Positions 1 through 64,000 of a DNA stretch of 64,000 bases are shown piece by piece. Numbering within the stretch: the first letter of the stretch is position 1; every line of letters begins with the position of its first letter. Below the pieces are notes generated by a model. It was not told the origin of the DNA and searched no databases. It saw only the letters and a list, made by a program, of their open reading frames with translations. Made by a program: the position numbers and the translations under genes. The stretch covers positions 1-64,000 of the forward strand of contig NASX01000005.1 of assembly GCA_002085155.1 (NCBI GenBank). Reading direction: 5' to 3'. Origin of the DNA: Sorangiineae bacterium NIC37A_2. Lineage in GTDB: Bacteria; Myxococcota_A; Polyangia; Polyangiales; Polyangiaceae.

Positions 1-140
1 TGTCGCCCCAGGGTGGGTCATTTCAATAAGTAAGGGCATCGCCCGGTTCCCGTAGGCTTTGGGTGTCTAGACCAAACCGAAAGGACCGAGGATGCCCGAG
101 GGCGTCGCAGCGGGGCTCGACGCGGGGGCTGACATTTCTG

Positions 141-212
141 AGGCGAGGACCGGACTCGAACCGGCGTATGACGGTTTTGCAAACCGTTGCCTAACCACTT
201 GGCTACCTCGCC
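141..212 (-). tRNA. tRNA-Cys (anticodon GCA)
   Basis: Read on the minus strand, the segment folds as a complete cloverleaf. The acceptor stem is GGCGAGG/CCTCGCC, the anticodon stem is ACGGT/ACCGT around the loop TTGCAAA (anticodon GCA), and the T arm contains TTCGAGT. The discriminator base is U, as expected for tRNA-Cys. CCA is not encoded and must be added after transcription. No other tRNA lies next to it, so it appears to be a single-gene unit. Confidence 0.95.
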
Positions 213-539
213 CGAACTGGAGACCGGCTTGGAAGCCGGGCCACCAGGGGCCCGGGAAAGTGTCACGCTCAGGGTCCGGAATCAAGGGGATTACGCGAGC
301 GTAGGACCACTCGCGAGGGCGGATTCCGAGCGCGTCCTGCGAGGCACGGCTTGATAGCTCGAAAAGCCGGCCGAGACGCCGAACCCAGCAAGAATGGGCG
401 CGCGCGGGCACTTCGTGAAGTGCCGCCGCGACGAAGAGTCGGCCCCTCAGAGGCCAAAAAAGGACTGTTCCGGGTGGGCCGCGGGGTCTACCCTGTAGTG
501 TGAGCCGCGAGCTTCCTTCGCTCGTCGGTCGGTCAGAGC
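213..539. other. Intergenic region, no gene seen
   Basis: This gap between the tRNA-Cys gene and the first kinase gene holds several open frames on both strands, but none has a convincing start, ribosome binding site or recognisable protein. It should contain the promoters of tRNA-Cys (minus) and of the kinase (plus). I cannot point to a clear -35/-10 pair for either. Confidence 0.4.
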
Positions 540-2063
<1,524 letters not shown>

Positions 2064-2119
2064 GCCGCGATCCGAGGGCATTCAAAATGGGGTGACGCAG
2101 CGGTGCCCCCTGGGCCATC

Positions 2120-3226
2120 ATGGCCGCCATGAGCCCGGGTAGTCCGAGACCGTCCAGCCAATGCCAGTCGCATCTCCCGAGTGAGCTCGTCCGACTCCAC
2201 AGGCCGAGCCTCGCGCTCCTGCTCGCCCTGAGCCTCTCTGGAATCGCCCCGCGTTCCCTCGCGGCGACCCCGACTGCCGACGAAAAAGCTGCCGCGCGCG
2301 AGCTCGCTCTCATCGGCATGGATCTCAAGGACAAGGGGGACTGTCCCGCGGCTCTCGAGAAGCTCGAGCGCGCCGAACAGCTCTACCACGCCCCGACGAT
2401 CTTGACCGCGATCGGCGAATGCCAGATCGCCCTGGGCCGGCTCGTTGAAGGCACCGAGAACCTCAAGAAGGTCTCCCTCGAACACATCGATCCGAAAGCC
2501 TCGAGCACCTTCTTCGATGCGCAGAATCGCGCGCGAAAGCTCCTCGACGAGACGCTGCCTCGCATCGCCAAGCTCACCATCGAGCTCGATCCAGAGCTGG
2601 AGGACGTCGAGCTCCTCATCGATGATGTCAAAGTGAGTAGCGCCCTCATCGGTGTCAGGCGGCCGACCGATCCCGGGCGCCACACCGTCACCGTGCGCAA
2701 ACAAGGTTATCTCGACGCCACCGCCGAGGTGACCCTCGAAGAAGCCGGCGACGAAAAGCTGACCCTTACGCTCTCGCCCGATCCTGCCGCTGCTGCCGCG
2801 GACGAAGCCACGCCTCCGGAAGCTCTCGAGACGGACGCCTCCATTCAGACGGCGGCCGCCCCGCCCCGCCGGAAGTCGACGCAGCCGGTCCTCGGCTGGA
2901 TCGGGATCGGCGTCGGCGCGGCGGCGCTGGGCGCCGGTGCGGTCACGGGGGGCCTGGCCCTGGACCAGGCGAACCACCTGACCTGTCCGAACGACGTCTG
3001 CTCCGGGAGCGACGCAGGTCGGCTCGACTCAGCGCTCTCGCTCGCCACCGCTTCGACCATTCTGCTCGGGGCCGGCGGCGCCCTCGCGGTGACCGGGGTC
3101 ATCCTGCTTCTGACCTCCCCCTCCGAGAAAGCGAGCGCTCGCGCGCCTCTCGAGACTCAATTCGGCAACGTCCGCCTGACGCCGGAAGTCTACGCGGGCG
3201 GCGCCGGCTTCCGGGGCAGCTTTTAG
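2120..3226 (+). CDS. TPR/PEGA-domain envelope protein
   Basis: A 368-residue protein with a hydrophobic N-terminal segment (about 28-48, probable signal peptide ending near SLAA). A helical region with TPR-like features follows (about 55-140, including LKDKGDCPAALEKLERAEQL), then a PEGA-type beta domain (about 150-220) with the usual pattern of a small module ending GRHTVTVRKQGY. Two hydrophobic helices near the C-terminus (about 254-280 and 312-335) flank a short segment with two Cys. PEGA domains are usually surface or envelope beta modules. The gene directly follows a Ser/Thr kinase gene, so it may be a partner or substrate of that kinase, which is inference. The start is the first ATG; a second ATG three codons later is possible. 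Confidence 0.75.
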   Translation: MAAMSPGSPRPSSQCQSHLPSELVRLHRPSLALLLALSLSGIAPRSLAATPTADEKAAARELALIGMDLKDKGDCPAALEKLERAEQLYHAPTILTAIGECQIALGRLVEGTENLKKVSLEHIDPKASSTFFDAQNRARKLLDETLPRIAKLTIELDPELEDVELLIDDVKVSSALIGVRRPTDPGRHTVTVRKQGYLDATAEVTLEEAGDEKLTLTLSPDPAAAAADEATPPEALETDASIQTAAAPPRRKSTQPVLGWIGIGVGAAALGAGAVTGGLALDQANHLTCPNDVCSGSDAGRLDSALSLATASTILLGAGGALAVTGVILLLTSPSEKASARAPLETQFGNVRLTPEVYAGGAGFRGSF

Positions 3227-3267
3227 AGTCCCGTGCCCGAGCGCCGGCCCCTCCCGCGAAGAGAGCT

Positions 3268-3858
3268 CTACTTAGCGATCGAAGGGGGCACCGCGTCCGC
3301 GAGGTATTCGAGGATCGCTTCGTCGAGGGAGCGCTCCTGCGCGCTTTTTTCTCCGAACAGGCCCGCGTCGGCGCTCGGCGGCGTCGAAAAGATCGAAGCC
3401 GGGCGCGGCGAAGCGTAGGTGCGCTCGCCGCTCGAAGGGGGCGCAGCGCTCTTGATGGTCACGCGCGGAGGTTCGGGCGCTTCCATCGGAGGTGAGCGCA
3501 CTGTGACCGGAGGCGTCACCGATGAGCGTTCGAAGGTCCCTGACTGGGAAACGCGCGCATCGATCGACGCCTTGGGGTCGCTGTCGTCGAAGCCGATCTG
3601 CTCGTCGAGTCCGCCGGAGCGGAGCAAAACGAACATCGCCTTGTGCTGGTCTTTCATGATCCCGCGCACGATCTCGGAAAGGTTCGGCGCGTCCATGTGC
3701 TCGGAATACTCGCTGCGAATCGACTTCACGATCCGTCCACCATCGGCAAACAGATGCGTGATGACTCGCTGATGTGACCCGCCGGAATCTTCCGTTTGGA
3801 TGTGGAAGATACGCCCGCGGTGACGCACGTTGCTGTTGTAACCGGTGAGAGCAGCCAT
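3268..3858 (-). CDS. Conserved hypothetical protein (NVRHRGRIFHIQTED type)
   Basis: A 196-residue protein with no signal peptide or membrane segment. The N-terminal 95 residues look like a compact conserved domain (YNSNVRHRGRIFHIQTEDSG at about 7-26, then HLFADGGRIVKSIRSEY). I believe such proteins recur in myxobacteria, but I know of no function. The C-terminal half is low-complexity, rich in Ser, Pro and Glu, with a short predicted helix at the end. I chose the ATG at 3858, where the conserved part begins, over an in-frame TTG 14 codons earlier. The gene lies just downstream of the HD-GYP protein gene on the same strand (58 bp gap), suggesting co-transcription and a possible link to signalling. 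Confidence 0.6.
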   Translation of the reverse strand: MAALTGYNSNVRHRGRIFHIQTEDSGGSHQRVITHLFADGGRIVKSIRSEYSEHMDAPNLSEIVRGIMKDQHKAMFVLLRSGGLDEQIGFDDSDPKASIDARVSQSGTFERSSVTPPVTVRSPPMEAPEPPRVTIKSAAPPSSGERTYASPRPASIFSTPPSADAGLFGEKSAQERSLDEAILEYLADAVPPSIAK

Positions 3859-3916
3859 CCTTGCTTGCGTCCTGGCTCCCCGTCCAATTTGGAAGCGCAA
3901 GAGCTATAAGCTTAGC

Positions 3917-5857
3917 TTATCTCGCGTCTTCGTCGAGTCGACGCATGCCTTCGAGCAAGAGAGCTTCGGGGCTTGCTTGAATGACCTGAGCCTCGGCCTT
4001 CATGTTCGGATCCAGGGCAAATGTTCCGTCCTTGAGCTTCAGCATGGCGTAGAACGCCTCCTCACCCCGGAGATTTCCCCACATCGCGTTATATATCTGA
4101 CCACTCACGAAGTGGATTTCGCCGCGCTCCGACTGTGATCGAATCTTGAGGAAGCCTGTCTTTCTACCGTGCCACAGGACCTGCACCATGTCCGGCAGGC
4201 CCATCTCGCCGAGTGACCCGGAGACGCCCCGATTGAGCCCGCCCTGGACGGCCTCGCGCTCCATGATCTGCTTCAGCTTGGCGACGAGCAGATCGGCGAC
4301 GACCGGCTTAGTCATAAAGTCTTGCGCCCCGAGCTCGAAGGCCCGCCGTGCATCGGCGCTGCCCGTGCGCGAGGTCACGAAGATCCAAGGCAACTTCTGG
4401 CCCCACTCGTGTTTGCGCGCCTCAGCGAGCAGCGAAAATCCATCTCCGCCGCCCGGACCGAGATCGACCTCACTCACAACCATCTCAGCTTCACCCGACT
4501 GCAGGAGTTTGAGCGCTTGATCGATCGTGCGCGCTTGTTGAACCTCGAAGCCTTGTTCGATCATGCGCAGCTCGAGCACCGTGGTCTCTTCGGGATCGGG
4601 ATCGATCACGATCGCGCGATGGCGATTGGCCAAGAGGCGCGCCTTCAGGTCCTCACCGGTCACGGAGTGCTTGAACAAGTCGACCAAGTTCGGATCGAAG
4701 ATCGTGCCCTTGTAGCGGACCAAGACCTCACAGGCCTCTGCCGGGCGCAGCCTCTTACGGAAAGGGTTCCGAGGGTTCTGCGTGAGGTCCGCGTAGGTGT
4801 CGGCGATCGCCAAGATGCGCCCGCCGAGGGAGATATCTTTGCCGCGGAGCCCAGCCGGGAAACCCTGCCCGTCAAAGCGCTCGTACATCTGTTCGACGGC
4901 GGAGCGCGTATCGTGCGTCAGGCCCACAGCCTCCATGAGCCGAAGCGGCATCGACACGACTTTTTTCGCCTGGGCCGCGTGCCCTTCGTATTCGGCGACG
5001 TTGAGCGCGGTCAGATGATACGCGCCCATCTTTCCGAGATCGTGCACAAAGGCGGCCACCTGCAAGCTCGCGAGCTGGCTCGGGCTCAGACCGATACGCT
5101 CAGCTAGCTTTTTGATCAGCCGCGCGACCTGGGATGAGTGGCCTCGGAGATCGGGGCGTGAGTTCTCGAGAAGGCTGACAAGAACATTCAGGGTCTCGAC
5201 GTAGGCGCGGTCAGTCGCGACGCGGCCCGTCTTGTTCGAATTCTCCAGCTCTTCCGGCGAGAGAACACGCTCCCTCTTTCCGTCTTCGCGCGCGAGCGAG
5301 ACGACCATGCTCTCGTCGCTCACGAGATTCCGCTCGTAGACGTCGAGCATGTTCGTAAACTGCGCGTGAGCGGCGCGATCGAGGTTCGCGAAGGCGTGGA
5401 TGTCGCCCGAGTAGGCCTTAGCGACCGCGGCTTTGACGGCGCGCGGGCGCGCAACAAATGCACGCACCTCGCGCACCCGGCTGACCAGGCGGATCTCATC
5501 GAGCGCCGCTTGGTTGTTCGGGTCAGCGGTGACCACACTCAAGACCCCGGACGCCGGCTCAAAGAGCACCGGGAAGACCGTATGCGCCATCGCCAATTTC
5601 TTAGGGACTTTGTCGAGGGTTCCGCGATCGATGTCCGCCTTGGCGAGCTTCTCCGTCGAGACGAAGCGGGTCTGGTAGGCGTTCGCTAGGTAGCGGAGCA
5701 GCTCTCCTTCTTGGACCAGATTGGCCTCGATCAGGGCCTCTTCGGCCCGGTCGCCAAAAGCCTGGATGTGATTGAGGGCGGCCTCCCGCTGCTCTGGAGT
5801 CAAAAATCCATCCGACACCATGCGGTCGAGGATTCGCTGATTCGTGGGGGAACTCAT
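3917..5857 (-). CDS. Multidomain HD-GYP / receiver / DUF4388-like signalling protein
   Basis: A 646-residue cytoplasmic protein. In order: a GspE/MshE N-terminal-like domain (about 1-150), an HD-GYP-type domain (about 215-400), a receiver domain (about 413-530) and a C-terminal PATAN/DUF4388-like domain (about 545-625). HD-GYP domains normally hydrolyse cyclic di-GMP. The HD pair is present (His272, Asp273 in HDLGKMG), and so is a later His293. However, the usual HHE motif reads MYE (about 324-326), GYP reads GFP, and the receiver phosphoacceptor position is Glu463 rather than Asp. The protein may therefore be a binding or scaffolding version, which is inference. The ATG at 5857 is preceded by AAGAAGAGG, a good ribosome binding site. 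Confidence 0.8.
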   Translation of the reverse strand: MSSPTNQRILDRMVSDGFLTPEQREAALNHIQAFGDRAEEALIEANLVQEGELLRYLANAYQTRFVSTEKLAKADIDRGTLDKVPKKLAMAHTVFPVLFEPASGVLSVVTADPNNQAALDEIRLVSRVREVRAFVARPRAVKAAVAKAYSGDIHAFANLDRAAHAQFTNMLDVYERNLVSDESMVVSLAREDGKRERVLSPEELENSNKTGRVATDRAYVETLNVLVSLLENSRPDLRGHSSQVARLIKKLAERIGLSPSQLASLQVAAFVHDLGKMGAYHLTALNVAEYEGHAAQAKKVVSMPLRLMEAVGLTHDTRSAVEQMYERFDGQGFPAGLRGKDISLGGRILAIADTYADLTQNPRNPFRKRLRPAEACEVLVRYKGTIFDPNLVDLFKHSVTGEDLKARLLANRHRAIVIDPDPEETTVLELRMIEQGFEVQQARTIDQALKLLQSGEAEMVVSEVDLGPGGGDGFSLLAEARKHEWGQKLPWIFVTSRTGSADARRAFELGAQDFMTKPVVADLLVAKLKQIMEREAVQGGLNRGVSGSLGEMGLPDMVQVLWHGRKTGFLKIRSQSERGEIHFVSGQIYNAMWGNLRGEEAFYAMLKLKDGTFALDPNMKAEAQVIQASPEALLLEGMRRLDEDAR

Positions 5858-6371
5858 GCCTCTTCTTGGATGTTCGGGCGAACCAACACGGGCATTCGCA
5901 CAGCATGTCTCTTTGCCCGCGAACCCCACTCGATCATACAGGATTTTCCCTGTCGAGCGAGCACCGAACGTCTCTCCTCTTGTCGGAATGGCCGCAAGGT
6001 ATGCGCTCTGACATCACACACGCTTCCCGTTCCGCGCACCCGCGCACAGTCTCTCCTTCATGCGCCTCCGGGGCGCGCGCGCGGCGCGCACAACCTGAGA
6101 GAGTGGGCGGCTCATCACCTTCGATCGATCCTTGCCAAGCTCGTCTTCATCGGGTGCGATGGACGCCTCGACGCCGAGCTCCACTCTCCTTCGAGGCCCC
6201 TTGGGAACCGTCCCAACTGGACGCTCCGAGCGGCGCCCAGGCTTCCTCGGCCCGGGAGCCTGTCCGCGCGGCCCAGAAGCCAAACCTCCCGGGAAGCCCG
6301 CAGGGCGCCGCCCCCACGGCTTCATAAAGTCCCGTCGCGAGCCGGGCCCCTATGGGATGCGGCCGCTTGAC

Positions 6372-6388
6372 CCCCAGGAAAACTGGGG
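6372..6388 (+). promoter_or_regulatory. Hairpin upstream of rplM (candidate leader element)
   Basis: A perfect 6-bp stem, CCCCAG/CTGGGG, closes a GAAAA loop. It has no U-run, so it is not a standard terminator. A TTGACC overlaps its left edge, but no acceptable -10 follows at the right distance. It may be part of the transcribed leader of rplM-rpsI or lie just upstream of it. Confidence 0.35.
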
Positions 6389-6424
6389 CTAAGGACGCGG
6401 TCCCCTTCGAAAGGACCTATTTTA

Positions 6425-6442
6425 CCTCCGGCGACGGAGGTC
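6425..6442 (+). promoter_or_regulatory. GNRA-capped hairpin in the rplM leader
   Basis: ACCTCCG and CGGAGGT form a perfect 7-bp stem closed by GCGA, a GNRA tetraloop. Such stable tetraloop hairpins are typical of functional RNA. L13 leaders that regulate their own operon are known in other bacteria, so this is a candidate autoregulatory element 190 bases before rplM. No match to a known leader family can be claimed from reading alone. Confidence 0.4.
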
Positions 6443-6631
6443 GAGTCGGCACCCGTTCGGGGGAGACCCACTCGATGGGCCTCGGGTCGCTCGGCCGCGC
6501 AAGCGGGCGGACGGTTCAGCGCTCGCGAGATCGGGGCCCGACACGTGTCTTGTTCTTCATCGCAGCAGCCGCGCGAGTCACAAGACGTCGGTGGGCCCTC
6601 CCACCCATCCCCAACACAAGAGGACCCAAAC

Positions 6632-7066
6632 ATGAAAACAATCAGCACTTCCGCCGCACGCGCCCAAGAAGAGCGCGCTTGGTGGGTTGTCGATGCGGCA
6701 GATGTGCCCGTCGGCCGGCTGGCGAGCAAGGTCGCTATGGTCTTGCGCGGCAAGCACAAGGCGAGCTTCACCCCCCACGTGGACACCGGTGACTTCGTCG
6801 TCGTGATCAACGCCGACAAGGTCAAGATGACCGGGAACAAGCCCAGCCAACATCAATATCACACTCACGGCGGCAGGCCGGGCCACCTCAAGAGCATCAG
6901 CTTCGAGCGCGCCATCGAGCTCAAGCCCGAGCTCCCGATCCGCCACGCCGTCAAGGGCATGCTGCCCAAGAACGTGCTGGGTCGTCAGCTCATCAAGAAA
7001 CTCAAGATCTACGCGGGGAACGACCATCCCCACGCAGCCCAACAGCCCAAGCAGCTTTCCGTGTGA
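6632..7066 (+). CDS. rplM: Large ribosomal subunit protein uL13
   Basis: 144 residues, the normal length for bacterial L13, an early-assembling protein of the 50S subunit that binds 23S rRNA. The family signature is clear: [16 protein letters not shown] near residue 17, [16 protein letters not shown] in the middle and [22 protein letters not shown] before the C-terminal [10 protein letters not shown]. The ATG at 6632 was chosen because L13 homologues start here; the frame is open further upstream but without family resemblance. AGAGGA nine bases upstream can serve as ribosome binding site. It is the first gene of the conserved rplM-rpsI operon, 11 bp before rpsI. Confidence 0.97.
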
Positions 7067-7077
7067 GGTCCTGACCC

Positions 7078-7470
7078 ATGAGTGCAACCGAAACCTACGC
7101 AACTGGTAAGCGCAAGACGGCGGTGGCTCGCGTTTGGATTTCGCCCGGCAGCGGGCAAATCACCGTGAACCGTCGGCAGATTGCCGAGTACTTCGTCCGT
7201 CCGACCTCCGTGATGGTCGCCAAGCAGTCGATCGAGCTCCTGGAGCTCGTCGATAAGTACGATATCCGTGCCTTCGTCAAAGGCGGCGGCCACAGCGCTC
7301 AAGCTGAAGCTGTTCGTCACGGCGTCGCACGCGCCCTGATCGCCGAGGACGCCGAGCGTCGTAAGGCCCTGAAGAAGGCGGGCTTCCTCACGCGCGACAG
7401 CCGCGCCAAGGAGCGTAAGAAGCCCGGTCAGCCGGCCGCTCGTAAGAAGTTCCAGTTCAGCAAGCGCTAA
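7078..7470 (+). CDS. rpsI: Small ribosomal subunit protein uS9
   Basis: 130 residues, full length for S9, whose C-terminal tail reaches the P-site tRNA in the 30S subunit. The sequence shows the conserved [11 protein letters not shown] start, SGQITVNRR, the segment [21 protein letters not shown] and the basic tail ending KKFQFSKR, in which the terminal Lys-Arg is characteristic. It follows rplM by 11 bp and is closed by a strong intrinsic terminator, so rplM-rpsI forms a two-gene operon. Confidence 0.97.
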
Positions 7471-7494
7471 AACCCGAACAATCTTTCGAACGCG

Positions 7495-7536
7495 AAACGC
7501 GGCCGGTACGAAAGTGCTGGTCGCGTTTTTGTTTTT
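7495..7536 (+). terminator. Intrinsic terminator of rplM-rpsI
   Basis: The arms 7495-7506 (AAACGCGGCCGG) and 7517-7528 (CTGGTCGCGTTT) pair over 12 positions with two G-U pairs and a 10-nt loop. A run of T residues follows (TTTTTGTTTTT, to 7536). It lies 24 bases after the rpsI stop, so argC must have its own promoter. Confidence 0.85.
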
Positions 7537-7584
7537 GGATCCGAAGCGCCTCGGCATGGCGCAAACAATGGAGAGCAGGAGCAC

Positions 7585-8652
7585 ATGGCAAAACTCAAAG
7601 CGGGCATCATCGGAGCAGCGGGCTACACAGGAGCCGAGCTCATTCGTCTCCTCGACGGACACCCGGAGCTCGAGCTCCGTTTTGTCGCGGCACGTGAGAA
7701 CGCCGGACAGAAGCTCGGACAGGTTGTGCCGAGTGTGCTTGGGATCCCTGAGCTCGAAGACCTCCCCCTCGAAAGCTTCGACGAGGCGGATGCGGCTCGA
7801 GTCGCGAGACAAATCGACGTCGCCTTCACGGCCCTTCCCCACGCCGCCAGCGCCAAGCTGGGCGGAGCGCTCTACGACGCTGGAGTCCAGGTGGTCGATC
7901 TCTCCGCCGATTTCCGGCTCAAGAGCCAGGCTGCTTACGAGAGCTGGTACGGCCCTCACCCGCGTCCCGACCTCTTGCCCACCGCCGTTTATGGCCAGCC
8001 GGAGCTTCACAAGAAGGAGCTCGAAGGCGCCCGTCTGATCGCCGCACCTGGCTGCTACCCGACCAGCGCCATCCTCCCGCTCGCTCCCCTGTTCAGAAAC
8101 GGACTCATTGAACACTCACCGATCATCGCCGATGGCAAGAGCGGCGTGAGCGGCGGCGGACGCAAGCCGAACCTCCGCTTCCATTTCCCGGAGACCGCCG
8201 AGGGCGTTCGTCCTTACGGCGTCGCGGGACAACACCGCCACACCGGCGAGATGGAACAGGAGCTCGGCCTCGCTGCTTCGAGCGAAGAGCTCCGTGTCCT
8301 GTTTACGCCGCAGCTCGTTCCGATGACCCGGGGCATTCTCATGACCTGCTACGTAAAGCCCCGCCCCGGCGTCGGACTCAAGGAATGCCGCCAGGCTGCC
8401 CTCGACACCTACGCGAGCTCGTCGCTCGTGCATGTCATGGCCGAGGGCCAGCTGCCAGACACGCTGATGGTGCGCGGCAGCGGTCGCGCCTTCCTCGCCT
8501 ACGCCCTCGATCCCCGCACCGGGCTCCTGCTCACCATCGCGGCGATCGACAATTTGAGCCGTGGGGCCTCGGCGCAAGCGGTGCAGGCGCTGAACATTTC
8601 GCGGGGGCTGCCTGAGGGTCTTGGCATTCCGCGCATAAGTCTATTTCCCTGA
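7585..8652 (+). CDS. argC: N-acetyl-gamma-glutamyl-phosphate reductase
   Basis: 355 residues. ArgC reduces N-acetylglutamyl phosphate to the semialdehyde with NADPH, the third step of arginine synthesis. The N-terminus carries the Rossmann motif GIIGAAGYTGAELIRLL. The catalytic Cys is Cys157 in APGCYPTSAILPL, and the Gly-rich segment KSGVSGGGRKP follows. GSGRAFLAYALDPRTG near the C-terminus is also typical. The length fits the type 1 family. AGGAG precedes the ATG. No other arg genes are nearby, so arginine genes are dispersed. The gene lies after the rpsI terminator and appears monocistronic. Confidence 0.96.
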   Translation: MAKLKAGIIGAAGYTGAELIRLLDGHPELELRFVAARENAGQKLGQVVPSVLGIPELEDLPLESFDEADAARVARQIDVAFTALPHAASAKLGGALYDAGVQVVDLSADFRLKSQAAYESWYGPHPRPDLLPTAVYGQPELHKKELEGARLIAAPGCYPTSAILPLAPLFRNGLIEHSPIIADGKSGVSGGGRKPNLRFHFPETAEGVRPYGVAGQHRHTGEMEQELGLAASSEELRVLFTPQLVPMTRGILMTCYVKPRPGVGLKECRQAALDTYASSSLVHVMAEGQLPDTLMVRGSGRAFLAYALDPRTGLLLTIAAIDNLSRGASAQAVQALNISRGLPEGLGIPRISLFP

Positions 8653-8840
8653 GCGGAATGATCGTGCCGAAGGCGCTGTCTCAATTTGAGCAGCTCAAGC
8701 ACTTCGGCCCCATTCGTCTTTCGATCTTGCAATGCGCGTCAGTACTTTGCAATCCGATCGAAACGGGCAAGAGCGGTCATGAGAAACGACCCACGAAGTA
8801 ACGTGGTCGTAGCGCCCGTGATTTCCATGTCAAAAGCGCG

Positions 8841-8854
8841 CGAACAAGTGCTAG
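8841..8854. promoter_or_regulatory. Weak LexA-box-like sequence upstream of uvrB
   Basis: CGAACAAGTGCTAG resembles the CGAAC-N4-GTTCG type SOS box, agreeing at the left half and at part of the right half. It lies 17-30 bases before the uvrB start, where an SOS operator would be expected. The right half is degenerate and the LexA motif of this organism is unknown, so the call is tentative. Confidence 0.2.
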
Positions 8855-8870
8855 AAGTGGTCCGCTCTGC

Positions 8871-11015
8871 ATGTCTTCTCCTTTTAAACTCGCTAGTGAG
8901 TTCGAGCCTCGGGGTGATCAACCCGCGGCTATTCAGAAGCTCGTCACAGGTCTCAGGGAGGGGAAACAATACCAAACGCTGCTCGGCATCACCGGGAGCG
9001 GCAAGACCTTCACGGTCGCCAATGTGATCGCCCAGATGGGTCTGCCGACCCTGATCATGGCCCCGAACAAGACGCTGGCCGCCCAGCTCTACGGGGAAAT
9101 GCGCGAACTTTTCCCTGACAACGCCGTCGCTTACTTCGTCAGCTACTACGACTACTACCAGCCCGAAGCCTACATCCCGACCAGCGACACCTTCATCGAG
9201 AAGGACGCGATCATCAACGATCAGATCGATCGCATGCGCCACGCGGCGACCCACGCGCTCCTCTCGCGCAAAGACGTCATCATCATCGCGAGCGTCAGCT
9301 GCATCTACGGCATCGGCTCCGCGGAGAGCTACGAAGGTCTGTTGATCGAACTGATCAAAGGCGTCGAGTTTCGACGCGACGAACTCTTGCGTCGGCTCGT
9401 CGACATCCAATACGAAAGAAATGACGTCGACTTCCACCGCGGCACTTTCCGCGTGCGCGGTGACGTCGTTGAAATCTTCCCCGCCTACGAAGAAAAGCTC
9501 GCGATCCGCGTCGAGTTCTTCGGCGACGAGATCGACGAAATCAGCGAGGTCGACCCGGTCCGCGGCAAGATCACGCGGCGCCTCTCCAGCTACTCGATCT
9601 ACCCCGGCTCCCACTATGTAACCCCCAAGGAGCACCTGAGCCGCGCCATCCAGCAGATCCGCGAAGAGCTCCGCGAGCGGCTCGACTATTACGATCGTGA
9701 GGGGCGTTTCCTCGAGAAGCAGCGCATCGCCCAACGGACTCAGTATGATCTCGAGATGCTCGAGCAGATGGGCTTCGTGCAGGGCATCGAGAACTACTCG
9801 AGGCACCTCTCCGGCCGAAACCCGGGCGATCCTCCGCCGACGCTGATCGACTACTTCCCCGAGGACTTTTTGCTCATCCTCGACGAGTCTCACCAAACGG
9901 TGCCCCAGATCGCCGCGATGTACCGGGGTGACCGCAGCCGCAAAGAGACGCTCGTCGAGTACGGATTCCGCTTGCCGAGCGCCCTCGACAACCGGCCGCT
10001 GCGCTTCGAAGAGTTCGAAAAGTACATGCGGCGGACGCTGTTCGTCTCCGCGACGCCGGGAGACTTCGAGCTCGAGCGCAGCCAAGATGCCCGCGTCGAG
10101 CAGCTGATCCGTCCGACCGGTCTCCTCGATCCGGAGATCGAAGTTCGGCCCGTGGACGGCCAGGTCGATAACTTGCTCGCCGAGATTCGCTTGCGCATCG
10201 ACAAAGACCAGCGCGTGCTCGTCACCACGCTCACCAAGCGTATGGCCGAGGATCTCACGGAGTACTACGCGGAGCTTGGCATCAAGGTGCGTTATCTGCA
10301 CTCAGACGTCGACACCATGGAGCGCGTCGAGATCTTGAAGGCGCTCCGAGCTGGCGAGTTTGACGTTTTGATCGGCATCAACCTGCTCCGGGAAGGGCTC
10401 GACCTGCCGGAGGTCAGCTTGGTGGCGATCCTCGACGCGGACAAAGAGGGTTTCCTCCGCAGTCCACGCTCACTCATCCAGACGATCGGCCGCGCCGCCC
10501 GAAACGCAGAAGGTCGCGTCATCATGTACGCCGACCGGATCACGGCCGCCATGTCCCAGGCCATCAGCGAGACGAACCGTCGCCGCGAGATCCAGAAGGC
10601 CTACAACGAGAAACACGGCATCACCCCCTCGACGGTCCGTCGCTCCATCAAGGACCTGAGCGCGGCTGGTGGCGAGGCGGACTACTACTCCGTCCCGAAG
10701 GTCACGCGCCCGAGTCCCGCCGCCGAGAGCACGACCAAGAGCGGCAAAGCGGCCAAGCAGAAGGCTGCCGCAGCCCAGGCCGAGGTCTTCCAAGAGCCGA
10801 CGACCGGTGTGGGTCTCACGCCCGAAGATCTCGCCGAGCGCATCGAAGAGCTCCGCTCGGCCATGTTCACAGCGGCCGAGAACCTCGAGTTCGAGACCGC
10901 TGCTCGCTTGCGCGACGAACTCTCGCGCCTCCAGGGCCGCGGCGGAGACACCCCGCAGGCAGAGACACCGAAGCCGAAGCAGGCGAAAAAGCGCGGTCGC
11001 ACCGCTCGCGGCTGA
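8871..11015 (+). CDS. uvrB: UvrABC excinuclease subunit B
   Basis: 714 residues. UvrB is the damage-verification helicase-like core of nucleotide excision repair; it receives lesions from UvrA and recruits UvrC. Seen in order: the Walker A region [16 protein letters not shown] (about 39-54), the beta-hairpin segment [12 protein letters not shown], Walker B LLILDESH, helicase motif ATPGDFE, motif V-VI region [15 protein letters not shown] and [16 protein letters not shown], and a C-terminal UVR motif (about 645-685) that contacts UvrC. An Ala/Lys-rich linker precedes the UVR motif and a Lys/Arg-rich tail of about 25 residues follows it, making the protein slightly longer than the usual 670 residues. 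It stands alone, convergent with manC. Confidence 0.97.
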
Positions 11016-11046
11016 GCCTCCGCTGGTGGAACTCGCTTGAGGACGG

Positions 11047-11070
11047 CGAGACGCTCAGAGCAGCGTCTCG
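11047..11070. terminator. Hairpin between convergent uvrB and manC
   Basis: CGAGACGCT (11047-11055) and AGCGTCTCG (11062-11070) form a perfect 9-bp stem with a 6-nt loop overlapping the 3' end of manC. It lies between two converging genes and could stop transcription in either direction, but neither side has a clear T-run. Confidence 0.35.
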
Positions 11071-12170
11071 TCCCGCTCCTTGAGCGCTTCGACCACAAGC
11101 CGAACATCCTGGCTGCGGCTGCGCGGCATGACCAAGAGCGCGTCTCCCGTGTCGACGACGCACAAGTCGCTGACGCCCAGGAGGGCGATCGTCCTGTTTT
11201 CAGACGTGCCTGAGCTCTGCACGAGGTTATTGGAAGCGTCGATGAACAGCGCTCCCTTCGCTCCCACGTTGCCGCCATCGTCCTTCTCCGCGAGCTCCCA
11301 AGCGCTCTCCCAGCTCCCCAGGTCGCTCCAGCCAAACTCCGCGGGGACGACGGCCAGCCCCTCCTCCTTCTCCATGACCGCGTAGTCGATGGAGATGGAA
11401 GGTGCGCTGTCGAAGAACGCCTCGACGGCCGCCTCATACCGCGCCTTATCGTCCCTCTCCGCCGCGACCTTCCGAGCGCCCTCCGCGAGCTCCGGTGCGT
11501 GGCGAGTGAGCGCCGAGAGCATGTCCCGAGCCCGGAACACAAACATGCCAGCGTTCCAGTCGAAACGCCCCGAAGCCATGTACTCCTTTGCCTTCTCGAG
11601 GCTCGGCTTTTCGACGAAACGCTGCACCGAAAAGACTCCCGGTGCGCGCGGGGCGCCCCGCTCGATGTAGCCAAAACCGGTCTCCGGCCGCGAGGGCACG
11701 ACGCCGATCGTCGTGATGGCTCCGGCGCGCGCGGACTCGATGGCGCGCTCGACAGCCGCGCGGAACGCCGGTTCGTCGGCAATATGTTGGTCGCTCGGGA
11801 CAACGACCAAGATGCCGTCCGGGTTGTCCCGAAAGACGAGCGCCGTGGCCCAGGCGATGCACGGCGCGGTGTTCTTGGCCCGCGGCTCCGCCAGGAAATT
11901 GTCGGCGGTGAGCTGGGGCAACTCGCGGAGGCTCGCCTCCCGAAGGTGCGCGCCGGTCATGATCAGAACGCGTGATCTATCCGTGAGCGGAAGCAGGCGC
12001 TCGACCGTCCTTTGGAGGAGACTCCTCGGCCAGGCCGGCCCCAGCGGCAAGAGTTGCTTCGGACGCAGCTTACGCGACGCGGGCCAAAATCGGGTACCGC
12101 TGCCGCCGGCGAGAACCGCCAGGTACACGGGAGCGGGAGAGAGACCTTCGGAAGCGCTCGGAGAAGTCAC
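11055..12170 (-). CDS. manC: Mannose-1-phosphate guanylyltransferase
   Basis: 371 residues. The enzyme makes GDP-mannose from mannose-1-phosphate and GTP for polysaccharide and glycan synthesis. The nucleotidyltransferase signature LAVLAGGSGTRFWPASR (about 18-34) with the following PKQLLPL is clear. EPRAKNTAPCIAWA, VVPSDQHI, TGFGYIERG, FVEKPSLEKA and WNAGMFVF are all present. It is the short, single-domain form without the C-terminal phosphomannose isomerase domain of bifunctional ManC/AlgA proteins. It is the last gene of a minus-strand run of envelope genes (membrane protein, TlpA-like protein, uppP, TonB-like protein), with a 64-bp gap upstream. Confidence 0.93.
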   Translation of the reverse strand: MTSPSASEGLSPAPVYLAVLAGGSGTRFWPASRKLRPKQLLPLGPAWPRSLLQRTVERLLPLTDRSRVLIMTGAHLREASLRELPQLTADNFLAEPRAKNTAPCIAWATALVFRDNPDGILVVVPSDQHIADEPAFRAAVERAIESARAGAITTIGVVPSRPETGFGYIERGAPRAPGVFSVQRFVEKPSLEKAKEYMASGRFDWNAGMFVFRARDMLSALTRHAPELAEGARKVAAERDDKARYEAAVEAFFDSAPSISIDYAVMEKEEGLAVVPAEFGWSDLGSWESAWELAEKDDGGNVGAKGALFIDASNNLVQSSGTSENRTIALLGVSDLCVVDTGDALLVMPRSRSQDVRLVVEALKERDETLL

Positions 12171-12234
12171 AGGGGCCCAGGATCGGAAGCGGCGGGAGCG
12201 CCGTCAAGCAAAAGCGCGCCTAAGCGGGCGGTCT

Positions 12235-13308
12235 TCAGCGGGCGATGTCCACAATCGAGGCGCGCAGCTCGATGTGCCGGCCGTTGCCGTAGGTGAAATA
12301 AGCGCCCGTCGGGGGCTGCCCAGGGGCGCTGTCAGGGATCCGTTGTCCGAGGGAGACGACCTTCGTTGCCGCGTCCTCTTCCTCGCTCGGAGCGCGCTGT
12401 TGAATCTCCGATGAGAGCTCGATGAGCATTTGTCCTTCCCGCTCTCCTTGGATAGCGAAGGTACCACGGCTCAGAAACGCCTCGTTCTTGAGCGCCGTCC
12501 GCGCCAGCACTGACTTCGTATCGCCGCGCACGATCTCGATCTCGTGGAGGTGTCCGCTCGCGTCCACCCGCAGCTCGACGAGCACCTTCTGCTTCTCATC
12601 GAGAGGGGCGTCGAGCCAGGCGGGCAGCAATTTCCCCGCGAGCGGTAAGGTCCGGACGAAGGCCGCGAAGAGCGACGCGCGAGCGCGCGCGACGCCCTGC
12701 TGACCGTAGGCGCCCGAGGATGGGTTCGGTTCGCTCCCACTCGTCCCAGGCGGCGAGCTCGCCGCTGTAGGTGCGCTCGCGCTCGAGGGTGCACGCGGAC
12801 TCGGCGATGCACTCGCCCCTTCGGTCGGCGCGGGCGCGGGGGGATTTATCGGAGGGCTCGGCGCGGCCGACGAAGGTTTCGGAATCGCCTTGGGGGGTGG
12901 CGTGGGCTTCTTCTCCTCCGCCGGCGCGCTCTCTGAAGCGTCTACCTTGTCGGGCCCTTGCGCCTCACTCGGAGCTTCCGCTTCTGCTCCGCCCTCGCTC
13001 TCCGCGCCTACTGCGCCCACAGCCCCGGGCTCATTCGTCGCGCCGTTCGCTCCATCTCCCCGCGCCTCCGCACTCGAAGGCACAGTGTCGATCTCAAAGG
13101 TCGCCCCGAAGAGCGCGGAGTTCGTCACCTCGAGCCGCGGCAGGCTCGGCTTCTGCGCCTTGAGTACGAAGTAGAGGAGCCCGTGGAGCGCGAACGAAAA
13201 ACAGAAGGCGGCCGCGAGGGCGGTCCTTCGGTTTGCGCTGAGCGGGGCGAGTCCAGAGAGCACGCTTCTATCCTGCCATTTCGACAGCGGTCGGGCAGTT
13301 GGGTTCAC
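12235..13308 (-). CDS. TonB-like membrane-anchored proline-rich protein
   Basis: 357 residues. One N-terminal transmembrane helix (about 31-51, ALAAAFCFSFALHGLLYFVL) is followed by a long Ala/Pro/Glu/Ser-rich stretch (about 85-215) that could span the periplasm. The C-terminal domain (about 215-320) contains VLVELRVDASGHLHEIEIVRGD, the kind of strand pattern found in TonB C-terminal domains. This layout suggests an energy transducer or a structural envelope protein. There is no ExbB/ExbD nearby, so TonB function is not established. The start is a GTG, 24 bp after uppP, consistent with an operon with uppP upstream and manC downstream. Confidence 0.6.
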   Translation of the reverse strand: MNPTARPLSKWQDRSVLSGLAPLSANRRTALAAAFCFSFALHGLLYFVLKAQKPSLPRLEVTNSALFGATFEIDTVPSSAEARGDGANGATNEPGAVGAVGAESEGGAEAEAPSEAQGPDKVDASESAPAEEKKPTPPPKAIPKPSSAAPSPPINPPAPAPTEGASASPSPRAPSSASAPTAASSPPGTSGSEPNPSSGAYGQQGVARARASLFAAFVRTLPLAGKLLPAWLDAPLDEKQKVLVELRVDASGHLHEIEIVRGDTKSVLARTALKNEAFLSRGTFAIQGEREGQMLIELSSEIQQRAPSEEEDAATKVVSLGQRIPDSAPGQPPTGAYFTYGNGRHIELRASIVDIAR

Positions 13309-13332
13309 GCGCCGCCCCAGCTCAGGGAAGCT

Positions 13333-14136
13333 TTAGGGCCAAGCGCGCGCCATCGCCAAGGTGGCGATGCCGAGAGGAATCACCCACAGAGCGAACCACG
13401 GGAAAAATCCGCTGGCGACGACACGGCGCAGGAACAAGAGCGCGCCGATGCCGCTGACGAACGCGATGACAGTCCCAAAGATGGCGAGGCCCATGGCCTG
13501 AATGTGCGCGATCTCCGGGATCTCAAGCAGGATCGCCCCGAGCACTGCCGGCAGACTCATGAGCATCGAGAGCTCAAAGGCGCGGCGCCGTTCCACGCCC
13601 AGGAAAAGGAGCGTCGCGATCGTCGAGCCACTTCGAGAAAGGCCCGGCAGAACAGCCCAGCCTTGCATGAACCCCACCAAGAGCGCCGATTTCCAGCTCG
13701 GATGCTCCACGATTCCCGCGGGCGCGAAGCGAGTGCTCGCGAGCGCGAGGCCGGTCCCGAGGAAGCCGAGCCCGATCCAGATCGGAGACTCCGTCGCTTC
13801 TTCGACGAAGCTCTTGAGACCGAGGCCGATGAGCGCCGTCGGAATCGAACCGACAATCACAAAGAGCGCGTCTTGCCCGGCGGGCGTCGTCTTGAAGAGA
13901 GAGGGCTTCACGAGCGCGCGAAGACCATCAAAAAGAGCCGGGATCGCCCGCTCCCGGAGGACAAGCAAGGTCGCGAGGAGAGTCCCCGCGTGCAGGAGGA
14001 TGGTGAGGGAGAGCCCGCTGTCTTTGACGTCAAAGAGAAGACTGAAGAGCGCTAGGTGCCCGTCGCTGGAAATGGGGAGAAACTCCGTCACCCCCTGGAT
14101 GAGTCCGAGGAGGAATACGTTGAGCCAATCGTGCAT
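13333..14136 (-). CDS. uppP: Undecaprenyl-diphosphate phosphatase
   Basis: 267 residues, a polytopic inner-membrane protein of the BacA/UppP family. It recycles undecaprenyl pyrophosphate to the monophosphate lipid carrier used for peptidoglycan and other glycans; overproduction is known to give bacitracin resistance in other species. The first family motif GVTEFLPISSDGHL is at residues 15-28 and the second, LPGLSRSGSTIA, lies mid-protein; both hold the catalytic residues. Hydrophobic segments fill most of the remainder. It starts 6 bp after the TlpA-like gene and is probably co-transcribed with it. The link to manC and GT-type glycan synthesis is plausible from context. Confidence 0.95.
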   Translation of the reverse strand: MHDWLNVFLLGLIQGVTEFLPISSDGHLALFSLLFDVKDSGLSLTILLHAGTLLATLLVLRERAIPALFDGLRALVKPSLFKTTPAGQDALFVIVGSIPTALIGLGLKSFVEEATESPIWIGLGFLGTGLALASTRFAPAGIVEHPSWKSALLVGFMQGWAVLPGLSRSGSTIATLLFLGVERRRAFELSMLMSLPAVLGAILLEIPEIAHIQAMGLAIFGTVIAFVSGIGALLFLRRVVASGFFPWFALWVIPLGIATLAMARAWP

Positions 14137-14142
14137 GAGGCG

Positions 14143-14706
14143 CTAGTTTTCCGCTGATTCGAGGGCCGTGTCGAGTAGTCCCACGATCTCCTCAGCCGAG
14201 AGCTGTTTGGTGGTGGCCGCGAGGATGCGCCCCGTGGGGTCGACGATGAGCAGCGTGGGCAGCGTCGAAACCGAGAGGGTGCGCGCCAAGAGCCCATCGT
14301 CGTCATAGGCGTTCGAATAGGGAGTGGCGCTCTCGAGCGCGTACTTCTTGGCCGCCTCAAGGGGCTCTCCGGTCGCGATACCGAGCACCGTCGCTCGCTC
14401 GGCCAACTTCGGATACGCCTGGATGAGACTATGGGTCTGGCCTCGGCACGGCGCGCACCAGCTCGCCCAAAAATCGAGGATCAGGGGCTTGTCCGTGAGA
14501 TCGATCCGACGCACCCGATCTCCGGACGAGCCCCCCGAGATGAGCTCCAGCTCAAAATCCGGGATATTCGCTACTGCGAAGCGAGCGGGCGCGGGGCGGA
14601 AGTACGGATAGAGCACGAAGGCGAACAAACCCGTGAGCAGGACGAAGCCGATGGCGACACGCCGCGCCTCTTTTGGGCTCAAGCTCTTCTTCGGTTCGGA
14701 GGACAC
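14143..14706 (-). CDS. TlpA-like membrane-anchored thioredoxin
   Basis: About 187 residues with one N-terminal membrane helix (VAIGFVLLTGLFAFVLYPYF) and a periplasmic thioredoxin-fold domain. The active site is WASWCAPCRGQ, and the cis-Pro loop is STLPTLLIVD. TlpA/ResA-like proteins reduce or exchange disulfides in envelope proteins, often during cytochrome c maturation. The start is uncertain: I prefer the GTG at 14706, which lies just after the stop of the upstream gene, but a TTG at 14748 would add 14 residues and overlap that gene. The next gene, uppP, begins 6 bp after the stop. Confidence 0.82.
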   Translation of the reverse strand: MSSEPKKSLSPKEARRVAIGFVLLTGLFAFVLYPYFRPAPARFAVANIPDFELELISGGSSGDRVRRIDLTDKPLILDFWASWCAPCRGQTHSLIQAYPKLAERATVLGIATGEPLEAAKKYALESATPYSNAYDDDGLLARTLSVSTLPTLLIVDPTGRILAATTKQLSAEEIVGLLDTALESAEN

Positions 14707-14717
14707 GCGGGGGATCG

Positions 14718-16037
14718 CTAACCCGTTCCGCCGAACACGGCAATCCAAAGCAGGACGAGGGAGAGCCCGAGCGCGATGGTTAGACCTGCGACGACGCTCG
14801 GGCGAGCCCGGGGCCGCGACAAAAGCCCCGCTGGCGCCTCGCCGCGCCGCAAATCAGCGAGCAGCTTGTCGTCCGAGCGGCGAATGACCAGTCGAAACAG
14901 CCAAAGCGAGAGCGCGAAGAGCGCCGCTACGTAGCCGAAGAGCGCGCGTACCATGCGCCTTCGACGCTCCGTCTCTCGCTGGTGCGCATCGGGGCCACCA
15001 TCGATGAGGTGACCATCGACCGCGTCGAAGGTCCGCCTCTGGCTCACTAGCGGGTAACCGACAGTGCTCGGAGAGCGGCCATCAGGGCTGGTCGAGAGAA
15101 CCAGATACAAATCGGGCTCCTTCGGCACCAGACGCGCCGGCAAGAGGCCCGCTGACGTCCCATCCGCCTCCGCCACAAGCTGGAGGCGTCCCCCTGCAAG
15201 GCGTGCGCTCTCGGTCACAAACGTATACCAAATCGCCGGAACCTGAATCGGCGCCAGGATGGCGAGGTCCTCGCCTCTTTTCTCGAAGTGGAGGGCCCCC
15301 GGAACCACCGGCAGCGTGAGCGAAACGCGCGGCGCGTCAGGCTCCCCGAGGCAACCTCGGTCCAAACTCACGACGTGTTCCCTCGGCTCGATCTGGACTT
15401 CTCGCGGGCCTGGGTCCGTTAGCTCCAGCCTTTCGAGGGGTCGCCCTTCCCAGAGGAACTTCGCGCCCGACAGCCGCGCCCACTCAGCGCCCGCGCCCAG
15501 ACACCGAAGCGGCTCGAGCTCGAGTCGCGAACGAAAAGGCACCGAAAGCACGCCGCTCGGAAGCCTGAGCCTCGCTCGCCTCTCTTGGGCAGGGGAGAGC
15601 CCGCGCCGCGGCGCCGTCGCCCAACGCTCGACGGGAAACTCCGGGCTCCCTTCGGCGAGCACACTCCCGTCCAACAAACTCATCACCCGAATCGAGAAAC
15701 CGCTCGGGTTCGCGCGCGCCGGCAAGGTCACGTCGAGCCAGCCCTCCGGCCCTGTCTCCCCTTGGACCCGATCTTCCACCCCTCCCCCCGAGCGCACGAC
15801 CTCAACCGGCGCCCCCGCCCAGGGCACAATTTCCTCATCGAGCTCCTGCACGACGAAGATGCGCCCGCTCCAGGGACCACTCGCGTCGGTGGGTCCACCG
15901 TAAACCTGAGCGCTCACAATCGGACGCGACGTACCACCCAAGGACAGCGCGAGCGCCACGGTCAAAAGACCGAGCGCCGGGATCGTCAGGACCCAGCGCT
16001 CGAGCGACCAGCCTCCCTTGTCGCGGAAAAGTCCCAC
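14718..16037 (-). CDS. Hypothetical membrane protein with large periplasmic domain
   Basis: 439 residues that I do not recognise as a named family. A GTG start precedes a probable signal anchor (about 13-33). A long beta-rich extracytoplasmic part follows (about 40-350), including a segment resembling a carboxypeptidase-regulatory/Ig-like fold. Two more membrane helices sit near the C-terminus (about 367-387 and 415-436). It heads the minus-strand run leading to the TlpA-like protein, uppP and manC, so an envelope role is likely, but nothing specific can be stated. Its start lies 136 bp from the divergent zinc-ribbon membrane protein gene. Confidence 0.6.
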   Translation of the reverse strand: MGLFRDKGGWSLERWVLTIPALGLLTVALALSLGGTSRPIVSAQVYGGPTDASGPWSGRIFVVQELDEEIVPWAGAPVEVVRSGGGVEDRVQGETGPEGWLDVTLPARANPSGFSIRVMSLLDGSVLAEGSPEFPVERWATAPRRGLSPAQERRARLRLPSGVLSVPFRSRLELEPLRCLGAGAEWARLSGAKFLWEGRPLERLELTDPGPREVQIEPREHVVSLDRGCLGEPDAPRVSLTLPVVPGALHFEKRGEDLAILAPIQVPAIWYTFVTESARLAGGRLQLVAEADGTSAGLLPARLVPKEPDLYLVLSTSPDGRSPSTVGYPLVSQRRTFDAVDGHLIDGGPDAHQRETERRRRMVRALFGYVAALFALSLWLFRLVIRRSDDKLLADLRRGEAPAGLLSRPRARPSVVAGLTIALGLSLVLLWIAVFGGTG

Positions 16038-16173
16038 TCAGCTGGAGGCTACAAGAGCCGCTCGCGAAAAAGGAGCGAATTTTCATGGGTCCGGAGCCCC
16101 TGGGCACGCGTCATTGTCCGTGGAGACCGAGTGTTTGGCGCCTCGGCGTCCTCGTGTACTCTGGGACCCCCCG

Positions 16174-16896
16174 ATGTCCGCCAAGACCAGCCGTCCTCGC
16201 AAGAAGTCTCGCTCGACCGCCGCTCGCTCGGGTGAGCCCACACGCAAAGAACGTCGCTTCGCCACATCGACCACCTTCATGCCCACCTGGGTCGCAGTCG
16301 TGGGCATGCTCGGCTCGCTCATCTTGGGCGCCGGCTGTTTCGCGCTGTGGGTGATCGATCCCCCGGTCGCCTTCGCCTCTTATCTCGTGGCTGTGGGGGG
16401 CCTCGGCCTGGGCGTCGCGCTCTGGTTCGGCAGCCCCGCCGAGACCGCGCTGCTCATCGGCGACGCCGGCGTAGGTGTCGAAGACGGTCGCGACGTGTCC
16501 CGCGTCCGCTGGTTCCAGATCAAGACCCTGCGCATCCGCGGCGACCGCGTGACGATCGAAGCCGACAAGAAGACCCTCGAGTTCTCCCTCGGCGCGAACA
16601 CCCGCGGCCTCAGTTACTTGCTCAAAGAAGCTGCTGAGCGCGTGCCGAACATCCTCGACGTCGACAAGTCCATCACCGAGGGGCTGCCCGCGCCCGACGA
16701 AAAAGCCGGCCACGAGCAGACCATCGTCGACGACCAAATCGCTGGTGTCTCCTGCGCCGCCTCGAACGAACCGATCAAGTTCGAGGAAGACGCGCTGCTC
16801 TGCCCGCGCTGCGGTCAGATCTATCACAAAGACTCGCTACCTGAGCGCTGCCTCTCGTGTGACGCTCAGCTCAAAGGGTACGCGCTCCGCGCATAA
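16174..16896 (+). CDS. Membrane protein with C-terminal zinc ribbon
   Basis: 240 residues. A basic N-terminus rich in Lys/Arg/Ser (about 1-32) precedes two close transmembrane helices (about 38-60 and 66-88). A soluble domain follows (about 95-190; VEDGRDVSRVRWFQIKTLRI resembles a small beta domain). At the C-terminus, CPRCGQIYHKDSLPERCLSC is a treble-clef or zinc-ribbon pattern (CxxC...CxxC). No family name is recognised. The ATG at 16174 gives a sensible membrane topology; the frame extends upstream without features. The cyclophilin gene follows after 51 bp and may share the transcript. Confidence 0.6.
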   Translation: MSAKTSRPRKKSRSTAARSGEPTRKERRFATSTTFMPTWVAVVGMLGSLILGAGCFALWVIDPPVAFASYLVAVGGLGLGVALWFGSPAETALLIGDAGVGVEDGRDVSRVRWFQIKTLRIRGDRVTIEADKKTLEFSLGANTRGLSYLLKEAAERVPNILDVDKSITEGLPAPDEKAGHEQTIVDDQIAGVSCAASNEPIKFEEDALLCPRCGQIYHKDSLPERCLSCDAQLKGYALRA

Positions 16897-16947
16897 GGCC
16901 CGAACCAACCCGAACAAGAGAGCTCACGGAGCTAAAGGAAGAAAAGT

Positions 16948-17538
16948 ATGGAATTTCCGAACATCGACGTGCCCGGCGAGGGCGATCTCTACGCCCGTTT
17001 GAACACGACCCAAGGTGCCATCGTCGTCCTGCTCGAGGAGAAGCGCGCCCCGAACACGGTGAAGAACTTCGTGGGCCTCGCCCTCGGCACCCAGGACTGG
17101 ACCGATCCTGTCGACAACTCGAAAAACTCCGGGAAGCCCCTCTACTCGGGCGTGAAGTTCCACCGCGTGATCCCCGGCTTCATGATCCAGTGTGGTGATC
17201 CCGCGAGCCGTCATGACAGCGCTCAGAGCCGCTGGGGCATGGGTGGTCCCGGTTATCGCTTCGCCGACGAGTTCCACCCCGAGCTCAAGCACTCCACCGC
17301 TGGCATCCTCAGCATGGCCAACGCCGGCCCCGGGACCAACGGCTCTCAGTTCTTCATCACTGAAGGCCCCACGCCGCACCTCGACGGTCGTCACTCGGTC
17401 TTTGGGAAGGTTGTGGCTGGTCAGGACGTAGTGAAGAAGATCGCCAACGTTCCTCGTGCCCCGAACGACCGCCCCAAGGAGCCCCAGGTGCTCAGCTCGG
17501 TCGAGATCTTCCGCAGCGTTGAGACGCCGACCGCCTGA
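16948..17538 (+). CDS. Cyclophilin-type peptidyl-prolyl cis-trans isomerase
   Basis: 196 residues. Cyclophilins catalyse proline isomerisation and assist folding. The fold signatures are clear: [17 protein letters not shown] contains the catalytic Arg and the FMIQ/GD segment, followed by [30 protein letters not shown] and [12 protein letters not shown]. There is no signal peptide, so it is predicted cytoplasmic. AGGAAG lies upstream of the ATG. A large palindromic terminator follows. Confidence 0.95.
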
Positions 17539-17543
17539 TTCGC

Positions 17544-17618
17544 CTCAAAAAGAGCGGACCCGCGCCCCAGGGAAAGAGGGGGCGCGTCCCCCGGGCCGCT
17601 TCGAGCTCCTTTTTTGAG
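17544..17618. terminator. Bidirectional terminator after the cyclophilin gene
   Basis: An outer stem pairs CTCAAAAAGAGC (from 17544) with GAGCTCCTTTTTTGAG (to about 17618), and an inner stem pairs CGCGCCCC with GGGGCGCG. The outer arms place a T-run at the right edge on the plus strand and, by symmetry, on the minus strand, so the element can serve the cyclophilin gene and the converging Gly-rich lipoprotein gene. Confidence 0.65.
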
Positions 17619-17749
17619 GGCTCCCCCGCGGGATCGTCCGCCTCCACTCCTTGCCGTGCTCGCCTTCGGCTGCGCGCGGCAAGGGTCCCTCTTGCTCGGC
17701 GCCGGGAGGCGCCGAGCGAGGGTCCCCACCCTTCATTCCCCCCACGAGC

Positions 17750-18751
17750 TCAGTCGCAGATCTCTTCCTCCCCCGGAGCATCTCCGATGAAGAAAGCGAG
17801 CTCATCGAGCCAAACGTCCGCGCTGTCCACCGTACTCAGCGCGAAGTCGATCAGGTGGAGCTCGGAAGGAACGACGCTGCTCGTGCTCTGTCCCGCGCGC
17901 AAGAATTCGTCGAAGCGGAACGAATAGCGACGCCAACAACCGCCGACCTCGATGTTTACGCGGTGCGAGTTCCAACAGTCGCTGTCACAAGTTCCACCTT
18001 GCTCCGGCGGCATGTCTTCGAGACTCACCAGGCGCACGCTCAGCTCCTGATTCGGCCCCCCCTCGACCTGACCTTTGGCGTAGAAGGTCAATCCATCGAA
18101 CGCGGAGCCGTCGTAGAGACAGCCTTCGCTCAAGTAAGCACCAAAAACCGAGCCCCAGGCCGTGAATCCTTCCGACTGGACCCGGAGCGCGCCGCCGCGG
18201 ACTCCACCCGAAACCGGCACCAAGCCTTCGCTGTGTGTGAGAGTGCCGTTCGAACCATCGCCGTAGGCGTACCAGCCGCCGTTCAAACCATTGCTTTCGA
18301 AGAGGGCGTCGTCGTCGTCGAAGTCATCGATCAGGACCACCTCGTCGCCGCCTCCGAAGCTGAGCGCTCCGCCCATGTTGCAGGTGGTCAGGGTGTCGGG
18401 AAGGTCCGGCGCGCCACCTTGACCACCGACGCCGTTTCCGCTGGCCCCACTGCCGCCGGCCCCACTGCCACCATCGGCACCCCCGGAGGCCCCATTGCCG
18501 GAGGCTCCACTGCCAGAAGCACCACTGCCAGAAGCACCACTGCCGGTCCCTGCGCCAGCGCCCTGGCCGCCGGAGGATCGACCACCACCGGAGCGACCGC
18601 CGCTCCCTTCTCCATCCTCGCCGTCGTCGGGGGCTCCCGCCGCAGCGCCCGTTCCGTCAGGTTCGCTCGAGGAACCACACCCTACAAGCTGCCCGCCAGC
18701 CACCAATACCCCGACACAAAAAAGTTGTCGGGTAGCTCGAATCACCCTCAT
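17750..18751 (-). CDS. Gly-rich surface lipoprotein with a beta-sandwich C-terminal domain
   Basis: 333 residues. The signal peptide ends in a lipobox (LVGC, Cys25), so the protein is predicted to be lipid-anchored. A linker of about 85 residues rich in Gly, Ser and Ala follows (GASGSGASGSGASG-type repeats). The C-terminal domain (about 135-330) starts VVLIDDFDDDDALFESNGLNGG and ends with SADVWLDELAFFIG. This is the pattern of CBM11/CIA30-like galactose-binding beta-sandwich domains, where the N-terminal D-x-F-D and C-terminal W/D-x-L-x-F are typical. Carbohydrate binding is therefore plausible but not shown. Four Cys in the domain could form disulfides. It converges with the cyclophilin gene. 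Confidence 0.7.
   Translation of the reverse strand: MRVIRATRQLFCVGVLVAGGQLVGCGSSSEPDGTGAAAGAPDDGEDGEGSGGRSGGGRSSGGQGAGAGTGSGASGSGASGSGASGNGASGGADGGSGAGGSGASGNGVGGQGGAPDLPDTLTTCNMGGALSFGGGDEVVLIDDFDDDDALFESNGLNGGWYAYGDGSNGTLTHSEGLVPVSGGVRGGALRVQSEGFTAWGSVFGAYLSEGCLYDGSAFDGLTFYAKGQVEGGPNQELSVRLVSLEDMPPEQGGTCDSDCWNSHRVNIEVGGCWRRYSFRFDEFLRAGQSTSSVVPSELHLIDFALSTVDSADVWLDELAFFIGDAPGEEEICD
18441..18550. repeat. 15-nt tandem repeats encoding a Gly/Ala/Ser linker
   Basis: The unit CCACTGCCAGAAGCA and close variants occur about six times in a row within the Gly-rich lipoprotein gene, encoding Gly-Ala-Ser-Gly-Ser units on the minus strand. Two adjacent copies are identical. Such repeats can change in number by slippage in steps that keep the reading frame. 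Confidence 0.7.
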
Positions 18752-18922
18752 TCAGCTTACCTCCGAAAGAGCAAGGATAACCCGCCCCGCCGACTGGTCG
18801 AGCGGTCAGTCCAACTCCCCCCCCTGGTTCACTTTTTTGGAAACGGGGGTCAGTCCCGAGCGCCCGAAAAGAGAAAGTCTTTCCCTGCGCTGGGGGGCTG
18901 AAGAGCGTTCTGGAAAGAATGC

Positions 18923-19978
18923 CTACCGGGGCGTCGTGAGCACGCGGGCGCCGTTCGACAAGATCTCGAGAGCCTGGATCGAACGGCCACCGTAATAGGC
19001 CGAGAGTCCAACGTCGATTCGATAGACCCGCTCGTCACACGCGGCGCTCACGCCGCCCTGCTGCACCGTGTGTCCCACGACCATCCTCCGAGCCTTGGCT
19101 CGCTCGAGAGCTCTCGTAAGCACAGAGCAAGCTTCGTCATCGAGCCGAGGATTGCCGTAGACCCGTGTCCACAGAGGGCCCTCCTCGTCCGTGATGAGTC
19201 GGGGAGGATGGCGCAACTCACCCCGGAGCCAGGCGGCCGTCTCCCGGTTCAGGCGATCGATCCCGTAGTCCACGTGAGGCGCGCGCACCCCCGCATGGGC
19301 AAACAGAACGTCGTTCACCTGAACGATGACCGGTCGCTCCGCGAGCTTCTTGGCCCAGGCTCCTCCGGGCAAAAATGCGCCAGCGCGCCCGCGCAGCTGA
19401 CTCGGGAAAACCTGCGCGAGCGGACTCTCCTCGGAGCCGTCAAACGCGCTCAGCGCACCCGCCGTGACATAACGGAAGTCCCCGAGCGCATTCATCGTCT
19501 CGTGGTTGCCGTTCAGGACGATGAGCCGGCCCCCCGCAGCGCTCGCTTCTCCGGCGAGCCGCTCAAGAAACTCCAAGATCAAACGCTCACCGTCGCCTCT
19601 GTCGAGCTGATCTCCGGTCTGCACGATCGTGAGCGTCCCCCCGACCCAACGATCCGCCGCGTCCGTCGCTCCCACTAGCCGAAAAACAGCCCGCGTCGCT
19701 TCAAAATCCCCATGCAGATCGCCGATCGCCACGAGGCGCCCGGAGGTCTGGTAGCGATAAGCCTGCTCGCCCGCGTCCGCCGCGCCCTCCTTGTGCTGGG
19801 CTTCGCCTGCGCCCGCTGGCGCTGCTTTCCTCTCCTCCGTCGCGGCAGGGGACGGCTTCTTCTCTTCTGCCTGCGCTTCTTGGGCGCGCTCTTCCGTCAG
19901 CCGGCTCTCGCTCACCCGGCTGCAGCCGGATAGTGACAGGAGCGCGCCGCAGACAAAAGAGAACGTGAGTCGCTTCAT
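18923..19978 (-). CDS. Calcineurin-like metallophosphoesterase lipoprotein
   Basis: About 351 residues. The N-terminus is a lipoprotein signal (LLSLSGC) followed by a Glu/Ala-rich spacer. The catalytic domain has the metallophosphoesterase motifs in order: VAIGDLHGDFEA (D-x-H), TGDQLDRGDGE (GDxxDRG), VLNGNHETMN (GNHE), then FAHAGVRAPH and MVVGHTVQQGG (GH). This matches bacterial PPP-type, Shewanella-like protein phosphatases, predicted to be exported. An in-frame ATG at 20008 overlaps the stop of the upstream RNase J gene as ATGA, which suggests translational coupling. The ATG at 19978 has GGGAG before it and gives a better signal peptide, so I prefer it. Confidence 0.85.
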   Translation of the reverse strand: MKRLTFSFVCGALLSLSGCSRVSESRLTEERAQEAQAEEKKPSPAATEERKAAPAGAGEAQHKEGAADAGEQAYRYQTSGRLVAIGDLHGDFEATRAVFRLVGATDAADRWVGGTLTIVQTGDQLDRGDGERLILEFLERLAGEASAAGGRLIVLNGNHETMNALGDFRYVTAGALSAFDGSEESPLAQVFPSQLRGRAGAFLPGGAWAKKLAERPVIVQVNDVLFAHAGVRAPHVDYGIDRLNRETAAWLRGELRHPPRLITDEEGPLWTRVYGNPRLDDEACSVLTRALERAKARRMVVGHTVQQGGVSAACDERVYRIDVGLSAYYGGRSIQALEILSNGARVLTTPR

Positions 19979-20004
19979 CGCTCCCGAACCCACCGTGAGC
20001 TGTT

Positions 20005-21657
20005 TCATCGCACCCGATCCAGATGTACCTCGACCACAGGCCGCGTCCCTGTCCAGTCCTGGATCATGCGTCGCACAGCTCGGCGAATGCTCTCTTCGAG
20101 AGGGAGAGCGGAGCGCGAGTTGTGCTCGGACACCACTCGCTCGACTTCTCGCCGCACCGCGCGCTTCGCGCTCGCATCCCCATCCACCGTTGGAATGCCA
20201 AATGCGCTGAAGGTCGGACCGAATTCGATCCGGTTCCGCTTCTCACCCACCGCGAGCGCCACGACCGCCACCCCGCTCCGTCCGAGATCCTGGCGTCGTC
20301 GCCTCGTTTCCGCGTCGAGCTCCTCGCCGCCGATCGCGATTCGAGTGATGCCGTGGCGCACCGGCCGCTCAACGGAGAGCGGTCCCGCCTTCGGGATGCG
20401 CACCGGCGTTCCGTTTTCGACCACCACCGTATCGGGGACCCCGAGCTCGAGCGCGAGGTCCCGGTGCTTTCGCATGTGGTGCAGGGTGCCATGGACCGGA
20501 ATGAAGGCGTCCGGCCGGAGCCACTCGATCATTTGCGCTTGTTCACTGCGGCCCGCGTGTCCGCTCGTGTGCACGTCGGGATCCGTGAGCCGTGAGCGCA
20601 CGTCGACGCCGAGACGCAAGAGGTCGTTTTGCATCGTGAACACTTCGCGCTCGTTGCCTGGGATGACCCGCGAAGAGAGGATGACCATGTCGCCCTCTTC
20701 GAGACGAAGGCTCTGGTGGGTGTCGAGGGAAAGCCGACGCAACGAAGAAGCCGCCTCGCCCTGACTGCCGCCGGCCAAGACGATCAGCTTGTCTCGAGGC
20801 AAGCCAGTGATCTGTTCGGGCCCCACGAGCAGGCTCTCGGAATTCTGGAGCTGCCCGACGGCGCGCGCCGCAGCATAGTGTTTCGTGAGACTGCGACCGA
20901 GCAGGCTCACCTTGCGCCCGGTCTTCTTCGCGATACGAAAAATTCCGTCGAGTCGATGCACGTTGCTTGAAAAAAGCCCAACCACGACGCGATTTTTGGC
21001 CGGCATGATCAACCGCTCGAGGGCCTCGATGACGCCTTGTTCCGAGCCTTTTCGGACTGGGGTATCGATGTTCGTGCTGTCGCTCAAAAGAACCCGAATG
21101 CCGCGCTGCCCGAGGGCCTCGAGACGAAGCGCGTCCGTCAGATGACCCGCAGGTTGGCAGGAGTCGAGATCGAAGTCGCCGGTGTGAAAGATGGTCCCGA
21201 CGGGAGTATCGATGGCGAGCGCGGTTGCATCGATGATCGAGTGAGCAACCGCGACGCTCTCCACGGAGAAGGGACCGAGCTCGGTCCGAGAGCCAACGGG
21301 GGTCTCCACGATGCAGTCGCTGTCGAGCTCGTGATCGGCGAAGCGCTCCCGGATGAGGGCGCTCGCGTGGGGCGGCGCGAAGACCCGGGGGACCTTCTTC
21401 AGGTTCCGGATGAGGTAGGGGAGCGCGCCGATGTGGTCTTCATGACCATGAGTGATGAAGATCGCTTCGATGCGGTCTTCGCGCTCATAAAGCCAAGAAA
21501 AATCAGGGTGCAGAACATCGACCCCTAGATCGTCGTCGGGGAAACCCATTCCACAATCGACGACCAGAATGCGCTCGCCGCACTCCAGAGCGAAGCAATT
21601 CATCCCGATTTCGCCGAGACCGCCCAGCGGGACGAAGCGAACGATTGGATCTGACAC
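20005..21657 (-). CDS. rnj: Ribonuclease J (beta-CASP metallo-beta-lactamase)
   Basis: About 550 residues. RNase J is an endo- and 5'-3' exoribonuclease for mRNA turnover and RNA maturation. The metal-binding motif is FITHGHEDHIGALP; other motifs are VAVAHSIIDATAL, GDFDLD, LLSDSTN, and the beta-CASP signatures VVGLFSSNVHR, LAGGSQGE and TSGHAGRSEQ, then FIPVHGT. The C-terminal domain is full length. A GTG at 21657 (VSDPIVRFVPLGG) gives the usual N-terminus, although the frame is open to a TTG at 21774 that would overlap the divergent rhodanese gene. The metallophosphatase gene overlaps its stop. Divergent from the rhodanese gene. Confidence 0.93.
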   Translation of the reverse strand: MSDPIVRFVPLGGLGEIGMNCFALECGERILVVDCGMGFPDDDLGVDVLHPDFSWLYEREDRIEAIFITHGHEDHIGALPYLIRNLKKVPRVFAPPHASALIRERFADHELDSDCIVETPVGSRTELGPFSVESVAVAHSIIDATALAIDTPVGTIFHTGDFDLDSCQPAGHLTDALRLEALGQRGIRVLLSDSTNIDTPVRKGSEQGVIEALERLIMPAKNRVVVGLFSSNVHRLDGIFRIAKKTGRKVSLLGRSLTKHYAAARAVGQLQNSESLLVGPEQITGLPRDKLIVLAGGSQGEAASSLRRLSLDTHQSLRLEEGDMVILSSRVIPGNEREVFTMQNDLLRLGVDVRSRLTDPDVHTSGHAGRSEQAQMIEWLRPDAFIPVHGTLHHMRKHRDLALELGVPDTVVVENGTPVRIPKAGPLSVERPVRHGITRIAIGGEELDAETRRRRQDLGRSGVAVVALAVGEKRNRIEFGPTFSAFGIPTVDGDASAKRAVRREVERVVSEHNSRSALPLEESIRRAVRRMIQDWTGTRPVVEVHLDRVR

Positions 21658-21713
21658 GGTGGACCGAAAAGAAAAGAGAAACGGGCTTTCGTCCCGGGTA
21701 ATTCTTTCGTACT

Positions 21714-22166
21714 TTGGCCCCGTTGAGAGACATCGACAATGAAGAATTGCTACGGCTCTTAGCCGCGGGCTCAATCTATCTCGACGTGCGAACCGTCGAG
21801 GAGTTCTCGGCGGGGCACGTTCCAGGCGCTTTTAACGTACCTCTCCTGGTGCGCGACGAGCAGGGTGCGCTCGTCCCGAATCCTGATTTTTTGACTATCG
21901 CGACAGCGCTCCTCGAAGGAAAGAGCGAGCCCATCATCGCCTGCCAAGCGGGCGGGCGCTCCAGGAAGGCCTGCGCGCTCCTCGGACAGACCGGTCGCTC
22001 CGACCTGCTCAACTACGCCGGCGGCTTCGGCGGTGGGCGCGATCCCTTCGGCGCCAAGATTCCCGGCTACGTCGCCACCTCCGCGCCCGTTTCGACCCAG
22101 CCTGAACCAGGCCACACCTACGCAGAGCTCAAGGAGCGGCTGCTCGGCTCGTCTGGTACCCCTTAG
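21714..22166 (+). CDS. Rhodanese-domain protein
   Basis: Up to 150 residues: a single rhodanese domain (LDVRTVEEFSAGHVPGAFNVPL) with the active-site loop CQAGGRSRKA. Rhodaneses carry a persulfide on the loop Cys and transfer sulfur. The domain is cytoplasmic and complete. The start is uncertain, because the 5' end offers only TTG codons (21714 or 21723) and no ribosome binding site. It diverges from RNase J across about 60 bp and its 3' end overlaps the converging membrane-anchored gene by 38 bp. Confidence 0.82.
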   Translation: MAPLRDIDNEELLRLLAAGSIYLDVRTVEEFSAGHVPGAFNVPLLVRDEQGALVPNPDFLTIATALLEGKSEPIIACQAGGRSRKACALLGQTGRSDLLNYAGGFGGGRDPFGAKIPGYVATSAPVSTQPEPGHTYAELKERLLGSSGTP

Positions 22167-22728
22167 CCACGTTCTCGACGGTCGCAAAATCCCGCGCAGC
22201 GCGGTCCGCTTCCTCAACCAAAAACGGCGTGAAGGCGGTCAGGCCAAAGATACCGTTCGGCCTTCTCCGAAACGCATAACGAGTCCCGACTACGGTCACG
22301 ACGCTCGCTCGTTCGCCCGACGCCTCGACAGCTTTCACAGCGGAGAGATCGTGGCGCAGCTGCGAAAGCCAACCTTCGCTTCGCGCAAAATGGGCGAACA
22401 CAGCTGGCCCATCCTTGAGCCCGGCGATCTCGAGGAACGGAGCGAGGGCCGCCTCCCTGCGCTCGTCCGGATAGGCAGCGCGAATCAAATCCACAGTCCG
22501 CCGCCTGTAGTCGAGGATCGTATAGCAGGCGTGTTGAGCCGCTTCCTCCGTGTAGGCGAAGAACTCCTCGGGCTCTCCTTGGTTCACGGCCTTGACCACC
22601 CGGAGGTAGGCGCCCTCGGGAGTTTGATCGCTCGGAAAACTCAGGATCGCGTAGGCGAGCCAGCCCAAGAGCGAAAGAGCAGGCACGGCGAGCGCGAGAA
22701 GGAGCCGATTCGGCCTGCTTTTTGCCAC
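22129..22728 (-). CDS. Hypothetical membrane-anchored protein
   Basis: 199 residues, not recognised. An N-terminal membrane helix (about 8-29, LLLALAVPALSLLGWLAYAI) is followed by a mainly helical soluble domain (about 40-150) containing HACYTILDYRRRTVDLIRAAYP, then a beta-containing C-terminal part. Predicted periplasmic or inner-membrane attached. GTG start. It converges on the rhodanese gene with a 38-bp overlap and diverges from the glycosyltransferase gene with a 49-bp gap. Confidence 0.6.
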   Translation of the reverse strand: MAKSRPNRLLLALAVPALSLLGWLAYAILSFPSDQTPEGAYLRVVKAVNQGEPEEFFAYTEEAAQHACYTILDYRRRTVDLIRAAYPDERREAALAPFLEIAGLKDGPAVFAHFARSEGWLSQLRHDLSAVKAVEASGERASVVTVVGTRYAFRRRPNGIFGLTAFTPFLVEEADRAARDFATVENVAKGYQTSRAAAP

Positions 22729-22777
22729 CGGGAAAAGCTAGTACAAGGCCGCGCGCGCTGACAAGGCGCGAGATCCC

Positions 22778-23512
22778 ATGAGCCGCGTCGCTGTCATCAT
22801 CCCGTGCTATTGCGTCGAAGATCGCATTCAGCAAACGCTCACTGGGGTTCCTTCCTCGGTCGAGCTCATCGTGGTGGTCGACGACAAGAGCACGGACCGC
22901 ACGCTCGAGGTGGCGCGCAAAGCGGCAGACCACCGCACGATCATCGTCGAGCACGACGAAAACCGCGGGGTCGGCGCCGCCATCTTGTCAGGCTACGAAT
23001 GCGCGCTCAGCCGGGGTGCGGACGTGCTCGTCGTGATGGCCGGAGACAATCAAATGTGCCCAAGCGATCTGCCTCAACTCCTTGAGCCCATCGAGAGGGG
23101 CCAAGCCGACTACGTCAAGGGCAATCGTTTGCTGCACCCCGAGTGGCAAAAGATGCCCGTCCTGCGCCGACTCGGCACGCGCTTCCTCGCCTGGCTCACC
23201 AGCCGCCTGTCGGGCCTCAGGATCGGCGACAGTCAGTGTGGTTACACGGCGCTCTCTCGCAAGGCTGCCGAACAGATTCCTCTCTCGGAGCTCTGGCCCC
23301 GCTACGGATATCCCGGTCACCTTCTGCTCACCCTCGCTCAGGCGGGGCTGCGTGTCTCAGAGGTTCCGGTGCGCCCGATTTACCAGGGCGAACGCAGCGG
23401 GCTCCGCCCCTGGCATGTCCTTTACATTGCGGGCGTCGTCTGCGCTCGAGCTCTCACGCTCAAGCTCCGTCGACTCGGCCTTCAAAGTGCTGCAGCCGAG
23501 GGCCAGCGCTGA
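22778..23512 (+). CDS. Family 2 glycosyltransferase (dolichol-phosphate-mannose synthase-like)
   Basis: 244 residues with a GT-A fold: VAVIIPCYCVEDRI at the start, VVDDKSTDRT (Asp35, Asp36) for nucleotide-sugar binding, ENRGVGAAILSGY and MAGDNQM (about 88-93) in place of the DxD metal site. GDSQCGYTALSRKA and RYGYPGHLL follow. The family transfers a sugar from a nucleotide donor to a polyprenyl-phosphate carrier. The nearby manC and uppP in the same window make GDP-mannose and a lipid carrier plausible partners, which is inference. Its last 156 bases overlap the 3' end of the convergent 1062-residue lipoprotein gene. Confidence 0.88.
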   Translation: MSRVAVIIPCYCVEDRIQQTLTGVPSSVELIVVVDDKSTDRTLEVARKAADHRTIIVEHDENRGVGAAILSGYECALSRGADVLVVMAGDNQMCPSDLPQLLEPIERGQADYVKGNRLLHPEWQKMPVLRRLGTRFLAWLTSRLSGLRIGDSQCGYTALSRKAAEQIPLSELWPRYGYPGHLLLTLAQAGLRVSEVPVRPIYQGERSGLRPWHVLYIAGVVCARALTLKLRRLGLQSAAAEGQR

Positions 23513-26500
23513 CAGACTAGAACCGCGCTCGCTCTTCTTCTCTTCAAAGAGCCAGCTCACCCCCTCTCCGGTGACGTCGATCAGAGCGCCGAGCTCCGTT
23601 TCGTCCGACTCGTCGCGCCCGCCCGGGACCCGAGCAAAGGCTTCCAGGGCGGCAATACAAGGATCTTCCGGTGTACCATGGACGACAGCCCGCCCGACGA
23701 CGAGGCGGCGCTGGCCCTCTCTGGTCTTCACGATCACCTCACGTTCTCCTCGGGGAAACGCCGGAGAGACGACGCGTACGGTGTCTTTGCGCTCACTGGC
23801 ACCGCAAGGGCGCAGGGGGTCTGTCGCGTCCGAGAGGAGCGCCGCGCGCACTCGGCGCGGCGGCCGAGGCGAGAGGAGCTCTTCGATGGGCAGAGATTCG
23901 GCCCGCCAGAAGCGACCCTCCGTGTCCGCAATGATGGTCGTGAAAAGCGGAACAGTTCCAAGGTACCCGAGGTTCACGGAGAAGACGAGATCGGAGCGTT
24001 CGGGGACCCCGGCCAGACGCATGGTTCGAGAACGACCTTCGCTCCCGGTCGCCGCGACAATGAAGCCATCGCGGGACAGGCGAAGGAAGATGTCCTGATC
24101 TTTGCCACGGATGATTTCACGCTCGCTCACCCGCGGATCGGCGGGCTCCGGCGGCACGGCGTCGATGATCCGGTGCGATTTCCCGCACTCATCGAAGGCG
24201 AAGAGCCCGCTCTGCCCTGGCCCTCGTCCGCTCAGTTCAAGGTAAAGCGTCTCCCCGCTGATACTGAGCAAGGCGGGCCTGGCCCGCGCTCGACCGTCCC
24301 CGATGATCTCGTAATCCCGCGCCGACCCTGGAACATCGAAGGGCAGGCGCCCGAAGCAGGTCTGTCCCAGCATGCGATTGTCCCAGGCGACCTCGAGTGA
24401 GCTCAGTACCCTTTGGCCACGCGGCTCACTCCTCCAAAGATAACGGAGCGCCGCGGCTCCTTCGACCTGCTCGCTGACCGTCATCGCGAGACCGCGCGTG
24501 CCCGAGACGGCTCGGAGCAGGCTCACCCGCTCAATATCCCTCGCGCCGAAGCGCGCTTGATAGATCCAGGCGCTCCCGTCGGACGAACGCGACGCGACCT
24601 GCGACCAAAAGACATCTCCACGCGCGGCATCGTGAGCGGTGGGCCGCGAGTTCGCGCCATCGAGCGGGATCCGAGGAGCCCCCGCCGCGTCGCAGGAAAT
24701 CCGTGCTCCTAGGTGCGGCTGGCCCGCGCGCTCCTCTGACTCCTGATTCGCGGTGGCGGCGAAGCTGCGGGCGGCGGTTCCATACCCCCTCCGAAAGAGC
24801 TCATCGCCGAAGACGCAGCCCGCCTGTGCGCAAGAGACCCCATGATGGAGCCCGAGCTTTCCTCGCAGCGCCGGCACCTCGGAGCGTCTCCAAGACAGCC
24901 CACCATCGAGAGACTCGATCACACGCCCGGTCGACTCTTGAATGCCGAGGATTCGATCTCCATATCCTCCGAGCCGCAGATTTGCCTCCGGCACCGTCCC
25001 CACGCCGACCAAATGGAGCTGGGCGTTCAAGGCTGCGGTCAGGATTTTCTCACCATCGCCGATCGCGACGCCGGTGACGGGACCATCCGAAGGGAAGAGA
25101 GCGACCGACTGAAGAGGGCCAAGCGATCCTGGGAGCAGGTTCGAGAGATCGAGAGAGCTCAAAGAAAAGCGCGGCGGGTCCTCGGCGCGCTCTTTTATCG
25201 TCCCTCGAGCGGAGGCTTTGCTCGTTTCGGCGACCGCCTCTGTGACCCGGTAGAGGAGGAGATGTTGATCCCGCGGCCTCTGGGTCAAGACGAGCAGAGC
25301 GCCGTCGCCCGCAAAGGCCAGCTCAAGGGCGCTCGTCGCCTCAGGGATAGGGATCGCCACGCTCCGGGTGCCCCGAGCGGAGCCCCAAAACACACCGAGA
25401 GGGCTGCACCCAGGCTCATTCTCCCCAGGAGGACAGAAACCGAGCCAAGCGAGTCGCTCTCCTTTGACCGCCATCCTGAGGCGCTCGCTGTCCCCTCGCA
25501 GGCCCTCCCAGAGCTTCTCAAAGGGTTCGCCCACCGGAGCATATAGAAAATCATACCGCTCGCGTCCCGCGCGGCTCTCACAAATCGCGAAGATTCCGCC
25601 GTCACCGAGCGCGACCCGCTTCGGTTCACATGCGAGCGTGGCGTCCGTCTCGACTAAAGGCTCCGCGAGAGATCCGCGCCACAGACGAAAGCCCCCGTCC
25701 TTTTGTTTGACAAAGGAGACAGCGTCGCCCGAAGGACTCGATGCGGCATGCCCGGCCCGAACGGAGCTTGCGCGCAGGTAAATAGAGTTCACGAGCTCGG
25801 CCCGCGGGGAAAACGCGCTCTCTTTCTCGAGAGGGACAAAACCGCTCGGTCCTTCGAGCCCGAGGCGCAGGTCAGGGCCTCGCTCGAAAGACGCGCCGCC
25901 GAAGGTGGCTGGGAGGACCTTGAGTTCTCCGTTCGCCTCCCGGAGGAGGTAGGATTCGGGGAGGGACGCCAAATAGACGCCCTCGGCCCCTGCTTCGAGC
26001 GCAGTAAAGAAAGGAGCCGCCTCGCTCTTCTTCCAGCTCGCTCCCAGATCTTTCGATACCCAGAGGGCTCCGTCCGCGCTGAGCCCTAAGAACTCACCGG
26101 TGCGAGGAGAGATCGCAGAGTCCGTGAAGAGCTCGGGCGGCTCAAAGGCAGTCGTCCACGGCGAGAGGGGCGCGCTCGTCACGTAGGTACGTCCAAGGCG
26201 ACTGATGCCGTGGAGCCTTCCGGCCCGCTCGATGACACCAGTCAATACTTCGGGCGCAACGTCACCGCGCTCCGAGCTCTTGTCGTACGTGCGCCCTCCC
26301 AGGGCGTCGACCCAAAGCCGACCGCCCCCCGACAGGTCGAGGACAAACTTGAAGGAAGCGGAGCCCTCTGGACGATACTCCCAGCGCGCCACGGGCTCCT
26401 CGGAAGGAGCCCGTGAGGACGCAGGATCACTCTGACTCGGCGGTGCGCGAAAGCCACATCCGAGGGCCGTGAGAGCGAGACAGAAAACGAAGAGCCCGTC

Positions 26501-26545
26501 CCCCGAGCGAGGCCAAGCACGCCGCCCGAGGACCGGGCCAGTCAT
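23357..26545 (-). CDS. Large lipoprotein with BNR/Asp-box repeats
   Basis: 1062 residues. A signal peptide ends in ALTALGC (lipobox Cys30), so it is predicted to be an exported lipoprotein. The body looks like repeated beta-propeller blades. At least two Asp-box (BNR) motifs are visible, VSKDLGASWKK (about 163-173) and ESLDGGLSWRR (mid-protein). Other stretches such as LGLSADGALWV and GDGGIFAICE have the same look. Asp-box propellers occur in sialidases, sortilin-type receptors and photosystem assembly factors; no catalytic signature lets me choose. The ATG directly follows the trxA stop (TAAATG), so it is translationally linked to trxA. Its last 52 codons overlap the converging glycosyltransferase gene. 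Confidence 0.75.
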   Translation of the reverse strand: MTGPVLGRRAWPRSGDGLFVFCLALTALGCGFRAPPSQSDPASSRAPSEEPVARWEYRPEGSASFKFVLDLSGGGRLWVDALGGRTYDKSSERGDVAPEVLTGVIERAGRLHGISRLGRTYVTSAPLSPWTTAFEPPELFTDSAISPRTGEFLGLSADGALWVSKDLGASWKKSEAAPFFTALEAGAEGVYLASLPESYLLREANGELKVLPATFGGASFERGPDLRLGLEGPSGFVPLEKESAFSPRAELVNSIYLRASSVRAGHAASSPSGDAVSFVKQKDGGFRLWRGSLAEPLVETDATLACEPKRVALGDGGIFAICESRAGRERYDFLYAPVGEPFEKLWEGLRGDSERLRMAVKGERLAWLGFCPPGENEPGCSPLGVFWGSARGTRSVAIPIPEATSALELAFAGDGALLVLTQRPRDQHLLLYRVTEAVAETSKASARGTIKERAEDPPRFSLSSLDLSNLLPGSLGPLQSVALFPSDGPVTGVAIGDGEKILTAALNAQLHLVGVGTVPEANLRLGGYGDRILGIQESTGRVIESLDGGLSWRRSEVPALRGKLGLHHGVSCAQAGCVFGDELFRRGYGTAARSFAATANQESEERAGQPHLGARISCDAAGAPRIPLDGANSRPTAHDAARGDVFWSQVASRSSDGSAWIYQARFGARDIERVSLLRAVSGTRGLAMTVSEQVEGAAALRYLWRSEPRGQRVLSSLEVAWDNRMLGQTCFGRLPFDVPGSARDYEIIGDGRARARPALLSISGETLYLELSGRGPGQSGLFAFDECGKSHRIIDAVPPEPADPRVSEREIIRGKDQDIFLRLSRDGFIVAATGSEGRSRTMRLAGVPERSDLVFSVNLGYLGTVPLFTTIIADTEGRFWRAESLPIEELLSPRPPRRVRAALLSDATDPLRPCGASERKDTVRVVSPAFPRGEREVIVKTREGQRRLVVGRAVVHGTPEDPCIAALEAFARVPGGRDESDETELGALIDVTGEGVSWLFEEKKSERGSSLSALALGCSTLKAESTELERESSSADDARNVKDMPGAEPAAFALVNRAHRNL

Positions 26546-26869
26546 TTAGCCGCGAACGAGCTCGAGGAGCTTGCTCTTGGTCGTGAGACCAATGTGCTGA
26601 TCGGCCTTCTCACCGTTCTTGAAGACCATCACGGTCGGGACCCCGCGGATACCGTACTTACCAGCGGTGAGCGGAGAGGCGTCGATGTCGAGCTTGCCAA
26701 CCTTCGCCTCCTCACCGAGCGTTTCGGCGACCTGATCGATGATCGGAGCGAGTTGTCGACAGGGTCCGCACCACGAGGCGGTGAAGTCGACGAGCACGGG
26801 CTTGTCTGACGCGAGCACCTCATCTGCGAAGTTGATGTCGTTGAACTCGAGAACCTTATCGGAGGCCAT
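26546..26869 (-). CDS. trxA: Thioredoxin
   Basis: 107 residues, standard size. Thioredoxin is the general cytoplasmic disulfide reductant. The active site is DFTASWCGPCRQ (Cys34, Cys37), and the cis-Pro loop is GIRGVPTVMVFKNGE. The ATG at 26869 matches the family start; the frame stays open for a long way upstream but without resemblance. The large Asp-box lipoprotein gene begins immediately after its stop. It diverges from trmH with about 90 bp between. Confidence 0.96.
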   Translation of the reverse strand: MASDKVLEFNDINFADEVLASDKPVLVDFTASWCGPCRQLAPIIDQVAETLGEEAKVGKLDIDASPLTAGKYGIRGVPTVMVFKNGEKADQHIGLTTKSKLLELVRG

Positions 26870-26959
26870 GGTCCGAGAAAGATAATGCTGGAAACGGCAT
26901 CCGCAAGGGATGGCTCTCTCTCTTGACCTGATCTGCAAAGATGGGACAAGCCCCGGGCC

Positions 26960-27682
26960 ATGAGGTTCGCGGACGCGGATATTTTTCGCCCGAACGCGGC
27001 GCCACCTGAGGCGGACGGGCTGCCTCAGCCTGGGCCGACTCGCGAGTGGACCGCTTCGGGAGTCATTTCCGTGCTCAGTGAAATGGCGCTCCCTGAGCGT
27101 CTGCTGCGGATGCAGCAAGTCCTCGCGGCCCGAACCCGCGACGTCACGGTTGTCCTCGAGAATCCTTATGATCCTCATAACATCTCTGCGGTCCTGCGCA
27201 GCTGTGATGCATTTGGGGTGCAGGACGTGCACATTATCGGCAGCAAGGCGCGCCTCGCCGCCGCAAACAAGGTGACCAAAGGGAGTCACCAGTGGATCGA
27301 TCTCTATCACCACGAACAAGCTGTGGCCGGAGCTCAGAAGCTCAAGGACGCCGGATATGAGCTCGTGATGACTCACCCCGAGGGGGCCTGGGTCCCGAGC
27401 GATCTCGCTTCTATCCCGAAGCTCGCCCTCGTCTTTGGCAACGAACACGAAGGGATCTCAAAAGAGGTAGGCGCGCTCTGTTCCGCCGCCGTGCGCATCC
27501 CCATGTGCGGCTTCGTGGAGAGCCTGAACCTGAGCGTGTCCGCTGCCATTGTCCTCCACGCCGCGACCGGGGCTCGGTCCCGCGGGCTCCCGGAGCCGGT
27601 CCGCGAGAATCTCCTCGCCCGTTGGCTCCGCGCATCGGTGCCACGATCCGCCGAGATTTTGGCGGCGTTCGACGCCCGCTAG
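26960..27682 (+). CDS. trmH: tRNA (guanosine-2'-O-)-methyltransferase, TrmH-like (SpoU family)
   Basis: 240 residues. SPOUT enzymes of this type methylate the ribose of G18 in tRNA with S-adenosylmethionine. The three SpoU motifs are seen: VVLENPYDPHNISAVLRSCD (catalytic Arg), LALVFGNEHEGIS, and IPMCGFVESLNLSVSAAIVL, which forms the knot. The C-terminal extension is short. The ATG at 26960 gives an N-terminal extension of about 40 residues relative to typical TrmH; an ATG at 27083 (MALPERLLRMQQVL) is an alternative start. Bactofilin genes follow on the same strand after 50 bp. Confidence 0.9.
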   Translation: MRFADADIFRPNAAPPEADGLPQPGPTREWTASGVISVLSEMALPERLLRMQQVLAARTRDVTVVLENPYDPHNISAVLRSCDAFGVQDVHIIGSKARLAAANKVTKGSHQWIDLYHHEQAVAGAQKLKDAGYELVMTHPEGAWVPSDLASIPKLALVFGNEHEGISKEVGALCSAAVRIPMCGFVESLNLSVSAAIVLHAATGARSRGLPEPVRENLLARWLRASVPRSAEILAAFDAR

Positions 27683-27732
27683 CGAAAAGGGCTAAGCTAC
27701 GCGGCACCATCGGCCCCCAAGGAAGCGCACAT

Positions 27733-28047
27733 TTGGCAGACTCGATCATCGGCCCGGGCATCATTATCGACGGGACAGTCCAAGCAGAAGGCGATCTCCG
27801 CATCCTCGGGCGTGTGCTCGGACGCGTCAGCGTGAGCGGCACGCTCGAGCTCGCTCCCACCGGCTCTGTCAAAAGTGACGTCGTCGGTGGACGAGTTTTG
27901 GTCGCGGGGATGGTCGAAGGGAACGTGACGGGAACGGAGCGCGTCGACCTCTTGGCGGGAGCGCGCCTCCTCGGCAACGTCAAGGCGCCGCGGCTCACGA
28001 TCGCGGATGGCGCCACCTTCCGCGGCAAAGTGGAGATGGATCTCTAA
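27733..28047 (+). CDS. Bactofilin (short form)
   Basis: About 104 residues consisting almost only of the bactofilin core, a right-handed beta-helix of hydrophobic/Gly repeats (DSIIGPGIIIDGTVQAEGD at the start; LLGNVKAPRLTIADGATFRG near the end). Bactofilins polymerise into cytoskeletal filaments that position envelope or chromosome-segregation machinery. I chose the TTG at 27733 because AAGGAA lies eight bases upstream and the domain begins there. The next gene is a second bactofilin one base after the stop, so the two are surely co-transcribed and may co-polymerise. Confidence 0.85.
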   Translation: MADSIIGPGIIIDGTVQAEGDLRILGRVLGRVSVSGTLELAPTGSVKSDVVGGRVLVAGMVEGNVTGTERVDLLAGARLLGNVKAPRLTIADGATFRGKVEMDL

Positions 28048-28048
28048 C

Positions 28049-28816
28049 GTGTCCAGCGAACGAAGTAACACTGAGACCTCGGTGCTCGGAGCCGGCGTCG
28101 TCATCATCGGTAACCTCGGCGGTCAGGGCGCTCTGGAAGTCCAGGGTCGCGTCCAAGGCAATCTCCGCTTGGACGGCCCCCTGACGATCGGTCGCGGAGG
28201 AACCGTCATCGGCAACATCACAGCTCACAGCGTTTCCATTGCCGGCTCTGTGCACGGGGACATCGAGGCTCGTGATGGGATCGAAGTCCAAGGTCCGGGG
28301 AGCGTCGAAGGAAACCTGAGCGCCCCGCGCATCGGGATCGAATTGGGAGCAGAGGTACGAGGCCTGGTCCAGACGGGTGGTGCGCCCGCGCAGAAGGCGC
28401 CCGGGCAGAAGGCGCCCGCCGCGAAGGCTGCCTCTCCGAAGTCTCAGAGCGTCGAGTCCTCCGGCGCCGAACCTCTCCTCGACGAGCCCGCCCTTCGCCC
28501 CGCTGAGGGTTCGTCACCCGCTGCCGATTTCGACGACGTCGAGGCAGACGAGGACTTGACCGAGGAAGCCCGCGACCCGGCGGAAGCTGAGCGAGAAGAG
28601 GCAGACCCGGGAGCTCTTCGCGCGAGGCGCAGGCGGCGGCGCCGCAAGCGCCGCTCCGACTCCGCGGACCCCACGTCTCCCGCTTCTGATGAGGGATGGC
28701 TCGAGAGCGCCCCCGCTCAGCCGGCCCCCGCCCCGGCGCACCCCGAGGTGCCCGCTGGTCCGCCGCGCCCTCCCACCTTCCAAAAAGGCGCCCACGCCCA
28801 GAGGCGTCGCTCCTAA
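28049..28816 (+). CDS. Bactofilin with charged C-terminal tail
   Basis: 255 residues. A bactofilin beta-helix core occupies about residues 8-120 (SVLGAGVVIIGNLGGQGAL, GDIEARDGIEVQGPGSVEGN, ELGAEVRGLVQ). A long disordered tail follows: Ala/Lys/Pro-rich, then acidic (about 160-200), then a strongly basic cluster RARRRRRRRKRR (about 203-214) and a Pro-rich end. Myxococcus bactofilins also have basic tails that link to partners. The basic cluster could bind DNA, membrane or another bactofilin; which is unknown. The GTG start lies one base after the stop of the short bactofilin, with its ribosome binding site inside that gene. Confidence 0.85.
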   Translation: MSSERSNTETSVLGAGVVIIGNLGGQGALEVQGRVQGNLRLDGPLTIGRGGTVIGNITAHSVSIAGSVHGDIEARDGIEVQGPGSVEGNLSAPRIGIELGAEVRGLVQTGGAPAQKAPGQKAPAAKAASPKSQSVESSGAEPLLDEPALRPAEGSSPAADFDDVEADEDLTEEARDPAEAEREEADPGALRARRRRRRRKRRSDSADPTSPASDEGWLESAPAQPAPAPAHPEVPAGPPRPPTFQKGAHAQRRRS

Positions 28817-28926
28817 CCCGGGGGCCGTCCTTCCGGACCTCGCCCGGCTCCTAGACGCTGTTTCCTTTCCCGCCTAAGAGGGCTCGTCGAAGATGCGAGC
28901 CGCTTTAGAGACCAAGGGAACCATCG

Positions 28927-28956
28927 AGTCGAGTTCGGGGGCAAGAGCCCTCGACT
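28927..28956 (+). promoter_or_regulatory. Inverted repeat in the pyrE leader
   Basis: AGTCGAG (28927-28933) and CTCGACT (28950-28956) form a 7-bp stem about 35 bases before pyrE. It has no T-run. It could be a leader hairpin influencing pyrE expression, as attenuation of pyr genes is common, but nothing more is visible. Confidence 0.25.
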
Positions 28957-28990
28957 GCGCCCCCATCATGACCCTCCCAGGAGGTCTCCG

Positions 28991-29539
28991 ATGAGCCGCG
29001 AGCGCCTGATCCAGATCCTCAGCGAACGAAGCTTTGAGCGCCGTCAGGTCAAGCTCGCCTCCGGGCGCATCAGTAACTTCTTCATCGACTGCAAACAGAC
29101 CATCCTGACCGCCGAAGGCCACGCCCTCGTGGGCAGTCTCATGTTCGATGCGCTGTCCGAGCTCGGTCAGGTCGACGCCGTCGCTGGTGTTGCGCTCGGC
29201 GGCTGCCCGCTGGCTTCTGCCGTTTCGCTCATCAGCCACCAGAGAGGTCGGGACTTGCCGGCCTTCTACGTGAGGAAAGAGAAGAAGGATCACGGGACCG
29301 AGAAGCTGCTCGAAGGGGACAAGGCGCTCCGTCCGGGCATGCGCGTCGCTCTGCTCGAAGATGTCATCACGACCGGTGGCTCGAGCTTGAAGGCGCTCGA
29401 AGTGCTCAAGGCCCGAGGCGCAGAGATCGCCGGCATCGTTGCGCTCGTCGATCGCGATGAAGGAGGCCGCGAGACCATCGAAGCCCAGGGCTATCGGCTT
29501 CTCGCGCTGACGACGCGACACGACTTCATGAAAGATTGA
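28991..29539 (+). CDS. pyrE: Orotate phosphoribosyltransferase
   Basis: 182 residues. PyrE makes orotidine monophosphate from orotate and PRPP, the fifth step of pyrimidine synthesis. It has the FIDCKQTIL and VALGGCPLASAVS segments, the flexible loop with RKEKKDHGTEKL, and the PRPP motif VALLEDVITTGGSS (about 116-129). AGGAGGT eight bases before the ATG is a near-perfect ribosome binding site. The stop codon directly abuts the stop of the converging methyltransferase gene (TGATCA), so there is no room for a dedicated terminator. Confidence 0.96.
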   Translation: MSRERLIQILSERSFERRQVKLASGRISNFFIDCKQTILTAEGHALVGSLMFDALSELGQVDAVAGVALGGCPLASAVSLISHQRGRDLPAFYVRKEKKDHGTEKLLEGDKALRPGMRVALLEDVITTGGSSLKALEVLKARGAEIAGIVALVDRDEGGRETIEAQGYRLLALTTRHDFMKD

Positions 29540-30709
29540 TCAGACCCTCGGGCCGACGCGGAGCGCGATGAACTTCAGGTAGCGGCCCTCTTCGTGCCCG
29601 AGCGCGATCGGGTGGTCGGTGGCGTGGCCGATTTCGTGGAGAATTTGCCCGCGGATGCGCGCCTTTCGGCCGGATTCGCTCAAGAGGAAGCGGAACTCGT
29701 TCGGGCTGACTTGGGAGGTGCAGCTCGCGGCACAGAAAATCCCTCCCGGGCTCACGACCCGAAGCGCCTGGCCCATGAGCTTCACATAAGCCCGCTCCGC
29801 GGCCCGCTTCTGCTCTCGGTTCTTCGCAAAGCTCGGCGGATCACTGATCACAACGTCCCACCTCTGCCCCTTTTTGGCCGCTCGCTCCAAGAAGGCAAAA
29901 ACGTCCTCGGCGTGCTCGTCGTGCGGGATCGCCTCGAGGCCGTTGAGCTCGAAATTTTTCGCGACCGCGCGCACCGCGCCCTCTGCGATATCGACGCTGG
30001 TCACCGAACGCGCGCCACCCAGGGCTGCGGCGACAGAAAATCCGCCCGTATAGCTAAACAAGTTCAGTACGGACCGGCCGGCGGAAACTCCCCTGACCCA
30101 GCGTCGATTCTCTCGATGATCGAAGAAGAGCCCGGTTTTCTGGCCCCGGATCAGGTCAACCCCGAGACGCATTCCGTATTCTTCGATGAAGAGATCTTCA
30201 TGAGGAGCCTCTCCCGAGAGAACCTCGAGCTCGACGCCGTCCTCTTTGCGTAAGCGTCGGAGCACCCCCTTCGGCTCAGCGACGTCGCTGAGCGCCGCCA
30301 CCAGATGGGGAAGGATGGTTTCAAGAGACTTCGAATAGGTCTGGAGGACCGCGTAGCCTTGATAAGAATCGACGACGACACCGGGGAGTCCATCGCCCTC
30401 GCCGTTGATCAAGCGGCAACCCGTGACGCCGTTTTCCCGAAGCGGTGCTCGAAGCGCCCAGGCGTCTTCGACGCGGGCCCGGAAAAAGGCACGGTCCGGC
30501 TGTTTCTCGCTCGAAAAAATGCGCACGGCGATCGGAGACTCTTCATCCCAGAGCCCATAGGCCTCAAAGGAGCCAGCGACGATCTTGACCCAGTCGCCCG
30601 TTCGGGCTCGGCTGCGCGGAATGTGATCTCGGTAGACCCACGGATGCCCCGAGGCGAGTCGACTCGCGAGCGCCTCGGGCAGAACGATTCCTGAAGCACC
30701 GCGGCTCAT
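29540..30709 (-). CDS. rlmI: 23S rRNA m5C methyltransferase, RlmI-like
   Basis: 389 residues. An N-terminal PUA domain (about 1-75; LASGHPWVYRDHI) is followed by a class I SAM-dependent methyltransferase domain. Visible motifs are FFDHRENRRWV, VLNLFSYTGGFSVAAALGGA (SAM-binding), SVDIAEGAV, and the catalytic region VVISDPPSFAK. ASCTSQVS contains the second conserved Cys. RlmI methylates C1962 of 23S rRNA in E. coli; a close paralogue function is possible, so the symbol is by similarity. The ATG overlaps the stop of the Nudix gene as ATGA, indicating translational coupling. Confidence 0.88.
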   Translation of the reverse strand: MSRGASGIVLPEALASRLASGHPWVYRDHIPRSRARTGDWVKIVAGSFEAYGLWDEESPIAVRIFSSEKQPDRAFFRARVEDAWALRAPLRENGVTGCRLINGEGDGLPGVVVDSYQGYAVLQTYSKSLETILPHLVAALSDVAEPKGVLRRLRKEDGVELEVLSGEAPHEDLFIEEYGMRLGVDLIRGQKTGLFFDHRENRRWVRGVSAGRSVLNLFSYTGGFSVAAALGGARSVTSVDIAEGAVRAVAKNFELNGLEAIPHDEHAEDVFAFLERAAKKGQRWDVVISDPPSFAKNREQKRAAERAYVKLMGQALRVVSPGGIFCAASCTSQVSPNEFRFLLSESGRKARIRGQILHEIGHATDHPIALGHEEGRYLKFIALRVGPRV

Positions 30710-31311
30710 CGAACTCGCTCCCAGAGGCGTTGAGCCGCTCTGCGCACGCTCACATCCGTCCCTGCGCCCGCGGCGAGCTCCAGAGGACCCTCGGCGAGGA
30801 GCGCGAGCGGGAACCACTTGGCTCCCTGGACTTCGTCGCTCGCCTGAAAGCGGAGATCGGGGGCCCGAAATAGGGCTCGGACGTCAAAATGCAGATGCGC
30901 GGGGCTCTGCCCGTAGGCGGGGATCTGGTGAATATCGAGGTCGAAGCAGGACTCCATGAGCGAAAGCTCCTCGAGCCCGGTCTCCTCTCGTACCTCCCGG
31001 CGCGCCGCTTCGAGCAAAGACACATCTTCGGGCTCCACGTGCCCGCCCGGCTGGAGCCAAAGACCGAGCTTTCGGTGATGAATCAGGAGCAAGCTGGTCT
31101 CGTCGGGGCTGAGCACAAATGCGCTCGCGGTGAAGTGGCCAGGCTCAAAGAGCTCACGAGAGAAGGCGCCGGGAAAGGGGGCCTCCTTGAGCAATTGGGA
31201 CATGCGTGCGCGCGCCGCTCCGAGCTCTGGCAGCGTCACGCGGCCGAGCGCCTCGAGCGTCGAAACGGCGATAGGATCGGAAGGGCTGGCCACCGGGCGT
31301 GCTCTTCCCAT
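30706..31311 (-). CDS. Nudix hydrolase
   Basis: About 201 residues. A Nudix box is clear (GGHVEPEDVSLLEAARREVR followed by EETG), with one extra residue compared with the strict consensus, as in a subgroup of Nudix proteins. The enzymes cleave nucleoside diphosphates linked to another moiety; the substrate is unknown. I prefer the ATG at 31311 because the upstream open frame is not Nudix-like. It is the first gene of a two-gene minus-strand unit with the RlmI-like methyltransferase (ATGA overlap) and diverges from rsgA. Confidence 0.87.
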   Translation of the reverse strand: MGRARPVASPSDPIAVSTLEALGRVTLPELGAARARMSQLLKEAPFPGAFSRELFEPGHFTASAFVLSPDETSLLLIHHRKLGLWLQPGGHVEPEDVSLLEAARREVREETGLEELSLMESCFDLDIHQIPAYGQSPAHLHFDVRALFRAPDLRFQASDEVQGAKWFPLALLAEGPLELAAGAGTDVSVRRAAQRLWERVR

Positions 31312-31403
31312 GGGCCAGCGATGGCGACAAGCCAGCGCGCGCCTCGAGAACGTGACGCGCGCGCGGGAACAACCCAGATGCCGGTTCGGGGCCCAGCTAC
31401 CAG

Positions 31404-32516
31404 TTGACAGCGCGGGGTTTCCGCCCCCTCCTTGCACTCGTGCACGACACCCTCCTGACCCTTGGCTGGAACGAGTACGCGGCTCGCGCCACCGAACGTC
31501 TCGGGGCAATCGACGAGAGTCGGCTCGCGCGCGTGGTCGGACAACACCGGCGGCAGTGGGACGTCGCAGGCGCCGGAGGTCTCGAGCGCGCGGTCCTCGC
31601 GGGGCGCCGTTACAAGCCCGACGGCACGCAGAGGGTCACCGACATTCAGCCCGTCGTCGGCGACTGGGTCCTCATCCGGCGCTCCGACAATCCGGGCAAA
31701 GGCGAGTGGCCGGTGATCGAGGAGGTTCTGCCTCGCGCCGGCACTTTGTCGAGAAGCGCCGCTGGGCGCAATGGCCAAGGGCAGGTCGTCGCAGCGAACG
31801 TCGATCGGATCGCTGTTGTCGCCGCCTGCTCGCCGCCAGGCAGCTCCGAGGGCGCGCGCGATCGCGCCTTGAACCCGAGGCGCATCGAACGCTACCTGAC
31901 GGCCATTGAAGCGGGAGGCGCCGCCCCTTTGGTCATTGTGAACAAGGCGGATGTGACGGATGAGGGCCCGGAGCTCGCGGAGCGCCTCCGAGCCCGCCTG
32001 ATCCGAGTCCCGGTCATCCTCGCGAGCGCCAAGACCGGCCTCGGCCTCGACGAACTCTCCTCTTTCGCAGCTCCGCGCCAGACCATCGGCTTCGTGGGTC
32101 TCTCCGGCGTAGGAAAATCCTCGCTCGTGAACGCCCTTGTCGGGGAAGACCGACAACGCACACAGGCTGCGCGCGAGGAGGACGCTCGTGGACGGCACAC
32201 CACGACCCATCGTGAGCTGTTCATCGCCCCTTCCGGCGCCCTGATCATCGACACCCCAGGCATGCGCGAGTTCTCCCTCGACACGTCGACGGCGGAAGAG
32301 GACCTAAGCGCCTTCGACGACATCGCCCTGCTCGCCGAAGGCTGTCGCTTTCGGGACTGCTCACACCGGGCGGAGCCTGCCTGCGCGGTACGCGAAGCGG
32401 TCGCTCGGGGAGAGCTCGATCCCGACCGACTCCGCAGTTACCAGAGCCTGAAGGATGAGATTGTCGCTCGCGACAAGGCGGCACGCGAAGGTCGGCCGGT
32501 GCGCTCGGGCCGGTGA
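31404..32516 (+). CDS. rsgA: Small ribosomal subunit biogenesis GTPase
   Basis: 370 residues. RsgA is a circularly permuted GTPase that checks late 30S assembly. After an OB-fold domain (about 35-130; VVGDWVLI), the G motifs come in permuted order: VNKADV (G4), ILASAKTG (G5), GLSGVGKSSLVNAL (G1), then IDTPGMRE (G3). The C-terminal zinc site is CRFRDCSHRAEPAC. The predicted TTG start at 31404 is uncertain; a GTG about 12 codons in is another choice. It diverges from the Nudix gene. Confidence 0.94.
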   Translation: MTARGFRPLLALVHDTLLTLGWNEYAARATERLGAIDESRLARVVGQHRRQWDVAGAGGLERAVLAGRRYKPDGTQRVTDIQPVVGDWVLIRRSDNPGKGEWPVIEEVLPRAGTLSRSAAGRNGQGQVVAANVDRIAVVAACSPPGSSEGARDRALNPRRIERYLTAIEAGGAAPLVIVNKADVTDEGPELAERLRARLIRVPVILASAKTGLGLDELSSFAAPRQTIGFVGLSGVGKSSLVNALVGEDRQRTQAAREEDARGRHTTTHRELFIAPSGALIIDTPGMREFSLDTSTAEEDLSAFDDIALLAEGCRFRDCSHRAEPACAVREAVARGELDPDRLRSYQSLKDEIVARDKAAREGRPVRSGR

Positions 32517-32666
32517 GGGCAGTTCGTTCCCGCAAGGCTCCGCTCCGCGCACCCATCGAGGTGCTTTTTCGTCCAGGCGAAAAGTGCTTTCCGCCCAAAA
32601 ACCCTAAGCAGATCGTCAGTCTGGCCGTTTTGAGCTCCAAGGGACGGCCGGTCGTCGACGATAACC

Positions 32667-33440
32667 ATGAATCGAAGCGTGCTCTTGGTGGGTCTTGGGC
32701 TCGCCTCTCAGGAAACGATGGAATCGGTACTCCGAGCGTCCGTCCTTTCCGAGGGCCTCGAGATTCTGAGCTGCGCGGACTCTCGGAACGCTGACCAGAT
32801 CCTCTCCGAGCGAGCCCCGGCGATCGTCATCTGCGGCGAGGACATGCCGGGTGATGGACAAGGAAGGGCAGCCGTCGAATTTCTCTCCAAGGTTCGCGCG
32901 CACTCTCCAAAAACGATCCGCATCCTGCTCTTGACTCAGGGTGCCCCGGAGGTGTTGATCGGCGCCGTCAATCGAGCGGAAGTATATCGATTTTTGGAGG
33001 CCCCACTCACCGCCGTGGAAATCCACGAGGTCCTGGAAGGGGCGCTCCGATTGGTCCGGATCACCGAAGCGCAGGAGGTGGTCTGGAGTGCGGCTTGGGA
33101 ACAAAAGCTCGCAGTCGAACGCGTCTTCGAACACTTCGGCAAGGTCCCCGACGTGGCCCGCGACCCGTCCGTCTTTGCGCGAATCGCAGAGGCTGATGAG
33201 CAAAACGAGAGACGGCCCGCGAGCCACGGCCCGAACGGCTCTATGCAGAAACTCAGCGCGCGCGAACGGGAAATCGTCGAAAAGTTGGCAGCCGGCCACC
33301 GCGTCAAGGATATCGCAGGCGTCCTCGACATCAGCACGCACACAGTGCGGAACCACCTGAAGGCCATTTATCGCAAGCTAAACGTGCGCTCGCAGCTCGA
33401 TCTCTTGAGCCTATTTTCGCGCAGTTTTCCGCGAAAGTAG
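32667..33440 (+). CDS. LuxR/FixJ-type regulator with degenerate receiver domain
   Basis: 257 residues. A CheY-like fold (about 3-125) precedes a LuxR-type helix-turn-helix (about 193-250; LSAREREIVEKLAAGHRVKD, then HTVRNHLKAIYRKLNV). The receiver lacks its key residues. The phosphoacceptor position in VICGEDMPGDG is Gly57, and the conserved Lys is Ala112 in YRFLEAPL; Thr90 remains. The protein therefore probably works without phosphorylation. It has no adjacent kinase. No ribosome binding site is obvious before the ATG. Targets are unknown. Confidence 0.85.
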   Translation: MNRSVLLVGLGLASQETMESVLRASVLSEGLEILSCADSRNADQILSERAPAIVICGEDMPGDGQGRAAVEFLSKVRAHSPKTIRILLLTQGAPEVLIGAVNRAEVYRFLEAPLTAVEIHEVLEGALRLVRITEAQEVVWSAAWEQKLAVERVFEHFGKVPDVARDPSVFARIAEADEQNERRPASHGPNGSMQKLSAREREIVEKLAAGHRVKDIAGVLDISTHTVRNHLKAIYRKLNVRSQLDLLSLFSRSFPRK

Positions 33441-33694
33441 ACGATTTTCGGCGCGTGAGGCAGCGGCTCGTCAGCGCCGTGAGGCTTCGCGGAAGCTCGC
33501 TACTTTACCTCTCGACTCCGTGAGCAACGAGGAAGAGTCGTTGTGAGTCACCCGAGAGCGAGGGCCCGCGAGTCGCGCAAAAATCACTGGCAGCAGCGGC
33601 GCGGACGAGTGTCCGCATTTCGCGACGTTCTCTCGGCCGTGAGCGATCTCGGACGGGGAGTCGTTTGTTGGTAGAAGAATTTTAGCCGAAGATC

Positions 33695-33722
33695 TGGACA
33701 TCGATCTCGATTCACACATAAT
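33695..33722 (+). promoter_or_regulatory. Sigma70-like promoter of the Lys-rich protein gene
   Basis: TGGACA (33695-33700), a 16-bp spacer and CATAAT (33717-33722) match five of six positions in each box of the TTGACA/TATAAT consensus, which is unusually good for this GC-rich window. Transcription would start near 33729, leaving a leader of about 120 bases. Confidence 0.6.
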
Positions 33723-33736
33723 AGTGAGAGCTGAGA

Positions 33737-33776
33737 GTGAGAAGCGCTCCGGGATAGGGGCTGGACGGCTTCTCAC
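33737..33776 (+). promoter_or_regulatory. Leader inverted repeat of the Lys-rich protein gene
   Basis: GTGAGAAGC (33737-33745) and GCTTCTCAC (33768-33776) form a perfect 9-bp stem with a 22-nt loop inside the predicted leader. It may stabilise the transcript or bind a regulator. Confidence 0.45.
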
Positions 33777-33848
33777 GGTTCTAAACGACGCGAACCGGAT
33801 TTCTCATCGCAACAGACCGCCCCAACAAACTTTCGTAAGGACTTCCAA

Positions 33849-34220
33849 ATGGCAGCAAAGAAAAAAGGCAAGAAAAAGACGGCAAAGGTAGCCAAGGTCG
33901 CGAGCAGCACGACGATCCGCCAGGGTGACAAGGCCGCTTTCGTTCGTTCACTTCCGCGCAGCATGGCTGCGAGCGAGGTCGTCGACCGCGCCAAGGAGAA
34001 GGGCATGATCATCTCCAAGGCCTACGTGCACAACATTCGCTCCGCCGCGAACAAGGCCGCCCGCGCCCTGATGGCGAAGGAAGGCAAGAAGACCGTCAAG
34101 GGCAACAAGGCGAAGCTCGAGAGCCAGCTCAAGGAGCTCGTGATCGCTCTCGGCCCCGCCCGCGCGAAGAAGCTTCTTTCGCAGGTCGAGGTCTCCTTGG
34201 CCATCGCCGCGAAGAAGTGA
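33849..34220 (+). CDS. Small Lys/Ala-rich basic protein
   Basis: 123 residues with many Lys, Ala and Arg. The first 20 residues are a poly-basic arm (MAAKKKGKKKTAKVAKVA). A conserved-looking helical domain follows (about 22-70; FVRSLPRSMAASEVVDRAKE, then YVHNIRSAANKAA), resembling a small helix-turn-helix module seen in other deltaproteobacterial proteins. The rest is helical and Lys-rich. AAGGA lies before the ATG. The strong promoter, leader hairpin and two downstream hairpins suggest high, self-contained expression. A histone-H1-like or nucleoid role is possible but is inference. I do not recognise a named family. Confidence 0.75.
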   Translation: MAAKKKGKKKTAKVAKVASSTTIRQGDKAAFVRSLPRSMAASEVVDRAKEKGMIISKAYVHNIRSAANKAARALMAKEGKKTVKGNKAKLESQLKELVIALGPARAKKLLSQVEVSLAIAAKK

Positions 34221-34230
34221 GCCGTCTCGG

Positions 34231-34250
34231 ACCCGGACAGATGTCCGGGT
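34231..34250 (+). terminator. Hairpin after the Lys-rich protein gene
   Basis: ACCCGGAC and GTCCGGGT pair perfectly (8 bp) around AGAT, 10 bases after the stop. No T-run follows, so it may protect the mRNA 3' end or assist the stronger terminator just downstream. Confidence 0.45.
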
Positions 34251-34265
34251 TCATTGCTCAATGAC

Positions 34266-34309
34266 AATCGGCCAAGACGCCCCACCGCGTCTTGGCCGAT
34301 TCGCTTTTT
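34266..34309 (+). terminator. Strong intrinsic terminator
   Basis: A perfect 15-bp stem (34266-34280 AATCGGCCAAGACGC with 34287-34301) with a 6-nt loop, then CGCTTTTTG. It ends the transcript of the Lys-rich protein gene and shields the converging bfr gene. Confidence 0.88.
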
Positions 34310-34387
34310 GTCTAGAGGCTTTTGTTCGTGGGTTGCCGATGAGCCATACCGCTCGGGCCTGGCGACCCCCGAGCACCCGCGTCTTCT

Positions 34388-34864
34388 TTAAGTGAGCTCG
34401 CCGATCATTTGCGCGAGGTAATGTTCGCGCCCGAGGTCCTTCACGATGCTGAGCTGGGTCTCGAGGAAATCGACGGCTTCTTCTTCTTCGACCAAGATCT
34501 TCTCGAAGAGTGAGCGCGTCCCGCCGTCACCCTTGGACGTCGAAAGCGCGATCCCCTCGTTGAGCCGCTTCACTGCCGCGACCTCGAGCTCGAGGTCGAG
34601 CTGATGCATCTCGATCGGATCCTCGCCGACACGCACGGGGTTCAGCCTCTGCATGTTGGGCGTCCCATCGAGATAAAGAATGCGCTCGATGACCTCATCG
34701 GCGTGCCGCATCTCCTCGATCGACTCCTTCCTCTTCTGCTCAGCCAAGCGCTGATAGCCCCAGTTCTTCAGCATTTTAGCGTGAATGAAATACTGGTTGA
34801 TAGCTGTCAGCTCCGCCGTGAGGACCTGATTCAACAGGTCGATGATTTGAGAATCGCCCTTCAT
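34388..34864 (-). CDS. bfr: Bacterioferritin
   Basis: 158 residues, the standard size of the 24-mer haem-containing iron store. It has Met52 (EEMRHADE) for the shared haem and ferroxidase residues Glu18, Tyr25, Glu51, His54, Glu94 and Glu127. The residue equivalent to ferroxidase His130 of E. coli Bfr is Ala130 (EEEEAVDFLE), so one iron-site ligand is changed. It is divergent from bfd, with a Fur-like palindrome in between, a common arrangement for iron storage and release. Confidence 0.95.
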   Translation of the reverse strand: MKGDSQIIDLLNQVLTAELTAINQYFIHAKMLKNWGYQRLAEQKRKESIEEMRHADEVIERILYLDGTPNMQRLNPVRVGEDPIEMHQLDLELEVAAVKRLNEGIALSTSKGDGGTRSLFEKILVEEEEAVDFLETQLSIVKDLGREHYLAQMIGELT

Positions 34865-34956
34865 CCTCTCGTTATTTACCCCAGCCGCTTGGCCCCCATC
34901 GGCGATTTTCGCTGTTGAACGAGCTTTTCAAGTTCACCCGAATGGGCGCCCAGTAA

Positions 34957-35020
34957 TGGCAATCGCCCTTCTCGCGAAATTCGACAATTCTAGTGGATTA
35001 TTGAGCAGTTGTGGCAATCG
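34957..35020. repeat. Direct repeats in the bfr-bfd intergenic region
   Basis: TGGCAATCG occurs at 34957-34965 and 35012-35020. Each copy is followed by a pyrimidine-rich stretch and a CGCGA. The two copies are 55 bp apart and may be regulator half-sites or chance duplication. Confidence 0.35.
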
Positions 35021-35044
35021 GCTTTCATCCTTCGCGAGATCAAT

Positions 35045-35059
35045 TGAAAGTGACTTTCA
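35045..35059. promoter_or_regulatory. Fur-like 7-1-7 palindrome
   Basis: TGAAAGT-G-ACTTTCA is a perfect 7-1-7 inverted repeat between divergent bfr and bfd. It has the architecture and the TGA...TCA ends of the minimal Fur box (TGATAATnATTATCA). It lies 54 bp before bfd and 181 bp before bfr, so direct control of bfd is the simplest reading. Confidence 0.5.
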
Positions 35060-35112
35060 TTGTGATATTCCAAGCGGCGTAGGGCTTCAGCCAGTCCTTC
35101 CCCTTCGTCCCT

Positions 35113-35316
35113 ATGATTCTCTGTCACTGTTCGAAAGTCACCGACCGCGCCATCGAATCAGCTCTCGACGAGGGAGCGAGCTCACTCGAAGAGGTTCGAC
35201 AGCTGACGCGTGCAGGTCGCTGCTGTGGTGGCTGCCTGCCGGCTGTCGCTGAGCTCGTGAGCCGGCGCATCCCGCTCCGCATCGCGCCAGCGGGCGTCGA
35301 TCTCGCTGCCGAGTAA
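35113..35316 (+). CDS. bfd: Bacterioferritin-associated ferredoxin
   Basis: 67 residues. Bfd is a [2Fe-2S] ferredoxin that reduces the Bfr core to mobilise iron. The Cys ligands are Cys4, Cys6, Cys38 and Cys41 (ILCHCSKVT and RCCGGCLP), with the exact spacing of the family. The C-terminal extension of about 10 residues is short. It is divergent from bfr. The ATG lacks a strong Shine-Dalgarno. Confidence 0.93.
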   Translation: MILCHCSKVTDRAIESALDEGASSLEEVRQLTRAGRCCGGCLPAVAELVSRRIPLRIAPAGVDLAAE

Positions 35317-35365
35317 CGGTCGAGATCTTTGACATAGCGGGAGAATTGGCCGAGCTTCGGCCCGC

Positions 35366-36823
35366 ATGCCCGCGTCCATCCATTTGCGCTCGGTTGCTTT
35401 GGCGCTGCTCGGCGCTCTCTTCACTCCCTCACCGAGTCTCGCCGAGACGTCCCTGCCAGCTCCGGCGAGCTCCAGCTCTCCGGCCGCGGTGAGTCCGATC
35501 CCCAAGCTCCCGTCCATCGAATATAAGCTCGACAACGGGCTGACCGTGGTCCTGAGCCCTGATCCCTCCGCACCGATCGTGGCGACCGAGATCGTGTACA
35601 TGGTCGGCTCCGGGCATGAGCCCAAGGGAAAAACCGGCTTTGCCCACCTCTTCGAACACCTGATGTTCCAAGGGAGCAAACACTTCGACACCGAATATTT
35701 CGCGCCTTTCGAGCCCATCGGTGCGGAGGTCAACGGCACCACGAACAACGACCGGACCAACTATTACGAGCGGGTCCCGCGGCAGTTCGCGGAGCTCACG
35801 CTGTGGATGGAGTCGGACCGCATGCGCTCCTTGGTCGACGTGCTCGACCAGGCCAAGCTCGACAATCAAAGGGACGTCGTCAAAAACGAGCGCCGCCAGC
35901 GCTACGAAATGAGCCCTTACGGGATGGCCTTCTGGCACATGGGCGAAGCGCTTTATCCCCCGGGCCACCCTTATCGCCATAGCCCGATCGGGTCCCACGA
36001 AGACCTCACGAACGCGAGTCTCGACGATGTTCACGCCTTCTTCCGGAAGTACTACGTGCCCGCGAACGCGGTTCTGGTCGTCGCCGGCGGCTTCGAAGAA
36101 GCCGAAATGCGCGGGCTCATCGAGAAATACTTCGGGGACATTCCGGGTGGCTCCCGCGCTCCCCGCCCCGTCATCCCGAAGAGCGCCGAGCCCAGCGCGC
36201 GCCCGAACCGGGTCCATTGGGTGATCGAAGACCAGGTTCAGCTGCCGCGCGTCTACCTCGCCTTCGACTCTCCGGCGCTGTTCGAGACGCACGACGCCGA
36301 GCTCGATCTCCTCTCGAACATTCTCGCAGATGGAAAATCGAGCCGCCTGTACCAGTCCCTGGTCTATACCCAGAAGCTCGCCAAGGACATCGACGCCTAC
36401 CAGATCTCCCGCGACCTCGCGGGCGTCTTCGTCATTCAGGCAACGCTCGCGCCAGGAGTGACGCTCGAGACGTTCGGTCCGGCCCTCGAGCGAGAGCTCA
36501 TGCGAGCTCTCGAGACCGAACCCAGCGAGACGGAGCTCGTTCGAGCCAAAAACGCCTTCAAGAAGGACTTCTACCATCGCATCGAGAGCGTCGGTGACCG
36601 GGCGAGCCTGCTCGGAGCGTACGCGACGAAGCTCGGACGCGCAGACGGTCTCGCCTACGACTACGAGCGTTATGTGAACGCTACCGCCCAGAGCGTGCTT
36701 TCTGCGGGAAAGAAGTTTCTCTCGATGGATCGCTCGGTCCGCCTGGACTTCGTCCCCGGAACACGCGGAGCCCCTGTCCAAGATCTCACCCCCAAGAGCC
36801 CCCGTCAGGAGACTCAGAAATGA
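35366..36823 (+). CDS. M16 zinc peptidase, catalytic subunit
   Basis: 485 residues with a signal peptide (ending about SLAET). The inverzincin motif HLFEH (His94, Glu97, His98) and a downstream Glu in VVKNERRQRYE provide the zinc site. Both halves of the M16 fold are recognisable. The M16B family includes processing peptidases and PqqL-like exported enzymes, usually two-subunit. The following gene, overlapping by ATGA, encodes a second M16 protein without the zinc motif, so the two probably form a heterodimer of active and inactive subunits in the periplasm. Substrate unknown. Confidence 0.92.
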   Translation: MPASIHLRSVALALLGALFTPSPSLAETSLPAPASSSSPAAVSPIPKLPSIEYKLDNGLTVVLSPDPSAPIVATEIVYMVGSGHEPKGKTGFAHLFEHLMFQGSKHFDTEYFAPFEPIGAEVNGTTNNDRTNYYERVPRQFAELTLWMESDRMRSLVDVLDQAKLDNQRDVVKNERRQRYEMSPYGMAFWHMGEALYPPGHPYRHSPIGSHEDLTNASLDDVHAFFRKYYVPANAVLVVAGGFEEAEMRGLIEKYFGDIPGGSRAPRPVIPKSAEPSARPNRVHWVIEDQVQLPRVYLAFDSPALFETHDAELDLLSNILADGKSSRLYQSLVYTQKLAKDIDAYQISRDLAGVFVIQATLAPGVTLETFGPALERELMRALETEPSETELVRAKNAFKKDFYHRIESVGDRASLLGAYATKLGRADGLAYDYERYVNATAQSVLSAGKKFLSMDRSVRLDFVPGTRGAPVQDLTPKSPRQETQK

Positions 36824-38352
36824 AAATGTCCCGCTGGACCGCTGTCCCGATCCTCGCGCTCGGTCTGCTCGGATGCAGCCAGAGCGCGCAGAAGCCCGCC
36901 GCTCCTGCCGAAAAGCCGGCCCGCTCGCAGCCAGAGAAGGCAGAGGTGCCCGACCCTCGCTACGCCGAGCTTCCGAAGCCGCGCGGCGAAAACCCCTGGG
37001 CGCCTCCGCCTCCCAGCGTTTTTCAGCTGAAAGGCGGCCAGAAGGTGTGGCGCCTCGAGCAAGGGCCTTCTCCTTTGTTCTCGCTCCACCTCGTCTTGCC
37101 GCGCGGCGCGTCCTCCGATCCCCGCGACAAAATCGGCTTGACCCAGCTCACGGCCGACCTCTTGGATGAAGGCGCGGGCGGAAAGACCGCTCTCGAAATC
37201 GCCGACGCCCTTTCGCTGCTCGCAACGGACTACAGCGTCTCGGTCCAACAGGATACGACCCTGCTCACGCTGAACGGCCTCGCTGAGAACCTCGACGCCT
37301 CTCTCGCGCTGCTCTCCCTGATCGTCCAAAAGCCGACGCTCAGCCAGGCTGAGTTCGATAGGCGGCGCGACCACGCGGTGGCGGTCGCCCTTTCCCGGAA
37401 GGATGAGCCAAGCTCACGCATGCGCGAAGAGCTCAGCCGCGCCGTGTTCGGAGACGGCTACTCGGGACCTCACTCGGGCGGCACCGTCGAGAGCCTGAAG
37501 CGCATTCGGCTCGCGGACGTCCGCGCCCATGCTCGCGGCCTCCTGGCGGGTCAGGAGGCAGAATTCGTCTTCGTCGGCCCCACAGGAGAAGCGGAGCTTC
37601 AATCGCTCCTTGAGAAACACTTCTCCGGCTTCCGCGGAAAATCGACGCTCAAGACAGCTCCTGTCGCCCCGGAGATCGCTCCGACAGAGGTCATCGTCAT
37701 CCCGTTCCGTGGCGCGGCACAATCAGCGCTCGGTCTCGCCAAGCGCACCCGCGGCGCCGACAGTCCGGACTACTACCAAGAGCTTGTCATGAACGAGCGT
37801 GTGGGTGGTTCGTTTACGAGTCGCCTCAACATGGTCCTCCGCGAAGAGAAGGGTTACACCTACGGAGCTCACAGTGGTTTCCAGCGCGCCCGAGAGGCGG
37901 GCATGTTCACGATCATGGCGAGCGTGCACGCACAGGCCACAGGCCTCAGTGTGCAAGAGATCTTCCGACAGCTGGATCGCCTCTGCCGCGAGCCTTTCGA
38001 AGAGCAGGAGCACAAGGAAGCCGTCAGCGGTCTGCTCCTCGGTTATCCCCTCCGCTTCGAATCTGCTGGCGACACCGCGGCCCAGCTCGCCACCCTGCCG
38101 ATGTACGGACGCGGTCCGGAGTTTCTCGCGCAATGGCCGAAGAAGGTGAGTCTGGTGACGCTGGCTGAGGCGCGTAAGGCAGCCGAGGCGTTCTGTGATC
38201 CTCGCTCGTTCCACATCGTGGTCGCCGGCGACGACACGCTCGTTGTACCGGAGCTCGAAAAGCTCGGACTGCGAACGACTCTACTCACACGAGAAGGCGA
38301 GGCGGGGGCGGCTCCCGAAACTCCCAAGAGCGCAGGCACTTCGGCTCATTGA
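36820..38352 (+). CDS. M16 family lipoprotein, non-catalytic subunit
   Basis: 510 residues with a lipobox (LGLLGC, Cys18) and a Pro/Lys-rich linker. The M16 fold is clear (SLHLVLPRGASSDPRDKIGL and LREEKGYTYGAHSGF near the C-terminal half, the R/Y motif of the second domain). The HxxEH position reads LTQLTADLLDEG, so no zinc site is present. It starts inside the stop of the upstream M16 gene (ATGA), with GGAGA as ribosome binding site. In other species such an inactive partner is required for activity of the active subunit. Confidence 0.9.
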   Translation: MKMSRWTAVPILALGLLGCSQSAQKPAAPAEKPARSQPEKAEVPDPRYAELPKPRGENPWAPPPPSVFQLKGGQKVWRLEQGPSPLFSLHLVLPRGASSDPRDKIGLTQLTADLLDEGAGGKTALEIADALSLLATDYSVSVQQDTTLLTLNGLAENLDASLALLSLIVQKPTLSQAEFDRRRDHAVAVALSRKDEPSSRMREELSRAVFGDGYSGPHSGGTVESLKRIRLADVRAHARGLLAGQEAEFVFVGPTGEAELQSLLEKHFSGFRGKSTLKTAPVAPEIAPTEVIVIPFRGAAQSALGLAKRTRGADSPDYYQELVMNERVGGSFTSRLNMVLREEKGYTYGAHSGFQRAREAGMFTIMASVHAQATGLSVQEIFRQLDRLCREPFEEQEHKEAVSGLLLGYPLRFESAGDTAAQLATLPMYGRGPEFLAQWPKKVSLVTLAEARKAAEAFCDPRSFHIVVAGDDTLVVPELEKLGLRTTLLTREGEAGAAPETPKSAGTSAH

Positions 38353-38410
38353 TGGCGGAAACCGTCGTTCCATTTGACCCGCCCGGGTCCTAGTGGAAAG
38401 GTTCCGCGCG

Positions 38411-40360
38411 ATGAAAATGATGGACATTTCGGCGACCCGCGAGCTGCCGGAGCTCGAACGGCTGCGGGCGGCCGCCGCCATCGCACAGGCGATGATCCCC
38501 GGCTCGGCGATTGGCCCTGCGGCCGATGAGCAGACCGTCCTCCACACTGAGAGGTTCATCAGCCGCACCCTTCCCGAGAGCCTCGGGGCGTTCCGCGCAG
38601 CCCACCGCGCCCTCTCACAAGCCGCTCGCGCCTACACGGGGCGGCGCTTCGAAGAGCTCTCCCCGGACGAAGCCGACGCCCTCCTCCAGCGCTGGACGGT
38701 CCATCCGATCCTCGGAAAAGCGGTCAACCTGCTCGGGGTTCTCTACCGAGTGACACATTTTTCTCAGCCGGAGCTGCTCCAGAAGCACGCCCCCCTGCCC
38801 ACCGTACAAAACGTCGAACAACCTCGCTGGCTGAGCCAGACCGCTGCTGCGCGCGACTTTGACGCGAGCGAGCCCCTCGAATGTGACGTCGTGGTGATCG
38901 GAACCGGCGCGGGCGGTGCGGTCGTCGGACGTCACCTCGCCGATCAAGGCTTGGCCGTCGTGTTCGTTGAAGAGGGAGAGCACCTCCGACGCAACGATTT
39001 CCCGGGAACGCTGACCGGAACGCTCTCCGAGGTCTACAGGAACACTGTTTCGATCGGGAACGCCCCGATCATGATCCCCCAAGGGCGCTTGGTGGGCGGC
39101 TCCACGGCCGTCAACGGCGGCTCTTCTTTTCGCCCGCCCCGTTGGGTCACCGACAGGTGGTGTGAGGAGTACGGGAGCGCCGAGTTTTCGACAGACGCCC
39201 TCGAGGGCTATTTCGACCGCACGGAGAGCATCCTTCAGGTCGAAAAAGCCGACACTCGCTACGCAGGCCCCCTCCACAACATCTTCACCCGCGGAGCCTC
39301 GGAGCTCGGCTGGCACTCCGACGTCATCGCCCGGAACGCTCCCGGCTGCCGCGGTGAGGGTTTCTGTGATTTCGGCTGCAAGACGGACGCCCGCCGCTCG
39401 ACGAACCTCGCTTACCTTCCGACCGCCTTCGAGAAGGGTGCGTTCATGCTCTATGGATTGCGCGCCGAACGCGTCATTCACGACGGTCGACGCGCGACGG
39501 GCATCGAAGCGGTGGCGCTGGAGCGAGACCGCAGCATTTGCCTCGCCGAAAACGGCAAACCCAAGCGCATCCGCATCCAGGCGCGGGCCGTCATTGTCGC
39601 CGGTGGTGCGCTCAACTCGCCCCTCTTCTTGGCCAAACAGGGCATCGGGAACTCGAGCGGACAGCTCGGCCGTAACATCACCTTGCATCCATCGGGCCCC
39701 GTCACTGGTCTGTTCGACGAAAAGATCGACTCAGCCAAGTACATCCCTCAGGCGGACTACTCCTTCGAGTTCTTGAAAGAAGGCCTGCTCCTCCTCTCCG
39801 CCGGCTCCGACTATCAGACAACAGCGCCCCTCTTGGGGCTCCTCGGGAAGCCCCTGGTCGAAGTACTGGAACAGCAGAACCACCTGGCGGGCATCGGTTA
39901 TCTCCTGGCCGAGGAAGCCCGCGGCCGCATTCGACTCGGACCGAAGGGTCTTCCCGTCCTGACCTACAACATCACGAAGCGAGACATGCAGCGCATTCAA
40001 CGGGCGCTCGTTCTCTGCTCGGAGCTCCTGTTCGCCGCAGGGGCCCGCGAGGTCTTCCCGGGGCTCTTGAAGCCGATGCGCCTCAAATCCAAGGCAGACG
40101 TCGAGGCGCTCGCCCGCGCTTCCCTCAGCCCCTCGGACCTGATCGTCACAAGCTACCATCCCCTCGGTTCCTGCCGCATGAGCCAAGACCCGCGGCAGGG
40201 CGTCGTCGACTTGAATCACGAGTGCCACGACCTGAAGGGCCTGTTCGTCGTCGATGGCAGCACGGTCGCAGGTCCCCTGGGCGTCAACCCCCAGATCACC
40301 ATCATGGCCCTCGCTACGCGCGCCGCAGAACGCATCGGCGCCCTCCTGAACGCGAGCTGA
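38411..40360 (+). CDS. GMC family oxidoreductase
   Basis: About 649 residues. An N-terminal helical extension (about 1-150) precedes the FAD-binding motif VVVIGTGAGGAVVGRHLADQ (about 160). Also seen are GGSTAVNGGSSF, RAVIVAGGALNSPLFLA, and the C-terminal catalytic region SYHPLGSCRM with VVDGSTVAGPLGVNPQITIM (His and Asn pair). GMC enzymes oxidise alcohols using FAD; the long N-terminal extension resembles bacterial relatives of long-chain alcohol oxidases. Substrate is unknown. The start is uncertain among GTG 38393 and ATGs at 38411, 38417 and 38420. Co-directional with the M16 pair, 58 bp downstream. Confidence 0.9.
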   Translation: MKMMDISATRELPELERLRAAAAIAQAMIPGSAIGPAADEQTVLHTERFISRTLPESLGAFRAAHRALSQAARAYTGRRFEELSPDEADALLQRWTVHPILGKAVNLLGVLYRVTHFSQPELLQKHAPLPTVQNVEQPRWLSQTAAARDFDASEPLECDVVVIGTGAGGAVVGRHLADQGLAVVFVEEGEHLRRNDFPGTLTGTLSEVYRNTVSIGNAPIMIPQGRLVGGSTAVNGGSSFRPPRWVTDRWCEEYGSAEFSTDALEGYFDRTESILQVEKADTRYAGPLHNIFTRGASELGWHSDVIARNAPGCRGEGFCDFGCKTDARRSTNLAYLPTAFEKGAFMLYGLRAERVIHDGRRATGIEAVALERDRSICLAENGKPKRIRIQARAVIVAGGALNSPLFLAKQGIGNSSGQLGRNITLHPSGPVTGLFDEKIDSAKYIPQADYSFEFLKEGLLLLSAGSDYQTTAPLLGLLGKPLVEVLEQQNHLAGIGYLLAEEARGRIRLGPKGLPVLTYNITKRDMQRIQRALVLCSELLFAAGAREVFPGLLKPMRLKSKADVEALARASLSPSDLIVTSYHPLGSCRMSQDPRQGVVDLNHECHDLKGLFVVDGSTVAGPLGVNPQITIMALATRAAERIGALLNAS

Positions 40361-40402
40361 GCTCGCTGCGTGGGAGGGCTTTTCGCCCGGCCTTGAAGTT
40401 TC

Positions 40403-41731
40403 TCACTTGATCGGGCGAGGAGCGCACAGAAAGTTCACCTGAAGCTCCGCGCCCGCGGAGCTCAAGATGCTCGCGCACGCCTCCGGACAGAGCTCGATGG
40501 CGCGCTCATCGTCCGCGCTCGTGTATCTCCAGCTCCTGTCGCTCGAACAAGCCTCATCGTAGTCGAGGCGTTCGGTCGTCCCGCCCTGCCCCACAGAGAC
40601 GTCAATCTCTTCGGGAGCAAATGTGAGTCCCTGAGGATGAGGCGGAATCGCGAGGGTGCAGGGAAAGGAGCTCTTTCGGATGTCCTCGATGGCCTCGAGG
40701 AGGGCTCCTTTCGTGGACGTTGGGTTCGAGGTGTCGATCAAGAAGGCGCTGCCCGTGCCCCCCGCCTCGGCGATTTGATTCAAAGCCGCGAGCGTCTCCG
40801 GAGGAGGACAGGGTTCGTCTCCTCCGCCGCCACTGCAGTTCCCCCAGTTCGCCCAACCGGCGGGCAACTCCGCGGGAGGAACCGTCGGATTTTCGATGCC
40901 GATCACGTAGGTCGGGATACCTCGTTCAGAGAGCTCCCGCGCCGCCTGCGCGACCTCTTCGAGCTCTTCGTCGCACCCCTGCGGGAGACCGTCCGTCACA
41001 AGCACGACTGCCCGCGCTCCGTCCTCGTCGGTCTCGAGCTCCGCCAAGAAACGCCCCGCGCCTTCCAGCACAGCAAAGGTCGGCGTCCCGCCGCGCCAGC
41101 GGCCGCCGGCGAGCCCCGCGCCCACTTCCTCTTCGTAGGCCGAGAGGACCTCGCCGAAGGCCATCGACGGCAGCTCCGTCATGGGAACATCAGGAGTCTC
41201 ATAGGTAGCGCTGTCGCATCGGCGCCCGCCCCCTCCTTCCACCGGGAACAGTACCATCGACGCGTTCATGCGCTCGAGACTAGGCTCCTCGAAGAAGGCC
41301 TTGGTGGCTTCCACCACGGGACGCCACTTGCGCTCGGGATCGTGCCACCAGTAGGGCCGATCGAGGGCGCCCATGCTCCCCGAGACGTCGAAGGCAAAGG
41401 CCAAATAGAGGGGAGCGAGTTCCGTCTCTGCGGAGGTTTCCTCACAGACTGTTCCGCCGTCAGAGTTTCCCCCTCCTGGAGGGCTCACAGAGAGGTCGTC
41501 GTCATACTCGTCGTAGGAGCCACCACCGCTCGCTGAGAGGCCGCCACTTCCTTGGTCCTCCGAGGAAGAGCCAGTCCCCCCGGTTGCGCTCACCCCATCA
41601 GCATCCGCGCCGCGCTTGCCTGAGTTCGCGGACGAACACGCGACGATCGCGACTGAAAGTGTCCATGCCCCCAGCGCCCCGACGCGAAAAGGCCTCTTGC
41701 CCAACTGTCCCCGCGATTGCTCGAGCTCCAT
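40403..41731 (-). CDS. von Willebrand factor A domain lipoprotein
   Basis: 442 residues. A hydrophobic signal with a Cys (SVAIVAC) suggests a lipoprotein. It is followed by a Gly/Ser/Asp-rich linker and a vWA domain (about 108-330). The MIDAS motif is FAFDVSGSMG, with the later Thr (GGTPTF) and Asp (VVLVTDGLPQG) also present, so metal binding is expected. A Cys-rich C-terminal part (about 335-440) resembles a second beta domain. vWA proteins mediate adhesion or protein binding; the partner is unknown. Convergent with the GMC gene and divergent from treZ (149 bp). Confidence 0.82.
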   Translation of the reverse strand: MELEQSRGQLGKRPFRVGALGAWTLSVAIVACSSANSGKRGADADGVSATGGTGSSSEDQGSGGLSASGGGSYDEYDDDLSVSPPGGGNSDGGTVCEETSAETELAPLYLAFAFDVSGSMGALDRPYWWHDPERKWRPVVEATKAFFEEPSLERMNASMVLFPVEGGGGRRCDSATYETPDVPMTELPSMAFGEVLSAYEEEVGAGLAGGRWRGGTPTFAVLEGAGRFLAELETDEDGARAVVLVTDGLPQGCDEELEEVAQAARELSERGIPTYVIGIENPTVPPAELPAGWANWGNCSGGGGDEPCPPPETLAALNQIAEAGGTGSAFLIDTSNPTSTKGALLEAIEDIRKSSFPCTLAIPPHPQGLTFAPEEIDVSVGQGGTTERLDYDEACSSDRSWRYTSADDERAIELCPEACASILSSAGAELQVNFLCAPRPIK

Positions 41732-41880
41732 CTCGCAAAGAAGATGCTCGAGAAGGCCGAAGCGATCGAAACAATTTGAACCTTTTTCGCAAGAGCGAGC
41801 TCGAGGTCGCCCGGGACGGCCAGGTGTGGCCTACCCCTACATTGGCTCGCGTCGAAAGCTCTTCGGGGTGACACTCTCCC

Positions 41881-43638
41881 ATGGCCTCAAGCGAGCCGCT
41901 CCGAGTCTGGGCTCCCCGCGCAAAGCGCGTGGACCTTGTCCTGTTCCCGAGCGAAGAGCGGGTGCACTGCCGTCCCGCCCCCGGGGGCTGGTTCGTCGCC
42001 GAGCGCGCGGTCCTCGAGCCCGAGCAAAAGTACGCGTTCTCCCTCGATGGCGGGCCACCGCTCCCCGATCCGCGGAGCGCTGACCAGCCCGAAGGCGTCC
42101 ACGGCCCCTCCCGCCGCGTGGACTTCGAACGGTTCTCTTGGTCCGACGCGGAATATGGGCCGGTCCCGCTCGAACGGGCCGTCATTTACGAACTCCACGT
42201 CGGAACCTTCACCGAGGCCGGAACTTTTGACGGAGTCCTAGCGGAGCTGCCGCGCCTTCGAGCTCTCGGCATCACTCATATCGAGCTCATGCCTGTGGCG
42301 AGTTTCCCGGGCGAACGTGGCTGGGGCTACGATGGCGTGAGTCTGTTCGCACCTCAAGCCTCCTACGGAGGCCCCTATGGGCTGATGAGGCTCGTCGACG
42401 CCTGTCACCGAGAGGGAATCGGGGTCATTGTCGATGTCGTCTACAACCACTTAGGGCCAAGCGGGAACTACCTGGGCCACTTTGGGCCTTACTTCACTGG
42501 TCGCTACCATACACCCTGGGGCGACGCTCTGAACTTCGACGGGCCGGGCAGCGACGAAGTGCGGCGGTTTGTGCTGGACAATGCTCGGTTCTGGCTCGAA
42601 AAATACCACGTCGATGGCCTGCGACTCGACGCCGTCCAGACCATCTTCGATCAGTCTCCGGAACATCTCTTGGCCACCCTGTCCCGCGAGGTCGCGGAGT
42701 TCGCTCGAGCGAGTGGTCGCCCTCTCTTCCTGATCGGCGAGTGTGATCTCAACGCAGCTCGTTTCATCACCGAGCGCCCGCGTGGCTACGGACTCGACGC
42801 CCAATGGTCCGACGATTTTCACTATGCGCTCCATGCAGCGCTCACCGGTGAACGGGCCGGCTACTACCAAGATTTCGGTCCGCTACGGCCCCTCGCGCGC
42901 GCTTTGACTCAAGGCTACGCGTTGCAGGGCGAGTTCAGTCGCTATCGACAAAGAGGCCAGGGCGCGCCCCCCGGGAACCAGCCTGGCAGGCGCTTCGTCG
43001 TCTACAGCCAAAACCACGATCAGGTGGGGAATCGCCCTCGAGGTGACCGTCTGACGGCCCTGGTTTCTGAAGCGAAGTGCACCATCGCCGCCGGCTTGAC
43101 CCTGCTCTCTCCGTTCACGCCCATGCTCTTCATGGGCGAGGAGTGGGGCGCTCCCTCCCCCTTCCACTACTTCATCGACCACGCTGAGCCCGAGCTCCGG
43201 GACGCCGTACGGTCCGGACGACAGAGGGAGATGTCTGAGTTCGGCTGGGAGAATCCGGAGACGCTCGACCCGAGCTCCGAAGACGCGTTCCATCGCTCCA
43301 AACTCAACGCTTGCCTCGCTGAGACCGACGCCGCAAAAAGGACCTTCGAGCGCTATCGCTCGCTCATCGCTCTCCGACGCAAGCACCCCGAGCTCCAGAG
43401 CGACGAGCTCAAGAAGGTCCGAGCGGAATTTGACGAGGATGAACGCTGGCTGGTCCTCTGGCGGGGGCGAGTCGGTCTGCTCTGCAATTTCTCCGAGCGC
43501 CCCGTTTCCCTGCGGCTTCCTGCGTTCCGGCCGCTGTTCGGCGAGGAAAACCTCCAGGATCGGGGGGCCCTCACCCTCCTTCTGCCTGGGCTCGCGGTGA
43601 TTGAAGCTTCCAGGAAGAAGCGCTCAGCGAGACGCTAA
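41881..43638 (+). CDS. treZ: Malto-oligosyltrehalose trehalohydrolase
   Basis: 585 residues of GH13 type. TreZ releases trehalose from maltooligosyltrehalose made by TreY. An N-terminal beta domain (about 5-95) precedes the (beta/alpha)8 barrel. GWGYDGVSLFAPQASYGGP and VDVVYNHLGPSGNYL match TreZ. The catalytic residues are Asp (GLRLDAVQ, about 251), Glu (LIGECD, about 287) and Asp (NHDQVGN, about 381). TreY and TreS are not nearby, so the rest of the pathway must lie elsewhere. ATG start after an undistinguished leader. Confidence 0.93.
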   Translation: MASSEPLRVWAPRAKRVDLVLFPSEERVHCRPAPGGWFVAERAVLEPEQKYAFSLDGGPPLPDPRSADQPEGVHGPSRRVDFERFSWSDAEYGPVPLERAVIYELHVGTFTEAGTFDGVLAELPRLRALGITHIELMPVASFPGERGWGYDGVSLFAPQASYGGPYGLMRLVDACHREGIGVIVDVVYNHLGPSGNYLGHFGPYFTGRYHTPWGDALNFDGPGSDEVRRFVLDNARFWLEKYHVDGLRLDAVQTIFDQSPEHLLATLSREVAEFARASGRPLFLIGECDLNAARFITERPRGYGLDAQWSDDFHYALHAALTGERAGYYQDFGPLRPLARALTQGYALQGEFSRYRQRGQGAPPGNQPGRRFVVYSQNHDQVGNRPRGDRLTALVSEAKCTIAAGLTLLSPFTPMLFMGEEWGAPSPFHYFIDHAEPELRDAVRSGRQREMSEFGWENPETLDPSSEDAFHRSKLNACLAETDAAKRTFERYRSLIALRRKHPELQSDELKKVRAEFDEDERWLVLWRGRVGLLCNFSERPVSLRLPAFRPLFGEENLQDRGALTLLLPGLAVIEASRKKRSARR

Positions 43639-43768
43639 AATTTCTCTCGCAGAGGAAACCCGGCGGCGCAGAGAAAATTCAGAAAAATGCGAGGCCTTTG
43701 TCGGCCCTCGGCACCGCGAAACGTCGTTCCCTCAAAGCGGCCGAAAAAGCGGCCCAGGAGAACGCAGA

Positions 43769-44197
43769 ATGAAAGTCATGGTGATGGTCAAGGCAACGAA
43801 GCGCAGCGAACAGGGTGACCCTCCGAGTGAGGAGCTCCTGCTCGCGATGGGCCGGTTCAACGAGGAGCTCCTCCGAGCGGGTGTCCTCCTCGGCGGCGAC
43901 GGACTCAAGCCGAGCAAGGAGGGGCGCCGCGTGCGGCTTTGGGGCGGAAAGCGCGCCATCATTGATGGACCTTTCGCTGAGACAAAAGAGCTCGTCGCCG
44001 GCTACTGGATCTGGCAGGTCCAATCCCTCGACGAGGCTGTCGAGTGGGCGCGGCGCTGTCCCGATCCCATGCCAGGGGAAGAAGCGGAGCTCGAGCTCCG
44101 CCCCATCTTCGAGTTCGAGGATCTGTGCGAAGGGAACGAGGAAGCTCGAGCTTTGAACGAGCGTCTGGCTCGAGAGCTCGAGCGGAGAGCCCCGTAA
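43769..44197 (+). CDS. YCII/DGPF-domain protein
   Basis: 142 residues, a small ferredoxin-like fold (MKVMVMVKATKRSEQG start; IIDGPFAETKELVAGYWIWQV contains the DGPF signature). Members act in small-molecule metabolism or sit beside extracytoplasmic-function sigma factors, none of which is present here. AGGAG eight bases upstream fixes the ATG at 43769; the frame remains open upstream into treZ but is unlike the family. It follows treZ by 130 bp. Confidence 0.85.
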   Translation: MKVMVMVKATKRSEQGDPPSEELLLAMGRFNEELLRAGVLLGGDGLKPSKEGRRVRLWGGKRAIIDGPFAETKELVAGYWIWQVQSLDEAVEWARRCPDPMPGEEAELELRPIFEFEDLCEGNEEARALNERLARELERRAP

Positions 44198-44224
44198 GTC
44201 GCGCCCTTCGGCGTCCCGGAAGGA

Positions 44225-44259
44225 GGCGAAAGTCCCTGCCCCAGAGCAGAGCTTTCGCC
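44225..44259. terminator. Hairpin between the convergent YCII and GH9 genes
   Basis: GGCGAAAG (44225-44232) and CTTTCGCC (44252-44259) form a perfect 8-bp stem with a 19-nt loop, and the outer AGGAG/CTCCT can extend it. It lies between two converging genes and could serve both. No long T-run follows. Confidence 0.4.
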
Positions 44260-44267
44260 GCTTCTCC

Positions 44268-46439
44268 TCACTCCACGAACTTCGAGAGGAGGCGAATGTA
44301 CTCCACCTGATAGCCGTTCGAGTTCTCGGTCACGGCCCAAGAGTTGAGGGGCCAGCCATCGTTGAACTGAGCGTAGGACTTCATGGCCGGCTGGCCCGCA
44401 GGCGGGCTCGGGGGCGCCGCTCCGCAGCTTGTGCCACAACTATTCGTCTCGCAGCAGCCATCCCAGTCATAGGAAGGATTCGGACCACCCGCGAGGAAGC
44501 CGGGCGGAGGCCCAAACTCGCTGACTCCGACCTCGTCCCAAGGTGTCCCTTCACCAAACCAGGAGTGGTAGAATTGTGTGACGCTCTTCTCGGCGCCGCT
44601 CTCGCCCATGTTGCTCAAGTAAACGAGCCCGAGCGGATTCACCCCGTGAATGTAGTGAATATACCGCTCCGCGGCGCGCCGCGCTTCTGCCTTGAAATCA
44701 GGGTCCAGGTCGTAGGTGAGCGCGGAATAGAAAACGAGCCCGGTGCGGGATTTATGGGCATTGGAACCCCAGGTGTAATCGGCGACGAAGGCCAAATAGG
44801 GATCAGGATTCCCCGCGAGCATTCCGAAATTATCATCGGAGCCGAGCGCACTCACGTAGCGCTCCAGGATCGTCTGGGACACGTTGGAGGAGACGCCCTC
44901 CGTCTTCGCGAGCAGCAGGTACGTGTCGTGGAACTGTTGTTCCCAGCCCGCTACGTAATAGTTGAGGCCGTTATAAGCCGCGTTATTCGTCCCGGTCTTT
45001 TTGACGTCGTAGTTCTGCTCGAGGAAATCGAGGTAGCTCTTGTCCCCGGTGAGGCGGTAGAGCTCCATGGCGAGATTGTTCTTGTAAAGGACGATGCCCG
45101 CTGGGTTTCCGCTCCAGTCGAGCTCCTGCTGCCCCGCGCCGAGATTGTTCGTGCCGTCGTTATTGTAGAAGATGACCTCTGGGTTTTCGCTCGCCCATTC
45201 CCAGGCGCTCTCGGCGCGCTCCTCGAGGTCACTCGCGAAGTCTTCGTCCACATCCGCGAAGATGCGAGCGCCGATCGCGTAAGCCGTCCCAGCGCGAACC
45301 GTCGCATTCGTACTCGGCGGGCCGTAGCGGCTCGGCCCATCCGCCTCTGACGGAGGGCTTCCGTGATCCAAATCGACAATCGAGAGCACAGAGCCGTCTT
45401 CATTCTGGAGCCGGATCAAGTGCTCAAGACCAAACCGCACCTCGTCCAAGAGGTCGGACACCCCATTGCCGGACTCGGGGAGTCCGTAGTCGTCCCCGAA
45501 CACGCCTGGGTTCTCTTCGTAAGCTCGAAGCAGAGTGACCACGTAGTCAGCGGTCCAAGGCGTGTACTTGTTGTAGTCACCTGCGTCGTACCAGCCTCCG
45601 GAGACGTCGCGGGCCGTCGAAGCATCGTTCGTCGCGCTATAGAGGCGGGCGTCTTTGTCCTGGCCGGGCCGAACGTGGCTCGCTCCATCCTCCCAAGCGG
45701 CGCCCGCATATTTCGCTTCCTTCGCGAAGCCAGCGCGCTGGTAGAAGAAGGTCCGTACGGCGTGCTTGAGCACGTCCCGGTAGACATCATTCGAGATCCG
45801 GAACAGGGCCGAGCGCACCGAGCTCTCGGCGTCAAGCACATAGTAAACTCCTCCCTGTCGCACCTCCGAGAAATCGAGGTGGTAGGCGCGGTCCCCGCTC
45901 TGCTGGTGGACCTGGCCGCCCTTCCACTGGACAGGCTCGAGTTCGAGCACTGCCTCACCGGTCACGGCGTTCATGATTCGATAACGCTCAGCAGGCGTGT
46001 AGTCTGCCCCGGCGTCAAAACCCTGAGCGGGCACGCGGACAACGGCGATCTTCTCCGACTCAGGAAGGTAGCCGAATTGATCGACAACGATGAAGTCACT
46101 CAGTGGCTCGCTCGGAGGATCGACCTCACTCTCGGGAGGAACGGAACTGCCCCCAGCGCCGCTTCCACTTCCCCCCGTCGAGCCCTTGGCTCCACCTGAA
46201 GAACCCGGATCCGTCTCGCCCCCCGAGCCAGCGTTTGTGCCAGCGCCAGTCCCTCCGGGATTCTCGCTGCCACCTCCAGATGATGCCCCTGCTCCTGTGC
46301 CGCCGCTCCCGGTATCGTTTCCGTTGCCTCCCGTCTCGGATGGACCGCTCTCTCCCTCGGAACCACAGCCCACAGCCGTAAGCGTTGCAAAGAGCAGCAC
46401 TGCCGGAGCGCTGCAGAGCGGATGCATGAGTCGAAGCAT
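44268..46439 (-). CDS. Glycoside hydrolase family 9 lipoprotein (cellulase-like)
   Basis: 723 residues. The lipobox AVGC (Cys25) and a Gly/Ser/Thr-rich linker (about 30-105) are followed by an N-terminal Ig-like domain typical of GH9 theme-C/D enzymes (about 112-215; VVDQFGYLPESEKIAVV) and the (alpha/alpha)6 catalytic domain. The GGWYDAGDYNKYT motif (about 282-294) carries the catalytic Asp pair, and VTENSNGYQVEYIRLL (about 703-718) holds the acid Glu. A Cys-rich segment (CCETNSCGTSC) precedes the end. Activity on cellulose or another beta-1,4-glucan is the family expectation. No other cellulase genes are nearby. Confidence 0.92.
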   Translation of the reverse strand: MLRLMHPLCSAPAVLLFATLTAVGCGSEGESGPSETGGNGNDTGSGGTGAGASSGGGSENPGGTGAGTNAGSGGETDPGSSGGAKGSTGGSGSGAGGSSVPPESEVDPPSEPLSDFIVVDQFGYLPESEKIAVVRVPAQGFDAGADYTPAERYRIMNAVTGEAVLELEPVQWKGGQVHQQSGDRAYHLDFSEVRQGGVYYVLDAESSVRSALFRISNDVYRDVLKHAVRTFFYQRAGFAKEAKYAGAAWEDGASHVRPGQDKDARLYSATNDASTARDVSGGWYDAGDYNKYTPWTADYVVTLLRAYEENPGVFGDDYGLPESGNGVSDLLDEVRFGLEHLIRLQNEDGSVLSIVDLDHGSPPSEADGPSRYGPPSTNATVRAGTAYAIGARIFADVDEDFASDLEERAESAWEWASENPEVIFYNNDGTNNLGAGQQELDWSGNPAGIVLYKNNLAMELYRLTGDKSYLDFLEQNYDVKKTGTNNAAYNGLNYYVAGWEQQFHDTYLLLAKTEGVSSNVSQTILERYVSALGSDDNFGMLAGNPDPYLAFVADYTWGSNAHKSRTGLVFYSALTYDLDPDFKAEARRAAERYIHYIHGVNPLGLVYLSNMGESGAEKSVTQFYHSWFGEGTPWDEVGVSEFGPPPGFLAGGPNPSYDWDGCCETNSCGTSCGAAPPSPPAGQPAMKSYAQFNDGWPLNSWAVTENSNGYQVEYIRLLSKFVE

Positions 46440-46530
46440 GGGGCGAATCTAGCGCAGGTTCTCCCCAAAAGCCTCATCTGTGGGGAGGAGAACTTTCTCC
46501 GCCGGAACCCACCCGCGCTCGCGGCAGCTC

Positions 46531-46953
46531 TCAGCGCGGGTCGCAGAAGATACGAACGCGCCCGGTCGCCACCAATTTCCCATCGGTATCGGTGATCTTG
46601 GCCTCCCAAAGCTGAAGACGGCGCCCAGGGTGCACCGGGACAGCGCGGCACGTGAGCTTCCCGCTCCGTACGGCGCGCAGAAAACTCGTTTGATTTTCGA
46701 CGCCCATAATCACAAAGCCAGGTCCTGCCTGGACCACAGCCCCCATCGAGCAGGCGGTCTCGATCGCTCCTGCGTGGACCCCGCCGTGCACAATGCCGTA
46801 GGGCTGCAGGTGCTCTGGGCCCACGGTCCACTCGATCACCACCTCTTCGGCCGTGAGGCGGACGTAGCTCATGCCCATTGCGTGGGTGAACCCCTTCTCT
46901 TCGAAGTCGGGCGGGAACAGAGCGAGAACTTCAGGAGCGAGTTGTTCTTTCAC
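46531..46953 (-). CDS. Hotdog-fold thioesterase (PaaI-like)
   Basis: 140 residues. The hotdog signature GIVHGGVHAGAIETACSMGA holds the helix of the fold; SFLRAVRSGKLTCRAVPVHPG and DGKLVATGRVRIF follow. The family hydrolyses acyl-CoA thioesters; the acyl group is unknown. GTG start with GGAG upstream. Divergent in position from the GH9 gene by 91 bp and preceded by the peroxiredoxin terminator. Confidence 0.87.
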   Translation of the reverse strand: MKEQLAPEVLALFPPDFEEKGFTHAMGMSYVRLTAEEVVIEWTVGPEHLQPYGIVHGGVHAGAIETACSMGAVVQAGPGFVIMGVENQTSFLRAVRSGKLTCRAVPVHPGRRLQLWEAKITDTDGKLVATGRVRIFCDPR

Positions 46954-47001
46954 AGCTCCTCACCTTATCACGCCACCCTCCCACGCGGGGCACGCCCCCC
47001 C

Positions 47002-47049
47002 AAAAAAGCGACGGCGAAGCGCCGAGCCCAAGAGCTCGAGGCTTCGCCG
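47002..47049 (-). terminator. Intrinsic terminator of the peroxiredoxin gene
   Basis: On the minus strand CGGCGAAGC (47041-47049) pairs with GCTTCGCCG (47012-47020) over 9 bp with a 20-nt loop, and a run of six T residues (47007-47002) follows the stem closely. It lies 31 bases after the peroxiredoxin stop. Confidence 0.75.
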
Positions 47050-47079
47050 CGACGCGCCCGGACAGGGTCGAACCGACCC

Positions 47080-47718
47080 TTACTTGTTGGGCTGGGGAGT
47101 CAGGCGGAGGTAAGGACGGAGCGCGCGGTATCCCTTCGGGAAGCGCTGCTTGAGCTCCTCGGGGTCGGTGAGCGCGGGCACGATCACGCAATCATCACCG
47201 TCCTGCCAGTCGACGGGGGTCGCCACCTTGTAGTTGTCCGTGAGCTGGAGCGAGTCGATCACGCGGAGGATCTCCGAGAAGTTTCGGCCGGTGCTCGCCG
47301 GGTAGGTGATGATGGCACGAATCTTCTTGTTCGGATCGATGATGAACACGCTGCGCACCGTGAGCGTATCGTTCGCCTCCGGATGGATCATGTCATAGAG
47401 CGTCGCGACCTTCCGATCCGCGTCGCCGAGAATCGGGAAGTTCATTTGAGCGTTTTGGGTCTCTTCGATGTCAGAGGTCCAGCGCTTGTGCGACTCAACG
47501 TCGTCCACGCTGACTGCGAGCATCTTGACGTTCCGCTTGTCAAACTCGGCCTTCAGATTCGCCGCGCGTCCCAGTTCCGTGGTGCAAACGGGCGTGAAGT
47601 CCTTGGGATGGGAGAACAGGATCGCCCAGGTCTGCCCGATCCACTCGTGAAACTTGATTTTTCCGGCCGTCGAGTCCTGCTCGAAGTCCGGCGCAATGCT
47701 ACCGATATGAAGCGCCAT
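47080..47718 (-). CDS. 1-Cys peroxiredoxin (Prx6 type)
   Basis: 212 residues, the length of the Prx6 subfamily. The peroxidatic Cys is Cys45 in HPKDFTPVCTTELG. IRAIITYPASTGRNFSEILR and DWQDGDDCVIVP are typical of the subfamily, which reduces peroxides. A second Cys in CVIVP is not the usual resolving Cys. The ATG at 47718 has AAGGA upstream. Its own promoter and terminator suggest a monocistronic transcript. Confidence 0.95.
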   Translation of the reverse strand: MALHIGSIAPDFEQDSTAGKIKFHEWIGQTWAILFSHPKDFTPVCTTELGRAANLKAEFDKRNVKMLAVSVDDVESHKRWTSDIEETQNAQMNFPILGDADRKVATLYDMIHPEANDTLTVRSVFIIDPNKKIRAIITYPASTGRNFSEILRVIDSLQLTDNYKVATPVDWQDGDDCVIVPALTDPEELKQRFPKGYRALRPYLRLTPQPNK

Positions 47719-47757
47719 GAATCGTTTCCTTCTCTCTCGCACAAACGAGAGGCCTCA

Positions 47758-47786
47758 CGAATACGACCACGAAGCGGGGCGGTCAA
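47758..47786 (-). promoter_or_regulatory. Sigma70-like promoter of the peroxiredoxin gene
   Basis: On the minus strand TTGACC (47786-47781), a 17-bp spacer and TATTCG (47763-47758) lie 40 bases before the ATG. The -35 matches five of six consensus positions and the -10 three, with ideal spacing. Confidence 0.4.
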
Positions 47787-47983
47787 ATCCACACGCTCCC
47801 CGATGAGGGCGCCGCTCCTTCGCCCGCAGTGAAAACGGCCGCGTGATGGGTTTTCCGTCAAGTTTGCCCGAAGATCCTCGAACCGTGAGCGTTTGAGCAG
47901 CGGAGCGCAAGATCGCGCAGGATGTGCGGGGACCGCCGGCGAGGGAGCCCGCGCGGAGCGGGCAGCTCTGGGGAGCCGCGTCT

Positions 47984-49522
47984 CTAGTCCGCCGCGCGCG
48001 CAAACCGAGCGCGGACGGGGATACGGAAGGAGAGGGCCCGCTCCGGCTCCGGGAAGTCGATCTGCTCAGCAGCGCGCTGCAGGCAGGCCCCTAGAGGGCT
48101 CGCAGCGATCGTCTTGGGCTGGACCTCTACGTTCGCCTTCCGCGCCCGCGCAGGGACCTTGAAATGGAGCATGGCTTCAGGGTTTTTCTCGGCGAGCTCG
48201 AGGTGCGCCATAAAACACGCCTCGAGGGCTGTGCCTTGGGCGTGGATCGAGCGAGTCAGCGCCTCCTCCGGTGACCGCGGAGGTTCTGGCTCGACGTCCG
48301 ACTTGCTCTGCGCTTCGCGCTCGGGTTCGCGCTCTTTCGCCGAGCCTCCCACGACCACAACCTGCTCGGTCCGATCGCGCATCAAAAAGCCCATGGCGAC
48401 GGTCAGCGCAAAGATCAACAGCACCAGCGCTCCCCAAAGCGCCGTATTGTTCGAGCGCCTGCCCGGGAGCAGCGCGTCCGGTATCGAGCTCACTGAACGC
48501 ATAGCGCCGCGGAATTCCTTCGCGAGCGCCTCCTCGCGCACTTGGAGCGGCTCGACGTTCACCGTAGCGGGCAGCAGATCGAAATCTCGCTCCACGATCC
48601 GCTTCAGCTCTTCAGCGAGCTCATCATCATCGTCGCTCTGGAATCGCCTGAGTTCCCTCGAAAACTCCCGCACCGAAGCGAACCTTTCCCCCGGGTCCTT
48701 TTCGAGCGCCCTCATGAGCACTTCCTCGAAACCTTCGGGGATATCGTTTCGGAATTGCGAGGGGCGCGGGGGTGGCTCATGGGCCATCCGCTGGACGGTT
48801 TCTCCGATCACGTCCGATTGAAAAGGCGTCTCGAGCGTGAGCAGTTCGAGCAACAAAATGGCCGCTGAATATTGGTCAGCGCGGGGTGAAGCCGCTTCTC
48901 CTCGGAGCGTCTCCGGCGCTGCGTAGCCGAGCTTTCCTCGGAAAACGCCGGAGGCCGAAGAGACCCGGCCCGTCCGACCGTTCATGCTCGCGATGCCGAA
49001 GTCGAGCAAGTACACGTAGCCGGTGCGATCCAGGAGCACGTTGTCGGCGGCGACGTCGCGATGAACGATTTCCCCGACCGTCCCGTCATCGTTCAAGAAC
49101 TCGTGAGCGTACTGGAGCGCGTCGAGGACCCGGCGCACGATGAAGAGACAGATCCCGAGCGGGACTTGCTTGCCGATCGAGTGCCTATAATCGAGCCAGC
49201 GCGAAACCGGATAGCCGTGGACGTACTCGAGGGCCATCACATAGGCCCCGTCCTCGACCCCGAAGTCGAGGATGTTCGGGATCGAAGGATGCTGCATCCG
49301 CGAGAGGATCTGGGCTTCGCGACGGAAGAGCCGATTGCCTTCCTCGCTCACCCTCATCTCCGGGCGCATGATCTTCAGCACCACGGGTCGCTTGAAGCCG
49401 TCGACCCCTTCGAGTCGTCCGAGTAGCACCTTCCCCATGCCGCCCTGAGCCAGGTGGTGGACCACCCGATAACGGCCGAGGATCAACGAAGACTCGGGAG
49501 GCTCAGAGCTTTGCATGTTCAA
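47984..49522 (-). CDS. Transmembrane Ser/Thr kinase with unusual catalytic loop
   Basis: 512 residues. The kinase domain (about 17-285) has LAQGGMGKVLLG (24-35), Lys50 (VVLK), DFG (164-166) and an APE motif (YAAPETL). The catalytic loop is HRDVAADN (144-151), with Ala148 where Ser/Thr kinases carry Lys; the pattern recalls tyrosine kinases (HRDLAARN). One membrane helix (about 362-383) and a periplasmic tail of about 120 residues follow, with two Cys and a motif seen in myxobacterial extracytoplasmic domains. It begins inside the stop of the FecR-like gene (ATGA), so the two are translationally coupled. Confidence 0.9.
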   Translation of the reverse strand: MNMQSSEPPESSLILGRYRVVHHLAQGGMGKVLLGRLEGVDGFKRPVVLKIMRPEMRVSEEGNRLFRREAQILSRMQHPSIPNILDFGVEDGAYVMALEYVHGYPVSRWLDYRHSIGKQVPLGICLFIVRRVLDALQYAHEFLNDDGTVGEIVHRDVAADNVLLDRTGYVYLLDFGIASMNGRTGRVSSASGVFRGKLGYAAPETLRGEAASPRADQYSAAILLLELLTLETPFQSDVIGETVQRMAHEPPPRPSQFRNDIPEGFEEVLMRALEKDPGERFASVREFSRELRRFQSDDDDELAEELKRIVERDFDLLPATVNVEPLQVREEALAKEFRGAMRSVSSIPDALLPGRRSNNTALWGALVLLIFALTVAMGFLMRDRTEQVVVVGGSAKEREPEREAQSKSDVEPEPPRSPEEALTRSIHAQGTALEACFMAHLELAEKNPEAMLHFKVPARARKANVEVQPKTIAASPLGACLQRAAEQIDFPEPERALSFRIPVRARFARAAD

Positions 49523-51018
49523 GGAGAGGGGGGAGGCGCTTCGCTGCTCTTGGGGCGACGTAGGTAGTAATGAGTACCACGGCCAGGGCGCGTAAAGGCA
49601 AGCGCCATCGTGCCCTTGGGGCTCGCGATAGTCGAGAAGCGGCGCTGATTGTCCAAGGGGAGCTCGGTTCCATCGAGCATGACGGAATATCCGGGCATCG
49701 CCTGTCCAGCGACGGACACGGGACTGCCGGGCTCGAAGCGCTCACTCGGCTCGGCGACACGGGCCGCGGTCGCTTGGGCGTCGACGCGAATGTCGACGGT
49801 TGTTTTTCGGGAGGTTCGTTTTGGCGTCCCAGTGGTCGAAAAGACGAGCTGATGGGTTCCGGGGCCGAGCCGGCCTGAAGCCAAAGAGACGGAAGGCTGA
49901 GCGACGGACATCACCTGACCGTCGATCGTGAGTTCATAGGTAGTCCCGGAGGGAGCACTTGGCCAGACCACCGTGACCTGAGGCAAGCGCTCTTGGTAGT
50001 ACACTGTGTAGACGCGGCCGTCGGCGTGGACGGTGGCCGAAGGCGTGAACGCCGGGAGGGGCTTCGCCCCCTTGTCCCTGAGCACATCAAACTGCCCCTC
50101 GGCCGCCAATCGTTCGCCCCCGTCCGTACAGTAAAGAGCATACTTGTACTTGCCGGCGCCGAAGGAGAGAGAAACTGTGCCTTCTCCCTGGACCTCCTGT
50201 TCCCCGACGCGGAGCCGCACTTGGCCGGAGCAGAGGCCCTCGCTTTGAAAACCGATGCGGGTGGGCGGCTCAGGATCGTGGACCCAGAAGGTCTCTCCAG
50301 CGCTGACCACGAGATCGCTCGGGGGGCTCGGCGGCGCCGAATTCTCCTCATCCCGCCCCGGCCGCGCTGCCTCTTTGACTCCTTCACTCGGCCCGTCAAC
50401 GACGAGGCCACCGAGCTCCAGGGTGAAACTTTCGCCAGCGCCCAGGCTGCGAGGGGATGGGCCCACGAGCACCACTTGCCCCAAGACCACACTAGCGACG
50501 AGCCTCGAACCGACCCTCTGGAGTCGCACGGTGCTGCCTGCCTCCAGCGCGAGCTCTCCGAAGAGGGACTCAAGGCGCACACCCTCGTCGACCGTGCCAA
50601 CGTCCACTTGACCGAGCTCGACGGTGACTCCGAGCGTGCCCGAACCCGAGCGCCTGCCAAACCGGACCTGAGAGTCCGGACGCAAGAACAACCGCGCGCG
50701 CGCTCCGAGGCGGAAGCTCGCGCTCGAGGTCTTGTCGGTACGGGCCGCGTCGCCGTCGAAGAACGCGTCGCGCCGGGCCGCGGGACTCCACTCGTTCATT
50801 GCCACCGCAAAGTCGCGCTCTGGACGTCCTGTGAATTCCATCAAGACAGCGATCGGCCGCGGCGACCAAAGCAGGTACGCGAAGATGCCAAGTCCTGCGA
50901 CGAGCACGCCGGCGAACAGTGCGCGGAGCTTCCCCCACCGTCCTTTGAACCAGCGAGAGACCCACATCTCCAAGGCCTGGGCAAAGCGCTCCCCCGATCT
51001 CTGCCTCGTCCTCACCAT
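49519..51018 (-). CDS. FecR-like domain membrane protein
   Basis: 499 residues. A signal anchor (about 32-51, LRALFAGVLVAGLGIFAYLL) is followed by a FecR-like beta domain (about 60-200; DGDAARTDKTSSASFRLGAR and VELGQVDVGT, with GARARLFLRPDSQVRF). A Pro-rich linker and two or three further beta modules follow, the last resembling Big/Ig-like domains. FecR-type proteins usually sense or relay signals at the envelope. It is coupled to the downstream kinase by an ATGA overlap, so a sensor-kinase relationship is likely (inference). GAGGAG lies eight bases before the ATG. Confidence 0.82.
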   Translation of the reverse strand: MVRTRQRSGERFAQALEMWVSRWFKGRWGKLRALFAGVLVAGLGIFAYLLWSPRPIAVLMEFTGRPERDFAVAMNEWSPAARRDAFFDGDAARTDKTSSASFRLGARARLFLRPDSQVRFGRRSGSGTLGVTVELGQVDVGTVDEGVRLESLFGELALEAGSTVRLQRVGSRLVASVVLGQVVLVGPSPRSLGAGESFTLELGGLVVDGPSEGVKEAARPGRDEENSAPPSPPSDLVVSAGETFWVHDPEPPTRIGFQSEGLCSGQVRLRVGEQEVQGEGTVSLSFGAGKYKYALYCTDGGERLAAEGQFDVLRDKGAKPLPAFTPSATVHADGRVYTVYYQERLPQVTVVWPSAPSGTTYELTIDGQVMSVAQPSVSLASGRLGPGTHQLVFSTTGTPKRTSRKTTVDIRVDAQATAARVAEPSERFEPGSPVSVAGQAMPGYSVMLDGTELPLDNQRRFSTIASPKGTMALAFTRPGRGTHYYLRRPKSSEAPPPSP

Positions 51019-51275
51019 GTGTCTCCTCAGTTTTCAGGGAGGTTGCTCATTGTTCAAGATCGCCGGCGCACTTTCCTTTCCGGCTTCTTTCTCAAGCTCG
51101 CGCTCACTCCCCTCAGAAGGACCGGCGCTCGATTTCGCTCTCCCAAGATTCAGCCCAGAGCGGCCAAAGCGCGCAGCTCGAAAAACCTTAAAAAACAGGG
51201 GAAAATGCGAGACAGTGCGGGGGCTCGCCTCTTGCCCCGGGCCCTATATTGCCGAACTCATGGCCGGACGCTAGG

Positions 51276-51470
51276 ATGAAGAGACTGCGCGCGTTTCTCG
51301 GTTCTCGCCTCAGCCTGTTCATGACACACAAGACTGACGCCTCTCCTCCGACGAGCCCGAACGATTCCGCCCCGAAGGAGCGGAAGAAAGCCGGAGCCAC
51401 CGCGCCCTCGACGCCCCTCAGCATCCTTGAGGCCGAGCGTAAAGCGCACGAACAGAAGACCGAGCGCTGA
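51276..51470 (+). CDS. Possible small basic protein
   Basis: A 64-residue ORF (MKRLRAFLGSRLSL start, charged tail SILEAERKAHEQKTER) that I do not recognise. AGG directly precedes the ATG, and an amphipathic helical start is visible. There is no family evidence, so it could be a chance ORF. Confidence 0.25.
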   Translation: MKRLRAFLGSRLSLFMTHKTDASPPTSPNDSAPKERKKAGATAPSTPLSILEAERKAHEQKTER

Positions 51471-51879
51471 TCGTTCGAGCGCAGCAGGCGAGCTTTCCGC
51501 CGAGCTCCTCCGAGGAGCCGAGCGCCCGAGCTCGCGCCATTCGACTCCCTCTCGGAAACAAACGCTCACCGATCGTCGCGACGAAACAAGAGGGCGCTGT
51601 CCTCGCGGGACCTTCGCGCAAGCCTCGCGCGAATTTCATTCTCTGAGCGACGACCGTTCAACTTCGATCAAGAGAGAGCGCGCAAACTCGTCGCTTCGAC
51701 ATCCGTTCGATCGCTTCGCAAACCGGCTGAAGCCTCCGCGGCCGCGATCGCTAGGGAGAAACTCCGAGCAAAGAACGCGCAAGAAGTTCGCGCTTTTGTT
51801 TCGCGTCGATGTCGAAACACTCTCGCCACATATGTGAGCTGATGATGTGTTCCATCTTCCCCGCAACCACTCATCTTCC

Positions 51880-51909
51880 TTGACACTTCGGGAGCCGATA
51901 AACTAGCAT
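51880..51909 (+). promoter_or_regulatory. glbN: Promoter of the globin gene
   Basis: A perfect TTGACA -35 (51880-51885), an 18-bp spacer and TAGCAT (51904-51909) as -10. The -10 lies inside a 25-bp dyad, so a repressor bound there would block RNA polymerase. The leader to the globin ATG is about 80 bases. Confidence 0.5.
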
Positions 51910-51924
51910 CCCGTTTACCTGTTT
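51900..51924. promoter_or_regulatory. 25-bp dyad operator candidate (globin promoter copy)
   Basis: Arms AAACTAGCA (51900-51908) and TACCTGTTT (51916-51924) flank a 7-bp centre. The right arm reads AAACAGGTA on the other strand, so both half-sites share the form AAAC[AT][AG]G[CT]A. A second, perfect copy lies upstream of the fusion-protein operon at 58211-58235. It overlaps the globin -10 box, as expected for a repressor site. Compared with the 11-1-11 NsrR consensus, it keeps the A-rich ends. Confidence 0.5.
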
Positions 51925-51997
51925 TGGTTTGCGCCAAGACGAACCCACAAAAACACCATTTTGCCCGGCGGCGCGCCGCGGCGAGGAGAGAATCGAG

Positions 51998-52354
51998 ATG
52001 AGCTCACTCTATGAGAAGATCGGCGGCGAAGCGGCCGTGGACGCCGCTGTGGACGTGTTTTACCGAAAGGTGTTAGCCGACGATCGCATCAGCCACTACT
52101 TCGACGACATCGACATGGACCGTCAACGCGTCAAGCAGAAGGCCTTCTTAACTTTCGCGTTCGGTGGCCCGGCGAACTACTCCGGGAAGGACATGCGGGC
52201 GGCTCACGCCAAGATGAACCTCTCTGAAGCCGATTTCAGCGCCGTCATGGAAAATCTCGGCGGAACCTTGAAAGAACTCGGAGTCCCCGACGAGCTCATC
52301 GCCGAAGCAGCCGCGATCGCGACCAGCGTCAAAGACGACGTCTTGAACCGCTGA
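51998..52354 (+). CDS. glbN: Truncated haemoglobin (group 1-like)
   Basis: 118 residues with a 2-over-2 globin fold. FYRKVLADDRISHYF holds the B9-B10 Phe21-Tyr22 pair and the CD-region aromatics. QKAFLTFAFGGPANY is the E-helix signature, and MRAAHAKMNL carries the proximal His70. Group 1 truncated globins bind O2 and NO, and the mycobacterial example (GlbN) is an NO dioxygenase. GAGGAGAG precedes the ATG at 51998. A stand-alone [2Fe-2S]/FAD/NAD(P)H reductase and an NsrR-like regulator follow on the same strand, suggesting NO detoxification. Confidence 0.92.
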   Translation: MSSLYEKIGGEAAVDAAVDVFYRKVLADDRISHYFDDIDMDRQRVKQKAFLTFAFGGPANYSGKDMRAAHAKMNLSEADFSAVMENLGGTLKELGVPDELIAEAAAIATSVKDDVLNR

Positions 52355-52439
52355 GCCACGGCCATCTCCGCACTCACCAAAGCAGCCACTTCCCCCTTCT
52401 CAAGGCCACCCTGCCGGCTGAATCCAACCCCTGCGAACA

Positions 52440-52471
52440 GGCGGCGAAAGCACCGAAGATCTTTCGTCGCC
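52440..52471 (+). promoter_or_regulatory. Hairpin between globin and reductase genes
   Basis: GGCGGCGAAAG (52440-52450) and CTTTCGTCGCC (52461-52471) form an 11-bp stem with one G-U pair and a 10-nt loop. No T-run follows, so it may be an RNA-processing or stabilising element separating the globin message from the reductase, rather than a full terminator. Confidence 0.4.
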
Positions 52472-52557
52472 GCTCGCCGGCCACAATACGAACGTTACTC
52501 AGCGTGGACACGACGCTTTGAGCATTGCCTGAGCGAAAGAGCTCCGAGGAGAAATCC

Positions 52558-53544
52558 ATGATCACACTGGACGGCACCACATACCAGCCGAAGGCGGGCG
52601 AATCGGTGCTCGAGTGCTTGTCGCGCCACGGCGTCTCTGTTCCCTCCTTCTGCCAGAGCGGCGTCTGCCAAACTTGTCTCATGCGGGCAGTCGAGGGCGA
52701 CATTCCCGCTCGCGCCCAGCAGGGCCTGAAGGAGTCCTTTAAGAAGCGCGGCTTTTTCCTGACCTGCGTCTGCGCTGCCGACCGCCCTCTCACGATTGAA
52801 CGAAGTCAGGCCGCCGAGCGCTTCAGCTCGCGGATCCTGGATGTGCAAGCCCTCTCATCGCGGGTCAGCCGCGTTTACCTCGAGCGACCAAGTGGCTTTC
52901 AATTCGAAGCGGGCCAGTTCGTTCAGGTGATCCGCAGGGAGGACGGCGTACGTAGGCCCTATTCGGTCGCTTCCCTCCCGAGCGCCGATCATATCGAACT
53001 CCACGTGGCGGTCTTCCCGGGCGGCGAGCTCAGTCCATGGCTCAGCTCCTCCGTCGGCGCTCAGGTTGAGCTCGAGGGGCCCTTCGGCGAGTGCGTGTAT
53101 GTACCGGTCGAACCGGAGCGCCCCCTCGTCTTGGCCGGAACAGGGACTGGCCTGGCTCCACTCATCGGAGTCTTTCGCGCAGCCCTCGAAAGCGGACACC
53201 AAGGACCCATCACGCTCTATCACGGCGCTCGAAGCGCGAGCGACCTCTACTTCACGGACGAGCTCCGCTCTCTCCTCTCAAACTCTCAACATCGCATCAT
53301 CGAGCTCATGCTCGAAGGGAACGAGTCCGAAGTCGACTCCGAGCCGCTCCTCGAAAGGCGCGTCGGAGACCTCGTCGACGTCGTCCTCGAAGAGCAGAAA
53401 GCTCCCCCTGCTGCGCGCTACTACCTGTGCGGCGCGCCCGACCTGGTCCATCGTCTGAAGAAGAAGCTCTATTTGAAGGGCGCAAGTTTGGACAAGATCC
53501 ACGCCGACCCATTCCTCTCGCGGGCGCCGCAAGCGGGCGCGTAA
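52558..53544 (+). CDS. [2Fe-2S]/FAD/NAD(P)H oxidoreductase
   Basis: 328 residues in three modules. First comes a plant-type ferredoxin (about 1-85) with Cys32, Cys37, Cys40 and Cys70, the exact CX4CX2CX29C spacing. Then a FAD domain (about 95-190) with RRPYSVAS, and an NAD(P)H domain with LVLAGTGTGLAPLIG and YLCGAPDLV. This is the layout of phenol hydroxylase or dioxygenase reductase components. Next to a truncated globin it may act as the globin's electron donor, together equalling a flavohaemoglobin split into two proteins (inference). GAGGAG precedes the ATG at 52558. Confidence 0.92.
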   Translation: MITLDGTTYQPKAGESVLECLSRHGVSVPSFCQSGVCQTCLMRAVEGDIPARAQQGLKESFKKRGFFLTCVCAADRPLTIERSQAAERFSSRILDVQALSSRVSRVYLERPSGFQFEAGQFVQVIRREDGVRRPYSVASLPSADHIELHVAVFPGGELSPWLSSSVGAQVELEGPFGECVYVPVEPERPLVLAGTGTGLAPLIGVFRAALESGHQGPITLYHGARSASDLYFTDELRSLLSNSQHRIIELMLEGNESEVDSEPLLERRVGDLVDVVLEEQKAPPAARYYLCGAPDLVHRLKKKLYLKGASLDKIHADPFLSRAPQAGA

Positions 53545-53573
53545 GCTGAGCCAAGCTCGCCTTCGATCCGATG

Positions 53574-53611
53574 CCCTGTCACTCGCGGGCGCTCTGGCGA
53601 CAATGACAGGG
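53574..53611 (+). promoter_or_regulatory. Inverted repeat upstream of nsrR
   Basis: CCCTGTCA (53574-53581) and TGACAGGG (53604-53611) form a perfect 8-bp dyad 27 bases before the nsrR start. It could be a leader hairpin or an operator unlike the AAAC dyads. Confidence 0.3.
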
Positions 53612-53638
53612 GCGACATTTTCTGAAAGACTCAGGTTC

Positions 53639-54082
53639 GTGCAGCTCACGCAACACAGCGACTATGCGCTTCGGACTTTGGTTGCCCTCGGCGCGAGCTC
53701 TCCCGATCCCCTGACAGCCGCCGAGATCAGCGCCGCTTATGGCATCTCGGTGCACCATGTCCTGAAGATCATCCAGCGCCTGTCCCTGCTCGGGTACGTC
53801 GAGACAACTCGAGGCCGCGGCGGCGGGGTGCGACTCGCGCTACCCCCGGAACAGATCCGCCTCGGGGAGCTCTTGCGCCAAACGGAAGTTGAATTCGGCG
53901 TCGTCGCCTGCCTGCGACAAGGGGATACTCCCTGCACGATTGAGCCTGCCTGCAGCCTCAAGAGCGTCTTCCAGCGAGCCACCCACGCGTTCTTCGAGGT
54001 CCTCGACCAGCACACCTTAGCTGACGTGCTCCGGCCCAAACGTGGCATCGCGCGCCTCTTGCAGCTCGGTCGCCCTGCCTGA
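53639..54082 (+). CDS. nsrR: Rrf2-family regulator, NsrR-like
   Basis: 147 residues. The winged helix-turn-helix (about 1-75) has the typical start MQLTQHSDYALRTLVAL, then YGISVHHVLKIIQRL and GYVETTRGRGGGVRLA. The cluster loop has Cys91, Cys99 and Cys105 (ACLRQGDTPCTIEPACSLKS), and Asp8 is present, the fourth ligand known in NsrR of Streptomyces. NsrR is a [4Fe-4S] repressor that releases DNA on reacting with nitric oxide. The GTG at 53639 matches the family N-terminus. It sits downstream of the globin and reductase genes, so it probably controls them. Confidence 0.9.
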   Translation: MQLTQHSDYALRTLVALGASSPDPLTAAEISAAYGISVHHVLKIIQRLSLLGYVETTRGRGGGVRLALPPEQIRLGELLRQTEVEFGVVACLRQGDTPCTIEPACSLKSVFQRATHAFFEVLDQHTLADVLRPKRGIARLLQLGRPA

Positions 54083-54264
54083 AACTCGCGCGTTTTCGCG
54101 GCGTCTTCGCCTACGCGAAGACGCCGCGGCTCAGCGGGCAGAATCAGCGCCCCTCTCGCACGCGAAGACCCGAAGCTCTGAGGCGGACGCGCCCTTCGCG
54201 CGCCCTCTCTACAAAGGACGCGCGAAAGCTGCATCGAGAGTTCCCCCCTTTGATCGAGACATTC

Positions 54265-54858
54265 TCAGAGCGGGATGCGCACAACCACCCCACCCATCAC
54301 GTCGCCGATCTGAAAGTCCGTGCGCGGCGCGTCTTTGTGCTCGTTGTGACACTTCACGCAGGCCTCGGCGACGGCCACATCCGCATAGACCGCCGTGAAA
54401 TACTTCTGTCCGCCGAGCTCCTCTTCGCCGTAGAAGTTCGCGCCTTTGTTGGCTGCGACGAACTCGAGCCCCTTCTTCTCGAGGTCGGTCGACGGCTTGT
54501 TTTGCTTATTCAATGGCCACAAGCTGAGGAGCGAATAGGTAAAGCCTGCTTCTTTCTTCGCAACCATCTCCGCGCCCATGCGGAACATCTGGGCCGGGAG
54601 CGGGAGCGTCTTTTCGTCCTCCCAGTGCTCACTCGCTTTGATAATGTTCTCCTTGTTCTGCAGACGATTGACGACGTTCTTGGTGTAGACGACCCGGTCC
54701 GACTCCATGACGGCGTGCAGTGCGTCGGCGAACCGCTGCGGGGAGATTCCGGCGGCCGCGGGAGGAGCGGCTCCTTCGGGAGCGGGTGCCGCTTCTTTCT
54801 GGCAAGACAGCGGAGAAACGGCGAGGAGAATGAACAGAATGCTTCGAAAATTCTTCAT
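54265..54858 (-). CDS. DUF3365-like haem-binding lipoprotein
   Basis: About 197 residues. A lipobox (AVSPLSC, Cys19) and a Pro/Ala linker precede a domain of the Tll0287/DUF3365 type: RFADALHAVMESDRVVYTKN, then GANFYGEEELGGQKYFTAVYA and ACVKCHNEHKDAPRTDF, with a CXXCH haem c site. Such domains bind haem and occur in sensors and electron carriers. The protein is predicted to face the periplasm. It is the last gene of a minus-strand operon with a multihaem cytochrome and the FAD/Fe-S/haem-b fusion protein. Confidence 0.82.
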   Translation of the reverse strand: MKNFRSILFILLAVSPLSCQKEAAPAPEGAAPPAAAGISPQRFADALHAVMESDRVVYTKNVVNRLQNKENIIKASEHWEDEKTLPLPAQMFRMGAEMVAKKEAGFTYSLLSLWPLNKQNKPSTDLEKKGLEFVAANKGANFYGEEELGGQKYFTAVYADVAVAEACVKCHNEHKDAPRTDFQIGDVMGGVVVRIPL

Positions 54859-54904
54859 AATGACGATTTCCAAGGAGTAACGACCAAGAAACAACAGAGA
54901 TTTG

Positions 54905-56104
54905 TTATTGAATTCTTTCCATAGCCCAGTCGACGCTCAGGACGTGCGCCCCAGGCCTTCCGTCGAAGTTCTTCCGGACGAGCTCAGAGTCGGCGATCGC
55001 GTCGAGGGAGAAGGCGAGGCCGTGACAGCTCAAACAAACGCTGCGCAGCATCTTCTCGGGAGGGCGCAGGTTGTCGTTCTGGTTATGGGAGGTAAACATG
55101 ACCCCCGACTCGTCCTCTCCGGACGGCATGTGACAGGTCGCACAGGTGACAGCCCCCTTCGCCGCCATTTCGCCGCGCGCCGCGCGCTCCGCGCGCTCGA
55201 AGTGCTTCGAATCCCGATAGGCCCGCGTGTGTTCGTCGTTGTGACACCCTTCACAGGCGGTCACCGACGCGAACAGCGGGTCCTCCGGCCTCTGATGACA
55301 GCTCGCGCAGGCGAGCTCGTGTCCCGCCGCGCTCGCCTTCATCGGGAGTCGCGCGAGCGCTGGTGACATGCGCTTGAGCCCTCTCGCCGCACGCATTCCG
55401 TGTTTCCCGGAAGCAAAAGTCTGCGCCTGTGGGGCGTGACAATCCGCGCAAGAAGCGTCACCACCTCCGCTTCCGAGGCGCGCGCGCTCCTCGGAAGGAC
55501 AAGGTTTCGCATCGATCCTCTGCGCGAGCGGTGCACTCAAGACCTCCGGCTCTCCCGCGTGTTTGACGAGGAAGTCCTCGTAGATGCCGCGGTTGTCGTG
55601 ATAGTTGTGGCAACCGCTCGAAGCGCAGCTGTCGAAGGCGAGCCCTTGATGGGAGGGACGCTCTTGTCCGATCTCCTGGTGACAGCGGAAGCAGTAGTCA
55701 CGCGGCAAACTCAGGCCCATCTCGGTGGTGCGCCCGGGAGCGTGCTCGACGTGACACGTCAGACAAGAGCGAGCGTCGAGCTCGGCGATGCGACTTGCGT
55801 TCCGAGGGTCAGTGAACTTGCTCTTCGGGTGGGAGTCTTTGGACGCGGTGAGCTCAGCGCCATGGCAGTGAACACAAGCGCCGTCGAGATCTTCGGTGCT
55901 CGAGAAGGAAGCGGTGTGGCACCCGGCACAGTCGAGCTCGATTTGATAGTGGCCCGAGCTCGTCGGCCCCGGCAGAAAGATGGCGCGAGCCTCGGACTTC
56001 TCACTGTTCATGATCGCCCCAAGCCCCGAGGCGGAGAGCGCCGTGACGAGGAGGAAAAGCGCCCAAGAGCGGCGCGAGGTCGAGGACTCGTTCGCGTCAG
56101 CCAT
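54905..56104 (-). CDS. Multihaem cytochrome c (about ten haems)
   Basis: 399 residues, anchored or exported through one N-terminal helix (about 13-33). Nine CXXCH motifs are seen (CAGCH, CVHCH, CLTCH, CFRCH, CADCH, CASCH, CEGCH, CATCH, CLSCH) plus one CX4CH (CASSGCH), giving ten likely haems. No CXXCK active-site motif of NrfA is present. The arrangement recalls cytochromes of nitrogen and metal respiration. It overlaps the upstream fusion gene by one base (TGATG), which is strong coupling. It could accept electrons from the membrane haems of the fusion protein. Confidence 0.92.
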   Translation of the reverse strand: MADANESSTSRRSWALFLLVTALSASGLGAIMNSEKSEARAIFLPGPTSSGHYQIELDCAGCHTASFSSTEDLDGACVHCHGAELTASKDSHPKSKFTDPRNASRIAELDARSCLTCHVEHAPGRTTEMGLSLPRDYCFRCHQEIGQERPSHQGLAFDSCASSGCHNYHDNRGIYEDFLVKHAGEPEVLSAPLAQRIDAKPCPSEERARLGSGGGDASCADCHAPQAQTFASGKHGMRAARGLKRMSPALARLPMKASAAGHELACASCHQRPEDPLFASVTACEGCHNDEHTRAYRDSKHFERAERAARGEMAAKGAVTCATCHMPSGEDESGVMFTSHNQNDNLRPPEKMLRSVCLSCHGLAFSLDAIADSELVRKNFDGRPGAHVLSVDWAMERIQ

Positions 56105-58176
56105 CAGAAGAAGTAGACCTTTGCGATGTGAGCTAGGAGCAGGACCGGTAGCGGCCAGAGCGCGTAGATGTGGATGCGGTTCACCCAGCGCCGGAGGCGC
56201 GGACGCTCACGCTCGGAGGCCCACTCGGGCGACAGCGCGGCGAAAGCTCCGAGCAGCGTGCCCAGGAGGACGACCAAGATGAGCCCGCGATCGAGGCCGT
56301 GGCCGAGACGCAGCCCCGTGTGCAGAATGAGCCCAACCAAACCCAGCACTCCCACGAGCGCGTGGAATGTCCGGAGACTTTCGAAGCGAAGGCGGCCGAG
56401 CCACCTCAAGCGCTTCCTGACGGACATGAGGAGCCCAACGAGATAGAGCCCAGCGAGGGAGAACCCTGTCCACTGTTTGAGGCCCTTGTCGCGCCAGAGC
56501 GCATCGTAGGGAGCCTCCTGGATCGAATCAGAAAAGGGAATCGGCGAGGCAAGCAAGTACAGAGCAGCAAGTAGGGCGGCGACGATCGAAAGAGGCCCGA
56601 GCCACAAAGATCGCTCCGGCGCCTCGACAGGGGCGAACAGGCTCGCGACCAGCTGCTCACAGGTTCCACACACCCGAGAGGCGCCCGTCCTTTGACAGAC
56701 GAGCTCAAGAGAATCACATCCCGCCTCTCGCGCCCGCCTGAGAGCGCCTGCCGTGACTCCTGTGCAGGTACAGACCGTCGCCGTTTCGGGCCAATCGAGG
56801 ATCGTGAGGTGTGCCTGTCGAAAGACCTGCTCCCCCTTCCGAAGACGCGTGAGCTCAGCTCGGCCGACTCGGTCTCTCCGCGCCAGCGCACTCTCCACTC
56901 GACTCAGCTCCGACCACTCTCCGATGACGACGGCCCCGATCAGCCGGTCCCTTGAGACGACGAGCCTGCGATAGCTCTTAGGGTCTTGGTAAACCGCGAC
57001 GTCGACCCCGAGGCCCGTGGCGCCACTCTCCCCGAGCACCGTCACCGGCAGGCCCTCGAACTTGAGCCGCGTCCCTACAGCGCTCGGCTCGAATCGAGCG
57101 TCGTTTCTTCCTCCGAGGTGCTCCGCGAGCACCTCGGCCATCGCGTACCCCGGGGCTACGAGACCAAGAGTGAACCCCCGGTACCTCGCGCACTCGCCGA
57201 TCGCGTAGATCTTCGGATCACTCGTACGAAGAACGTCATCGACCTCGACGCCGCCAAAAAGATCACAGGTCAGTCCGGCCGCACTCGCCAGTTTATCTCG
57301 GGGCCGGACGCCCATCGCCAGAACCACGAGGCCAAAGGCCTGCGCCGGAGCTCCTTCACATTCGACGAGCGTGCCCCGCTCCTGCTCACTGAACTGAGCG
57401 ATGCGCGCCGACATATGGAAGGTCAGCCCAGGGCGAACCAGCCCTTGGAGGAGCGCGCGCCCTGCATGTGCCTCGATCTGCCGCGACAGGGGATAGGGCT
57501 GCGCATCGAAGACGTGGACCGAATGCCCTTCGGCGAGGAGCACGTCCGCGAGTTCGAGGCCGAGCAGCCCCGCGCCCACGACAGCGACAGGGAGCCCAGC
57601 CTCACGTGCCCGCAGGGCCAGGGCGAGGACTTCCTCTGCGTCGCTCATCGAGCGGAAGGGGCGCACATCCCGCCCGGTGTTGCCCGGGATTTTTCCGAGC
57701 ACCGGCTGCGACCCGGTCGCGAGCACGAGCACGTCATAGGGCGCCTCGAGACCGCTCGCTGAGATCACGACCGCCCGCTCCCGATCGATCTGGACCACCG
57801 GATCCGCGTGGAGCGTGACATTCGCATCTCGAAACCAAGCCTCTTCTTTCAGGGCCAGGTCGGCGGGAGGCGCCCCACTTAGCCTCCTCGCGAGGTGCAC
57901 CCGGTCATAGGGCGGCTCGTCCCCGAACACGCGCAGACTCGAGCCCGCAAATTGCTCCCGGGCCCGAATTTCTTCGCAAAAGCGTTGGCCGACCATGCCA
58001 TGGCCGACCACCACGATCCGACCGGGAACAGCTGGGATTTCCCGCTTCTCCTGGTCTCGGGGCCGCGCTTGATCCCCCTCCCGCCCGAGGCCGATCTCCG
58101 CTGGTACGCTCTCGCGCGGAAGATCTTCCTCACGCACACGCGCCATCGAGTCGGGGGTTGTCGTGAGAGTCGCCAT
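56104..58176 (-). CDS. FAD oxidoreductase - Bfd [2Fe-2S] - dihaem cytochrome b fusion
   Basis: 690 residues in four parts. A charged N-terminus (1-50) comes first, then a pyridine-nucleotide disulfide reductase fold like the N-terminal half of NirB (about 53-440) with VVVGHGMVGQRF, VLVLATGSQP, VAVVGAGLLGLELADVL and YAIGECARY. A Bfd-like [2Fe-2S] domain follows, with Cys469, Cys471, Cys503 and Cys506 (CXC-X31-CXXC). Finally there is a membrane domain of four helices (about 525-690). It contains two H-X13-H motifs, His605/His619 and His669/His683, the spacing of the dihaem cytochrome b of bc1 complexes. It is therefore predicted to pass electrons from NAD(P)H through flavin and Fe-S to membrane haems. 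First gene of an operon with the multihaem cytochrome. Confidence 0.85.
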   Translation of the reverse strand: MATLTTTPDSMARVREEDLPRESVPAEIGLGREGDQARPRDQEKREIPAVPGRIVVVGHGMVGQRFCEEIRAREQFAGSSLRVFGDEPPYDRVHLARRLSGAPPADLALKEEAWFRDANVTLHADPVVQIDRERAVVISASGLEAPYDVLVLATGSQPVLGKIPGNTGRDVRPFRSMSDAEEVLALALRAREAGLPVAVVGAGLLGLELADVLLAEGHSVHVFDAQPYPLSRQIEAHAGRALLQGLVRPGLTFHMSARIAQFSEQERGTLVECEGAPAQAFGLVVLAMGVRPRDKLASAAGLTCDLFGGVEVDDVLRTSDPKIYAIGECARYRGFTLGLVAPGYAMAEVLAEHLGGRNDARFEPSAVGTRLKFEGLPVTVLGESGATGLGVDVAVYQDPKSYRRLVVSRDRLIGAVVIGEWSELSRVESALARRDRVGRAELTRLRKGEQVFRQAHLTILDWPETATVCTCTGVTAGALRRAREAGCDSLELVCQRTGASRVCGTCEQLVASLFAPVEAPERSLWLGPLSIVAALLAALYLLASPIPFSDSIQEAPYDALWRDKGLKQWTGFSLAGLYLVGLLMSVRKRLRWLGRLRFESLRTFHALVGVLGLVGLILHTGLRLGHGLDRGLILVVLLGTLLGAFAALSPEWASERERPRLRRWVNRIHIYALWPLPVLLLAHIAKVYFF

Positions 58177-58210
58177 CGTCCTTCAAGGGGCCGCCCGCGG
58201 CACCGGCGGC

Positions 58211-58235
58211 AAACAAGTATTTTCATTACTTGTTT
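58211..58235. promoter_or_regulatory. 25-bp dyad operator candidate (fusion-operon copy)
   Basis: A perfect dyad: AAACAAGTA (58211-58219), TTTTCAT centre, TACTTGTTT (58227-58235). It begins 35 bases before the fusion-protein ATG. It shares length, arm length and half-site form with the dyad at the globin promoter (51900-51924), so both units may be bound by the same regulator, probably the NsrR-like protein between them. The total geometry equals the 11-1-11 NsrR operator. Confidence 0.6.
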
Positions 58236-58275
58236 ATGGGGACGCGCGATTCACTGGAACGTCTGCCAAGTTTCC

Positions 58276-58289
58276 CTGAGATATCTCAG
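58276..58289. promoter_or_regulatory. 14-bp perfect palindrome
   Basis: CTGAGATATCTCAG is a perfect palindrome in the 200-bp gap between the fusion operon and the monohaem cytochrome gene, 100 bp before the fusion start. It differs from the AAAC dyad and could bind another regulator. Confidence 0.35.
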
Positions 58290-58376
58290 CAAAAAAGCTG
58301 TGCGAAAGTGTTGCCCCAACGTGTCAGGCGCCCGACGCTCTCCTGTGAGCTTCCTGAGGGTGACAGCCGCCCACGC

Positions 58377-58844
58377 CTATTTCTGGGGTGCGTCGCAGCG
58401 CTCCGTCGAACGAGGAGCATCCGCCTGCAGCCACGCAAGGAGGGTCTCTTTGTCCTTCGGATCAAGGGGCGTGACCTTCGGGGTCACGAGCGCATCGAGC
58501 GGCGGCATCAAGTCGGCCGCGACCATTTGTTTCATCAGGACAAAGATCGGCTTGCCGCTCCTTGAGGCTTGCACATCGTCGTACCGGACCATACCGAAGG
58601 GCGCGTCGTTTTCGGTCGGGTCCCAATGACAGCGCCGACAGCTCCGCTCAAGGACCGCCTCGACATCACAGGGGAATCCCGGTTCGGGTGAGCGGCGACC
58701 GAGCCAGGGGAGCGACTCGGCGGCGGCTTTTTCCGACGACTTTGCGCCGGCCTCGGCCGGAGGCACTTCACTCTTCTCCTTCTCACAAGCGAAGGAGAAC
58801 AGCGCGAGCAATGGTACCAAGAAAAGGGGACTACTGAGCTTCAC
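58377..58844 (-). CDS. Monohaem c-type cytochrome lipoprotein
   Basis: 155 residues. The signal peptide ends with a lipobox (LFSFAC, Cys20) and a Glu/Ala/Lys spacer. One CXXCH motif (SCRRCHWDPTE) marks a c-type haem, with MVAADLMPP providing a possible axial Met. It resembles small periplasmic electron carriers. GTG start. It is upstream of the fusion operon on the same strand, but the 200-bp gap with its own dyads suggests separate control. Confidence 0.8.
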   Translation of the reverse strand: MKLSSPLFLVPLLALFSFACEKEKSEVPPAEAGAKSSEKAAAESLPWLGRRSPEPGFPCDVEAVLERSCRRCHWDPTENDAPFGMVRYDDVQASRSGKPIFVLMKQMVAADLMPPLDALVTPKVTPLDPKDKETLLAWLQADAPRSTERCDAPQK

Positions 58845-58968
58845 CCCGAATCGACTATCACACTTACATCACTCATCTGGTGCGATTTTCGATTTCATTT
58901 TAGTTTCGAGCTGGCTAGCGGCGCTGTTGTGTCACCTTCTCGAAACTTTCTGGGCAGCGCGAGACCGC

Positions 58969-59994
58969 TCAGTTGCTTCGATACTTCGCGAGCGCTTCAG
59001 TGAGCTCTCGCTCAACCGCCTGGACGAGCTCCGGCGGCTCGACCACCCGCGCTCGCCCGCCCCACTCGAGCACCCAGCTCGTGACCGGAAGCAGGTTTCC
59101 GACGATCATCGTCAGGCGCACGCCGCCGCCCGGCAGGGGCTGGAGCTTCTGGGACTGGTGCACCCGGCGCATCTTGACGTACTCGGCGGCGGGAGCGTCG
59201 AAGTCGACCACCACTCGATGTTCGACGTCGCTCTTGAATACGCCGAGCTCTCCTTGAAAGTACTCGTCGATGTTGAACCCGGGCGGGAGCTCAAAATGCT
59301 CCGTCACGCTGACCTCCGAGTCGCGCATGCGGTCGAGCACAAAGGTTCGAATCTCGCCCCGTTGCACGTGGTAGCCGACGCAGTAGATCGAGTCGCGGTG
59401 GAGAACCATCGCGTACGGGTGGATCGTGATGCGCTCTTCCTTCGTCTTGCCCGAGGAGCGATACTTGACCCAAAGAGGCCTCAAATCCGCGACAGCTTGG
59501 AAGAGGTCGTCGAGCTCCTCCGTGCGTTCAGAGTAGTTCTTCGGCGCGAAGGGAAGATAAAGGAAGCGCTCCTCGAGGCGAGCATCCGCGCGCCCTGCGT
59601 TCGGACCGCGTCCGGGGCGCCGCGAGAGCGCGAGGAGCTTCTCCGTCGCCATGTTGATCTCGTCGTAGAGAGAGCTGCCCGCCATCGGCTCAAACAGCCG
59701 CCGCGCCGCCAAGAAGGCGTAGGCTTGGGTCCGGCGCAGCTCGACCTTTCTCGGTAGCTCCGAGCTCCGGATCCGCCACAGCATCGGACCGCCGCCCCGC
59801 GTCGGGGCCCCCTCCAGATCGAACTCGCGCTCAATCTCTTTCATGTACCTGCGCATGGTGCGCACAGTGACGCCGAGGGCCTCGGCCATCTCGTAGAGGG
59901 TGATGCCCTTCGGGTGACGCAGCATCAGCTCGCGCAGGTGATCAAGGCGACGATGTTGGGTGAACTTTCCTTTGGGACGCCCGACCTGGCTCAT
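58969..59994 (-). CDS. WYL-domain transcriptional regulator
   Basis: 341 residues. An N-terminal helix-turn-helix (about 12-60; HPKGITLYEMAEALGVTVRT) is followed by a WYL domain (about 165-250; LWVKYRSSGKTKEERITIHP, then YAMVLHRDSIYCVGY) and a C-terminal WCX extension. WYL proteins sense nucleic acid or nucleotide ligands and often regulate DNA-damage or defence genes. No defence genes are adjacent. Divergent from the phosphorylase gene, whose start is 60 bp away. Confidence 0.9.
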   Translation of the reverse strand: MSQVGRPKGKFTQHRRLDHLRELMLRHPKGITLYEMAEALGVTVRTMRRYMKEIEREFDLEGAPTRGGGPMLWRIRSSELPRKVELRRTQAYAFLAARRLFEPMAGSSLYDEINMATEKLLALSRRPGRGPNAGRADARLEERFLYLPFAPKNYSERTEELDDLFQAVADLRPLWVKYRSSGKTKEERITIHPYAMVLHRDSIYCVGYHVQRGEIRTFVLDRMRDSEVSVTEHFELPPGFNIDEYFQGELGVFKSDVEHRVVVDFDAPAAEYVKMRRVHQSQKLQPLPGGGVRLTMIVGNLLPVTSWVLEWGGRARVVEPPELVQAVERELTEALAKYRSN

Positions 59995-60054
59995 CAGCCC
60001 GAGACGATATCACTTCCTCCCGGCCACTTGCACTTGGCCAGGTCCGCGGCTCGA

Positions 60055-61422
60055 ATGGACCCTATCGTGCAAAAGGCGCCGAAGACGTCCCCCCTGCCCA
60101 CCCCGGTCCAGCTCATCGAGAAGACGCGCGACGGAGTCGAGCTCAAAAAGGACGAAGTGCGCGCGCTGGTCCGGGGGCTCCTCTCCGGCGAGCTCGCCGA
60201 CTACCAGATGAGCGCCTGGCTGATGGCCGCCTACCTCAACGGCCTCTCCGACGCGGAGATGGTCGCTCTCACGGAGGCCATGCTCCACTCCGGGGAAGTT
60301 CTCTCCATGAAGAGCGTGCGCGGCGCGAAGATCGACAAACACTCGACGGGCGGGGTCGGCGACAAGGTGAGCCTGCCGCTCGCCCCTCTCGTCGCCGCAG
60401 CGGGCCTCTTCGTCCCCATGATCTCGGGGCGCGGCCTCGGGCACACGGGCGGGACCCTCGACAAACTCGAAGCTATCCCCGGCTATAACACCCAGCTCGA
60501 CAAGGCTCAGTTCGAGAAGATCGTGAGCAAAGTCGGGTGCGCCATCATCGGCCAGACGCCGCGCATCGCGCCCGCTGACAAGAAAATTTACGCTTTGCGC
60601 GACGTCACGGGCACCGTCGCCTGCCGCCAGCTCATCGTCGCCTCCATTCTCAGCAAGAAGCTCGCCGCTGGCCTCGATGGGCTCGTGCTCGACGTCAAAG
60701 TCGGCCGAGGCGCATTCATGGTCGACAAGAAGAGCGCTACGGCTCTGGCCCGCTCCCTCGTCGAAACTTCGACCGCCCTCGGAACTCCCGCGACGGCCCT
60801 GCTCACGAACATGGACACGCCCCTGGGTGTCACGATCGGCAACGCTCTCGAGGTGCGCGAGTCGATCGAGATCTTGAAGAACGAGGGACCCAAGGATTCC
60901 CGCGAGCTGACGCTACGCCTCGGGGCCGAAATGCTCCTGATGGCCGGGCTCGCCCCGAGCCGGGCCGCCGCCGAGAAGAAGCTCCGGGACCTGTTAGCTT
61001 CCGGACACGCCCTCGAGCGCTTCGCACGGATGGTCGAAGCCCAGGGGGGCGATCCTCGCATCGTCGACGATCTGAACCGACTGCCGAAAGCGCCGCACCG
61101 CTCGGTCCTTTTCGCCCAACAGAAGGGCTACGTCGTCGACATCGAACCCCGCGGACTCGCCGAAGCTGCGCTCCGTCTCGGCGCGGGCCGCCTGCGCGCG
61201 GAAGACCGCGTGGAGCCGAGCGTAGGGCTCGAACTCTTGGTTCGCCCAGGAGATGAAGTCGAAAAGGGCACTCCCCTCGCGCGCATCCACGCCCGGAGCG
61301 CGAGCGCCGCCCGCGCTCAAGCTGAGCTGGTCCGGCGCTCCTTTTCGATCGCTCGCCGCCCTCCTCAAAACATCACGCCGCTCGTCCTCGGCACCATCAC
61401 CGGCAAAGGACGCCCGTCGTGA
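60055..61422 (+). CDS. deoA: Thymidine/pyrimidine-nucleoside phosphorylase
   Basis: 455 residues. The enzyme splits thymidine or uridine with phosphate in nucleoside salvage. The family signature KIDKHSTGGVGDKVSLPLAP (about 93-112) is complete, with SGRGLGHTGGTLDKLEAIPGY after it. The C-terminal domain includes VELLVRPGDEVEKGTPL-like residues. The ATG at 60055 avoids overlap with the WYL gene; the frame extends upstream. The YkgJ gene is coupled to its end through a GTGA overlap. Whether it prefers thymidine or uridine cannot be told. Confidence 0.92.
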   Translation: MDPIVQKAPKTSPLPTPVQLIEKTRDGVELKKDEVRALVRGLLSGELADYQMSAWLMAAYLNGLSDAEMVALTEAMLHSGEVLSMKSVRGAKIDKHSTGGVGDKVSLPLAPLVAAAGLFVPMISGRGLGHTGGTLDKLEAIPGYNTQLDKAQFEKIVSKVGCAIIGQTPRIAPADKKIYALRDVTGTVACRQLIVASILSKKLAAGLDGLVLDVKVGRGAFMVDKKSATALARSLVETSTALGTPATALLTNMDTPLGVTIGNALEVRESIEILKNEGPKDSRELTLRLGAEMLLMAGLAPSRAAAEKKLRDLLASGHALERFARMVEAQGGDPRIVDDLNRLPKAPHRSVLFAQQKGYVVDIEPRGLAEAALRLGAGRLRAEDRVEPSVGLELLVRPGDEVEKGTPLARIHARSASAARAQAELVRRSFSIARRPPQNITPLVLGTITGKGRPS

Positions 61423-61748
61423 GCGAAACGGAGACCCTCGACTGTCTCGCTTGTGGCGCCTGCTGTCGCACGGGACACGACGGGCGCATCCTGATCCCGC
61501 CCGAAGATCTCGTCTATTGGAGGAGGATCGGCCGGCCGGACATCGCCGAGCGCATCCAGCCGGGGCACTTCGGGCTCGATGCCTTCGCCACACGGCCAGA
61601 CGGAAGCTGCGTCTGGCTCGGCACCGAAGCTTCCCCGAACGCGTGCCAGATCTACGAGACCCGGGGCACCACCTGCCGCGAATTCGAAGCAGGAAGTCCC
61701 CAGTGTCTCGAGTTTCGGCGGGACTTCGGGGTTCAGCGCAGCCGCTGA
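61419..61748 (+). CDS. YkgJ-family cysteine cluster protein
   Basis: 109 residues. The family pattern [16 protein letters not shown] at the N-terminus is followed by [22 protein letters not shown] and SPQCLEF, giving eight Cys that bind zinc or a Fe-S cluster. Function of the family is not settled. The GTG start overlaps the deoA stop (GTGA), indicating translational coupling with nucleoside salvage. The last 16 bases overlap the converging metG end. Confidence 0.88.
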
Positions 61749-63772
61749 CCGGGCTTCGCTCCGCTGTCCGGCGAGAGGACGTAGAGGTCCTTCTCTCCTT
61801 CGCCCGCGCAGAGCACCATGCCCTCGCTCAAGCCGAACTTCATCTTGCGCGGCGCGAGATTGGCGACGACGACGATGAGCCGTCCTTCGAGTTTCTCAGG
61901 CTCATAAGCAGCCTTGATGCCCGCGAAGATGGTGCGGGTGTCGGGTCCGCCGAGATCCACCGTGAGCTTCAAGAGCTTCTTCGCCTCAGGGACGTGCTCT
62001 GCGCGCACGACGCGAGCGACCCGCAGATCGATCTTTCCCAGATCGTCGATCGTGATTTCGGGAGCAAAGGGCTCCCGAGAGGGTTGCTCGCTGGCGACCT
62101 CGGGCGCGGCGGCGGCTTGGGTTTCGGATTCGGGCTCTCGGCTATCGAGGATCATCTGCTCTACTTTCTTTGGATCGACACGCTGCATGAGGTGCGAAAA
62201 GGGGGCCAAGGGGACATCAGTGATCGGGCTCTCGGCGAGAGACCAAGCGTCGAGGGGACCGCCGAGCAGCTCAGCGCTCTGCTTGGCGAGCCCCGGCAGC
62301 ACCGGCCCGAGATAGATGGCGATCTGGCGGTACAAGTTGAGGACGACGGTGCAGACGTCCCGGAGCTCCGCCTCACGCTCCGGCTGCTTCTTGAGCTTCC
62401 AGGGCTCTTTGCGATCGACGTACTCGTTGGCGCGATCGGCGAGCGCCATGATCAGGCGCATGGCTCGAGCGTAGTCACACTTCGCGTAGGCTTCGGCGAT
62501 TCCGGCGCCTGCCTGGACTCCCGCCGCAAAAAGCCCTTCGTCTTCTGGGTAGCTCGCGGAAAGGCGCGGCGTGAGGCGCGCCGTGCGGCTCGCGAGGTTC
62601 ACGACCTTGCCGACCAAGTCGCTGTTCACCTTCGCCTGGAACTCTTCGAGGTTCAGATCGATGTCGTCGACCTTGTCCGTGAGTTTGCTCGCGTAATAGT
62701 AGCGCAGGTAGGCGGGATCGAGGTGTTTCAGGTAGGTCTCGGCCTTGACGAAAGTCCCGCGCGACTTGCTCATCTTCTCACCATTGACGGTGAGGAATCC
62801 GTGCACCTGGACCCGCGTCGGCGTCGTCAGGCCCGAAGCCTCGAGCATGGCAGGCCAAAACAGCGTGTGGAAGTACGTGATGTCCTTGCCGATGAAGTGG
62901 TAAATTTCAGTGTCGGACGAGCGGATGTAGTCGTCGAGCGACGCCCCGTTCTTTTTGCACCACTGCCAGGTCGAAGCGAAGTAGCCGAGCGGAGCGTCGA
63001 ACCAGACGTAGAAGAAATGCCCCGGCGCGTCGGGGATCTCGAAGCCGAAATAGGGCGCGGGGCGCGATACATCCCAGTCGCGCAGCGGCTCCGCGAGGAA
63101 ATGACCCTTCAGATAGTTCGCGATCTCGGGCTGCAGGTGTTCCCCGCCCTGCGTCCAGCTCTCGAGGAACGGGCGCATATCCTCAATGCGAATGAAATAA
63201 TGAGGAGCTGATCTGACCTCGGGGGCGGCGCCCGAATAGACGCTCTTCGGCTCAATCAAGTCTGTGGCGGCGTAAGCTGCGCCACACTTCTCGCAGTTGT
63301 CTCCGTATTGATCCGGCGTACCACACTTCGGACACTTCCCCTTGACGAAGCGGTCAGCGAGGAAGACCTGCGTGACAGGATCGAAGAGCTGCGTAACTTC
63401 GCGCTCCACGACCAGGCCCTTTTCGCGCAGCCGCTTCCAGACGTCCGCACAGAGCTCGCGATTCTCTTCGGCGTGGGTGCTCCCGTAGTGGTCGAACTCG
63501 ACCCCGAAGCCTTGGAAATCCCGGAGGTGTTCGCCACGCATGCGCTCGATGAGCTCCGTCTCGCTCACCCCTTCTCGGTTGGCGCGCATCATGATCGCCG
63601 TGCCGTGGGTATCGTCAGCGCAGATGTAGAGCGCCTCGCGCCCGCGCATCCTCTGAAAACGAACCCAGATGTCCGTCTGGATGTACTCGACCAAATGTCC
63701 GAGGTGGATCGGACCATTGGCGTACGGGAGGGCGCTCGTGACGAGCATGCGAGGCGAGGGACGAGGAGTCAT
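61733..63772 (-). CDS. metG: Methionine-tRNA ligase
   Basis: 679 residues. It charges tRNA-Met with methionine. The HIGH-like motif is [10 protein letters not shown] (23-26 HLGH), the zinc knuckle is CPKCG...CEKCG, and KMSKS is in [11 protein letters not shown] (about 332). The anticodon-binding helical domain follows. A C-terminal EMAP/Trbp111 tRNA-binding domain (about 575-679; [20 protein letters not shown]) supports a dimeric class 1-type enzyme. Full length. Ends 16 bp inside the YkgJ gene. Confidence 0.97.
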
Positions 63773-63858
63773 GCGCGGGCCCGAGGTTATGCGGCTCCAG
63801 GCGGCCTGGCAAAAGCGGCCTTTTGCTCGGCATGGCCGGGCGCGATATGAGGCGCGCC

Positions 63859-64000
63859 ATGCCGCTCTTGGAAGGAAAACTCGCGCTCATTACCGGTGGA
63901 GCGCGCGGGATCGGTCTCGCCGTCGCACAAGCCATGGGCAAGAGCGGCGCTCGCCTGATCCTCGTGGATAGTGGCTGTGAGCGCGACGGCTCGAACCCTG
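63859..64000 (+). CDS. Short-chain dehydrogenase/reductase (partial, runs off the window)
   Basis: The first 47 codons of an SDR enzyme. [20 protein letters not shown] is the N-terminal NAD(P)-binding TGxxxGIG motif. ATG at 63859; an in-frame ATG at 63847 is possible. The substrate cannot be inferred. It diverges from metG. Confidence 0.8.

Follow-up and report, generated by a model that had tools for sequence, protein, structure and literature searches.

A NirB-type flavoprotein fused to a predicted dihaem membrane domain: a candidate NAD(P)H-to-periplasm electron conduit

We analyzed a 64,000-nucleotide stretch of contig NASX01000005.1 from Sorangiineae bacterium NIC37A_2 (hereafter the window) and found a gene whose single product joins a NirB-type reductase module, a Bfd-type [2Fe-2S] domain and a membrane domain with four invariant histidines. 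This fusion gene is the first of a conserved three-gene cassette that is often accompanied by a globin gene and at some loci by nitrate genes. Reading these sequence features together, we propose that the fusion could act as a conduit for electrons from NAD(P)H to the periplasm, probably in nitrite/NO homeostasis, a statement to which we assign, as a whole, a probability of about one half.

A NirB-type front end joined to a membrane domain

The open reading frame had been called in a first-pass annotation that named no strand; it was borne out and lies on the minus strand (Table 1). Pfam recovered Pyr_redox_2 (residues 53–332, E = 4.7e-39), Rubredoxin_C (residues 369–432, E = 1.4e-8) and Fer2_BFD in the predicted protein, each above cut-off. 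With the invariant histidines described below, these matches uphold the annotation's reading of a FAD/NAD(P)H reductase, a Bfd domain and a membrane domain in one polypeptide, and its motif descriptions proved exact down to the residue numbers: the Bfd cysteines follow the pattern C469-x-C471-X31-C503-xx-C506, and the membrane domain carries H605-X13-H619 and H669-X13-H683, the only HX13H pairs in the whole protein.

FAD/NAD(P)H, rubredoxin-reductase-like C-terminal and Bfd domains occur in the same order in NirB, the large subunit of assimilatory NADH nitrite reductase. However, where NirB has a sirohaem/4Fe-4S nitrite reductase domain, the fusion has its predicted dihaem membrane domain. The NCBIfam NirB model aligned to residues 54–514 and scored 338 bits against a cut-off of 578 bits, a shortfall explained by the missing sirohaem half. 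Pfam gave no NIR_SIR (sirohaem/4Fe-4S) match in the fusion, which is therefore not a NirB nitrite reductase. In the open-licence literature that we searched we found no published description of a NirB-Bfd-dihaem membrane architecture, so that within this literature the annotation's statement that it knew of no described enzyme with such a domain order stands.

Table 1. Features of the fusion cassette and its surroundings in the window
Feature	Position	Strand	Evidence and remarks
NirB-like / Bfd / putative dihaem-b membrane fusion protein, 690 aa	56104..58176	-	Stop codon overlaps the following start codon by one base (TGATG)
NirB-type FAD/NAD(P)H reductase module, residues about 53–455	56812..58020	-	Pyr_redox_2, Rubredoxin_C, NirB profile; cytoplasmic by inference
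Bfd-type [2Fe-2S] domain, residues 467–514, CXC-X31-CXXC	56635..56778	-	PF04324, E 3.7e-8; four Cys invariant
Membrane domain of the fusion, residues 519–690, five predicted helices	56107..56622	-	His invariance, AF2, loop charges
Periplasmic multihaem cytochrome c, 9 CXXCH + 1 CX4CH	54905..56104	-	Conserved directly after the fusion gene
Tll0287 / sCache-haem lipoprotein, one CXXCH	54265..54894	-	PF11845, 4.3e-22; likely true start ATG near 54858
Truncated haemoglobin	51929..52354	+	PF01152, 1e-19; L035 has an orthologue (78% identity) next to its cassette
Fer2-FNR flavin reductase (2Fe-2S + FAD + NAD), possible globin reductase	52525..53544	+	Also beside the cassette in L035
Rrf2-family regulator, nearest NsrR	53603..54082	+	PF02082, 3.9e-32; NsrR model 110.5 of 182 bits, below cut-off
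Small lipoprotein-like ORF, one CXXCH, 200-base gap upstream of the fusion gene	58377..58844	-	

Predicted haem sites in the membrane domain

Hydropathy and an AF2 model of the membrane domain built without haem (pLDDT 84.1, pTM 0.80) agreed on five helices rather than the four originally described, with the histidine ligands in TM3 and TM5. The TM2-3 and TM4-5 loops carry +7/-1 and +6/-3 charges, compared with +3/-4 in TM1-2, a pattern that by the positive-inside rule puts the N-terminal modules on the cytoplasmic side. TM3 and TM5 run parallel by ordinary topology, which should make partners of H605/H669 and of H619/H683. The two pairs presumably form bis-His haem b sites, that of H605/H669 towards the cytoplasm and that of H619/H683 towards the periplasm.

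The two HX13H motifs had been likened to the haem ligands of cytochrome b in bc1. The spacing is indeed shared, but it also occurs in other families, and no Pfam profile for cytochrome b (bc1/b6f) matched the fusion at E ≤ 1; we rejected a bc1-type identity on these grounds. The membrane part falls outside the curated Pfam and NCBIfam families, and it matches no known haem-free family, a possibility for which the annotation had allowed. Ferric_reduct (PF01794) matched with E values of 0.024 and 0.012, both below the gathering score, and Ni_hydr_CYTB with 0.13, again below cut-off. Searching with the membrane model, Foldseek returned no match at E ≤ 1e-3. VIA-align placed talin and designed bundles on top, followed by 4D2, b561, FdnI, Dcytb, Hya cytochrome b, SpNOX and b6f (Z 8–11), all of them within helical-bundle noise, so that no one known haem-b family stood out as the nearest in structure. 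A PDB sequence search with membrane profiles yielded nothing credible.

Invariant ligands in a single clade of fusions

Full-length orthologues (L071, L072 and L035) occur in the family and order to which the window belongs; so do an orthologue split over two contigs (L073 and L074) and two fusion paralogues in each of six genomes of one genus, g14, in which a long linker separates the Bfd and membrane domains. Others come from elsewhere in this phylum (L124 and L125, of different families) and from other phyla, namely one Nitrospirota-like genome (L154) and three Planctomycetota-like genomes (L155–L157). The spread is patchy, with a strong match in 10 of the 289 genomes of the class, and among plasmid records only ordinary NirB was matched.

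All four cysteines and four histidines were invariant in a 10-row full-length alignment, in which identity to the window protein was 34–42%, and the membrane histidines were invariant in all 13 membrane domains aligned, from three phyla. Loss of the histidines in homologues, which the annotation had said would tell against its reading, was thus not seen, and such invariance argues that the Cys/His pattern is not a product of chance. The fusions formed one clade when 49 membrane cores were placed in a tree (support 99/99; recovered in 99% of the bootstrap trees), which fits one origin of the fusion. The second g14 paralogue (L069, L103) is about 1050 aa long, with a long P/S/E-rich linker, and has no multihaem c gene nearby.

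A cassette with a multihaem cytochrome c and a haem lipoprotein

The fusion and cytochrome c genes overlap by stop and start on the minus strand, an arrangement of translational coupling, and the order fusion-cytochrome-Tll0287 is kept at all orthologous loci whose sequence extends far enough, except that of the second g14 paralogue. The fusion had been pictured as a one-protein transmembrane wire. The idea of an electron wire is well supported by the domains, the invariant histidines, the positive-inside loops and the coupled multihaem cytochrome of nearly all orthologues; the single-protein part falls, because the fusion is the first gene of a conserved three-gene cassette. Pairwise distances correlated between fusion and cytochrome with r = 0.83, a value partly driven by one close pair, between cytochrome and Tll0287 protein with 0.63, and between fusion and Tll0287 protein with 0.32.

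Orthologues of the cytochrome have 10 CXXCH motifs and one CX4CH, versus nine and one in the window copy, indicating that the latter lost haem 6. The window cytochrome also lacks two nearby histidines kept by all complete aligned orthologues, and it retains the unusual CX4CH. The orthologue alignment contains 12 conserved non-motif histidines for 11 haems, so that every haem could be bis-His. The best PDB matches to the cytochrome profile were local ones to cytochrome c nitrite reductases (NrfA and octahaem, E = 3.5e-8 to 1e-6). The conserved motifs of the cytochrome include no CXXCK catalytic haem of the kind found in NrfA and octahaem nitrite reductases, and this, together with the possible bis-His ligation of all haems, suggests that the protein may only carry electrons. 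An AF2 model of the cytochrome reached a pLDDT of 44.7 and was set aside.

The third cassette protein has the haem motif CVKCH and is a stand-alone sort of sCache-haem protein, also matched by the Tll0287 fold profile. Domains of this type bind NO tightly when fused to signalling modules, whereas stand-alone ones bind it weakly and have a presumed redox role (PMC12889525). At three loci the cassette is followed by a small mono-haem lipoprotein cytochrome (L124:5480-5971, minus strand; L125, about 5577-5960, minus strand; L156:5027-5455, minus strand). No homologue of the small ORF upstream of the fusion gene in the window was found at other cassette loci.

Globin and nitrate genes near the cassette

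A globin gene lies at nine of the 12 cassette loci. At seven of these (L071, L074, L125 and L154–L157) it encodes a single-domain globin, and at the other two, the window and L035, a truncated globin together with a Fer2-FNR reductase. Nitrate ABC transporter genes of the NrtABCD type adjoin the cassette at L071, L072 and L154, with NarK at L071 and L154, and at L125 the globin gene and a NirB-NirD fusion are divergent from the cassette; nitrate transporters or NirBD thus occur at only four of the 12 loci. In the window, the truncated globin, the Fer2-FNR reductase and the Rrf2/NsrR-like regulator (51929-54082, plus strand) converge on the cassette, possibly as a split NO-detoxification unit. 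PADLOC reported nothing relevant.

This company resembles the logic of narK-bjgb-flp-nasC in Bradyrhizobium japonicum, which unites nitrate uptake and assimilation, a globin and an NAD(P)H flavoprotein, and in which globin and flavoprotein guard against NO from nitrate assimilation (PMC4724949). That system, however, is a four-gene operon with neither a membrane haem domain nor a multihaem cytochrome c, and the cassette has both. We rejected the idea that the cassette replaces a sirohaem nitrite reductase, as NIR_SIR genes were present in 12 of 12 cassette genomes searched. NirB-like genes occurred in about nine, and nitrite assimilation should therefore have no need of the cassette. Elsewhere in the window's genome, contig C63 (L076:3848-11702, plus strand) carries an unusual nitrate assimilation set that includes a true NirB: a gene fusing HemD, NirB and NirD, and after it those for a DmsBC-like fusion protein and a molybdopterin oxidoreductase.

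Relatives with other input modules

Profile searches uncovered distant relatives of the membrane domain in stand-alone proteins of ~300 aa, in fusions with cNMP and 4Fe-4S domains, and in one fusion with 4Fe-4S and TrxR-like domains (L120). Both HX13H motifs were present in 36 of 36 such relatives, a figure biased by the choice of ORFs partly by motif count, and the four histidines were invariant among 13 stand-alone members. Aligned by hhalign, the fusion and the distant membrane domains matched over TM2–TM4 with a probability of 98.3% (E = 1.8e-14). Most distant relatives adjoin genes with 3–14 CXXCH motifs visible in short flanks, and larger flanks revealed cytochromes with 28–29.

These unnamed dihaem cytochromes therefore share with the fusion a homologous membrane domain, the four histidines and a multihaem c neighbor, but they have another input module or none, some 120 extra residues inserted between TM4 and TM5, and different, often larger cytochromes. 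Because the 36 relatives keep the HX13H motifs, carry other inputs and mostly adjoin multihaem c genes, the domain looks like a haem-b unit fed by varied electron inputs and serving multihaem cytochromes, here with a NirB front end. Proteins with cNMP, 4Fe-4S and dihaem membrane domains (L087/L099, L089/L102, L091, L108, L112 and L123; that of L089 is shorter) adjoin very large multihaem cytochromes, those of L099 and L102 having 28–29 CXXCH, and these loci apparently represent undescribed electron-export systems. The L120 protein (1039-3225, minus strand), a different NAD(P)H-type fusion that combines 4Fe-4S and a TrxR-like flavoprotein with the dihaem module, sits next to an 11-CXXCH cytochrome.

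Discussion

The sequence data establish the domains, the invariant ligands, the conserved cassette, the single clade and the neighboring globin and nitrate genes; we infer haem occupancy, the substrate, the direction of the electrons and a contact between fusion and cytochrome c as follows. The fusion would be an NAD(P)H-oxidizing, NirB-type flavoprotein anchored in the membrane, a dihaem-b membrane domain having been swapped in for the sirohaem half. Electrons would pass from NAD(P)H to FAD and on to the [2Fe-2S] cluster of the Bfd domain, then to the haem b held by H605/H669 and across to that held by H619/H683, from which the co-encoded 10/11-haem cytochrome c would deliver them to a periplasmic acceptor; the sCache-haem lipoprotein may be a further haem carrier or a sensor. 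We have good confidence in this path and its outward direction. Granted the path, a role with nitrogen oxides seems rather probable, and the likeliest job would be nitrite/NO homeostasis tied to nitrate use, alongside the cytoplasmic globin. That the cassette is itself an NAD(P)H-driven periplasmic nitrite/NO reductase, its 11-haem cytochrome reducing a nitrogen oxide so that with the globin both compartments are protected, is a bolder proposal that we consider doubtful.

The same electron logic is known from NOX, FRE and STEAP proteins, in which NAD(P)H reduces a flavin that feeds two membrane haems, held by paired histidines in two helices, with electrons leaving outward. The fusion could accordingly be an exporter of this kind, passing electrons to O2 or an extracellular metal instead of nitrogen oxides, and the sub-cut-off Ferric_reduct matches and the 12–29-haem cytochromes beside distant relatives, as in extracellular electron transfer, fit such a function. 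The resemblance is limited, however. The fusion has another flavoprotein fold, an N-terminal Pyr_redox_2 domain rather than the C-terminal FNR-type domain of the Ferric_reduct/NOX family, and hence a reversed domain order; it adds a [2Fe-2S] relay and a dedicated multihaem c partner; and the Ferric_reduct match stays under cut-off. Export to O2 or metal would also leave the globin and nitrate-gene company without explanation, and we think it unlikely.

Quinones are often the partners of dihaem membrane cytochromes of the b561/FdnI type, and the membrane domain could likewise trade electrons with quinone. The protein would then be chiefly an NAD(P)H:quinone reductase or a branch linked to quinone, with quinol feeding the multihaem cytochrome. 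The weak, sub-threshold Ni_hydr_CYTB match and the middling VIA-align matches to FdnI and b561 lean in this direction, but the structural matches lie under the noise level for helical bundles, and the second haem pair towards the periplasm and the coupled cytochrome gene also count against this reading; involvement of quinone is in our judgment improbable. Running the chain inward, with the periplasmic cytochrome reducing NAD(P)+ through the membrane haems at the expense of the membrane potential, would need only the same parts and has a precedent in the reverse electron flow of chemolithotrophs. Yet among the carriers are large-genome bacteria, Polyangia-like and planctomycete-like, in which we saw no hint of lithotrophy, and NirB-type modules normally oxidize NAD(P)H, which makes inward flow very unlikely.

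We rate the fusion as a candidate NAD(P)H-to-periplasm flavo/haem conduit, an already-known sort of device, newly built from a NirB front end. If the path is as proposed, a single polypeptide would directly and compactly link NAD(P)H to a periplasmic multihaem cytochrome, apparently bypassing the quinone pool. The membrane domain points to a broader, unnamed family of dihaem membrane modules with interchangeable input domains beside multihaem cytochromes. In Myxococcota-, Planctomycetota- and Nitrospirota-like bacteria, the conserved cassette and the globin and nitrate genes around it offer a concrete, testable candidate system for dealing with nitrogen oxides.
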